The notes under the pieces are model-generated. The model did not search any database. It was given only the letters and a program-made list of their open reading frames with translations, and was not told the DNA's origin. The translations under genes and the position numbers were made by a program. Positions 1 through 38,774 of a stretch of DNA of 38,774 bases are shown here, piece after piece. Each line of letters opens with the position of its first letter. Position 1 is the stretch's first letter. This DNA is from Jiella marina (GTDB lineage Bacteria > Pseudomonadota > Alphaproteobacteria > Rhizobiales > Rhizobiaceae), in the NCBI RefSeq assembly GCF_024359545.1, contig NZ_JAKQZG010000021.1, positions 1-38,774 of the forward strand. The letters are read 5' to 3'.

Positions 1-124
1 GCGGGTTGACAGTTCTTTCAGCCGCCCAGCACAATGGCTAGCTCTGCCGGACGTCGTCAATAACCGAACACGGCTCTCCGGCAATCATCCCGACACGATC
101 AGGCGAAAGCCGTCCCGCCACGCC
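1..124. other. window edge, downstream of the heparinase gene
   Basis: No gene is recognisable in these 124 bases. They follow the heparinase stop; the next gene of the usual order (purH) would lie beyond the edge. Confidence 0.4.
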
Positions 125-1822
125 TCAATGCTCGCGCTCGAAGCTCCAGGAAATCTCCGGCGTCAGGACCGGGTCGAAGGCGATGACGAGTTGAAGCGTG
201 CGGCGGGTGCCCGCGGAATCGGCGAACAGGATCGAATCCTCGACCGAGAACGGCTGATCGGCCGTGAACCGCCAGACCTGACCCCGCAGCGAGAGGCGGG
301 CGAAGCCGCCGATCGTCTCGACGCTGACGCTCGGATGCAGATGAAAGCGCGCCGCCGCCGTGATCGGCTCGCCGCGCACCTTGGCTCGCCGCGCCGGGCG
401 CACGGCGTCACGGCCTTCCAGACGGCCTCCATCGGGCGAAAGTGCCAGCATCCGCGAGTGGAGAACGCCAAAATCGCGCTCATAGCCGTTATGGCTCGCA
501 CGGAAGCCGCTGGTCCGCGCTGCATGGTCGTCGCCCAGTTCCTCGAGCGCGATGGTCGTCGGGCCCGGCACCAGCGGCGAGCCCAGGAAACGGTCGAGAT
601 TGCTGTGAGCGGCGAAGCGCGACGAGGAACGGTCGTTGAGCGTGACGGTCGAATGGGCGGCGGTCGAACGACCAAGGCGCTTCAGCTCCGGTTGCCCGAC
701 GGTCGGCCGCCCGCAATTGACGACGATCCGCGCCATTTCGCTCGACAGTTCGAAGGCGAGCGTGCCGGCATGGGCGTTGTGGGACAGCGCGGCCGGCGGC
801 GGGCAGCCGGTGTCGGCGATCACCACCGTTCCGCCGCCGGTCAGCCGGTGGTAGCCGGAATGGCGCGCGTGACTGATCGGATCGCCCAGCGTCTCGTCGA
901 AGCGCATCAATGCCGCCAGAAGCTGCAGCTCGCTCGGCCCCGTGCCGTTGAAGAGCGCCAGCGAGCCATCGGCATGGCGGAAGAAGCGGAGCGCCGGCAG
1001 CATCCGGTCGATCGCCGAATAGATGCCCTTCGGCACGGGCTGCCCCTGCCCGATCAGCGTCTCGCGGATGGGCAAGAGCTCGGCAAGGATGATCGCGAGC
1101 GCCTCCGGGTTGCGCGAAACATGGCCCCCGTCGGGCAGGATCTGCCGGTCGAGTTCGGCGGCGAGGTTCTGGGCAGCGGCCTTGGTGCGGCCAGCGGGCA
1201 TCGGCAGGCAGAGCGTCGCGAGCGCCAGCGCCATGCGGACCATCAGCCGCGGCAGACCGTCCGGCGCTTCGGCTGCGACCGAGCGCAGGAAGCGGGTCTG
1301 GGCCATCAGACTCTTGAGGAAGCGCCGATAGAAATCGTAGCTGGCCCCATCGAGGATCAGATCGGCATGGCTCAGCCACGCGATCAGCCGCCGCGCCGAG
1401 ACTTCCGGCTTGTAGGCCGGCCCGCTGAGCCGGTGGGCGCGCAGGCGTAGCCAGTCCTCGATCAACGAACGCGCATTCTGCCGCGCCAGCGCATCGCCAG
1501 CGGCGGCGTGGTGGTTGAGCCAAGAAAACCCGTTGAGTTCGGCCTCGAAGCACTCCGAGGGGCTGGCGACGCGGAAAATCGAATCCTGTCCCGCCTCGAC
1601 CAGCTTGCCGGCGAGATGAAACCGGCCGCCATAGATCGCTTCCGCGGTAATCGGATCACCGGTGCGCAGGCTGGGCGGCACGACGTTCAGGCGCTCGGGC
1701 GCCCCGCCGACGAAGCGCAGGTAATGGATCGGCCCCGTGCGCAGCCGCCTGCGCAGCCGGCGCCAGGCCTCGCTCAGCGTCAGGACCGCGATCAGCGGTT
1801 TCTCCATCAAGACCGTTGCCAC
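125..1822 (-). CDS. heparinase II/III family protein
   Basis: Protein of 565 aa resembling the heparinase II/III-like family found beside rsmB in many Rhizobiales. The N-terminal half (to about residue 310) is helix-rich with Trp/Arg motifs such as EDWLRLRAHR, as in the alpha/alpha-toroid of polysaccharide lyases. The C-terminal half carries the family's beta-rich core with HNAHAGTLAFEL followed by IVVNCG. No signal peptide is obvious, so the bacterial role (perhaps cell-envelope glycan turnover) is inference. The start is GTG at 1822, with an AGGTGA-like Shine-Dalgarno about 9 nt upstream; an in-frame ATG at 1807 is the alternative. It lies 184 bp downstream of rsmB on the same strand, as in the conserved htpX-rsmB-heparinase order, where purH usually comes next, here outside the window. 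Confidence 0.88.
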   Translation of the reverse strand: MATVLMEKPLIAVLTLSEAWRRLRRRLRTGPIHYLRFVGGAPERLNVVPPSLRTGDPITAEAIYGGRFHLAGKLVEAGQDSIFRVASPSECFEAELNGFSWLNHHAAAGDALARQNARSLIEDWLRLRAHRLSGPAYKPEVSARRLIAWLSHADLILDGASYDFYRRFLKSLMAQTRFLRSVAAEAPDGLPRLMVRMALALATLCLPMPAGRTKAAAQNLAAELDRQILPDGGHVSRNPEALAIILAELLPIRETLIGQGQPVPKGIYSAIDRMLPALRFFRHADGSLALFNGTGPSELQLLAALMRFDETLGDPISHARHSGYHRLTGGGTVVIADTGCPPPAALSHNAHAGTLAFELSSEMARIVVNCGRPTVGQPELKRLGRSTAAHSTVTLNDRSSSRFAAHSNLDRFLGSPLVPGPTTIALEELGDDHAARTSGFRASHNGYERDFGVLHSRMLALSPDGGRLEGRDAVRPARRAKVRGEPITAAARFHLHPSVSVETIGGFARLSLRGQVWRFTADQPFSVEDSILFADSAGTRRTLQLVIAFDPVLTPEISWSFEREH

Positions 1823-2006
1823 TCCAGCTCACCTGACCCCGGCCAGGCCGGGACTCGTGCCCCATCCTCCGTCAGGGTTCCGCCCTCGTGGCGGAGACTC
1901 CTGCTGTTTCTTCCCCGCCAACTTTCTGCCGATAAGGTAAAGAATTCCCTACCCGGCCACGCGAGGCGGCGCCGGAGGTGCAGGATAAGCCTGTGAGTTC
2001 AGAGCG
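1823..2006. other. intergenic region between rsmB and the heparinase gene
   Basis: A 184-bp gap between co-directional genes. It contains a G/C inverted repeat at 1838-1852 (CCCGGCC-A-GGCCGGG) about 16 nt upstream of the heparinase start codon, which could fold in the transcript, and an AT-richer stretch around 1925-1955 that could hold a promoter. No small ORF is convincing. Confidence 0.35.
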
Positions 2007-3389
2007 CTATCGGCGGCGAAAGCGGGCGGCGAAGAAACCGTCGAGGCCGCCGGCCGGGTCGAGGTCCCCCTCCAGCATCTCGGGGGTGGTGCGCAGGAAG
2101 CCCTCTTGAGTGACGGCGAAGGCGAAGCCCGGCAGTTCGTCTGGCGTCACGGGATCGAGCACGAAATCATCGCGGTCGGCCAGGAAGGCGGCAACCACAT
2201 CCTCGCCCTCCGCCCGGTCGATCGAGCAATTGGCGAAGACCAGCCGGCCGCCGGGCGCCACCAGATCGGCCGCCGCCCGCAGCATTCGCGCCTGCAGGGC
2301 TGCCAGCTTTTCGATCTCGGCCTCGTCCTTGGTGTAGGCGACGTCCGGATGGCGCCTGATCGTGCCGGTCGACGAACAGGGCGCATCAAGGAGCACCGCG
2401 TCGAAGGGCTCGTCCGGTCGATAATCCTTGAGGCTCGCCGTGAGCGTCTCGGCCGAAAGGTTCAGGCGTTCGAGATTGGCCTTCAACCGCTTCATCCGCG
2501 AGGACGACTGATCCAGCGCGGTAACGATGCCGCCGCCCGCGCAAAGCTCGGCGGTCTTGCCGCCGGGCGCCGCGCAGAGATCGGCGACTCTTCGGCCGTT
2601 CACGTCGCCGAGGAGCCGCGCCGGCAGACTCGCCGCCACGTCCTGCACCCACCAGGCGCCCTCTTCATAACCGGGAAGCTCCGCCACAGGCCCGTCGACA
2701 CGTTCGAGCCGCACCGTGGCGGGGCCGATCGCCCGGCCGCCGAGCCGCTCGGCCCAGAGTTCGGCGTCGCTCTTCACCGTCAGATCGATCGGCGCCTTGC
2801 GCCGATGGGCGGTCGCGATGCGGGCGGCGCGATCCGCGCCGCATTGCTCTTCGAGGCGGCTCCAGAGCCAGTCCGGGCAGTCGCGACGCGGATCGGCCGC
2901 CTCGTTCGGCAGGCGCTCGGCCTCCCGAGCGATCCGGCGCAGAACGGCGTTCGCCAGCTTGTCGAAGCGCGCCGTGCGCGGATCGGCCGCGCACATGGCG
3001 ACGGCGAGATCGACGGCTGCGGAATCGGGGACATCGAGACAGAGGATCTGGGCGGCACCCACGTGCAGGATATGGCGCAGGGCGCTGGCATTGGGCGGAA
3101 GCGGCCGGGCGATGCGCGCCGCGATCTCGGCTTCGATCGACCCGCGAAACCGCAAGGCCGCCTGCAGGATCGCCTTGACCAGCGCCTGGTCGCGCGAGTC
3201 CAGCCCCCGAAAATGCGGATGACCGCCCACGGGATCGGTCATGCCGTCGAGCGAGGTCCGGCCCTCGATCACGGCACCCAGGAGGCGCGCCGCGACCTGC
3301 CGGGCCTTGAGGCCCGGTCTGGCATCGACGCTTTCGGATTTCGGACGGGCGGGTCGCTTGGGGCGGCGCTTTTCCTGCGGCACGCTCAA
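2007..3389 (-). CDS. rsmB: 16S rRNA (cytosine-C5)-methyltransferase, RsmB family
   Basis: S-adenosylmethionine-dependent RNA m5C methyltransferase, family member that modifies C967 of 16S rRNA in E. coli. About 460 aa. An N-terminal NusB-like helical domain (roughly residues 25-165) precedes the Rossmann methyltransferase. The SAM-binding loop is [12 protein letters not shown] (about 270-281). Both family cysteines are present: DAPCSSTG (Cys about 338) and NCS (Cys about 388). The last motif is usually TCS, so Asn for Thr is a mild deviation. I chose TTG at 3389: it overlaps the htpX stop as TTGA and has GAGGG 8 nt upstream. GTG at 3383 is the alternative. The frame stays open to 3524, but that part overlaps htpX and reads as low-complexity Arg/Pro, so it is unlikely to be coding. 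Confidence 0.93.
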
Positions 3390-4444
3390 CCCCAAGGCCC
3401 TCGACCGGAGGTCCCGCGTCGAGAGGAGCCGGAACCACGGTCCTGGCGGGCACGGCCCCACGGATCGGGTGCGACGCGCGGCGCGTCCCCTCGACGGGGA
3501 CCGAACGTTTGACCATGGGACCACGGTCCGGCCTCGCTGCCGGCAGCATTGTCTGCATAGCCGAGCTGGTCGCTCCGCCCGGCCGTACCGATCGCCGGCG
3601 ATTGTCCGTCCATCTCCGCCGCAAGCTCGCGTAGCGCAGCGATACGGTTCTCGGTCGCCGGGTGGGTCGAGAACAGGCTGTCCATCCGCTGTCCGTTCAA
3701 CGGATTGATGATGAACATGTGGGCGGTGGCGGGATTGCGCTCGGCGTCGCGATTGGTGATGCCGCGAGCGGAGTTCGCAATCTTGCCGAGAGCCGAAGCG
3801 AGCCAGAGCGGTTCGCCGCAGATCTCGGCGCCGCGCCGGTCGGCGGAATATTCCCGCGTCCGGCTGATTGCGGTCTGGACGAGCATCGCCGCGAGCGGCG
3901 CGACGAGCATGGCCAGCAGCACGCCGACGAAGCCCAGCGGATTGCGGTTGCCGCCGAAGAAATAGCCGAAATTGGCGAGCATGGAGATCGCACCGGCCAG
4001 CGTCGCGGTGATCGTCATGATCAGTGTGTCGCGATGCTCCACATGAGCGAGTTCATGGGCCATCACGCCCGCGACTTCCTCCATGGAGAGACGTTGGAGG
4101 AGCCCGGTCGTCGCCGCGACCGCAGCATTCTGCGGGTTGCGGCCGGTGGCAAAGGCGTTGGGCTGCGGATTGTCGATCACATAGACCCGCGGCATGGGCA
4201 GGCCGGCATTGCGGGCAAGACCTTCCACCAGCCGGACGAGTTCCGGCGCCGTGTGGCGATCGACCTCGCGGGCATGGTGCATCCTGAGCACCATCTTGTC
4301 GGCGTTCCAATAGGCGAACAGGTTCATGCCCGCCGCGACGAAAAACGCGATCAGCATGCCGACCCGACCGCCGAGCAAAAGCCCGACGCCCATGAAGAGA
4401 GCGGTGAGAAAGGCGATCAGCATCGCCGTCTTGATCATGTTCAT
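3386..4444 (-). CDS. htpX: zinc metalloprotease HtpX
   Basis: Membrane-bound M48 metalloprotease involved in quality control of inner-membrane proteins. The 352-aa protein begins with two hydrophobic segments (about 5-25 and 28-46). The zinc motif HELAH is at residues 130-134 and a third-ligand glutamate in REYSAD at about 198. Two further hydrophobic segments lie at about 142-160 and 170-190. The start is the ATG at 4444 because [12 protein letters not shown] is the conserved HtpX N-terminus; the frame is open upstream to 4666, but that part is not HtpX-like. Residues from about 280 to the end form a Gly/Pro/Arg-rich tail that does not look like the protease fold. The gene heads the htpX-rsmB-heparinase block and is divergent from the small gene at 4665. 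Confidence 0.95.
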
Positions 4445-4664
4445 GTGAGGTGCCTCGCACCGTTGACGACAGGGGCAATCCAGGAGCCCGTTGCCCAGCA
4501 ATTTGGGATGCGGCGCAACCCGCTTCAATGCACGGCGTTGCGAGGGGAGGCGACCGTGGCCGCCAGCAAGGGGGAAGTCGACGATTGTTCCGCCTTGCCA
4601 TGGTTCTCGAGACCGGCACCACATCTCGCACACGAAACCGACGACGATCCAGCGGAGTATCGAC
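4445..4664. other. divergent intergenic region, htpX / unknown small gene
   Basis: A 220-bp region that must hold the promoters for both directions. GGAG at 4654-4657 is the Shine-Dalgarno for the gene at 4665. I could not recognise a clear sigma-32 type heat-shock promoter for htpX by eye. Confidence 0.4.
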
Positions 4665-4940
4665 ATGGCAAGCTATCGCCGACTTGAAGGAAAGCGCGAG
4701 AAAGGACAGGTCGTCGTGCGGCTGGTCCAGGAAGGCGATGACGTGAAAGCCTTCATCATCGGCCTCGAAGAGACCGGCGACCCGGCCGAGCCGACCGTCT
4801 ATCCGAGCGAGGAGATGGATCCGGAGGAAGCCTTCCGGACCGTCGAGAACAAACGCGAGATGATCGGCGACGCCGAGGTGCTGGTCGAGATGGAAGTCGG
4901 GATCGAATGGGATCCGGCGTGGGGCGAACTGAAGTCCTGA
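4665..4940 (+). CDS. small conserved-looking protein of unknown function
   Basis: A 91-aa acidic protein that I do not recognise. It has a basic N-terminus ([12 protein letters not shown]) followed by alternating hydrophobic residues suggestive of a beta-rich small domain ([16 protein letters not shown]) and an acidic segment with [13 protein letters not shown]. There is no signal peptide, membrane segment, Cys/His cluster or DNA-binding motif. The start is ATG 4665, supported by GGAG 7 nt upstream; the frame is open further upstream but without a better site. It is followed 129 bp later by the ankyrin gene and could be transcribed with it. Confidence 0.72.
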
Positions 4941-5069
4941 TCGACATTGTGTGCTTGACGGGAAAGCCGAACAAGCCCGCGGCCGATGCTGGGAGAGGTC
5001 GCGCCTGATAACCCGGATCGCGCCCCTCAAGACTCACTGCCCCAAGCCAATGCAATAGGAGACGATGAA

Positions 5070-5603
5070 GTGAACGATCCTCTGCCGCCCGCCGACAACG
5101 AACAAGACGAGCTGATCGCGATCGCCGGGCGGGTGTTCGACGCGGCACGCGGCGGCGACACGGCAACGCTGGGCGCCTTCATCGATGCGGGCATCCCGGT
5201 CGACCTGACCAACGACAAGGGCGACAGCCTGTTGATGCTGGCCAGCTATCACGGCCACCAGAATGCCACGCAGCTGTTGCTCGAACGCGGCGCCGATCCC
5301 GAACGGCAGAACGACCGCGGCCAGCGGCCTCTGGCCGGTGCCGCCTTCAAGGGAGAGATGGAGATCGCGCGCCTGCTGATCGATCATGGTGCGGCGGTGG
5401 ACGGCGCAGGCGACGATGGGCGGACGCCCTTGATGGTCGCCGCCATGTTCAACCGGGTTGCGCTGATCGATTTCCTGATCGAGCGCGGCGCGGACCCGAT
5501 TGCGCAGAGGGCGGACGGCATGACTGCGCTCGGCGCCGCGACGGCCATGGGCGCCACCGAGGCGCGTGCGCGGCTCGCCGAACTGCAGGATCAGGCGAGC
5601 TAG
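5070..5603 (+). CDS. ankyrin repeat protein
   Basis: A 177-aa protein made almost entirely of ankyrin repeats, 33-residue helix-loop-helix units for protein-protein contacts. Three clear repeats begin at DKGDSLLMLASYHGH, DRGQRPLAGAAFKGE and DDGRTPLMVAAMFNR, each with the LLLERGADP or equivalent second helix and turn. A fourth weaker one begins at ADGMTALGAATAMG. An N-terminal capping helix (ELIAIAGRVFDAARGGD) precedes them. There is no signal peptide, so it is probably cytoplasmic and the partner is unknown. GTG 5070 is preferred because AGGAG (5057-5061) sits 8 nt upstream; an in-frame ATG at 4986 would add 28 residues without ankyrin character. Confidence 0.85.
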   Translation: MNDPLPPADNEQDELIAIAGRVFDAARGGDTATLGAFIDAGIPVDLTNDKGDSLLMLASYHGHQNATQLLLERGADPERQNDRGQRPLAGAAFKGEMEIARLLIDHGAAVDGAGDDGRTPLMVAAMFNRVALIDFLIERGADPIAQRADGMTALGAATAMGATEARARLAELQDQAS

Positions 5604-5891
5604 CGCGCCTCCGCCAACAAACGGTTCGCTGTCTGAACTGCGACGATCGCCGCCGCAAGACCGACAAAGCATACCGGATGCACCGAGCACAACGTTTCGG
5701 GCCGCAAGATTATAGTATGTAAATTTCAGAAAAAATTGCGTTTTTCAACTAAATCTTACGCCAAAAATTGTCGGGAGAAGTCAAAAGGGTAAAGAGGTTC
5801 GTAACCCTCTTCGGCGCAGGGTGGCCTCGCGGTCCAGCGCATCGTGATGCGTCGCGGCCCCACTTCTCTCCATTGCAGGTTGAATGCCCCG
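5604..5891 (+). promoter_or_regulatory. AT-rich upstream region of the chemoreceptor gene
   Basis: A 288-bp gap. Positions about 5705-5765 are strikingly AT-rich for this genome, with runs of A and T and a small inverted repeat GAAAAA-ATTGCG-TTTTTC, and probably hold the promoter. Nearer the gene, CGCATC-GT-GATGCG at 5838-5851 forms a short hairpin or operator-like dyad about 40 nt before the start codon. No convincing gene is present. Confidence 0.4.
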
Positions 5892-7451
5892 ATGACGAAT
5901 CTCGACACTCCGCAGGACAGTGCCAAAGCGGCCCATATGATGGAATCGGAGCAGCTGACGCAGCTCAAGCGCATCACTCCGATCGTCGAGAAGCACATTG
6001 AGACCGCGCTGGACGAGTTCTACGGGGTCATCCGCGCCAATCCGCAGATGAAAGCGTTCTTCACGAACGACGAACACATGCGCGGGGCACAGAGCAAGCA
6101 GAAGTCCCACTGGGCGTCCATTGCCCGCGGCGAACTCGGCGAGGCCCATCGCGAGCGCGCCCATCGCATCGGAGCGGCGCATGTGCGGGTCGGGCTGGAA
6201 CCGAACCTGTTCATTTCTGGCTACGGGGCGCTGCTCGGCACGCTTGCGCGCCTGGTCGTGAAGGAGATGTGGCCGAAGAGCGGACTCTTCACCAAGAGCA
6301 AGCCCGATGAAGCCGCCGCCTCGCTCGAAGCCTTGATTCGGGCGGCGATGATCGATGTGGAACTGTCGGTCTGCAACTATCTGAATATCCTAACCCGCGA
6401 GGCGATGGAAAAGAGCCTCAACGCGGAAAAGGCCCGCGCGGAAGCCACGCGCGCGCAGGTCATGGAAGAGATCGGCGGTGGCCTCTCGCGCCTCGCAGAA
6501 GGCGATCTTTCCCGCGGGATTGACGCCGAGTTCCCACCCGAATTCCAGCGGCTCAAGGACGATTTCAACCGCGCGATCGAGGCGTTCGGTGGAATCGCAG
6601 GCGCGGCCCGGTCTTCGGCCGAGGCGGTCAGCAGCGGCGCGGGCGAGATTGCGGTCGCCTCGGACGATCTGGCCCGCCGGACGGAACAGCAGGCGGCGAG
6701 CCTCGAAGAAACGACGGCGGCCTTGCAGGAACTGTCATCCTCGGTGGGCGACGCGTCAACCCGGGCTTCGCATGCTTCCTCGCTGGTGAAGAGTTCGATG
6801 CAGGAGGCACAAAGCGTCGAAGCCGTGGTCAAGAACGCCGTCGCCGCCATGGACCGGATCGAACAGTCCTCGTCCAAGATCGGCACGATCACCACGGTGA
6901 TCGACGAGATCGCGTTCCAGACCAATCTTCTTGCGCTGAACGCCGGTGTCGAGGCGGCACGGGCCGGAGAGGCCGGCAAGGGCTTTGCCGTTGTCGCCCA
7001 GGAAGTGCGAGCGCTCGCCCAGCGTTCGGCGGAAGCCGCCAAGGAAATCGATAGCCTGATCCAGGAGAGCTCTCGCGAAATCGCGTCGGGCGTCGAACTC
7101 GTGACCGGAACCGGAACGGCTATCGAGACGATCGTCTCGCGGGCCGCCGAGATCACCACGAGCGTTTCCGAGATCGCGGAGACGGCGAACAAGCAGGCCG
7201 GCGCGATTTCCGAGATTTCGAGCGCGATCGGCCACATGGATCAGAGCACCCAGCAGAACGCCGCGATGGTCGAAGAGTCGGCTGCGGTCGCCGCCAGCCT
7301 GAAGGACGCCGCCGCCGAACTTCTCCAGGCGATGGTCGCGATCCGCACGGCCGGAAACGGCGGCGACACCCATCGGCATGAGTCGGATGACGATTGGGAC
7401 AAGCCGGCCGCGCCCCGCCATGCGGCGCAACCTCGGTCAAAGGCCGCGTAA
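5892..7451 (+). CDS. globin-coupled methyl-accepting chemotaxis protein (HemAT-like)
   Basis: Soluble heme-based aerotaxis transducer of 519 aa. Residues about 20-165 are a sensor-globin domain; the family's proximal-histidine region is visible as AAHVRVGL (His about 97), followed by [10 protein letters not shown]. Residues about 190-245 look like a HAMP-type linker ([13 protein letters not shown]). The rest is the MCP signalling coiled coil with the conserved hairpin tip [18 protein letters not shown] at about 340-360, which binds CheA/CheW. There are no transmembrane segments, so it should be cytoplasmic and sense O2 or a related gas through heme (family knowledge). No CheR-docking pentapeptide is visible at the C-terminus (AAQPRSKAA). 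I chose ATG 5892; the upstream in-frame extension to 5844 does not look like the family. No che genes are adjacent. Confidence 0.93.
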
Positions 7452-7521
7452 AGCAGTGGTTAAGGGCTGGTAGCAGAGTGCGCTGCCGGCCGTCCCTCCA
7501 GCCTCTCGACGACGGTAGCAC

Positions 7522-7929
7522 TCAGATGCGCGCGAGCGTTGCCGAATCCTCCTCGCCGTCGAAGAAGGCCTCGAGCGCCCGTTGAAAGACCTCCTCATCC
7601 GGCGCCGCCCGATGAAAGAGCGTCATTGAGGAATGGAATTTGAGGTCGTCGGGCAAGCCGAAGATCGCGTGGGCCGACTTGTCCCGATGGGCAAGCACCG
7701 CCCGGCTGCATTCGCGCAGCCGCTCGCCCAGAACCGGGTGAGCGAGATATCCCGCGGCCTCGTCGAGCGAGTGCAGCGCATAGCGCTGGGCCATGGGCGA
7801 GCGGCCCAGCCCCTCGATCTGGGGAAAGACGAACCACATCCAATGGCTCGTCTTCCGGCCGGCCTTCAGTTCGCCGAGCGCCGTCTCGTAGATCGGTGCC
7901 TGCGCCGCGACGAAGTGGTCGAACGCCAT
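7522..7929 (-). CDS. DUF1810 family protein
   Basis: A 135-aa protein matching the DUF1810 family in length and pattern: an N-terminal helix with FVAAQAPIYETALGEL, the family motif KTSHWMWFVFPQ and then LGRSPMAQRYAL. Further on are AHPVLGERLREC and the C-terminal KFHSSMTLF. The biochemical function is not established. It is cytoplasmic, with no signal or membrane segment. It is convergent with the chemoreceptor gene (70 bp apart) and lies 98 bp downstream of the MarR-GNAT gene on the same strand, so it may share its transcript. Confidence 0.9.
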   Translation of the reverse strand: MAFDHFVAAQAPIYETALGELKAGRKTSHWMWFVFPQIEGLGRSPMAQRYALHSLDEAAGYLAHPVLGERLRECSRAVLAHRDKSAHAIFGLPDDLKFHSSMTLFHRAAPDEEVFQRALEAFFDGEEDSATLARI

Positions 7930-8027
7930 GAATGAATCTCCCGCCAGGCCGGAAACGGCTTGAACGTCGTCGGCAATGGAGGCGACGCTTTCAAGCGCGC
8001 ATCCTGTTCCAGCATGGAAGCTAGGCG

Positions 8028-8903
8028 CTACAGACGCTTTTCAAAGAAATGGTCCGGATAGGGATCGTCGTTGAAGCGATCGATCTCGCGCAAGCCGGCC
8101 CGGCGATAGAGCGCGACCGCCTCCGGCAGGGCGCTGTTGGTGTCGAGCCTCAGGACGGTGATGAACAGTTCCCGGGCGATCGCCTCGATCCGCGCCATGA
8201 GCTGATGCGCGAGGCCCAGGCCGCGCGCAGCCGGCGAAACCCAGAGGCGCTTGATCTCGGAATAGTCCGCCCCGGTACCCTTCAGCCCGACACAACCGAT
8301 CGGCAGGCCGTCCGAAAACGCCACGATGAAACTCCCACGCGGGCGAACCATGGCGCCCGCTTCCGGATCGCGGGAGAGTGACACCTCGAAGCCTTGCGGG
8401 AAGCGACGGGCGAGTTCGCCATAATAGGCCTGGAGACAATGGACGGCCTCCGGCGCACGCGGATCGACCTCCCTCATCTCGATCTTCTCACGCAAGAGCG
8501 CCGAGGCGACGCGGTCCATCGCGGCGAGCAACGCGTCTTGGTCCGCATGGCGGGAAAGAAGCGCCTCTGCCCTCTCGTCGGACAGCCGCTCATAGGCCGC
8601 AAATTCGGTTTGTCCGGCGTCGGTCAGGCTGACGATGCGGCGGCGCGCATCGCCGGGATCAGGCCGCGTGACGACCAGCCCCTCCTCTTCCAGACCGCGC
8701 AACAACCGGCTCATCAACCCCGAATCGAGGCCGAGATAGGCCCGGATCTCGGCGACGTCCGCTCGCCCCTGCCCGATCGCATTGAGGACGCGAGCAGCCC
8801 CGAGCGGGCGCCCCCGGCCGAGAAAGGACGAGTCCAGCGCCCCGACCTCGGCAGTGACGGCTCGGGCAAAGCGGCGAAAGCGGGAAACGGGATCGGTCTG
8901 CAT
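8028..8903 (-). CDS. MarR-family regulator fused to a GNAT acetyltransferase
   Basis: A 291-aa two-domain protein. Residues about 5-145 are a MarR winged helix (AEIRAYLGLDSGLMSRLLRGLEEE as recognition region, then the wing TRPDPGDARRRIVSLT). Residues about 150-291 are a GNAT domain with the acetyl-CoA loop ARGLGLAHQL and C-terminal ALYRRAGLREIDRF. Such fusions are common in Proteobacteria; the acetyl acceptor is unknown here. The start is ATG 8903. A perfect 24-bp palindrome covers the last base of the start codon and the 23 bases before it (see separate entry), and AGG within it 4-6 nt before the ATG is the only Shine-Dalgarno-like element, so binding there would block both transcription and translation initiation. 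Confidence 0.92.
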   Translation of the reverse strand: MQTDPVSRFRRFARAVTAEVGALDSSFLGRGRPLGAARVLNAIGQGRADVAEIRAYLGLDSGLMSRLLRGLEEEGLVVTRPDPGDARRRIVSLTDAGQTEFAAYERLSDERAEALLSRHADQDALLAAMDRVASALLREKIEMREVDPRAPEAVHCLQAYYGELARRFPQGFEVSLSRDPEAGAMVRPRGSFIVAFSDGLPIGCVGLKGTGADYSEIKRLWVSPAARGLGLAHQLMARIEAIARELFITVLRLDTNSALPEAVALYRRAGLREIDRFNDDPYPDHFFEKRL

Positions 8904-8926
8904 TTACCTGACTTAAGTCAGGTAAA
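8903..8926. promoter_or_regulatory. perfect 24-bp palindrome, probable MarR-type operator
   Basis: Every base from 8903 to 8914 pairs with its mirror position from 8915 to 8926. The half-site is TTTACCTGACTT with a central TTAA. It begins at the third base of the start codon of the MarR-GNAT gene and extends upstream. MarR dimers bind such dyads, and the core GACTTAAGTC resembles operators of MarR-type regulators, so autorepression is the simplest reading. Confidence 0.72.
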
Positions 8927-8987
8927 ATTCGCGGTCAATCTCTGCGATGGTCTGTTCGTGTCGTGGGTCCCGCAGGCCGACCGCCTG

Positions 8988-11006
8988 TCACGCCGCGCTA
9001 CGCGCGGACTTCGGGCCGTCGAGCCATGGTGCCGTGAGCCCGCTCACGGTCAACAGACCCGGCCTTCGGATCAGATAGCCCTGGAACTCGTCCGCCCCCA
9101 TCGAGGCGATGAGACGCGCCTGTTCCGTCGTCTCGATCCCCTCGGCAACGATCGCCAGGCCATAGCGCTTGGCGATCAGCACAGCCGCCTCGATCACCGA
9201 ACGGGTCTTGTCGCTTTCGTCGGCGACGAAGCTGCGGTCGATCTTCAGGCGATGGACCGGATAGTCCTTCAACCGGGAGAGGGAGGAGTAGCCCGTTCCG
9301 AAATCGTCGATGGCGATCGTCACACCGGCATCGTCGAGGGCCCGCAGCGCCAAGAGCACCTGGGCTTCGTGGGACGAAGCAAAAGCCGATTCGGTGACCT
9401 CGATTTCCAGATCGGCAGGCCGCAGTCGGTAGTGTTCGAGAGTCTCCATGACGTGGCTCGCGAAACTGTCCACGAGCAGCTGTCGGACGGACACGTTCAC
9501 CGCGATCCGCACCGGACCGTTGACGGCGATCCATCGCGACACCTCTCCGCAGGCCCGCTCAATCACCCAGCGCCCCAGCGGGCCGATCTGATCGGTCTCC
9601 TCGGCCACCGCAACGAATTCGTCCGGGGGGATCATTCCGAGGTCCGGATGCTGCCAGCGCAGAAGCGCTTCGAAAGCCTGCAATTCTCCGCTGCGGGCCG
9701 AGACGATCGGCTGATAGGCGAGCGAGAGTTCGCCATTCGTCATCGCCTCGTCCAGGTCGCGCGCGATCGTCGCCTGACGCTCGAGTGCCTCCGCGAAGCA
9801 GCGGTCATAGATCCGATACTGGCCCCGCCCCTGACGCTTTGCCTCGCAGCTCGCCAGATCCGCCCGGTTGATGAGTTCCTCCAGATCGGTGGCATCCTGC
9901 GGATAGGCTGCGATGCCGATGCTGGCCATGGACTGGCAGATCATGTCGTCGATCTTGATCGGTTCCGCCAGTGCCTGGGATATCGCGTCCGCCAGCGATC
10001 CGATCGAACACGACTGATCGTCCGGCCATTTGACAAGGCAGATGAATTCGTCCCCGCCCCAGCGGGCGAGTTCGACGGCGTCCCTGCCGCAAACCCGGCG
10101 AATTCGCATCGCGACGGTCCGCAAAACCTCGTCGCCGGCGGCATGACCAAAACCGTCATTGATCTGCTTGAAGCGGTCGAGATCGAGAAACAGGAGCTTC
10201 GCCGAGGATCCGCCGTCTGCGACCCAATTGGCGAAGGAGCGACGCAGTCCGCGGCGGTTTGCAAGGCCGGTGAGCTGATCCTGATGGGCTTGGCGGCTGA
10301 GCGTCCGGGTGCGCTCGGTGACGCGCCGCTCGAGGTCCTGGTTGGTGCGCATGACCTCTTCGACGAGGGCTGCGTTGCGGCCCCGCAGGCGAATGGAGTC
10401 CATGAGGACCTTGCTGTTCGCCCTGTGCCCGCTCAGCATGACGCCGGCGAAGATCAGGCCGAGCAGGGCCAGAATGGGTTCCGGCTCGGCGTTCGTTACA
10501 AGCCTGGCGGAAGCGGGCAGGATGATCATCAGAATGTAGAACCTGCCGGCGACCGGATACTGCGCGAGGACGCCGACGGCACCGGCCGCCATGGCCGTGG
10601 CGATAATGCAGGCGGTATATTGCTGGCGCTGGTCGGCGACCGCGAGACCATACCAGGTAAAGACCATCCACAGCGCTGCGCCACACAGCGTGCCGGCGGC
10701 GAGATGGCGCAGCCGCCAGATCGCTTCGCCTTCCTCAAGCGTCTCCAGTTCAGCCGCCTTGACCTCAATCGCCTCGAACCAGACGATCCGGGCAACTGTC
10801 ATGGTCGTCACGAGGCCGAGCCACGTCCAGACCCAGCTTTCGCCAGCCTCAGCGAAGATCAGCGCGATACCCACGGATGCGGAGAAATTGACGAACAGGC
10901 TAGGGTAGTAGTTGCGCTGCGCGACCGCGAGCAGGTTTCGCTTGAGCGGTATCGTCAAGTTCCCCTCGTGGGAACTGTCGGGAGCAGTATGGATAAACAA
11001 CGGCAC
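8988..11006 (-). CDS. membrane GGDEF-EAL protein (cyclic-di-GMP turnover)
   Basis: A 672-aa protein. Residues about 35-210 hold roughly six hydrophobic helices. A coiled-coil-like linker (about 215-245) leads to a GGDEF domain with an intact RWGGDEF signature, then an EAL domain. The I-site position before GGDEF reads RDAV instead of RxxD, so product inhibition is probably lost. The EAL domain keeps its catalytic set: FEALLRW, AVNVSVRQL, EVTESA, IDDFGTGYSSL, LKIDRSFV and AEGIET. It is therefore probably a competent phosphodiesterase; cyclase activity is possible. The start is uncertain: GTG 11006 is the longest option, and TTG 10958 has a GAGGGG upstream. It is transcribed towards, and ends 61 bp before, the palindrome upstream of the MarR-GNAT gene. 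Confidence 0.92.
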   Translation of the reverse strand: MPLFIHTAPDSSHEGNLTIPLKRNLLAVAQRNYYPSLFVNFSASVGIALIFAEAGESWVWTWLGLVTTMTVARIVWFEAIEVKAAELETLEEGEAIWRLRHLAAGTLCGAALWMVFTWYGLAVADQRQQYTACIIATAMAAGAVGVLAQYPVAGRFYILMIILPASARLVTNAEPEPILALLGLIFAGVMLSGHRANSKVLMDSIRLRGRNAALVEEVMRTNQDLERRVTERTRTLSRQAHQDQLTGLANRRGLRRSFANWVADGGSSAKLLFLDLDRFKQINDGFGHAAGDEVLRTVAMRIRRVCGRDAVELARWGGDEFICLVKWPDDQSCSIGSLADAISQALAEPIKIDDMICQSMASIGIAAYPQDATDLEELINRADLASCEAKRQGRGQYRIYDRCFAEALERQATIARDLDEAMTNGELSLAYQPIVSARSGELQAFEALLRWQHPDLGMIPPDEFVAVAEETDQIGPLGRWVIERACGEVSRWIAVNGPVRIAVNVSVRQLLVDSFASHVMETLEHYRLRPADLEIEVTESAFASSHEAQVLLALRALDDAGVTIAIDDFGTGYSSLSRLKDYPVHRLKIDRSFVADESDKTRSVIEAAVLIAKRYGLAIVAEGIETTEQARLIASMGADEFQGYLIRRPGLLTVSGLTAPWLDGPKSARSAA

Positions 11007-11333
11007 GTCACTCAGCCCACCCGTAGGACCCGGAATCGGACCAAAACTAAGGCGAGAGGCGTAAAGAATCCGAGGTTTGTCTGGAGCGATTCAAGACAGA
11101 GCTAGCGAAGTCTTAAGCCTGCAGTCACAATGCAAAAGTCCCCAAAAAGGCGACCGTGCGATGCGACCAGAGTCGTCATCGGCCTTTCACACAGGTCAAA
11201 GCCGCGTTAAAGCACGACGGTGCGGGATATGTCGGGGCAAAAGGCGGCAAGACCGGGGATCCGGCCGCTTCTGAGGATGCGGCGTTTTACGCCGGAGCCG
11301 AATGTGCCGACAGGAAAACAGCCGGGGCAGGCA
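11007..11333. other. divergent intergenic region, GGDEF-EAL gene / hisB
   Basis: A 327-bp region without a convincing gene. It must contain promoters for the GGDEF-EAL gene and for hisB. A short hairpin CGGCGT-TTT-ACGCCG lies at 11280-11294, 39 nt before the hisB start, and would be in the 5' leader. In many Rhizobiales hslV/hslU lie upstream of hisB; they are absent here. Confidence 0.4.
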
Positions 11334-11942
11334 ATGGCAGAGACAGCCGGGCGGCGCGACGCCGTCATCGAGAGAGAGACCAAGGAAACCAAGGTCCGCG
11401 TGCGGGTCGACCTGGACGGCACCGGCCGCTCGACGATCGCTACCGGCGTCGGCTTTTTCGATCACATGCTGGAGCAGCTGTCGCGCCATTCCTTGATCGA
11501 TATGGAGATCGCCACCGAGGGGGACCTCCATGTCGACGACCACCACACGGTCGAGGATACGGGCATCGCGATCGGCCAGGCGATCCGCCGTGCGCTCGGC
11601 GAACGGCGTGGAATCCGGCGCTACGCTTCGCTCGATCTCGCCATGGACGAATGCCTCACCCGTGCGGCGATCGACGTCTCCGGCCGGCCCTTCCTGGTGT
11701 TTCAGGCGGAATTTTCCCGCCACAAGATCGGCACCTTCGACACCGAGCTGGTGCGCGAGTTCTTCCAGGCACTCGCCCAGAACGCCGGCGTGACGCTGCA
11801 CATCCAGAATCTTTACGGCGCCAACGCCCACCATGTCGCCGAGACCTGCTTCAAGGCCGTGGCGCGCGTCCTGGGCGATGCGATCGCGATCGATCCGCGC
11901 CAAGCCGATCTCGTTCCCTCCACCAAGGGCCTCCTGGCATGA
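11334..11942 (+). CDS. hisB: imidazoleglycerol-phosphate dehydratase
   Basis: Catalyses dehydration of imidazole glycerol phosphate to imidazole acetol phosphate in histidine biosynthesis. The 202-aa monofunctional form is the usual length. Manganese-ligand motifs are all present: [13 protein letters not shown] near residue 45, [14 protein letters not shown] near 70, and NAHHVAE near 165. The start ATG 11334 gives the normal N-terminus; an in-frame GTG at 11220 would add 38 atypical residues. It is followed by the DUF2628 gene after 22 bp and then hisH, the usual rhizobial order. Confidence 0.96.
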
Positions 11943-11964
11943 CGTCCGGCGACAGGGGGGACCT

Positions 11965-12462
11965 ATGACACGCTACATGGTCTTCGAGCCACCGGCAGAA
12001 GAGGAATCCGGACCGTCCGAAGCGGCGATCTTCGTCAAGGACCGGTTCTCCTTCTTCGCCTTCCTCTTCACCTTTCTCTGGCTCTTTAGATACGGGCTGT
12101 GGTTCTCCGGGATCATTGTCCTCGTCCTCATCGTCGGGATCAATTTTCTCGGCGAGGTTCAAGGCTATGAGTTGAGCGCTGCGATCCTGTCCTTTCTCAT
12201 CGGGCTGATCATCGGCCTGGAGGGCCCCAGCCTCCGGGCCGCGAAGCTGCGACGCAAGGGCTGGCAGGATGCGGCCGCCTTTGAGGCGGACGATCGCGAG
12301 GAGGCCGAGATCATCTACTATCACCGCCACACCGCCGACCTCGAAGAGGACGATCGGGAGGACGAGACCCAGCCGGATCTCAGGGCCGAACCCTGGCGCG
12401 GCCCGGGCAACAGTTTCGCCTCCTTTTCCGGCGGCAGGCAGTTTCAGGCGAGAATCTACTGA
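11965..12462 (+). CDS. DUF2628 family membrane protein
   Basis: A 165-aa protein with hydrophobic segments at about residues 30-45, 48-63 and 70-90 ([47 protein letters not shown]) and a long charged C-terminal tail rich in Asp/Glu. The [11 protein letters not shown] motif matches DUF2628 proteins encoded between hisB and hisH in many Rhizobiales. Its function is unknown. GGGGGG just upstream acts as a strong Shine-Dalgarno for ATG 11965. Its stop overlaps the hisH start as TGATG, implying translational coupling. Confidence 0.88.
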
Positions 12463-13115
12463 TGGCAACCGTCGCGATCATCGATTACGGCTCCGGCAAT
12501 CTCCGCTCGGCCTTCAAGGCGGTCGAACGGGCGGCGCAGGAAAGCGGCAGTTCGGCCCGGGTGGTCCTGACGGAGGACCCCGAGGTCGTGCGCTCAGCCG
12601 ACCGGGTGATCCTGCCGGGCGTCGGCGCCTATGCCGACTGCCGCGCGGGCCTCGACGCAGTGCCGGGGATGGTGTCCGCCCTGCGCGAAACGGTGGAGGA
12701 GAAGGCCCGGCCGTTTCTCGGCATCTGCGTCGGCATGCAACTGATGTCCTCGCGGGGGCTGGAAAAGACCATCACCGAAGGCTTCGGCTGGATCCCCGGC
12801 GACGTCGTCAAGATCGTGCCGGAGGATCCGCTTCTCAAAGTTCCGCAGATCGGCTGGAACACGATCGATGTGCGCCACGACCACGCCCTTCTGGACGGCA
12901 TTCCGACCGGTCCGGACGGGTTGCACGCCTATTTCGTCCATTCCTATCACCTGGCCGCCGAAGACCCCGACATGGTGGTGGCGGAGGCCGATTATGGCGG
13001 GCCGGTCACGGCGATGGTCGCCGACGGCAACAAGGCGGGCACGCAGTTTCACCCCGAAAAGAGCCAGACATTGGGCTTGAAGCTTCTGGCGAATTTTCTC
13101 GCCTGGACACCGTGA
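12462..13115 (+). CDS. hisH: imidazole glycerol phosphate synthase, glutamine amidotransferase subunit HisH
   Basis: Releases ammonia from glutamine and channels it to HisF to form imidazole glycerol phosphate. The 217-aa protein has the class I glutaminase triad: nucleophile Cys about 89 in [11 protein letters not shown], and His/Glu at about 197/199 in FHPEKSQ. The oxyanion strand PGVGAYADC and the YFVHSYH motif are also present. Its partner hisF and hisA are not in the window, although they normally follow closely in this order. The next gene is 13 bp downstream and unrelated to histidine. Confidence 0.96.
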
Positions 13116-13128
13116 GCGAGCGAGCGTC

Positions 13129-13632
13129 ATGAGCGAGTCCACCAAGACTTCCCCGACCGAGCCAGAGGGCAGGGATACGCCGGGCGTCCTCGCCCCGCCG
13201 CCCCTGATCTTCGCCGTGCCGCTGCTCCTCGGTCTTTTGTTCCATGCTTTCGTCGGCGGCCTGGATTTCGGCTGGCCGGCTGCTTTGCGCTGGCCGGTGG
13301 GGGTGGTCGCCATCCTTCTCGGCGGCGGTATCGTCGGCGCCGCGCTCTTCGGCTTTCGCCGGGCGAAGACCAATCCGGAGCCCTGGAAACCCTCCACGGC
13401 CCTGGTGGCGGAGGGCATCTACCGACTGTCTCGCAATCCCATGTATCTCGGCATGGCGCTCGTCTATGGCGGCATCGCCATCCTGTTCGACTGTGCGCTG
13501 ACGCTGGCCCTCCTCGTCGCAGCGCTGATTGCCATCCATTACGGCGTGATCCTGCGCGAAGAGCGCTATCTCGAAGCAAAGTTCGGCGAGGATTACCGCG
13601 CGCTGAAGCGTCAGACGCGCCGCTGGCTCTGA
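13129..13632 (+). CDS. isoprenylcysteine carboxyl methyltransferase-like membrane protein
   Basis: A 167-aa protein with three to four hydrophobic segments (about 22-40, 48-70, 105-140) and the C-terminal signature of the ICMT/PEMT-like family: RLSRNPMYLGMALVYGG followed by LREERYLEAKFGEDYRAL. Members use S-adenosylmethionine to methylate membrane substrates; the substrate of bacterial members like this is not known. It starts 13 bp after hisH and ends 13 bp before the antiporter gene, so it probably belongs to the same transcript. Confidence 0.9.
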   Translation: MSESTKTSPTEPEGRDTPGVLAPPPLIFAVPLLLGLLFHAFVGGLDFGWPAALRWPVGVVAILLGGGIVGAALFGFRRAKTNPEPWKPSTALVAEGIYRLSRNPMYLGMALVYGGIAILFDCALTLALLVAALIAIHYGVILREERYLEAKFGEDYRALKRQTRRWL

Positions 13633-13645
13633 CGCCGGATCGTCG

Positions 13646-14917
13646 ATGTCGACCGCAGACCTTCTGATCCTCGCCATCGGCGTCTTCCTCTGGGCCCTCG
13701 TCTCGCGAAAGGGAGAACGCGGCAGCGTCACCGGGCCGATGGTGTTCTCGCTCTTCGGCTTTCTCGTCGGGGGTGGCGCCTTCGATCTGATCGATCTGTC
13801 CATCGAGAACGCGGTGATCCATCGTCTGGCCGAGATCACCCTCGTCGTCGCGCTGTTCTGCGACGCGGCGCGGATCGACGTCTCCAAGCTCGATTCCCAG
13901 CACGATATCCCGGTGCGCCTCCTGGCGATCGGCCTGCCGCTCGCCATGATCCTTGGCACGCTCGCCGCCTTCGTGCTGCTTCCGCATCTGGGGTGGGGGC
14001 TTGCTGCGATAATCGGCATCATTCTGGCGCCCACCGATGCGGCTCTCGGGCAGGCCGTGGTCTCGAACGAGGACGTTCCCGAACGGATACGCCAGGCGCT
14101 CAATGTCGAAAGTGGGCTGAATGACGGCCTGGCCTTTCCGGTCCTCCTCACGGTGCTGTCCCTGATCTCGGGCAGCGAGGCGACGCTCGGTCTGGCCGAC
14201 TGGAGCCTTTTCCTGGCCGGCCAACTGATTCTCGGCCCGCTCAGTGGCGTTACCGTCGGCCTGGTCGGGGCGATCGCCGTGGAGAAGGCCTCTTCCCGAA
14301 ACTGGATGAGTGGGCGCTACGTCCAGATTTCGACGCTGACGCTCGCCCTTCTCGCCTATTCGGCCGCCGAGACCATCGGCGGAAATGGCTTCATCGCGGC
14401 TTTCGTGGCCGGTCTCGTCGTTGGCATGCGCTCCCACCGTCTCTTCGAGGCGGTCGAGGATTTCGGCGAAACCGAGGGACAGCTTCTGACGCTCACCGTC
14501 TTCCTCCTCTTCGGCGCGATCTTGCTCCCCGATGCGGTGAGAGAACTCGAATGGCGCCACGTCCTTTATGCAGGGCTTTCGCTCACCGTCCTCAGAATGC
14601 TGCCGGTCGCGATCAGTCTTCTCGGCACCGGTTTGCGGCCCGCGACGATCGGCTTCATCGGCTGGTTCGGACCGCGCGGTCTCGCCTCCATCCTCTATCT
14701 CCTCCTGATCACCGAATCCGGTGCCCTTGCCGGGGTCGCGGATGTCGCCCCCACCATCCTCGTCACCGTGGCGCTGTCCGTGCTCCTGCACGGCGCCACC
14801 GCCTCACCCTTTGCGCGGGTCTATGGCACCCGCATGGGACCGGGCACCGACGGGAGAGGCGAGCACCGGCCCGTCCACGCGTTCCCGATCGGTTTCGGCT
14901 TTCGCCGCAACGGATGA
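13646..14917 (+). CDS. cation/proton antiporter, CPA1 (NhaP-type) family
   Basis: An integral membrane protein of 423 aa with about 12 hydrophobic helices. It carries the CPA1 ion-binding features APTDAALG (about 130) and ESGLNDG (about 155), the ND pair typical of electroneutral Na+(K+)/H+ antiporters. The C-terminus is short (after about residue 395 only a Gly/Arg-rich tail), without the cytoplasmic regulatory domain of larger antiporters. The start ATG 13646 lies 13 bp after the preceding gene, suggesting co-transcription with hisH. The ion transported cannot be told from sequence. Confidence 0.93.
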   Translation: MSTADLLILAIGVFLWALVSRKGERGSVTGPMVFSLFGFLVGGGAFDLIDLSIENAVIHRLAEITLVVALFCDAARIDVSKLDSQHDIPVRLLAIGLPLAMILGTLAAFVLLPHLGWGLAAIIGIILAPTDAALGQAVVSNEDVPERIRQALNVESGLNDGLAFPVLLTVLSLISGSEATLGLADWSLFLAGQLILGPLSGVTVGLVGAIAVEKASSRNWMSGRYVQISTLTLALLAYSAAETIGGNGFIAAFVAGLVVGMRSHRLFEAVEDFGETEGQLLTLTVFLLFGAILLPDAVRELEWRHVLYAGLSLTVLRMLPVAISLLGTGLRPATIGFIGWFGPRGLASILYLLLITESGALAGVADVAPTILVTVALSVLLHGATASPFARVYGTRMGPGTDGRGEHRPVHAFPIGFGFRRNG

Positions 14918-14932
14918 GGCCCGCTGCGGGGC
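14918..14932. terminator. possible small hairpin between convergent genes
   Basis: GGCCC-gctgc-GGGCC immediately after the antiporter stop and before the end of the M42 peptidase gene. The stem is only 5 bp and there is no U-tract, so terminator function is uncertain. Confidence 0.25.
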
Positions 14933-14937
14933 CGCCC

Positions 14938-16005
14938 CTAATCGTGCCGGTCGGCGGCGATGAGGGTCCGCGAAAGGACCCTGGCGAAGGTCGAAAAGCC
15001 GTCCTTGTGCACGAGTTCGAAGCCATGCGTGTTCTGGGTTGGGATGCACATCACGGCGGTCTGAGGCTTCAAGCCTTGCGAGATCGCCGCACTGGCATCC
15101 GATGCGAAGTGTTCGATCAGCGCCAGCTGCAACTCGATGCCCTCGCGATCGGCGGCGTCCCGGATATCGTCGATCAGACCGGGGCTGTAGAGACCCTTCT
15201 CGTCGCCGAAGGAGATGATCGGGCGCTCGTCCAGCACCGTGTCGTATTCGACCGCCACGGGGCCGACCTCGAGCGCGATCATCTGATTGCCCGGCAGATT
15301 GCGCGCGGCGTATTTGGCCCCGGCGTTCGTCACTTCTTCCTTGGTCGCGCAGACATAATAGACGTCGCGGCTCATTTCGGAGCGTCTCTCGCGGATCTGG
15401 CGCATGGCCATCAGGCCGGAGACCATGAGCGCGCGGTCATCCATGAAGTGGGCACCGAGCAGGTCGCCGACCTCGATCAGCTCCCGCTCCACCATCGAGA
15501 GCACGACACGTGTGCCTGCATGAACACCGGCCTTCTTCAGTTCGTCCCGGGATTTGCCGGTGACGATGAAGCAATTGTCCCATTGCGTGCCGTCGCGCCG
15601 GATATCCGCCATGTCCTCGGAATGGTTGGTCCGATGCAGCGAGCCGAGCGACAGGACGCCCTGCAGGCATTCATTGTCGGCGAGGATATCGACTGCACAC
15701 TGGCCGAAGGAGATCGGACGGACGCCGCCGAGATTGGTGACGAGCAGCGTCCCATCCTCCTGCACACGCCGAACGATCATCGCGATCTCGTCCATATGGG
15801 CAATGGCGATGACGGGTTCGGCCGTCGGCTCCGGGGCTTTCAGAACCGAAACCAGATTGCCGGCCGGATCGACCCAGACCTCGTCCATCACCGTCTCGAG
15901 CTCCGGCTTGAACCTTGCGGTCACATCCTTTTCGTCGCCCGAGGGTCCACGGGTCTGAACCAGATCGAGAAGAAGCCGATGGTCTTCGGCGGAAAGCGCG
16001 GTCAT
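14938..16005 (-). CDS. M42 family metallopeptidase
   Basis: A 355-aa cytosolic aminopeptidase-like protein of the M42 (FrvX/TET) family, which uses two metal ions to hydrolyse peptides, usually as large oligomers. Metal-ligand regions are visible: IAIAHMDEIAMIV, HFMDDRALMV, ATKEEVTNAGAKYA and the C-terminal NTHGFELVHKDG. PSGDEKDVTARF is the conserved N-terminal motif. The length and pattern also suit the M42 peptidases linked to the N-acetylglutaminylglutamine amide osmoprotectant system, but no other gene of that system is nearby, so I do not assign it. ATG 16005 is chosen because the upstream extension to 16119 overlaps the start of the divergent CYTH gene. Confidence 0.9.
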   Translation of the reverse strand: MTALSAEDHRLLLDLVQTRGPSGDEKDVTARFKPELETVMDEVWVDPAGNLVSVLKAPEPTAEPVIAIAHMDEIAMIVRRVQEDGTLLVTNLGGVRPISFGQCAVDILADNECLQGVLSLGSLHRTNHSEDMADIRRDGTQWDNCFIVTGKSRDELKKAGVHAGTRVVLSMVERELIEVGDLLGAHFMDDRALMVSGLMAMRQIRERRSEMSRDVYYVCATKEEVTNAGAKYAARNLPGNQMIALEVGPVAVEYDTVLDERPIISFGDEKGLYSPGLIDDIRDAADREGIELQLALIEHFASDASAAISQGLKPQTAVMCIPTQNTHGFELVHKDGFSTFARVLSRTLIAADRHD

Positions 16006-16047
16006 GATGGTGTCTGTCTCCTGTGTTCGTGTCACTGTGTTGGGGAA

Positions 16048-16072
16048 GGAACGCGAGCACACCGGTACCGTT
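16048..16072 (+). promoter_or_regulatory. EcfG-type general stress promoter (GGAAC-N16-CGTT)
   Basis: GGAAC at 16048-16052 and CGTT at 16069-16072 with exactly 16 bases between match the alphaproteobacterial EcfG sigma consensus GGAAC-N16/17-CGTT. It points at the CYTH gene. With the usual -10 spacing transcription would begin near 16079-16082, only a few bases before the ATG at 16085, predicting a leaderless or near-leaderless mRNA. Confidence 0.66.
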
Positions 16073-16084
16073 TCGAAAATTGCC

Positions 16085-16561
16085 ATGGCCCGAGAGATCG
16101 AACGCAAATTTCTGGTCATCCATGATGGATGGCGCGAGGCGGCAACATCCGCCAGGCGGCTCGAACAGTTCTATCTGTTCGTCGCGGACGACCGGACCTG
16201 TCGTGCGCGCATCGCGGACGGACAAGAGGCCAGGCTGACGCTCAAGACCGGCAGCGGGATGAACCGCGGCGAGTTCGAATACGACATCCCGCTCGCCGAC
16301 GCCGAAGCGCTGCGCGACAGCGCCGTGGGGCATATCATCGAGAAGACCCGGCATGTCGTCCCGAACGGTCCGCACGAGATCGAAGTCGATGTCTATGAGG
16401 GTGACCTTCAAGGTCTCGTCGTTGCGGAAATCGAACTCGGTTCTGAAGACGAATCCTACGACCGCCCCGATTTTCTGGGCCGTGAAGTCACGGGCGACGC
16501 GCGCTATCTGAATGCGAACCTCGCCCTTCACGGTCGTCCCGACGACGACGGCAACGCATGA
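16085..16561 (+). CDS. CYTH domain protein (triphosphate tunnel family)
   Basis: A 158-aa protein spanning one CYTH domain, a beta-tunnel that binds inorganic or organic triphosphates with divalent metal. The signature ExExK is at the N-terminus as EIERK. Basic tunnel residues follow in CRARI and ARLTLK, acidic ones in EFEYDIP and AEIEL. Small bacterial members are often tripolyphosphatases; adenylate cyclase activity is less likely for this length. Start ATG 16085 gives MAREIERKFLV, the canonical N-terminus. It is followed 12 bp later by a CHAD gene, the usual partner, and preceded by an EcfG-type promoter. Confidence 0.93.
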   Translation: MAREIERKFLVIHDGWREAATSARRLEQFYLFVADDRTCRARIADGQEARLTLKTGSGMNRGEFEYDIPLADAEALRDSAVGHIIEKTRHVVPNGPHEIEVDVYEGDLQGLVVAEIELGSEDESYDRPDFLGREVTGDARYLNANLALHGRPDDDGNA

Positions 16562-16573
16562 GACGCTGACCCG

Positions 16574-17551
16574 ATGGCCTATGTGATCCGACCCGAGCGC
16601 CCCCTCGACGACGAATTCCGCAAAGTGGCGCTGAAGCAGATCGACAAGGCTCTGGAGTCGCTCCGCTCTCCCGGCGACGACCACCACGAGGCGGTTCACG
16701 ACGCGCGCAAGCGCTTCAAGAAGCTCAGAGGCCTGATCCGGCTGATCCGGCCGGCCGACGAAGCCATCTACAAGGCGCTGAACGATCGCTTTCGCGATGC
16801 CGCACGCGGTCTGTCCGGCGTGCGCGACAAGGCGGCGCTGATCGAAGCGCTCGATGCTCTCGCCGAGCGCTTCGCCGACGAGATCGATCCCAAGGCGCTG
16901 GAGCCGGTGCGCAAGGCGCTTGTGGCCGAGCGCGACGCCGTCGCCGGTGAAGTGGAACAGATCGACAGCGCGATGAAGTCGGCGATCGAGATTCTGGAGA
17001 CGTCCCGCCACAAGGTCCAGGCGTTCCATTTCGACGGGGGCCGCCACGACGCGGGCAAGGCCGGCCGGCTCGCCGCCAAAGGACTGGCGAAGACCTATGG
17101 CCGAGCGCGCGCAGCGCTCAAGGAAGCCAAGAAGACTCGCGAAGCCGACGATCTGCACGAGTTGCGCAAGCGCGCCAAATATCACTGGATGCATCTGCGC
17201 CTGATTTCGCCGGGTTGGCCCGAAGGGTTCTCTCCGGCGATCGACCTTGCCAAACAGGTGGCCGACGATCTCGGCAGCGACCACGACTACGCCGTCTTGC
17301 GCGCGGAGATCGAGCAGTCGCCCTCCGATTATGGCGAGCGGAATGACCTCGATATCCTCGTGGCTCTCATGGACCGCTATCAGGTGGAACTGCGCATGCG
17401 CGGCCTTGCCGCCGCCTCGAGACTTCTGGTGGACAAGGAAAAGGCGATCGAGCGCCGGGTCGCGACGCTCTATCGCCTGGCGAGCGAAGAACGCGAACGC
17501 GATGACGCTCAGCCCCCCGAAGCGCCGGCTGCCGGGCGCCTCAGCGCCTGA
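16574..17551 (+). CDS. CHAD domain protein
   Basis: A 325-aa, all-helical, highly charged protein. CHAD domains contain conserved histidines and bind inorganic polyphosphate. Both halves of the domain are recognisable: HEAVHDARKRFKKLRGLIR near residue 38 and DLHELRKRAKYHWMHLRL near 195. There is no signal peptide, so it is cytoplasmic and possibly granule-associated. It is encoded 12 bp after the CYTH gene, which points to a shared role in polyphosphate or triphosphate metabolism under stress (inference from the pair and the promoter). Confidence 0.92.
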   Translation: MAYVIRPERPLDDEFRKVALKQIDKALESLRSPGDDHHEAVHDARKRFKKLRGLIRLIRPADEAIYKALNDRFRDAARGLSGVRDKAALIEALDALAERFADEIDPKALEPVRKALVAERDAVAGEVEQIDSAMKSAIEILETSRHKVQAFHFDGGRHDAGKAGRLAAKGLAKTYGRARAALKEAKKTREADDLHELRKRAKYHWMHLRLISPGWPEGFSPAIDLAKQVADDLGSDHDYAVLRAEIEQSPSDYGERNDLDILVALMDRYQVELRMRGLAAASRLLVDKEKAIERRVATLYRLASEERERDDAQPPEAPAAGRLSA

Positions 17552-17566
17552 CGGCGTCTTGCAACC

Positions 17567-17585
17567 GGCGGCCGGCCAAGCCGCC
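17567..17585. terminator. candidate bidirectional terminator hairpin
   Basis: GGCGGC-CGGCCAA-GCCGCC lies between the convergent CHAD and receiver genes, 16 nt after the CHAD stop. It is followed on the plus strand by CTCTTC rather than a clear U-run, so its strength is uncertain. Confidence 0.35.
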
Positions 17586-17598
17586 CTCTTCGCGTTCT

Positions 17599-17988
17599 CT
17601 ATTCCGTCTGATGCCTGGCCGCAGCCATCAGCCGCATCTTTGCAATGATCTGCGTGTGGCGAGCCGGCTTCTGGAAAAACGCCACGCCATCGGGAAATTG
17701 GCGATCGAGAAACTCGGCATGGCCCGAGGTCAGGATGATCTCGATGGCCGGCCAGCGATCGCGGATCATGGCGGCGAGATCGATCCCGTTCATGCCACCA
17801 GGCAGATCGACGTCGCTGAAGACGATCCCGACATCGCCGCGGGACTCCAGGATGCGCAGCGCTTCGGCCCCGTCGCCCGCCTCGATTGCGGTGAAACCCG
17901 CCTCCTCGATCAGTTCGACGGCCATCATCCTCAGAAGAGGTTCGTCCTCTATGACGAGCACGACCGTCGGCGTCGGTTGCGCACTCAT
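17599..17988 (-). CDS. stand-alone response regulator receiver
   Basis: A 129-aa CheY-like receiver with no output domain. The acidic pocket is IEDEP (about 13-17), the phosphoacceptor is Asp about 59 in FSDVDLPG, and the switch residues are Thr about 87 (LTSG) and Lys about 107 (FQKPA). ATG 17988 is chosen because it lies 10 bp after the stop of the HWE kinase on the same strand; the frame extends upstream to 18069 but overlaps the kinase gene. The kinase is the likely phosphodonor. Lacking an output domain, it must act through protein contact or as a phosphate sink. Confidence 0.92.
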   Translation of the reverse strand: MSAQPTPTVVLVIEDEPLLRMMAVELIEEAGFTAIEAGDGAEALRILESRGDVGIVFSDVDLPGGMNGIDLAAMIRDRWPAIEIILTSGHAEFLDRQFPDGVAFFQKPARHTQIIAKMRLMAAARHQTE

Positions 17989-17998
17989 GGGTACCCCG

Positions 17999-20032
17999 TC
18001 ACGAATGCTCGATCTGTGCGAGCGGCGAGCGGATCGTGGCCTTGAAGCCATCCGGCGCGTAGTCGACATCGACGTCGCCTGAGCCGGTCAATCCCATGGA
18101 AATCAGGCGCGAGCCGAAGCCACGCCCTTGCGGCGCCTCCACTTTCGGGCCACCGGATTCCTGCCAGCGAAAGACGAGAAGAGGCGCGGTCTCGCTCTCC
18201 TCCACGCCCCAGGTCACATCGACACGGCCCGTCGGCAGCTTGAGGGCGCCGTATTTGATCGCGTTCGTGCCGAGTTCGTGCAGCAGCAGCGCGAGCGACA
18301 GAGCCGCACGCGGAGCGAGGTTGAGCGTCGGCCCGTCGACCCGGAACCGTTCCGGCCGGTCGAGCATGCCGAGGGCCGATTGGACGACATCGTAGAGAGG
18401 TGCCGCCGCCCAGCTTCTCTGCAGAAGCAGTTCGTGGGCGGTGGAAAGCGCGTGGATCCGCTGGTTGAAAGCGGCCACGGCGTCCCGCTCGGTCACACCC
18501 CGCAGGGTCTGCGAGGCGACCGCCTGGACCATGGCCAGCGTATTCTTCAGCCGGTGGCTGAGCTCGGCGTTGAGGACCCGCCGCTGTTCCTCCGCGCGAG
18601 CCCGGCCGATCGCAACCTGCGTCCGATCCGCGATCTGCCGGAGGAAGGACAGATCGTCGGCCGTCCACTCATGCAGTGTGTCGTCATGAATGAAGAGCAC
18701 GAGCACGAAGGTGCCATGCTCCAGAATCGGCAGGTTCACGAGGCAGCGAATGCCGAGATCGAGAAGCGCCTGGGCGTTGTCGCTCGTCCGCGGATCGGTG
18801 GTGACATCGGAGATGATCACCAACTCGCCGCGCTTCAGATCGTCGATATAGGAGCCGTAATTGCGGAAGTGGTGAAAACCGGCCACCGAGGCGATTCCGG
18901 GTGCGCACCAGTCCGGCTGCATTTCCACGGTCTCGCGCGCTGCGTCCACGATGCCGAAGCCGGCCCGCGTTCCGCCCAGAACCTCGTTCATGGTCTTGGC
19001 CGCACGCAAAGCGATCTGCCCCACCTCGTCGATGTCCCGGAGCGTGTCACCGAGTTCGGTCAGCGCGGATTGACGCTTCTCGTTTTTCACCCGCTCGGTG
19101 ACGTCGGAGCCGATCACGAAGATGCTCGAAGCGTCTGCGCCGAGGCTGCTGATCGGCTGGAACACGAAGTCGACGAAATGATCGGCTGCCGGATAGCCGG
19201 GCACCGCCGCCGTGGCAAAATGCGCGCCTCGGGCGACATAGGCTTCGCCGCTGCGATAGGCGGTATCGAGACGGTCGATATAGCCCTGACCGATGGCTTC
19301 GGGAATCGCTTCACGAAGCGGCTGGCCGATCAGCTTTCGGCCGCCGACAAGTTTCATGAAGGCCGGATTGACGAAGTCGAACACGTGGTCCGGCCCGCGG
19401 AGCATGGCCATGAAGGACGGTGCGCGATCAAACATGCGAATCAGCTGTCGTCGCTCTTCGCTTGTTCGGCGGGCCGCGGCCGCGATCTCTCCGACGAGTG
19501 CGTCACGCTCGTCCAGCGTCCGGCGCAGATCGAGCAGCGCCATGACCTGCCGGGCAAGCCGCGCCAGGGCGCTCGCCTGACCGGCCGAGAGACCGTCGGG
19601 ACGGGGCTCATGATCGAGGACGCAGAGCGTTCCGAGGACATGCCCCTCCTGGGTCACGAGGGGCGCTCCGGCGTAGAAGCGGACGCGCGGCTCGCCCGTG
19701 ACCAGCGCATTGTCGCAAGTGCGCAGATCCATGCGAAGATCGGGAATCACGAGCATGTCCCGCGCTTCCACCACATGGGCGCAAATCGAATCTCGGATCG
19801 GCGTATCGGACATGGAAAGGCCGAGCCGCGCTTTGAACCACTGCCGCTCCTCCTCGACGAAGCTGATCAGGGCGATGGGCGCGCCGCAGATTTGCCCGGC
19901 AAGCCTTGCCAGATCGTCGAAGGCATCTTCCTGCTCGGTATCGACGACCCCGTAACGCCGAAGAGCGATCAGGCGCTGATCCACGGGCGATGCACGCGAA
20001 GCGCCCTGTATCGCCGCGGCCTCAGGCTGCAA
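17999..20032 (-). CDS. GAF-PAS-GAF sensor histidine kinase, HWE family
   Basis: Cytoplasmic sensor kinase of about 677 aa. A first GAF domain (about 15-170) contains ICGAPIALISFVEEERQWFKA. A PAS domain follows (about 200-320, from MFDRAPSFMAML), then a second GAF (about 335-480). The HWE-type dimerisation domain has the phospho-acceptor motif ELSHRLKNTLAMVQA, and the HATPase domain has HELGTNAIKYGAL and the family's FRWQESGG before a glycine-rich lid. HWE kinases often feed PhyR/EcfG stress or light/redox pathways (family knowledge). The start is uncertain: TTG 20032 gives an N-terminus matching related kinases. The frame is open to a TTG at 20275, but those residues do not look like protein, and no ATG is available. 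Confidence 0.88.
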   Translation of the reverse strand: MQPEAAAIQGASRASPVDQRLIALRRYGVVDTEQEDAFDDLARLAGQICGAPIALISFVEEERQWFKARLGLSMSDTPIRDSICAHVVEARDMLVIPDLRMDLRTCDNALVTGEPRVRFYAGAPLVTQEGHVLGTLCVLDHEPRPDGLSAGQASALARLARQVMALLDLRRTLDERDALVGEIAAAARRTSEERRQLIRMFDRAPSFMAMLRGPDHVFDFVNPAFMKLVGGRKLIGQPLREAIPEAIGQGYIDRLDTAYRSGEAYVARGAHFATAAVPGYPAADHFVDFVFQPISSLGADASSIFVIGSDVTERVKNEKRQSALTELGDTLRDIDEVGQIALRAAKTMNEVLGGTRAGFGIVDAARETVEMQPDWCAPGIASVAGFHHFRNYGSYIDDLKRGELVIISDVTTDPRTSDNAQALLDLGIRCLVNLPILEHGTFVLVLFIHDDTLHEWTADDLSFLRQIADRTQVAIGRARAEEQRRVLNAELSHRLKNTLAMVQAVASQTLRGVTERDAVAAFNQRIHALSTAHELLLQRSWAAAPLYDVVQSALGMLDRPERFRVDGPTLNLAPRAALSLALLLHELGTNAIKYGALKLPTGRVDVTWGVEESETAPLLVFRWQESGGPKVEAPQGRGFGSRLISMGLTGSGDVDVDYAPDGFKATIRSPLAQIEHS

Positions 20033-20424
20033 CCATGTCAGCGCCTTGAGGATTGACTGGTCGGGATTGATATCTCGAAACGGCAAGGAAGCCTGCTCTG
20101 GCGGCGGTGTGTGTCGTTCGGCTCGGCACCCTTCGAGGATCCGTCCGCAAGTCCGCGCCGCGACATGAATTCTCGACAAGTCCCCAACCGCTTGTCCATG
20201 TGGATGACAGTAGAACGGATAAAAACGGCGTGAGCAAGGCGTAAGCTTTTCTTCCGGAAACAGAATTTCGGTCAACTTTCACCGCGACTGATGGTTTTGC
20301 GATGCGTCCCTCTCACTCGGCGCTTAGCGGATCAGGAGGCCACGGGGAGGCGCGATCCGCGATTGCATGATTTTTCCGAATCATGCATAAACAGGCAAGT
20401 CTTCATGCAGTGGAGCGCGCGCAC
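20033..20424. promoter_or_regulatory. divergent control region, HWE kinase / DeoR regulator
   Basis: About 390 bp if the kinase starts at 20032. It must contain the kinase promoter (TTG-rich, AT-richer stretch around 20200-20275) and the DeoR-gene promoter. The inverted repeat at 20364-20387 is described separately. No additional gene is supported. Confidence 0.4.
20364..20387. promoter_or_regulatory. inverted repeat, probable operator of the DeoR regulator
   Basis: Perfect 9-bp arms TGCATGATT and AATCATGCA separated by TTTCCG, ending 37 nt before the DeoR start codon. The position and AT-content fit a repressor site; a transcript hairpin is also possible. Confidence 0.5.
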
Positions 20425-21201
20425 ATGCTCAGCCGCGAACGACAAGCACGGATCGGAGAGCGGCTGGATCGCGAGGGGAAGGTCGTGGCGCAGGATCTGG
20501 CCGACGAATTCGCCGTTTCCGAAGACACGATCCGGCGCGACCTCCGCGAGATGGCGGCTCAGGGGCTGTGCGAGCGGGTCTATGGTGGCGCGCTCGCGCG
20601 GCCGCCGGCGCTTCGCCACGAATCGTTCGCCCAGCGGCGCGACCGCGAGCCTCGCCGAAAGTCGGACCTCGCCCGCAAGGCGGCTTCCTTTCTCGAGGAC
20701 GGCATGACCGTCTTCATCGATGCCGGCTCGACCAATATCGCGCTGGCAGCGCAGCTGCCGCCCGAGCGGCGCCTGACGCTGCTCACCCATTGTCCTGCTG
20801 CAGCGATGGCGGTCACGCCCTGCACCGGCCACGCGGTACACCTGATCGGCGGGCGCTATTCGGCCGAGACCGGCGCCTGTCTCGGTTCACAAACCCTCAG
20901 CGAAATCGAGGCCCTGCGCCCCGACCTTCTGGTGCTTGGCGCCTGCGGCATCGATCCGCGAGCCGGGGTGACCGCCTTCGATCCCGAGGATGCGGCGGTC
21001 AAGCGGTGTCTCGGCACGCGTGCAAGATCCGTCATGGTTCTGGCCACGGCGGACAAGCTTGGAACCGCAGCCCCCTTCGCAGTCTTGGAAGCGGGTGCAG
21101 TGAACCGTCTTGTCACCGATACCGCAGCGGGCGATGCCGGGCTCGAAGCGTTTCGCGAACTCGGGATCGAGATTATCGCTGCCGGTTCCGGCGACGCCTG
21201 A
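20425..21201 (+). CDS. DeoR family transcriptional regulator
   Basis: A 258-aa regulator. The N-terminal winged helix-turn-helix reads ERQARIGERLDREGKV, then DLADEFAVSEDTIRRDLREM, the DeoR signature. The C-terminal sensor domain (about 75-240) is of the sugar-phosphate-binding type with FIDAGSTNIALAAQL and the later ACGIDPRAGVTAFDPEDA. Regulators of this kind usually repress sugar catabolic genes and are released by a phosphorylated sugar. ATG 20425 is supported by GGAG 9 nt upstream; another in-frame ATG at 20383 lies within the inverted repeat and lacks such a site. The MFS gene follows 61 bp later and is the probable target. Confidence 0.93.
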   Translation: MLSRERQARIGERLDREGKVVAQDLADEFAVSEDTIRRDLREMAAQGLCERVYGGALARPPALRHESFAQRRDREPRRKSDLARKAASFLEDGMTVFIDAGSTNIALAAQLPPERRLTLLTHCPAAAMAVTPCTGHAVHLIGGRYSAETGACLGSQTLSEIEALRPDLLVLGACGIDPRAGVTAFDPEDAAVKRCLGTRARSVMVLATADKLGTAAPFAVLEAGAVNRLVTDTAAGDAGLEAFRELGIEIIAAGSGDA

Positions 21202-21262
21202 CGAAGGCGCCCCCAATCATCCCCGATCGTTCCTTCGAACCTGCCGCAACGAGACACCCCTG

Positions 21263-22492
21263 ATGGTCGACAGCCCTGCCTTCCAACACTTCGGCGCCTT
21301 TCCGCCGGCCCGGCGCGCTGTGGCGACGGCGTTCTTCGTCAACGGCTTTGCCATCGGGAGCTGGGCGCCGGAAGTGCCGGTCCTGGCCGACCGTCTCGGT
21401 ATCTCCGAAAAGACGATCGGCTTCCTGATCGTCATGTTCGGCCTCGGCGGTATTCTGGCGATGCCGATCATCGCCCGGGCGATCAACCGTGTCGGCTCGC
21501 GGCCGCCGGTGCTCGTCACCCATTTCCTCGCCGCCTTTGCCTTTCCGGCGCTGATCCTGGCGCCGGAGCTCTGGGTTGCGGCTGCCGCGATCTTCGTGAT
21601 GGGCGCCATGCTCGGTGGGATGGACGCTGCGATGAACGCCAATGCCATCTCGCTCGAACGACAGATGGACCGGGCGATCATGTCGTCGAGCCACGGCTTC
21701 TGGTCGATCGGCGGTTTCTTCGGCGCGGGGCTTGGTGGACCGATCATCGCCGCCTTCGGTCCTGCGGCTCACGCATTGTTCGTGACCGGCATCATCGCGA
21801 TCGCCTTCCTCTACGCCTATCGCACGACTTTGGACGACCGCGAGGTCAGGCCGGCGAGCGAAGGGGCGTCCGCCAGTGGCGAAGAGCGCCTCGCATTTGG
21901 CCAACTCCTTCGCGAACACCGGTCCGGCCTTTTGCGGGCCGCGGCGATCGGCCTGTTTGCGCTCGTCGCCATGCTGCCCGAAGGCGGGACGATCGACTGG
22001 AGCGCGGTCTATCTGCGCTCGGAACTCGGTGCCGATATCGCCACTTCCGGCTTTGCCTTCGCCGCCTTCTCGGCGATGATGGCCACCTTCCGCTTTCTCG
22101 GGGACGGCATTCGTGACCAGTTGGGCGCGGTGACCACCGTGCGTCTCTTCGCACTCGTCGCGGCCAGCGGACTGGCGCTTGCCGGCCTTGCCCCGAACCT
22201 TCCCCTCGCGCTCGCTGGCTTCGCGCTGACCGGCATCGGCCTTGCCAACATCGTGCCGATCGCCTTTTCCGCCGCCGGGAACGTGCGCGGGCTCCCGACG
22301 GGCGTCGGCATTTCGATCGCCACCGGCATCGGCTATTCGGGCGGGCTGATGGCGCCGTCGGTCATCGGCTTCCTCGCCGAGCATATCGGCCTTGCGACCG
22401 TCTATCTCGGCATGTCGGCGCTTCTGGCGATCATCCTCGCCCTGTCCGGCATGATGGCCGGCGCCGACCGCGAACTGCAGCCCGCCAACTGA
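21263..22492 (+). CDS. MFS transporter (FucP-like, putative sugar permease)
   Basis: A 409-aa membrane protein with about 12 hydrophobic helices in two halves separated by a charged loop around residues 190-215 (EVRPASEGASASGEERLA). The start of helix 1 (ATAFFVNGFAIGSWAPEVP) and the region MGAMLGGMDAAMNANAI resemble the fucose/galactose permease branch of the major facilitator superfamily. The substrate is not known. ATG 21263 is used; a longer frame from 21110 overlaps the DeoR gene. Association with the DeoR regulator supports a carbohydrate substrate (inference). It is convergent with the next gene, 10 bp apart. Confidence 0.9.
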   Translation: MVDSPAFQHFGAFPPARRAVATAFFVNGFAIGSWAPEVPVLADRLGISEKTIGFLIVMFGLGGILAMPIIARAINRVGSRPPVLVTHFLAAFAFPALILAPELWVAAAAIFVMGAMLGGMDAAMNANAISLERQMDRAIMSSSHGFWSIGGFFGAGLGGPIIAAFGPAAHALFVTGIIAIAFLYAYRTTLDDREVRPASEGASASGEERLAFGQLLREHRSGLLRAAAIGLFALVAMLPEGGTIDWSAVYLRSELGADIATSGFAFAAFSAMMATFRFLGDGIRDQLGAVTTVRLFALVAASGLALAGLAPNLPLALAGFALTGIGLANIVPIAFSAAGNVRGLPTGVGISIATGIGYSGGLMAPSVIGFLAEHIGLATVYLGMSALLAIILALSGMMAGADRELQPAN

Positions 22493-22502
22493 CCGGCGGG
22501 CG

Positions 22503-24251
22503 TCAGAAAGTCGGCAGAGGGCCCGAGAGGATGTCGAGCATGGGGCCGAGATGCCGCTCATAAGCGCGCCAGGCCTCGGAGCTTCCCCGATACATCTTCT
22601 GGCGAACCTGACGGGCGCTCGCCGTCCTGACGATGCGATCGGTCTCGTGAAAAGCGAGGCAGGCGGGCTCGAATTCGAGCCCGCAATGGGCGAGCAGCGC
22701 CCGCGTCTGCGCCTCCTGATCCTCCGTCAGGGCTTCGTAGTTCACCTCGTAGATCGCATCGGGCATGGCCTTCTGCCAGAACGCCATCAGGGCGTCCTTC
22801 AGGCGGTGAAACCGCGCGACGTCCTCGAGGTCGAAAGCAAAGCCCAGATTGTCGGCCACGAAATTATGCTTCCAGTTCGAGAAACAGACCGCCGCCGCAT
22901 CGCGACTCGTATGAACGAGAATCGCTTCGGGAATGGCTGCACGGATGAAGCCCGCCCAGAGGAAGTTCATGGGCATCTTGTCCGTGAACACCGGTTCCGG
23001 GGAGCCCAGCCGGTCGATCTCGGCGCCATAGATTTCGCGAATCCCCTCCAGAGCCGGGATCACGCCGCTCCGACCCTCGCTGACGATCCTTTGGAGCGCC
23101 GCTCGCGCCGCCCCGTCCATCGTCGGCATTTCGCCGGCTCCGAACACCGCGGAATGGCTGGCAAGGATCTGCTCGGTGAGGGTCGTGCCGGAGCGCGGCA
23201 TTCCGACGATGAAGACCGGCCGCTTCGAGAGAGGCTGTCGCGGGCGAAACCAGTTCGCCGCGTCGGCGAGATGGGTCTCGAAGACGGATCGCACCAGCGC
23301 GAACAGCGCTTCGTGGGAGCGGATATCGTAGCCGAGTGCCTCTCGCTGCAGGCGGTTGGCCTCGGTCAGGATCGCGAACGCCTTGTCGACCTCGCCGAGA
23401 TCGTCATAGGCCTTGCCGAGGGCGAAGCCGAGCAGAATCCGGTCACTGGCCTGGAGGCTCTGAGCCTCCCACCAATCCTCCATCCGCGTGACATTGTCGT
23501 CTCCCGGCTCGAACTTTGCGACACGACCGAGATTGAGCCGGGCGGCCACGAAATCGGGATTGATTTCGAGCGCCCTGTTCAGACTTGCGACGGCCCCGTC
23601 GATCTGGCCGAGCTTTTCCAGAACGAGCGCACGAAAACTCCAGGCGACCGCATGATTGGGGTTCATTGCCAGGGCCTCGTCATAGGCCCCAAGGGCTTCG
23701 GCGTCGCAGCCAAGCCCCCTCAGCGCATTGCCGCGCCAGGTCAGCAATTCCTCGTCCATGCCGCGCAGGGAAGCGGCCGCCTCGAGCGCGGCCAGCGATC
23801 CGGCGTGATCACCGCTCTTGCCCAGGACTTCGCCCAGGCCGCGGTGAACCTCGGCATAGTCCGGCTTCAATTCGAGCGCCGTGCGGTAGGCTGCGGCGGC
23901 CTCCGCATGCTCTTCGAGCGCCTGATGCGCGGCGCCGATGAGATTGTGGATCAGCGCGACCGAAGGCGCGCTTCTGAGCAGCGCCCTGCCAGTCTCGATC
24001 ACCTCCCGGAAGCGCCGGGCATGGTAATGCGCGGCCAGCTTGACGATCTCCGCCTGCAGGAAGACGGAGTTCGCACCCCCAGCGTTCGCCTCGCGTGCGA
24101 TGTGATCGACTTGCGAGAGAACACGCCGATTATCCGGAAAGCGTTCGAGAACGGCGTTGCAGAGGACCAGCGCCTGCTCGGCCTCGCCCCTCTTGATGAA
24201 ACTCTTCACTTTCCGGATCGCCTGATCCGGCGTCGAGAGGGCCGCACCCAT
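22503..24251 (-). CDS. TPR-repeat sulfotransferase family protein
   Basis: A 582-aa two-part protein. Residues about 10-290 hold tandem tetratricopeptide repeats (for example ALVLCNAVLERFPDNRRVL, EHAEAAAAYRTALELKPDYAE, DAEALGAYDEALAMNPNHA, QIDGAVASLNRALEINPDF). Residues about 335-570 form a sulfotransferase domain: the PAPS 5'-phosphosulfate loop is IVGMPRSGTTLTEQIL (about 340-355) and the 3'-phosphate region is HTSRDAAAVCFSNWKHN (about 445-460). The acceptor is unknown; TPRs probably bind a protein or glycan partner. The start ATG 24251 is where homology begins; the upstream open frame to 24875 overlaps the GMC oxidoreductase gene and is a shadow. Confidence 0.91.
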   Translation of the reverse strand: MGAALSTPDQAIRKVKSFIKRGEAEQALVLCNAVLERFPDNRRVLSQVDHIAREANAGGANSVFLQAEIVKLAAHYHARRFREVIETGRALLRSAPSVALIHNLIGAAHQALEEHAEAAAAYRTALELKPDYAEVHRGLGEVLGKSGDHAGSLAALEAAASLRGMDEELLTWRGNALRGLGCDAEALGAYDEALAMNPNHAVAWSFRALVLEKLGQIDGAVASLNRALEINPDFVAARLNLGRVAKFEPGDDNVTRMEDWWEAQSLQASDRILLGFALGKAYDDLGEVDKAFAILTEANRLQREALGYDIRSHEALFALVRSVFETHLADAANWFRPRQPLSKRPVFIVGMPRSGTTLTEQILASHSAVFGAGEMPTMDGAARAALQRIVSEGRSGVIPALEGIREIYGAEIDRLGSPEPVFTDKMPMNFLWAGFIRAAIPEAILVHTSRDAAAVCFSNWKHNFVADNLGFAFDLEDVARFHRLKDALMAFWQKAMPDAIYEVNYEALTEDQEAQTRALLAHCGLEFEPACLAFHETDRIVRTASARQVRQKMYRGSSEAWRAYERHLGPMLDILSGPLPTF

Positions 24252-24364
24252 GAAAGTCTCCGCTCTGCCCGTCCTCGCCCGGCCGGATAGGCCGGGACGC
24301 TCGTTCCCCTTCTCAAAACAGACAGGACTTGTCCGAAACCGGCAGGGCCTGACGAAACTGTCTC
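24252..24364 (-). other. intergenic spacer between GMC oxidoreductase and sulfotransferase genes
   Basis: A 113-bp gap between two minus-strand genes. I see no strong terminator or operator; a promoter for the sulfotransferase gene is possible. Confidence 0.3.
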
Positions 24365-25990
24365 TCAGACGCCTTTCGCGTCCTGAAGGATCATTTCGGC
24401 CCCCTTTTCGGCGATCATGATGGTCGGAGAGTTGGTGTTGCCAGAGGTGATCGCCGGCATCGCCGAAGCATCGATCACCCGGAGACCGGCAATGCCGCGC
24501 ACTTTGAGGCGCTCGTCGAGGACCGCCATCCTGTCGTCTTGCGCCCCCATCTTGGCGGTACCGACGGGATGGAAGATCGTGGTGCCGAGGTCGCCGGCCG
24601 CCACCAGCATGTCGTCGTCGGACTCCACATGGGCCCCGGGCTTGTACTCCTCCGGCTGGAAGCGTGCGAGCGGCTTCTGGAAGACGATGCGGCGCGCCCA
24701 TTTCAGCGCGTCGACCGCAACGCGCCTGTCGGCCTCGGTCGCCAGATAGTTCGGCCGGATATCCGGGGCATCTTCGGCCAGCCGACCGGTCATATGCACC
24801 GAGCCGCGGCTCGTCGGCCGAAGATTGCAGACGCTCGCCGTGAAGGCGGAAAAGCGGTGCAGGCCCTTGCCCCAATCATCCAGCGACAGCGGTTGGAAGT
24901 GGAATTCCAGATTGGCGGTCTCGTATTCGTCCGAAGATTTGACGAAGGCACCGACCTGGCTCGGCGCCATGGTCAGCGGCCCGCGCCGGAAGAGAGCGTA
25001 GTTCACCCCCATCATCGCCCGCTTGAACAGGTTCCAGTATTCGGTGTTCAGCGTCTTGATGCCGTGAACCTTGTAGATCGGGCGGATCTGCAGATGATCC
25101 TGCAGGTTCTCGCCGACGCCCGGCAGATGATGGGCCACCTCGATACCATGGGCGGAAAGCCTGTCGCCGTCGCCGATCCCGGAGCGCTCCAGGATCAGGG
25201 GCGAGCCGATCGCGCCGGCCGAAAGCACCGCCTCGCCGCGCACCGTCGCCCGCCGGGCCTGCCCCTCCTGATGATAGAGCACGGCCCGCACCCGTCTTTC
25301 CGCCAGTTCGACCCGATCCACCGTGACGCCGGTTTCCACCTTGAGGTTCGGCCGGTTCATCACCGGTTTCAGGAAGCCGCGGGCCGCGCTCCAGCGCCGG
25401 CCCTTCTTCTGGTTCACCTGGAAATAGGACGAGCCGGTATTGTCGCCGGTGTTGAAGTCCGGGATCTTCGGCACGCCGGCCGCTTCCGCCGCGTCACGGA
25501 TATGGTCGAGGATCGGCCAGCGGATGCGCGGATGCTCGACCCGCCACTCGCCGCCCGCGCCGTGGAATTCGTTCGGCCCCTCCACATGATCCTCGACCCG
25601 CTTGAACACCGGCAGGACGTCGTCCCAGCCCCAGCCGGGAAGGCCGAGCTGGCGCCAGTGATCGTAATCGGCGGCTTGGCCGCGCATGTAGATCATGGCG
25701 TTGATCGCAGAGGAGCCGCCGAGCGTCTTGCCGCGCGGATAGTTCAGAGCCCGCCCGTTGAGCCCGGCTTCGGCCGCGGTCTTGAACATCCAGTCCGAGC
25801 GCGGATTGCCGATGGCGAAGAGATAGCCGACGGGAATGTGAAACCAGATCCAGTTGTCCTCGCCGCCGCCTTCGAGCAGCAGGACCCGTTTCTTCGGATC
25901 GGCCGACAGGCGGTTGGCCAGAACGCAGCCGGCCGAGCCGGCCCCCACGATCACATAGTCGAAGATTTCGGTGTCATTTCCCTCGGCCAA
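24365..25990 (-). CDS. GMC family FAD-dependent oxidoreductase (choline dehydrogenase-like)
   Basis: A 541-aa flavoprotein of the glucose-methanol-choline family that oxidises an alcohol group. The N-terminal FAD fold is VIVGAGSAGCVLANRLS with LLLEGG 20 residues on. The first GMC signature is YPRGKTLGGSSAINAMIYMRG. The second is LSAGAIGSPLILERSGIG. The C-terminal catalytic region has FHPVGTAKMG (catalytic His) and ASAMPAITSGNTNSPTIMIAEKG. The overall pattern is that of BetA-type alcohol dehydrogenases, but no betaine genes are nearby, so the substrate is open. There is no signal peptide. It is divergent from the retropepsin-like gene. Confidence 0.93.
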   Translation of the reverse strand: MAEGNDTEIFDYVIVGAGSAGCVLANRLSADPKKRVLLLEGGGEDNWIWFHIPVGYLFAIGNPRSDWMFKTAAEAGLNGRALNYPRGKTLGGSSAINAMIYMRGQAADYDHWRQLGLPGWGWDDVLPVFKRVEDHVEGPNEFHGAGGEWRVEHPRIRWPILDHIRDAAEAAGVPKIPDFNTGDNTGSSYFQVNQKKGRRWSAARGFLKPVMNRPNLKVETGVTVDRVELAERRVRAVLYHQEGQARRATVRGEAVLSAGAIGSPLILERSGIGDGDRLSAHGIEVAHHLPGVGENLQDHLQIRPIYKVHGIKTLNTEYWNLFKRAMMGVNYALFRRGPLTMAPSQVGAFVKSSDEYETANLEFHFQPLSLDDWGKGLHRFSAFTASVCNLRPTSRGSVHMTGRLAEDAPDIRPNYLATEADRRVAVDALKWARRIVFQKPLARFQPEEYKPGAHVESDDDMLVAAGDLGTTIFHPVGTAKMGAQDDRMAVLDERLKVRGIAGLRVIDASAMPAITSGNTNSPTIMIAEKGAEMILQDAKGV

Positions 25991-26150
25991 GGCGTCCTCC
26001 CCATTCTCCCCTGCCCTGATAGCGCCCGATCAGCCCCGGGGCCAAGCGTCTTCGACGAGCCCGCAACACTTTGGCACAAGCGCTTTACGGAGCCGAAAGC
26101 CCCTCCCGCTACTCTGACAGCCGTTTTTCGACGCGCGAAGGGCCCCGGAC

Positions 26151-26687
26151 ATGCACAAATATCTGTTGGTTCTGACGATGGCCTCGATCATGGCGCTGGC
26201 CACCCCGTCGCTGCTGGAACGCTATCAGGACAGGATGCTGGCAGGGGAAGCCGAAAGACTCGATCCCGCCCCGCAGATCGTGGAAGCCGCTGCACCGGCC
26301 CCGCGGCCAAGCCTTTCAAGGGAAGTGCGCATTCCGGGCGATGCCGGCGGCCATTTCCGCACCGATGCGCGGATGAACGGCCGCTCGGTCCCGGTTCTGG
26401 TCGACACCGGTGCGAGCGTCGTCGCTCTCAACGAGACCACGGCCCGCCGGATCGGCGTCTCCCTGCTTCCCGGCGATTTCATTCACCCGGTCCAGACCGC
26501 GAACGGCACCACCCAAGCCGCGCCGGCCCGCATCTCCGAGATCGAAATCGGCCCGATCCGTGTGCGAAACGTCGATGCCATCGTCATTCGCGACGAGGCG
26601 CTCGGCACAACGCTGCTCGGCAACAGCTTCCTCAATCAGGTGGGCAGTTTCTCGGTCGAGAACGGCGAGATGACCCTTCGGGACTGA
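26151..26687 (+). CDS. retropepsin-like clan AA aspartic protease, membrane-anchored
   Basis: A 178-aa protein. Residues about 1-22 form a hydrophobic N-terminal signal or anchor (YLLVLTMASIMALATPSLL). After a Pro/Ala-rich linker (about 45-60) the protease domain starts. It has a single active-site triad DTGAS near residue 85, preceded by VPVLV, and the family pattern ETTARRIGV and TLLGNSFLNQVGSFSVENG near the C-terminus. One DTG motif implies a homodimer, as in retropepsins. This matches the TIGR02281-like bacterial family; the substrate is unknown and the domain should face the periplasm. Convergent with deoA, 6 bp apart. Confidence 0.9.
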   Translation: MHKYLLVLTMASIMALATPSLLERYQDRMLAGEAERLDPAPQIVEAAAPAPRPSLSREVRIPGDAGGHFRTDARMNGRSVPVLVDTGASVVALNETTARRIGVSLLPGDFIHPVQTANGTTQAAPARISEIEIGPIRVRNVDAIVIRDEALGTTLLGNSFLNQVGSFSVENGEMTLRD

Positions 26688-26693
26688 CCGCGA

Positions 26694-28010
26694 TCAGTCG
26701 AACCGATCGAGAATGGCGCCCGGCGCAAGGCTGGTCGCATCCCGGTCCGCCAATTCATAGGCTGCGTGAACCCGCGCCGCGGCGCGCTCGAACGCCGCCT
26801 CGCTTCTGGCATGGACCATCGCAAGAGGCTCGCCTCTCACCATGGCCTGGCCCAGTCGCGCGAGCGCGGTCAGCCCCACGGCATGGTCGACCTCGTCCTC
26901 GGGCCGGGTCCGGCCGCCGCCGAGTTCAACGACCGCCAAGCCAAGCGCCCGCGCGTCGACGCCCGCCAGCGTTCCCGCCTCTTGCGACAGAACCGGCCGA
27001 ACGATCGGAGCGCGCGGCAGATGGTCCGCAAAACGCTCGACGAAATCCGCCGGCCCGCCCAGCGCCGCGACCATGCGGCCGAAGGTTTCCGCCGCCGCAC
27101 CCCCGTCCAGCGTCCGCTCCGCCGCCGCCCGGCCGGCTTCGCGATCCTCGGCCAGCCCGGCCAGCACCAGCATTTCCGCGGCAAGTGCCAGCGTCACCTC
27201 TTCGAGCCGCTTGTCCCGATGATCGCCGGTGAGAAACCGTACGGCGTTCTCGACCTCCACCGCGTTGCCGGCAGCCGAGGCCAACGCCTCGTCCATGCGG
27301 GTGAGAAGCGCCGTCGTCTTCATCCCGGCGCCGTTCGCCACGGCGACCAGACTGGTGGCCAATTCGCGGGCATCCTCCTCCGCCGCCATGAAGGCGCCGG
27401 AGCCGGTCTTCACGTCGAGGACGAGGGCCTGAAGCCCGGCCGCAAGCTTCTTCGACAGGATCGAGGCGACGATCAGCGGCACGGATTCCACCGTCGCCGT
27501 CACGTCGCGAATGCCGTAGAAGCGCCCGTCCGCCGGCGCCAGACGCCCGGTCTGGCCGATGATCGCACAGCCGACGTCGCGCACCGTCCGGTGAAACGTC
27601 GCATTGTCGGGTTTGACCGTGTAGCCGGGGATCGATTCCAGCTTGTCCAGCGTGCCGCCGGTATGGCCAAGCCCGCGGCCGGAAATCATCGGCACGGCCG
27701 CGCCACAGGCCGCCACGATCGGCGCCAGCATGAGCGAGACATTGTCGCCGATACCGCCCGTCGAATGCTTGTCGACCACCGGCCGGTCGAGATCCGACCA
27801 GTCCAGCGTGTCGCCGGAATCGCGCATCGCTTCAGTGAGCGCCACGGTCTCATCCTGCGACATGCCGCGAAAGATCACCGCCATGGCGAAAGCCGCGATC
27901 TGGGCATCGGTGACGCGGCCGTTCTCGAAGCCAGCGATGAAATCCTGAAGCGCGTCAGGCGGGAGCGGCTTGCCGTCGCGTTTGAGGGCAATGAGTTCCT
28001 GCGGGAGCAT
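26694..28010 (-). CDS. deoA: thymidine phosphorylase
   Basis: Phosphorolyses thymidine (and deoxyuridine) to the base and 2-deoxyribose-1-phosphate. The 438-aa protein has the expected length and motifs: LIALKRDGKPL at the N-terminus, the phosphate/ribose site KHSTGGIGDNVSLML, the ISGRGLGHTGGTLDKLE signature, and the K(T)GSGAF region. It is the last gene of the nucleoside operon and lies 243 bp after deoC, with a palindromic element in the gap. ATG 28010 has only a weak Shine-Dalgarno (GGCACCTG), so its translation may depend on leader structure. Confidence 0.96.
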   Translation of the reverse strand: MLPQELIALKRDGKPLPPDALQDFIAGFENGRVTDAQIAAFAMAVIFRGMSQDETVALTEAMRDSGDTLDWSDLDRPVVDKHSTGGIGDNVSLMLAPIVAACGAAVPMISGRGLGHTGGTLDKLESIPGYTVKPDNATFHRTVRDVGCAIIGQTGRLAPADGRFYGIRDVTATVESVPLIVASILSKKLAAGLQALVLDVKTGSGAFMAAEEDARELATSLVAVANGAGMKTTALLTRMDEALASAAGNAVEVENAVRFLTGDHRDKRLEEVTLALAAEMLVLAGLAEDREAGRAAAERTLDGGAAAETFGRMVAALGGPADFVERFADHLPRAPIVRPVLSQEAGTLAGVDARALGLAVVELGGGRTRPEDEVDHAVGLTALARLGQAMVRGEPLAMVHARSEAAFERAAARVHAAYELADRDATSLAPGAILDRFD

Positions 28011-28057
28011 CAGGTGCCGCCCGACAGCGTCGATTCAGCCTCTGGCCGGCGGCGGTT

Positions 28058-28236
28058 CACCCCCCTCTGGGCTGCCGCCCATCTCCCCCGCAAGGGGGGA
28101 GATTGATCTCGCTCGGCTCTCGTGAACAAGCTGAAAAGCGGAGAAACTGCCCCCACGCCGCTCGGTAGGAAGGTCCTACCGAAGCCGCCAATCTCCCCCC
28201 TTGCGGGGGAGATGCCCGGCAGGGCAGAGGGGGGTG
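28058..28236. repeat. composite inverted-repeat element A (two palindromic units)
   Basis: Two ~46-bp units in inverted orientation, at 28058-28104 and 28190-28236, with the CCCCCCTCT ends outward. Each unit has a hairpin ATCTCCCCC/GGGGGAGAT and a second short hairpin around GGCA (28069-28080 on the opposite strand and 28214-28225). The 85-bp spacer contains another perfect hairpin CGGTAGGA-AGG-TCCTACCG at 28163-28181. The element starts 18 nt after the deoC stop and ends about 48 nt before the deoA start. It resembles the intergenic mosaic or REP-like elements known from Rhizobiales. Confidence 0.88.
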
Positions 28237-28253
28237 ACCCAGGCACCACCATC

Positions 28254-29021
28254 TCAATATCCGCTTTTGCCACCCGCGCGGTCCCGGCCCTTGGCCACCG
28301 CCAACAGGTCATCGAGCACGCCGGACGCTCCCAAGCGGAAGCGCTCGGGCGTAGGATAGTCCTTGCCGCAGATCGTCTCGGCGAGCTGCATGTAGCCGTC
28401 GGCATCCTCGAAGGTCTTGATGCCGCCGGCCGGCTTGAAGCCGACCGTGGCGCCTTCCTTGGCGATCTCTTCGAGAAGCATGCGGGCGGAGGCGGGTGTC
28501 GCGTTCACCTCGACCTTGCCGGTCGAGGTCTTGAGGAAATCGGCCCCGCCCGCCAGCGCGGTTCGCGCCGCGATCCGGGTCGCAGCCTCGTCATAGAGCC
28601 GGCCGGTCTCGAGAATGGTCTTCAGCCGCGCCATGCCGCAGCTCGCCTTGACGGTGCGCACCTGTGCCTCCACGAAGCCGGGATCTCCGGCGAGCCGCTC
28701 ATAGGCGATCACCATGTCGATCTCGTCGGCGCCGGCCGCCAGTGCGTCATGGACTTCGCCGAGCGTCGCGTCGATATCGTCGCCGCCATGGGGAAAGTTC
28801 ACCACCGTCGCGACCTTCACATGGGGCGACAGTTCGCGACGTGCGAAGGCGACGAAACGCGGCCAGATGCAGATCGCGGCCACCTGCCCCACCGGCGTCT
28901 CGGCCCGCTGACACAGGGTCGCGATATCGGCCTCGCCGCAGTCCTCGTTCAGATTGGTGAGGTCGAGGCGCTTGATCAGTTCGACCGCGCGCATCGCTTG
29001 CGGCCCGTGAACGTCAGCCAT
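28254..29021 (-). CDS. deoC: deoxyribose-phosphate aldolase
   Basis: Class I aldolase that splits 2-deoxyribose-5-phosphate into acetaldehyde and glyceraldehyde-3-phosphate. The 255-aa TIM barrel has the Schiff-base lysine in FLKTSTGKVEVNATP (about residues 160-175) and VATVVNFPHGG earlier. ATG 29021 is chosen; it overlaps the 3' end of the purine nucleoside phosphorylase gene by 8 nt. The frame upstream to 29075 is inside that gene. A phosphopentomutase, needed to convert the 1-phosphate to the 5-phosphate, is not in the window. Confidence 0.95.
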   Translation of the reverse strand: MADVHGPQAMRAVELIKRLDLTNLNEDCGEADIATLCQRAETPVGQVAAICIWPRFVAFARRELSPHVKVATVVNFPHGGDDIDATLGEVHDALAAGADEIDMVIAYERLAGDPGFVEAQVRTVKASCGMARLKTILETGRLYDEAATRIAARTALAGGADFLKTSTGKVEVNATPASARMLLEEIAKEGATVGFKPAGGIKTFEDADGYMQLAETICGKDYPTPERFRLGASGVLDDLLAVAKGRDRAGGKSGY

Positions 29022-29820
29022 CGAATACGCCTTTCTCGAGCATCGCCCGAATGATCCGTCCAAGCCGGGCGCCACCCTTGGGCGCCATCTCCTTGGTCTC
29101 GGTATGGGAAAGCTCGCCGCCGGTCATGCCGGCTCCCAGATTGGTGATGACGGAGGCCGCGACCACCTTCAGCCCGAAAAACCGAGCGAGGATCGTTTCC
29201 GGCACGGTCGACATACCGACCGCATCCGCGCCGAGAATGCGGGCCATGCGGATTTCCGCCGGCGTCTCGAAGGAGGGACCGGAAAACCACATATAGACCC
29301 CTTGCGCGAGCGGTTCGCCCAGCCCTTCGGCGGTTCCGACCATTGCCGACCGCAGACCTGCGTCATAGGCCGCCGTCATGCCGACGAAGCGCTGGTCGGT
29401 GTCCTCGCCGATCAGCGGGTTGAGGCCGGAAAAGGCGATGTGATCCGTCATCATCATCACCGAGCCGGGGGCAAGATCCGCCCGCACGGCGCCGGCGGAA
29501 TTGGTGAGAAGGAGATGGCCAATCCCGAGCGCGTGGATCGCTTCAATCACCGGACGCATGGCCGCCGGATCGCCAGTCTCGTAGTAATGAACTCGGCCGG
29601 AGATCACCATCACCTCGCGCCCGCCGAGCCTCCCGGCGATCACCTCGCCGGCATGGCCGGTCACCCGGCTCGCGGGGAAGTTCGGCACTTCCGCGAACGG
29701 GATGCGCACGGCATCCTCCATGTCGGCGACGAGGCCACCGAGGCCGGAGCCGAGAACCATCGCGACCTTCGGCTTGCGCCCGCCGAGCCGGTCCCTCAGG
29801 AAATCCGCGGCGGCGCTCAT
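29014..29820 (-). CDS. punA: purine-nucleoside phosphorylase (trimeric class I type)
   Basis: Phosphorolyses inosine, guanosine and their deoxy forms to base plus (deoxy)ribose-1-phosphate. The 268-aa protein has the class I motifs: VLGSGLGGL, TGHAGEVIAGRLGG, RVHYYETGD, LTNSAGAVR, GPSFETPAEIRM with GMSTVPE, and ITNLGAG carrying the Asn that favours 6-oxopurines. ATG 29820 overlaps the cdd stop by 4 nt (ATGA), a sign of coupling. The symbol is a family name only. Confidence 0.93.
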   Translation of the reverse strand: MSAAADFLRDRLGGRKPKVAMVLGSGLGGLVADMEDAVRIPFAEVPNFPASRVTGHAGEVIAGRLGGREVMVISGRVHYYETGDPAAMRPVIEAIHALGIGHLLLTNSAGAVRADLAPGSVMMMTDHIAFSGLNPLIGEDTDQRFVGMTAAYDAGLRSAMVGTAEGLGEPLAQGVYMWFSGPSFETPAEIRMARILGADAVGMSTVPETILARFFGLKVVAASVITNLGAGMTGGELSHTETKEMAPKGGARLGRIIRAMLEKGVFDG

Positions 29821-30224
29821 TCCTCGACTCCGGCAAGGGAATCGGTGGCGAAGGAGTGGGGCAGGAGCTCGCCCATGGTCACGGTCTCGACCACGCCGGT
29901 CCTGGCATCGCAGAGATGTACCCGCGTCTGAGGCGTCGCGAATTCGGCGATCCGCTGCCGGCAGCCGCCGCAAGGCGAACAGGCGCGAAGCTTTTCGGCC
30001 ACCACCGCGATTTCGGCGATCCGGCCGCCGCCATCCATCACCATGTGGCCGATCGCCGTCGTCTCGGCGCACCAGCCCTCGGGAAAACTCACCACCTCGA
30101 CATTGCAGCCCGAAAAGATGCGCCCGTCCGTCGTGCGGATCGCCGCCCCGACGGGAAACTTCGAATAGGGCGCGTGCGCCTTGCGCATCGCCGATTTCGC
30201 CTTGGCAAACAGATCCTCGGCCAT
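29817..30224 (-). CDS. cdd: cytidine deaminase
   Basis: Zinc enzyme converting (deoxy)cytidine to (deoxy)uridine. The 135-aa length is that of the homotetrameric form. Motifs: YSKFPVGAAI, GCNVEV, WCAETTAIGH (zinc Cys and catalytic Glu of the CAE motif) and CSPCGGCRQRIAEF (the two other zinc cysteines). It starts 34 bp after the second permease gene and overlaps the phosphorylase gene by 4 nt. Confidence 0.96.
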   Translation of the reverse strand: MAEDLFAKAKSAMRKAHAPYSKFPVGAAIRTTDGRIFSGCNVEVVSFPEGWCAETTAIGHMVMDGGGRIAEIAVVAEKLRACSPCGGCRQRIAEFATPQTRVHLCDARTGVVETVTMGELLPHSFATDSLAGVEE

Positions 30225-30258
30225 GGGTCAGCTCTTGGCACTGGGCATCGAACGGGTC

Positions 30259-31227
30259 CTAACGCTCCTTCACATAGGGCACGCCGCCCGCCTTGGGCGG
30301 GGTGGCCTTGCCGACGAAGCCGGCGAGAAGCACCACCGTCAGAACATAGGGCAGAGCCTGGACGAACTGCACCGAAATCTCGCCGACGACCGGCAGTTCG
30401 ACACCCTGAATGCGGATCGAGACCGCGTCGAGAAAGCCGAAGAGCAGACAGGCGAACATCACCGGCACCGGCTTCCAGTTGGCGAAGATGAGGGCGGCAA
30501 GGGCGATGTAGCCCTTGCCAGCGGTCATGTCGCGGGTGAAGCCGGCGGCCTGGGCGACCGCCAGATAGGTGCCGGCGAATCCGGTCAGAATTCCGCAGAT
30601 GATGACGGCGCGATAGCGCAGCCAGGGCACGGAAATGCCTGCCGTATCGACGGCCGCCGGGTTTTCGCCGACGGCTCTGAGCCGCAGGCCGAAACGGGTG
30701 CGGAACAGCACCCACCATGTCAATGGCACCATCAGGAAGGCGACATAGACGAGGATGGTCTGGCCGGAGATCACATTGGCATAGATCGGCCCGATGACGG
30801 GGATCGATTCCGCCGCGTCCGCGCCGGGCAGGTGGATCGGCGTGAAACGCCCCCCGCCGAACAGGCTCGGCGTGCGCCCGCCCTGCGAAAACCAGCTCTG
30901 GCCGAGGATGATCGTCAGGCCCGCCGCAATGAAGTTGATCGCAACGCCCGAGACGATCTGATTGCCGCGATAGGTGATCGAGGCGAGGCCGTGAACGAGG
31001 GAAAACGCCGTCGCGGCGAGAATGCCGACGAACAGGCCAAGAAAGGCCGAGCCCCAGACCGCCGCGGCCGAAGCGGAGGCGAAGGCCGCGATCAGCATCT
31101 TGCCTTCCAGCGAGATGTCGAAAATGCCCGAGCGCTCGGAATAAAGCCCGGCGAGCGCGGCAAAGAGCAGCGGTGTGGACAGGCGGATCGTCGATTCGAC
31201 CAGGTTGAGGGTGAAGGCGAGATCCAT
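30259..31227 (-). CDS. nucleoside ABC transporter permease (NupQ-like)
   Basis: A 322-aa inner-membrane permease with about nine hydrophobic segments. It has the family sequence GLYSERSGIFDISLEGKMLIAAFAS near residue 28 and a later GENPAAVDTAGISV, typical of the BMP-dependent purine/pyrimidine nucleoside transporters (YufQ/NupQ type). Its ATG overlaps the stop of the upstream permease gene (TGATG). It should form a heterodimeric channel with that permease and be driven by the ATPase at 32812. Confidence 0.93.
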   Translation of the reverse strand: MDLAFTLNLVESTIRLSTPLLFAALAGLYSERSGIFDISLEGKMLIAAFASASAAAVWGSAFLGLFVGILAATAFSLVHGLASITYRGNQIVSGVAINFIAAGLTIILGQSWFSQGGRTPSLFGGGRFTPIHLPGADAAESIPVIGPIYANVISGQTILVYVAFLMVPLTWWVLFRTRFGLRLRAVGENPAAVDTAGISVPWLRYRAVIICGILTGFAGTYLAVAQAAGFTRDMTAGKGYIALAALIFANWKPVPVMFACLLFGFLDAVSIRIQGVELPVVGEISVQFVQALPYVLTVVLLAGFVGKATPPKAGGVPYVKER

Positions 31228-32369
31228 CAGCGCGCCTCCTCGACATTCTCACCCGCCGGCTGCTCGGTGCGGAAGCGCACCCATTGATAGGCTGCGCCGA
31301 CGCCCGGCCGGAACATGTTTTCCAGCGCCCCGGCGAAGAGAATCACGAGGCCCTGGATGATGACGATCATGTCGCGGGAGATCGATGGCATGTCGAAGGC
31401 GAGTTCCGCCCCGCCCTGATAGAGCATGCCGAAGAGGATCGCGGCCGGGATGATGCCGGCGGGATGGCCCCGCCCCATCAGCGCGACGGCGATCCCGACG
31501 AAGCCGGCGCCTTGCGGAAAGTCGATCACCAGCCGGTACTGGTCGCCCATCACCGGGTTCAGCGCCATCATGCCGGCGAGACCGCCCGAGATCAGCATGG
31601 TGACGACGATCAGCCGCGTCTCCGACATGCCGGCATAGCGCGCCGCGCGGGGCGAAAAGCCGAGCGTGCGGATTTCATAGCCGAGCTTGGTCCGCCAGAT
31701 CAGCACCCAGACGAGGAAGGCTGCGACCAGCGCGACGAAGATCGAGACGTTGAGCGGCGCACCACCGAGATTGGCACCGAAGAGTTCGAACAGGCCTCTG
31801 AGCTTCGGCAATTGCGCGCCGGCATCGAAGGTGCGGGTCTCGGGCGCCATGGTGCCGGCCGGCTTCAACACGTTCACCAGGAGATAGACCATCAGCGCAG
31901 CGGCGATGAAGTTGAACATGATCGTGGTGATCACGATGTGGCTGCCGCGTTTGGCCTGGAGATAGCCGGGGATCAGCGCCCAGAGTGCGCCGCAGGCGAA
32001 GGACAGGACGATGGCCAGCGGCATGTTCAGCCACCAGGGCAGAACGACGCCCAGAGACAGCGCCACCGTGGCGACACCCAGTCCGCCGACATAGGCCTGC
32101 CCCTCCCCGCCGATATTGAACAGCCCGCCATGAAAGGCGACGGCCACGGCGAGGCCGGTGAAGATGAAGTTCGTCGCGTAATAGAGGGTGAAGCCGACCC
32201 CTTCCGCGTAGCCGAAGGCCCCGCGCAGCATGAGCGCCGCCGCTTCCACCGGACTTTCGCCGACGGCCAGCACCACGAGACCCGCCACCGCGAAGGCAAC
32301 GACGAGATTGATCAGCGGAATGAGACCGAAATCAATCCAGGGCGGAAGCTTCGCATAGGGCCGGCTCAT
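31227..32369 (-). CDS. nucleoside ABC transporter permease (NupP-like)
   Basis: A 380-aa permease with about ten hydrophobic segments. It shows the family features FHGGLFNIGGEGQAYVGGLG near residue 90 and the later GFSPRAARYAGM. It starts at ATG 32369, 8 bp after the VOC gene ends; the frame upstream to 32453 lies inside that gene. Its stop overlaps the start of the second permease gene by one base. Together they form the translocation path of the nucleoside importer. Confidence 0.93.
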   Translation of the reverse strand: MSRPYAKLPPWIDFGLIPLINLVVAFAVAGLVVLAVGESPVEAAALMLRGAFGYAEGVGFTLYYATNFIFTGLAVAVAFHGGLFNIGGEGQAYVGGLGVATVALSLGVVLPWWLNMPLAIVLSFACGALWALIPGYLQAKRGSHIVITTIMFNFIAAALMVYLLVNVLKPAGTMAPETRTFDAGAQLPKLRGLFELFGANLGGAPLNVSIFVALVAAFLVWVLIWRTKLGYEIRTLGFSPRAARYAGMSETRLIVVTMLISGGLAGMMALNPVMGDQYRLVIDFPQGAGFVGIAVALMGRGHPAGIIPAAILFGMLYQGGAELAFDMPSISRDMIVIIQGLVILFAGALENMFRPGVGAAYQWVRFRTEQPAGENVEEAR

Positions 32370-32377
32370 CGAAAGCG

Positions 32378-32815
32378 TCAGTCTCCGAAAGGTGGCAGGA
32401 CGAGATGGCCGCGCTCGTCGAGCCGCCAGAAGGGATTGTGCGCGACCTCCCAAAGGTGATCGTCGAGGTCGCGGAAATTACCGGAATAGCCGCCCCAAAA
32501 GACCTTCGACGGCGGCTTGACTGCCCGCGCTCCGGCCTCGACCGCCCTGGCGTAGAACGCGTCGACCTCTTCCGGGGAGGTAACATTGATCGCGAGCGCC
32601 ATGGAGCCCGACCCCGTCGGCAAATCGCCCTCGCCGCCATCCTCGATCATGTCGTCCCGGTTCCAGAGCGAAAGCACGATCCCCTCGCCGAGCATGAAAG
32701 CGGTCCGCTCGACGCTGTCGGACGACTTCACCCACCCCAGCGCCTCGTAGAAGGCGACGGCGCGAGCGACGTCGCCGACGCCCAGGGTGACGAGGGAGAC
32801 GCGGGCAGGAGTCAT
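32378..32815 (-). CDS. VOC family protein (glyoxalase/dioxygenase fold)
   Basis: A 145-aa VOC-superfamily protein with two beta-alpha-beta-beta-beta modules: VSLVTLGVGDVARAVAFYEALGW at the start and ALAINVTSPEEVDAFYARAVEAGA in the second half, ending in FRDLDDHLWEVAHNPFW. The first strand lacks the His usually used as metal ligand, while the Glu of LWEV is kept, so the metal site may be incomplete. It overlaps the ATPase stop by 4 nt (ATGA) and precedes the permease by 8 bp, so it is co-translated within the transporter genes, which is unusual. The function is not known; a link to nucleoside use is inference from position only. Confidence 0.87.
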   Translation of the reverse strand: MTPARVSLVTLGVGDVARAVAFYEALGWVKSSDSVERTAFMLGEGIVLSLWNRDDMIEDGGEGDLPTGSGSMALAINVTSPEEVDAFYARAVEAGARAVKPPSKVFWGGYSGNFRDLDDHLWEVAHNPFWRLDERGHLVLPPFGD

Positions 32816-34347
32816 TCCGCCGCCTCCGGCGTTTCCTCGACGCCCGCCATCAGCAGGCCAAGGTCGCCTTCGGTCGCGTCCGGCCCGCGTTCGCCGACGA
32901 TACGGCCGGCGAACATGACGAGGATGCGGTCCGACAGGGCGCGGATTTCGTCGAGTTCGACGGAGACGAGCAGGATTGCCTTGCCGGCGTCGCGCATCTC
33001 GACGATGCGCTTGTGGATGAACTCGATGGCGCCGACATCGACACCGCGTGTCGGCTGGCCGATCAGGAGCACGTCCGGATCGCGCTCCATCTCGCGGGCG
33101 AGCACGATCTTCTGCTGGTTGCCACCGGAAAAGTTCGAGGTCTTCAGCCGGCAATCCGGCGGGCGGATGTCGTAGGCCTCGATCTTCTCGCGGGCATCGC
33201 GGCGCATGGCGTTCTGATCCAGAAGGACGCCCTTCCGGAAGCGCTTGTCGTCCTGATAGCCGAGAACCGAATTCTCGTTTTCCTCGAAGGGCAGAACGAG
33301 GCCCATGTGATGCCGGTCCTCGGGCACATGGGCGCAGCCGATCCGCCGGATTTCCGCCGGGTCGGTCTCGCGCGTCGGATCGATCTCACGGCCGCAAATG
33401 GAGATCTGGCCGGCCTCGGCGCGCCGGATGCCCGACAACGCTTCCAGGAGTTCGCTCTGGCCGTTGCCCGCGACGCCCGCAATGCCGACGATCTCGCCGG
33501 CCCGCACCGAGAAGGAGACGTCGTCGACCATGGTGACGCCGCGACCGTCCTTGACGGTCAGCCCCTTCACGTCGAGAAGGACGTTGCTTGGCCGCGCCTC
33601 GCCCTTGTCCACCGTCAGGAGCACGCGCCGGCCGACCATGAGCTCGGCGAGTTCGGCGACGGACGTCTCGCTGGTCTTGCGCGTCGCGACCATCTCGCCC
33701 TGGCGCATTACCGAGACATTGTCGGTGATCGCCATGATCTCGCGCAGCTTGTGGGTGATCAGGATGATCGTCTTGCCCTCGGCGCGAAGCTGCTGCAGCA
33801 CCTCGAACAGATGATCGGCCTCGGACGGCGTCAGAACGCCGGTCGGCTCGTCAAGGATCAGGATGTCGGCGCCGCGATAGAGGGCCTTAAGGATTTCCAC
33901 CCGCTGCTGGCGGCCGACGGCCAGATCCTCGATCACCGCGTCCGGGTCGACGTCGAGGCCGTGGTCCTCTTCCAGCCTCTTGAGTTCGGCGCGCACCTTT
34001 CCGATGCCCGCGCGCAGCAATGGCGACTGTTCCGCCCCCAGCATGACGTTCTCGACCACGGTGAAGTTGTGGACGAGCATGAAATGCTGATGCACCATGC
34101 CGATGCCGGCCGCGATCGCAGCGTTCGGATCGGTGATCTCGACCTTCTTGCCGCCGACCCGGATCTCGCCGCTGTCGGCCTGATAGAAGCCGTAGATGAT
34201 CGACATCAGGGTGGATTTTCCGGCGCCGTTTTCGCCGATGATGCCGTGGATGGTGCCGCGCTCGACGGTGAGGTCGATCGCCTTGTTGGCGCGTACGGCG
34301 CCGAAGCGCTTGTCTATACCGATCAGTTCGATCGCAGGTTCGGCCAT
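32812..34347 (-). CDS. nucleoside ABC transporter ATP-binding protein (duplicated ATPase)
   Basis: A 511-aa protein with two ABC domains in tandem, as in simple-sugar and nucleoside importers of the RbsA/NupO type. The first has Walker A GENGAGKST (about 37-45), a diverged signature AVGRQQRVEIL and Walker B ILILDEPT. The second has the degenerate Walker A GVAGNGQSEL, an intact FSGGNQQKIVLAREM and a modified Walker B LLIGQPTRG, which is normal for this family. HQHFMLVHNFTVVENVMLG is characteristic of nucleoside importers. Start ATG 34347; the upstream frame overlaps the divergent thioesterase gene. It heads the operon, and no binding-protein gene precedes it. Confidence 0.94.
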   Translation of the reverse strand: MAEPAIELIGIDKRFGAVRANKAIDLTVERGTIHGIIGENGAGKSTLMSIIYGFYQADSGEIRVGGKKVEITDPNAAIAAGIGMVHQHFMLVHNFTVVENVMLGAEQSPLLRAGIGKVRAELKRLEEDHGLDVDPDAVIEDLAVGRQQRVEILKALYRGADILILDEPTGVLTPSEADHLFEVLQQLRAEGKTIILITHKLREIMAITDNVSVMRQGEMVATRKTSETSVAELAELMVGRRVLLTVDKGEARPSNVLLDVKGLTVKDGRGVTMVDDVSFSVRAGEIVGIAGVAGNGQSELLEALSGIRRAEAGQISICGREIDPTRETDPAEIRRIGCAHVPEDRHHMGLVLPFEENENSVLGYQDDKRFRKGVLLDQNAMRRDAREKIEAYDIRPPDCRLKTSNFSGGNQQKIVLAREMERDPDVLLIGQPTRGVDVGAIEFIHKRIVEMRDAGKAILLVSVELDEIRALSDRILVMFAGRIVGERGPDATEGDLGLLMAGVEETPEAAE

Positions 34348-34447
34348 GAAGGTGTCAGGACTTTTCTCTTGGTTTCCGCCACAGTAATCAGCGACATGGA
34401 CGAAGGCCAGTGACAATCGCGATCGAGGCGGCGAGGATGAGAACTCC
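34348..34447. promoter_or_regulatory. divergent promoter region, nucleoside operon / thioesterase
   Basis: A 100-bp gap between divergent genes must hold the promoter of the whole salvage operon. I could not fix a -35/-10 pair or an operator by eye. Confidence 0.4.
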
Positions 34448-34906
34448 GTGACGTCAGACGAGACCCCATCGACGGCGCGGCCGGCGCCGGCCACGCGCTC
34501 GGCCTTTCGCCTGTTCCGCCAACTGACGACGCGCTGGTCGGACAACGACGTCTACGGCCACATGAACAATGTGGTCCATTATTCGCTGTTCGACACGGCC
34601 GTGAACGGCTGGCTGATCGAAGAAGGCCTGCTCGATCCGGCAAGGAGCGAGACGATCGGTCTCGTGGTCGAGACCGGATGCCGCTATCATGGGGAACTCA
34701 TGTTTCCCGAGCCGGTCACGGCCGGGATCGCAGTCGGGCGCCTTGGCCGGTCGTCGGTGCGCTATGAGATCGCGTTGTTCGGGGGCGACAAGGAGACGGC
34801 GGCGGCCGAGGGCTTCTTCATCCATGTCTATGTGGACCGGAACACAAGGCGGCCGGTGCCGATCAGCGATGCGATGCGGGCCAAATTCCAGGAGTTAGCG
34901 CGATGA
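34448..34906 (+). CDS. acyl-CoA thioesterase (4HBT, YbgC-like)
   Basis: A 152-aa single hotdog-fold protein. The 4-hydroxybenzoyl-CoA thioesterase motif is RWSDNDVYGHMNNVVHYSLFD (about residues 28-48), with the catalytic aspartate in the SDNDVYGH part. Small cytoplasmic members hydrolyse short acyl-CoA thioesters; the substrate is not known here. The start is GTG 34448, with GAGGATGAG upstream. It overlaps slyX by 4 nt (ATGA) and is divergent from the nucleoside operon. Confidence 0.92.
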   Translation: MTSDETPSTARPAPATRSAFRLFRQLTTRWSDNDVYGHMNNVVHYSLFDTAVNGWLIEEGLLDPARSETIGLVVETGCRYHGELMFPEPVTAGIAVGRLGRSSVRYEIALFGGDKETAAAEGFFIHVYVDRNTRRPVPISDAMRAKFQELAR

Positions 34907-35124
34907 GCAAAACCAGTGACGGCGAGGCGAGCCGGATCGAAGATCTCGAGGTGATGGTCTCCCACCAGAACCGGACGATCGAGGAGCTGTCGGAAGAACT
35001 CGCCCGGGCCTTCCGGATGATCGACCGGCTCCAGCATTTGACCCAGGCGGTCAGCGAGCGGCTCGGCGCGGTGGAGGATGTGACGCTTCCCAAACCCGAA
35101 GCGACCAAGCCGCCGCATTATTGA
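34903..35124 (+). CDS. slyX: SlyX family protein
   Basis: A 73-aa coiled-coil protein with the SlyX pattern: IEDLEVMVSHQNRTIEELSEEL, a second heptad stretch through QHLTQAVSERLG, and the conserved C-terminal PPHY. The function is unknown. It starts within the thioesterase stop codon (ATGA), so it is translationally coupled, and ends 10 bp from the convergent nucleoside hydrolase gene. Confidence 0.92.
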   Translation: MSKTSDGEASRIEDLEVMVSHQNRTIEELSEELARAFRMIDRLQHLTQAVSERLGAVEDVTLPKPEATKPPHY

Positions 35125-35134
35125 AGAACAGGCC

Positions 35135-36076
35135 TCACGGCAGGCGGCCGATCCGCTCGGTCAGCAGCGCGTAGAACCGGTCGGAATCGCCTGAGCGCAC
35201 CCAGAAGGCATTCTTCGGCCGGTCGGTGACACCCCAATAGTCGGCGACCGTCATGCCACGGCAGAGCACGCTCTCGGTCTCGATCTCCACATTGATCTCG
35301 CGCCCCTGAAAGATTTCCGGCTGCAGCATGAAGGCGGTCACGCAAGGATCGTGCAGCGGCGCGCCCTCCCAGTCGTATTTCTCGACGTCGAAGCGTTCGG
35401 AGAAGGAGAGCATCGCCGCCACCGCTTTTCCGCTGTTGTTGCCGAGCGAGCGGAACGCCTCGATCCGCTCCTTCGTCGAGCGCATCTTGTGGGTGACGTC
35501 GAGCGGCAGCACGGTGAGCTTCACGCCGCTCCCGAAGACGATCGCGGCGGCGTCCGGATCGACATAGATGTTGAATTCCGCCGTCGGCGTGATGTTGCCG
35601 CCCTCGAAATAGCCCCCGCCCATCAGGACGAGGCCGGCGAGCCGTTCGGCAATGTCCGGCGCCTTGGCGAGCGCCAGGGCGACATTGGTGAGCGGCCCGA
35701 GAGCGAGGAGGGTCACCGACCCCGCGGGGCGGGAACGCACCGTCTCGATGAGGAAGTCGACGCCGTGGCCCTTGGCCGGCAGCGTCTGCGGCTCCGGCAG
35801 ATCCGGACCATCGAGCCCCGTCTCGCCATGAACATGCTCGGCGGTGACGAGCGAGCGACGCAGCGGCCGGTCGGAGCCCCGATAGACCGGCACGTCGGTC
35901 CGCCCGGCGAGTTCGACGAGCCTGAGCGCGTTCCTGGTCGTGAGCGAAAGCGGAATATTGCCCGCGACCGTGACGATGCCGAGGACGTCGAGTTCCGGCG
36001 AAGCGAGCGCGGTCAGGATCGCGACCGCATCATCCTGACCGGGATCGGTGTCGAAAATGACGGCGCGCTTGTCCAT
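35135..36076 (-). CDS. inosine-uridine preferring nucleoside hydrolase family protein
   Basis: A 313-aa calcium-dependent hydrolase that cleaves ribonucleosides to ribose and base. The N-terminal metal motif DTDPGQDD is at residues 9-16. The conserved NIPLSLTTRNALRLVEL and VYRGSDRPL follow, then LALGPLTNVALAL, MGGGYFEGGNITPTAEFNIYVDPDAA and a C-terminal HDPCVTAF. All are typical of the family. There is no signal peptide. It complements the phosphorolytic pathway of the adjacent operon. It lies 273 bp after the Gfo/Idh/MocA gene, separated by repeat element B. Confidence 0.95.
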   Translation of the reverse strand: MDKRAVIFDTDPGQDDAVAILTALASPELDVLGIVTVAGNIPLSLTTRNALRLVELAGRTDVPVYRGSDRPLRRSLVTAEHVHGETGLDGPDLPEPQTLPAKGHGVDFLIETVRSRPAGSVTLLALGPLTNVALALAKAPDIAERLAGLVLMGGGYFEGGNITPTAEFNIYVDPDAAAIVFGSGVKLTVLPLDVTHKMRSTKERIEAFRSLGNNSGKAVAAMLSFSERFDVEKYDWEGAPLHDPCVTAFMLQPEIFQGREINVEIETESVLCRGMTVADYWGVTDRPKNAFWVRSGDSDRFYALLTERIGRLP

Positions 36077-36349
36077 GATTCACTTCCCACTGACGCCGCC
36101 CACCTGCGCGGCTTTCGACGGGGGTCTATCGCGGTTTCGACTGACGGGGAAGATGAGCGGAGTGACGCGAACGCGGTGGCGCCATCGGTGAAGCTGCGAT
36201 CTCCCCCTTGCGGGGGAGATGGGTGGCAACCCAGAGGGGGGTGCAGCGCCAACTTCGACAAGTTCTTCGCCGGGGTACCCCCCTCTGCCTGCCGGCATCT
36301 CCCCCGCAAGGGGGGGGGGGGAGAAAAGCCATTAGCGGATGTATGCGCT
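36077..36349 (-). other. intergenic region carrying repeat element B
   Basis: A 273-bp gap. It holds element B at 36199-36322 next to the stop of the Gfo/Idh/MocA gene; the remaining 122 bp before the nucleoside hydrolase start should include that gene's promoter. GGGAAG a few bases before ATG 36076 is the likely Shine-Dalgarno. No gene is seen. Confidence 0.45.
36199..36322. repeat. composite inverted-repeat element B (two palindromic units)
   Basis: Two units of the same family as element A, at 36199-36243 and 36276-36322, again inverted but with the CCCCCCTCT ends facing inward and a 32-bp spacer. The first has hairpins ATCTCCCCC-TTGC-GGGGGAGAT and GGGT-GGCA-ACCC (36221-36232). The second has GCC-GGCA-GGC on the opposite strand (36287-36296), and its outer arm ends in a run of 12 G (36310-36321). 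It begins 28 nt after the stop of the Gfo/Idh/MocA gene. Confidence 0.88.
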
Positions 36350-37525
36350 CTAATTCCCGAGCGTCACCCAGGCGCCATCCGCCTTGGAGGACTTCACGCA
36401 GGCTTCGATGAAGGCGAGGCCGTCGATACCGTCCTCGATCGTCGGGAGAGCGACATCGGCAGGCGGCGCCTCGCCAGCGTCCGCCGCCCGGATCAGCGCG
36501 GCGGCTTCGATGTAAATGGTGGCGAAGCCTTCGAGATAACCTTCCGGATGGCCGGCCGGGATACGGCTCACGGCAACGGCCGCGTCATTGGCTCCGGCTC
36601 CGCCGCGCGTCAGCAGGCGCTTCGGCTCACCGAGCGGGGTGTACCAGAGCTTGTTCGGCTCCTCCTGGGCCCATTCGAGCCCGCCCTTGTCACCATAGAC
36701 GCGCAAGGTCAGGCCGTTCTCGTTGCCGACGGCCACCTGGCTCGCCCAGAGCGAGCCCTTCGCCCCGCCTGCAAAGCGCAGGAGCATGGACGCGTTGTCG
36801 TCGAGCTGGCGGCCGGGCACGAAGCTCGACAGGTCGGCGGCGAGCTTCTCGACCTTCAGCCCCGTGACGTAGCAGGCGAGATTGTGGGCGTGGGTGCCGA
36901 TATCGCCGATCGCACCACCCGCGCCGGCTTTCGCCGGATCGACCCGCCAGCCGGCCTGTTTGGAGCCCGTGTCCTCGGCGCGGTCGGCCAGCCAGTCCTG
37001 GACATATTCCGCGACCACCAGCCGGATCGTGCCGAGATCGCCATTGGCGACCATCGACCGGGCCTGCCGGATCATCGGGTAGCCGGTGTAATTGTGGGTG
37101 AGCACGAACACCTTGCCCGCCGCCCTGGCGATCTCGCCGAGTTGCCGAGCCTCGCCCAGCGTCGTCGTCATCGGCTTGTCGCAGATGACGTGAAAGCCCG
37201 CTTCGAGGAAGGTCTTCGCGACGGGAAAATGCATGTGGTTCGGCGTGACGATCGCCACCGCCTCGATACCGTCCGGCCGGCCTTTTTCCTTCTCCGCCAT
37301 CTCCTCATAGGAGCCGTAGCTGCGCTCCGGATCGAGGCCAATCTCGGCGGCCGAGGCCCTCGCCTTTTCCGGCGTCGAGGAGAGCGCGCCAGCGACCAGT
37401 GTGAACTTGTCGTCGATGCGGCTTGCGATCCGGTGCACCCCGCCGATAAAGGCGCCCTGCCCGCCGCCCACCATGCCGAGGCGGATGCGGCCCGAATGTC
37501 TGTCGTCGCGTCCTTCGATGGTCAT
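36350..37525 (-). CDS. Gfo/Idh/MocA family oxidoreductase
   Basis: A 391-aa NAD(P)-dependent sugar or inositol dehydrogenase-like protein. The Rossmann motif GMVGGGQGAFIGGVH lies at residues 17-31; the family EKP-type position is seen as VICDKPMTTTLGEARQL near 130, and HNYTGYPM follows. The C-terminal beta-sheet domain carries the substrate site, including GGAIGDIGTHAHNLACY. The start is ATG 37525, 13 bp after the preceding TIM-barrel gene. Substrate not assignable; the pairing suggests oxidation or keto-sugar handling in a carbohydrate pathway. Confidence 0.93.
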   Translation of the reverse strand: MTIEGRDDRHSGRIRLGMVGGGQGAFIGGVHRIASRIDDKFTLVAGALSSTPEKARASAAEIGLDPERSYGSYEEMAEKEKGRPDGIEAVAIVTPNHMHFPVAKTFLEAGFHVICDKPMTTTLGEARQLGEIARAAGKVFVLTHNYTGYPMIRQARSMVANGDLGTIRLVVAEYVQDWLADRAEDTGSKQAGWRVDPAKAGAGGAIGDIGTHAHNLACYVTGLKVEKLAADLSSFVPGRQLDDNASMLLRFAGGAKGSLWASQVAVGNENGLTLRVYGDKGGLEWAQEEPNKLWYTPLGEPKRLLTRGGAGANDAAVAVSRIPAGHPEGYLEGFATIYIEAAALIRAADAGEAPPADVALPTIEDGIDGLAFIEACVKSSKADGAWVTLGN

Positions 37526-37538
37526 GTTCCGCCTCCCC

Positions 37539-38597
37539 TCAGCGCTCGATGCCGAGCATGCGCTTGTTCGCCGCCTCGTCCGTGCCACCGGAGGCGAAAT
37601 CGTCGAACGCCTTTTCGGTCACGGTGATGATGTGGCTGGCGATGAAGGGCGCGCCTTCGGCCGCGCCCTGCTCGGCGTCCTTGATGGCGCATTCCCATTC
37701 GAGGACGGCCCAGGAATCATAGTCGTATTCGGCGAGCTTGGCGAAGATCGCGGCGAAATCCACCTGTCCATCACCCAGTGACCGGAACCGCCCGGCGCGC
37801 TTCAGCCAGGGCTGGTAGCCCGAATAGACGCCCTGCCGGCCGGTCGGATTGAATTCGGCGTCCTTGACGTGAAAGGCGCAGATCCTCTCGTGATAGATGT
37901 CGATGAACTCGACGTAATCGAGCATCTGCAGGGCGAAGTGGGAGGGATCGTAATTGATCTTGCAGCGCGGATGGTTGCCGCAGGCTTCGAGAAACATCTC
38001 GTAGGTCGCGCCGTCGAAGACGTCTTCGCCCGGATGGATCTCGTAACCCACATCGCAGCCCGCCTCGTCGAAGGCGTCGAGGATCGGCACCCAGCGCTTC
38101 GCCAGTTCCTCGAAGGCCGTGTCGATCAGGCCGGCCGGGCGCTGCGGCCAAGGGTAGAGATAGGGCCAGGCGAGCGCGCCGGGAAAGGTGACATGGCTCT
38201 TGAAGCCGAAATGGGCCGATGCCTTCGCCGCCATCTTCACCTGATCGACCGCCCATTCCTGCCGGGCCTTCGGATTGCCGCGCACTTCCGGCGCCGCGAA
38301 ACCATCGAAGGCCTCGTCGAAGGCGGGATGGATGGCGACGAGCTGGCCCTGGAGATGGGTCGACAGATCGGTGATCTCGACGCCGGCCTCGCGGCAGATG
38401 CCGGTGACCTCGTCGCAATAGGTCCTGGATTCGGCAGCCTTCTTCAGGTCAAAAAGACGCGCGTCCCAAGTGGGGATCTGGATGCCCTTGTAGCCATGGC
38501 CCGCGGCCCATTCGGCGATCGTCTTCAGATCGTTGAACGGCGCCTCATCGCCGGCGAACTGCGCGAGGAAGATCCCCGGCCCCTTCATCGTCTTCAT
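37539..38597 (-). CDS. sugar phosphate isomerase/epimerase family protein (TIM barrel)
   Basis: A 352-aa xylose-isomerase-like TIM barrel. Likely metal ligands are visible in order: GYEIHPGE, INYDPSHFAL, CAFHVKDAEF and VLEWEC, the Glu-Asp-His-Glu set of this family. Such proteins epimerise or isomerise keto-sugars or inososes, often with a Gfo/Idh/MocA partner, which here follows 13 bp downstream. ATG 38597 is preceded by GGGAGGACAGG, a strong Shine-Dalgarno; a second ATG at 38588 is possible. Confidence 0.92.
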   Translation of the reverse strand: MKTMKGPGIFLAQFAGDEAPFNDLKTIAEWAAGHGYKGIQIPTWDARLFDLKKAAESRTYCDEVTGICREAGVEITDLSTHLQGQLVAIHPAFDEAFDGFAAPEVRGNPKARQEWAVDQVKMAAKASAHFGFKSHVTFPGALAWPYLYPWPQRPAGLIDTAFEELAKRWVPILDAFDEAGCDVGYEIHPGEDVFDGATYEMFLEACGNHPRCKINYDPSHFALQMLDYVEFIDIYHERICAFHVKDAEFNPTGRQGVYSGYQPWLKRAGRFRSLGDGQVDFAAIFAKLAEYDYDSWAVLEWECAIKDAEQGAAEGAPFIASHIITVTEKAFDDFASGGTDEAANKRMLGIER

Positions 38598-38774
38598 CCT
38601 GTCCTCCCAGGTCTGTCGGTCCCGCTTTGATGTCGCGGCTCGTTGGGAGCGGAACTTGGCACGGAGCGCGGGTTATTTGAAGAGCGCAGCCCAGGCGACC
38701 AATTGCAATTGCCTGTGGGCTGTATTGGGGATGCGATCTCGTCGCCTTTTAAACGACTCTCCCGCCGCGCCGTC
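38598..38774 (-). promoter_or_regulatory. upstream region of the sugar isomerase/dehydrogenase operon
   Basis: A 177-bp region to the window end. It contains the symmetrical sequence CAATTGCAATTG at 38700-38711, about 103 nt before the start codon, and an AT-rich segment near 38670-38680 and 38748-38756. The dyad may be a regulator site; no gene is evident here. Confidence 0.4.

Follow-up and report, generated by a model that had tools for sequence, protein, structure and literature searches.

Palindromic repeats of Rhizobiaceae with an inner hairpin conserved in pairing and a core found in both orientations

The four palindromic units in a stretch of Jiella marina DNA (38,774 nucleotides, herein called the window) belong to a family of REP/RIME-like palindromic elements, non-coding and interspersed in the genomes of Rhizobiaceae. 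The inner hairpin of the unit is conserved mainly in its pairing, and the tail and outer hairpin mainly in their sequence. At the hutH-hutG site in Rhizobium, the orientation of the element's core differs among strains. The explanation that we tentatively favour, and that we judge slightly more apt to be wrong than right, is that template switching at the replication fork makes the inner arms of this repeat match and flips its core. The units, with their covariance model scores, and the neighbouring genes are as follows.

26694..28010, minus strand: deoA (thymidine phosphorylase), downstream neighbour of element A (TIGR02643, 663.2 bits, cut-off 570.7)
28059..28105, plus strand: element A unit 1 (75.4 bits)
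28059-28068: tail of this unit, ACCCCCCTCT
28069-28080: its inner hairpin, GGGC-TGCC-GCCC
28081-28103: its outer hairpin, ATCTCCCCC-GCAAG-GGGGGAGAT
28104..28190, no strand: element A core, the 87 nt that separate its outer hairpins
28189..28235, minus strand: element A unit 2 (77.5 bits); outer hairpin 28191-28213, inner hairpin 28214-28225 (GCCC-TGCC-GGGC on the unit strand), tail 28226-28235
28254..29075, minus strand: deoC (deoxyribose-phosphate aldolase), upstream neighbour of element A (TIGR00126, 185.4 bits, cut-off 117.3)
35135..36076, minus strand: inosine-uridine nucleoside hydrolase family gene, downstream neighbour of element B
36197..36242, minus strand: element B unit 1 (65.9 bits); outer hairpin 36199-36220 (4-nt loop), inner hairpin 36221-36232 (GGGT-TGCC-ACCC on the unit strand), tail 36233-36242
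36243..36276, no strand: element B spacer, between the facing tails (tail-in dimer)
36277..36327, plus strand: element B unit 2 (49.5 bits); tail 36277-36286, inner hairpin GCC-TGCC-GGC 36287-36296, outer hairpin starting at 36297
36350..37588, minus strand: Gfo/Idh/MocA-family oxidoreductase, upstream neighbour of element B

Units 1 and 2 of element A form a tail-out inverted dimer, whose 52-nt arms are 90% complementary, and the element lies between deoA and deoC, which are on one strand. The four palindromic units and their inner hairpins are as an earlier note on this DNA had described them. One correction concerns the hairpin said there to be common to all four: in the fourth, unit 2 of element B, the 3' arm of the outer hairpin is an expanded G run followed by AGAA, in place of AGAT, and not GGGGGAGAT.

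A collection of copies by covariance model, as the note had proposed, yielded 61 in the J. marina genome. The pattern CCCCCTCT-N4..16-ATCTCCCCC matched 43 times in the same genome, against once for the reversed control, and a strict match was present in 62 of 121 sampled Rhizobiaceae genomes. The repeats are short palindromic DNA found between genes in many relatives of Rhizobium, mostly as inverted dimers of the two-hairpin unit with an element length of about 115-180 bp. Forty plasmid records were listed; 32 were annotated, and none of these 32 had a gene under the match (the PLSDB gene tables are incomplete). Orthologous sites are both filled and empty across strains and species, and the note's suggestion of a REP-like element is supported to the extent that the units are an interspersed repeat with such differences. 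Within the genus, the element A site could be read in nine of ten genomes, G125 being the exception. Among 121 dimers, with kinship ignored, a target-site duplication was rejected for want of a consistent direct repeat: the best, at the tail edge, was of 4 bp (10; re-dealt 4.1, maximum 9). In the same set, the base beside the C tract was complementary at both ends in 98 dimers (re-dealt 64, maximum 77).

Among the 43 matches, chosen by a pattern blind to the inner part, 40 close perfectly at the inner hairpin, as compared with 26.2 (maximum 33) when the right arms were re-dealt and 1.6 (maximum 7) in letter shuffles. Another 18 own copies, found by the model only and judged by eye, comprised 11 perfect hairpins, two with one G-T pair, four with one broken pair and one with a different long palindrome. 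In other genomes, the inner hairpin closes in 133 of 135 units (re-dealt 64.1, maximum 76), 121 of 256 having been dropped because their class was used to fetch those loci; 254 of 256 close if all are kept. Units whose inner part is 12 nt long were aligned in 28 rows, those from other genomes being picked by class. Three of the four inner pairs change on both sides; such cells number 30, shuffles giving 8.1, and a shift of the partner by one column weakens the signal. On two of five measures (pairs with a double change, and further pair types), this alignment scored no higher than shuffles. Thus the arms of the inner stem do not vary independently in the genome or the family, and the covarying stem is confined to the inner hairpin. 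The GGCA loop, previously described as constant, is not so: TCCC, TTC, TAC, TCC and CTC also occur in the own genome, and TGTC and TACC in others.

The two units of a dimer share the same inner hairpin in 13 of 103 tail-out and none of 28 tail-in dimers, in a sample that is enriched for one class and whose dimers are not independent; otherwise the two hairpins differ, each being self-complementary. Because dimer units usually carry different inner hairpins, it is the local hairpin that stays paired, and the long palindrome was rejected as the conserved object.

The tail and outer hairpin behave differently from the inner stem. When two mismatches were allowed in each part, 300 of 316 units still had an exact tail, 296 an exact 5' outer arm and 278 an exact 3' outer arm, and outer-stem changes were compensated in three cases versus 59 that were one-sided. 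Invariance of the outer stem in earlier pattern-based counts was partly built in, since the pattern fixed the tail and 5' arm; the count of 316 repeats it. The outer hairpin has a stem of 8-9 bp from an A-T pair and mostly a 5-nt loop, with the last pair lost in eight of 28 rows. Being near-exact, with few compensated changes, the tail and outer stem may be recognised by their sequence, and the statement that the repeat is not a protein-binding sequence was therefore overstated.

At the hutH-hutG site, WSM1689, Vaf10 and N621 carry the 61-nt core as its reverse complement (reverse scores 34.5, 36.0 and 30.0; forward at most 1.5; shuffle maximum 8), and reverse and forward cores differ at as few as five of 61 positions. 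The neighbouring units offer a marker, a loop with two forms that are two bases apart, one of them self-complementary. Of 24 records, 20 have the loop allele only 3' of the core, three only 5' of it and one (L283) on both sides; a narrower pattern gave 19 and three. The three 5'-side-only records (WSM1689, Vaf10 and G717) are all hut sites with a reversed core, and the flanks of G717 are those of Vaf10. In these three, the marker shows that the flanking units stayed in place, so the core flipped between its own units, which argues against re-insertion of the whole element in reverse for them. Inversion of a spacer between short inverted arms, with the outer markers unmoved, was hence seen in three records, two of which have identical flanks, and the exchange fell within about 9-11 bp of inverted arm.

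The flank tree of the hut site requires at least four changes of orientation. Since five of the six reverse cores share an AGCTG end, and core distances are smaller within an orientation (9.6 and 10.0) than between orientations (12.8), a single inversion spread by recombination among strains may explain this tree. RecA recombination is possible as well. The right unit of N621 was compared with near relatives for a change of both hairpin arms in one event, a result that gene conversion would give too. At the element A site, other genomes of the genus carry cores in either orientation, those of G127 and G126 being reverse-related (33, versus at most 22 with other elements). The window's own element A core matches the genus cores weakly (13.5, versus 12.5 with others), for which reason no inversion is claimed at that site itself.

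In the explanation by template switching, the hairpins would fold while the element is single-stranded at the replication fork, and the polymerase would switch template between hairpin arms. One arm of the inner hairpin would be re-copied from the other, giving compensatory pairs, and a switch between short inverted arms would flip the core; effects on host mRNA would be possible by-products. The available text of PMC8604942 attributes both arm homogenisation and spacer inversion to template switching, and the portion of PMC8794818 consulted proposes it for compensatory changes in hairpins. Compensatory changes need not, therefore, show a selected hairpin or RNA. The earlier note took them as the signature of a structure kept as a hairpin; the inner stem does covary, but the pattern is not unique to such a structure, as template switching gives it without selection.

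Nonetheless, several points count against template switching. In the same text of PMC8604942, the inverted spacers are short, with 2-5 bp changed and arms of more than 9 bp, as compared with a hut core of 61 nt, and the arms studied are of 7 bp and more, as compared with inner stems of 3-4 bp here; long inversions were, according to its authors, selected against in their coding data. The portion of PMC8794818 consulted calls the evidence for stem maintenance circumstantial, and reports that compensatory changes with loop inversion were extremely rare. No loop TGCC inverted to GGCA was found among the units listed in the own and other genomes. Moreover, unpaired copies in 394 genomes (GCCC/GGAC, 37 copies; GTCC/GGGC, 22 copies) are what stepwise change or recombination would leave.

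These hybrid units also fit crossovers in the loop. Gene conversion among limited unit classes might spread ready-made hairpins, with no compensatory mutation inside a unit, a possibility that we consider rather doubtful. In its favour, a few discrete classes recur (14 distinct among the 43 own copies), L283 has the loop marker in both units, so that a marker can be copied from unit to unit, and an identical 21-nt loop occurs in the two units of one own dimer, where related loops in other own units allow repeated insertion. However, the classes must first arise somehow, and gene conversion alone does not flip the core while the units stay in place.

A REPIN-like selfish element is unlikely in our estimate. 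Here a single-strand transposase acting in trans would read the inner hairpin by its shape and the tail and outer stem as sequence, in line with a tail and outer stem that vary little and an inner stem that varies with pairing kept; similar cores at different places of Rhizobium-genus genomes, and empty and filled orthologous sites, agree with this as well. Yet Y1_Tnp occurs in only 15 of 121 family genomes, versus repeats in 62, with no association at thresholds of 1, 10 or 20 copies. A Y1 gene was present in five of ten genomes with at least 40 copies, versus 10 of 111 others (Fisher p 0.003), at a threshold picked after looking and with two of the five from one genus. Units did not flank the Y1 regions at the 12 of 29 matched places examined, the single unit seen being about 4 kb off. 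A 104-aa piece of the own Y1 gene belongs to IS200 (95.5 bits, cut-off 55; RAYT model 32.2, cut-off 80), and the unit alignment has no GTAG-type tag at the hairpin foot. The REP-associated transposase for which the note advised a search was thus not found tied to the repeat, and RAYT was rejected as the driver.

It is still less probable that transcribed hairpins between operon genes protect or separate mRNA segments, with selection on RNA keeping the stems. The elements at deoC-deoA in the window and at hutH-hutG in Rhizobium do each lie between genes that point the same way and serve a single pathway, element A folds strongly (RNA z -12.5), and REP elements of S. meliloti are, by the available text of PMC2873474, reported to be transcriptionally active, the RIME paper being cited there. 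Against this, element-bearing sites are empty in other strains and species, the fetched S. meliloti copy sits between convergent genes, and no Rfam family matched at gathering score, so that a known RNA family was rejected as the identity of the units. Nor do G-T type intermediates (22) outnumber those of the A-C type (37) on the unit strand (p 0.067), although this test is weak, as both strands are presented by inverted pairs; a strand bias of mismatched intermediates was rejected.

RIMEs, Rhizobium-specific intergenic mosaic elements said to have been described by Osteras in 1995, are reportedly about 108 bp long with two large palindromes. Compared by description, they resemble the present repeat in host group, intergenic place, palindromic build and length. 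Because the unit also occurs on an S. meliloti pSymB, the repeat is likely a relative or member of RIME. RIMEs are named as annotated intergenic repeats of S. meliloti in the passages of PMC2573895 and PMC2245857 consulted. GTAG- and CGTC-tagged REPs, the alphaproteobacterial CGTC class being without a dedicated transposase, are described in PMC3733652; by the text available, these REPs share with our units the opposite-orientation dimers, a preference for heterodimers, stems of 8-9 bp from A-T pairs and loops of 4-5. In contrast to the REPs of that text, our units have no GTAG tag and contain a second, covarying hairpin and a pyrimidine tail, and by its criteria the unit alignments show no fixed CGTC (TGTC, CCTC) tag or CCA tail. 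REPINs are likewise multi-copy inverted pairs of short palindromes between genes, but no RAYT is linked to the present repeats. Quasipalindromes mutated by template switching, as the consulted parts of PMC8604942 and PMC8794818 present them, also have arms made alike and spacers inverted in place; those spacers are of a few bases in genes or rRNA, whereas here a repeat family has cores of 61 nt or more.

It is conceivable, if somewhat improbable, that replication itself rewrites the hairpins of a mobile family, keeping inner arms matched whatever their sequence and flipping the core in operons. Many bacterial loci would then be natural recorders of template switching at the fork, and some of the covariation from which structured RNA is called would have a mutational origin. 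A selected structure is ordinarily proved by covariation. That usual inference may fail, because in this large natural family covariation is accompanied by inversion in place, which is the companion footprint of template switching. Concrete sites for measuring inversion, and any effect of an inverting repeat on operon expression, are offered by the hut and deo loci.

Apart from this, the tail CCCCCTCT and the arm TCTCCCCC are exact mirror repeats. A weaker thought is that they could form third-strand (triplex) pairing with GGGGGAGA; it was rejected, as tail and arm variants at hand, judged by eye, show no covariation. The related repeat in L125 (CCCCCACC) is not mirrored. Mirrored CCCCCTCC/CCTCCCCC occur in repeats of G191, G265 and G406, a match that has no separate control, since the mirrored pattern serves as its own.

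Two dimers, each built of two inverted units, occur in the window:

28059-28235: element A, dimer with its tails outward, in the deoC-deoA gap
36197-36327: element B, dimer with its tails inward

In every unit, a small inner hairpin lies between a pyrimidine tail, ACCCCCCTCT, and an outer hairpin of the form ATCTCCCCC-loop-GGGGGAGAT. The sequences of the four inner hairpins are those read in an earlier note on this DNA, and the hairpin and tail said there to be shared by all four units stand as the general build, except that in the fourth unit, in element B, the G run is expanded and the final T is missing. The long G run of this last unit (36306-36321) is probably a slippage product. Tail and outer arm carry exact mirror repeats, CCCCCTCT and TCTCCCCC, that flank the inner hairpin (e.g. 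28061-28068 and 28082-28089), a geometry that would permit an intramolecular triplex.

This repeat is REP/RIME-like. A strict pattern matched 43 times in the 5.08-Mb draft genome of Jiella marina, of which the window is contig 14, vs. once for a control. A covariance-model search for genome copies, which the note had proposed with a model of the four units, was run with one of 28 units; it scored 150 of 5103 candidates and gathered 61 copies there at E values of 0.01 or less. In a sample of the family, 62 of 121 genomes contained at least one strict match, with a maximum of 283 per genome. Moreover, 175 plasmid records matched element A, the majority from Rhizobium (69) and Sinorhizobium (66), and no gene was found beneath the repeat match in the 32 annotated records among the 40 plasmid records listed. 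Three other genomes of the class (G165, G179 and G391) abound in CCCCCTCTCCCTAACCCTCCCCC or CCCCCTCCCTAACCCTCCCCC repeats that lack an inner hairpin and are a different repeat family.

In the 43 J. marina copies, chosen regardless of their inner part, the inner hairpin closes perfectly to a 3-4-nt loop in 40, vs. 26.2 (maximum 33) when right arms were re-dealt among the copies. In other genomes, after 121 of 256 units were dropped as the class used for fetching, 133 of the remaining 135 inner hairpins close (re-dealt, 64.1; maximum 76). Both sets bear out the compensatory arm changes claimed earlier. By eye, 11 of the 18 J. marina copies found by the model alone close perfectly, and an alignment of 28 units with 12-nt inner parts, whose other-genome rows were picked by class, has both-sided changes at three of four inner pairs. 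By design, the strict pattern allows no variation in the tail or the 5' outer arm, so that the constancy of both among its matches is built in. A relaxed set of 316 units (up to two mismatches per part, the inner part having to run from G to C) kept an exact tail in 300, an exact 5' arm in 296 and an exact 3' arm in 278. Its outer-stem changes were one-sided and broken in 41 cases, one-sided with a G-T pair in 18, and both-sided and paired in three, one of which belongs to a different repeat. Since these changes are mostly one-sided, pairing-conserved variation lies mainly in the inner hairpin. The supposedly constant GGCA loop (TGCC on the unit strand) did not hold up: TGCC occurs in most units, alongside TCCC, TGTC and TACC, and longer stems carry TTC, TAC, TCC or CTC.

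The conserved object is the local hairpin, not a long-range palindrome. The latter would predict inner hairpins shared by both units of a dimer, and sharing fell below random re-pairing: 13 of 103 tail-out and none of 28 tail-in dimers, vs. 22.2 (sd 3.8) and 5.0 (sd 1.9) expected, in a comparison of non-independent dimers from loci fetched with one class.

Filled and empty sites were found at both loci compared. At deoC-deoA, among 10 genomes of the genus, units are present in J. marina, G127, G020, G126 and G122 and absent from G128, G124, G121 and G123; G125 was unreadable. Among 18 fetched hutH-hutG records, 12 carry an element whose core is complete, SU303 carries one with an internal deletion, and BLR175, T24, RCAM1365, Norway and NLR16a have none. 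Each of 38 Rhizobium plasmid records contains a single match to the 61-nt hut core, in a search whose reach WSM1689 fell below; an extra match in Natrinema is likely chance. In the genus of G543 (inferred to be Rhizobium), the hut core is matched at least once in 37 of 148 genomes. Of the matching loci outside hut, 19 could be displayed, mostly as full elements, and several are evidently one and the same site. At the hut locus of several Rhizobium strains (loci L256, L257, L266, L267 and L290), part of the left outer hairpin has given way to a palindromic insertion, CCGGGGTCGAGCCGCGGGTCTCGACCCG....

The hut core occurs in both orientations. Scored against the core of R. etli Mim1 (61 to itself), seven others gave 31 to 59 in the forward direction, and those of WSM1689 (34.5), Vaf10 (36.0) and N621 (30.0) matched as reverse complements only; in a separate comparison, outside this scoring, TAL182 was also reverse. 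In a 29-row tree (26 rows different) made from 600 coding bases of the flanks, 15 rows were labelled forward, five reverse and nine unlabelled (six empty or short; three later read as two reverse and one forward). Its well-supported branches force four orientation changes, and shuffled labels need 4.6; orientation thus hardly follows the flanks. An end is common to five of the six reverse cores, and cores lie closer to others of their own orientation than to those of the opposite one; on these grounds, allele exchange between strains could lower the inversion count.

A loop allele, CCCCACCTGTGG vs. CCCCCCTTGTGG, served as a marker. Of 24 records, 20 have it only 3' of the core, three only 5' of it, and one (L283) on both sides; a narrower pattern gave 19 and three, missing L283. 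The 5'-only records are WSM1689, Vaf10 and G717, a genome with the flanks of Vaf10, all at hut with the core reversed. Backward insertion of the whole element would have kept the marker on the 3' side; in these three, therefore, the core flipped within its own pair of units. The exchange is between marker and core, within an inverted arm of about 9-11 bp. No description of such an in-place inversion was found in open-licence papers, with few queries aimed directly at it.

Template switching would explain inner-stem covariation and core inversion together: it would re-copy the arms of the inner hairpin and, between short inverted arms, would invert the core. Between short inverted repeats it was reported to homogenise arms and invert spacers (PMC8604942), and it has been put forward as one origin of compensatory hairpin changes, on evidence that the authors of that proposal call circumstantial (PMC8794818). 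However, the inverted spacers of PMC8604942 are a few bases long, and the inner stems here are very short. Unpaired intermediates of two kinds, moreover, number 37 and 22 across 394 genomes, and count against template switching because stepwise change or recombination would leave such units. Nor does template switching alone account for the near-constant tail and outer stem, which young copies or protein recognition could explain. In one J. marina dimer, both units have the same 21-nt loop, which could reflect copying; related loops elsewhere in J. marina units allow repeated insertion. Outer loops enlarged by a CCCTTCGACAGGCTCAGGAGGG-type palindrome were seen in locus L018 (J. marina, C12:390584-390741) and in two further loci, L155 and L021; in one tail-in dimer the two units share the same enlargement.

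A REP-associated tyrosine transposase, which the note proposed looking for in the genome, could not be tied to the repeats. The Y1 transposase domain occurs in 15 of 121 family genomes, seven of which have repeats, and was not associated with repeat presence across the 121 at 1, 10 or 20 copies. An association at 40 or more copies (p 0.003) was obtained with a threshold set post hoc, and two of the five genomes come from one genus. By NCBIfam, a 104-aa stretch of the intact J. marina Y1 gene is IS200, and only one of 12 regions examined around Y1 genes had a unit, about 4 kb away. An IS200-type transposase gene lies at 3491-3886 of locus L158; the open frames on both sides of it resemble fragments of a P-type ATPase.
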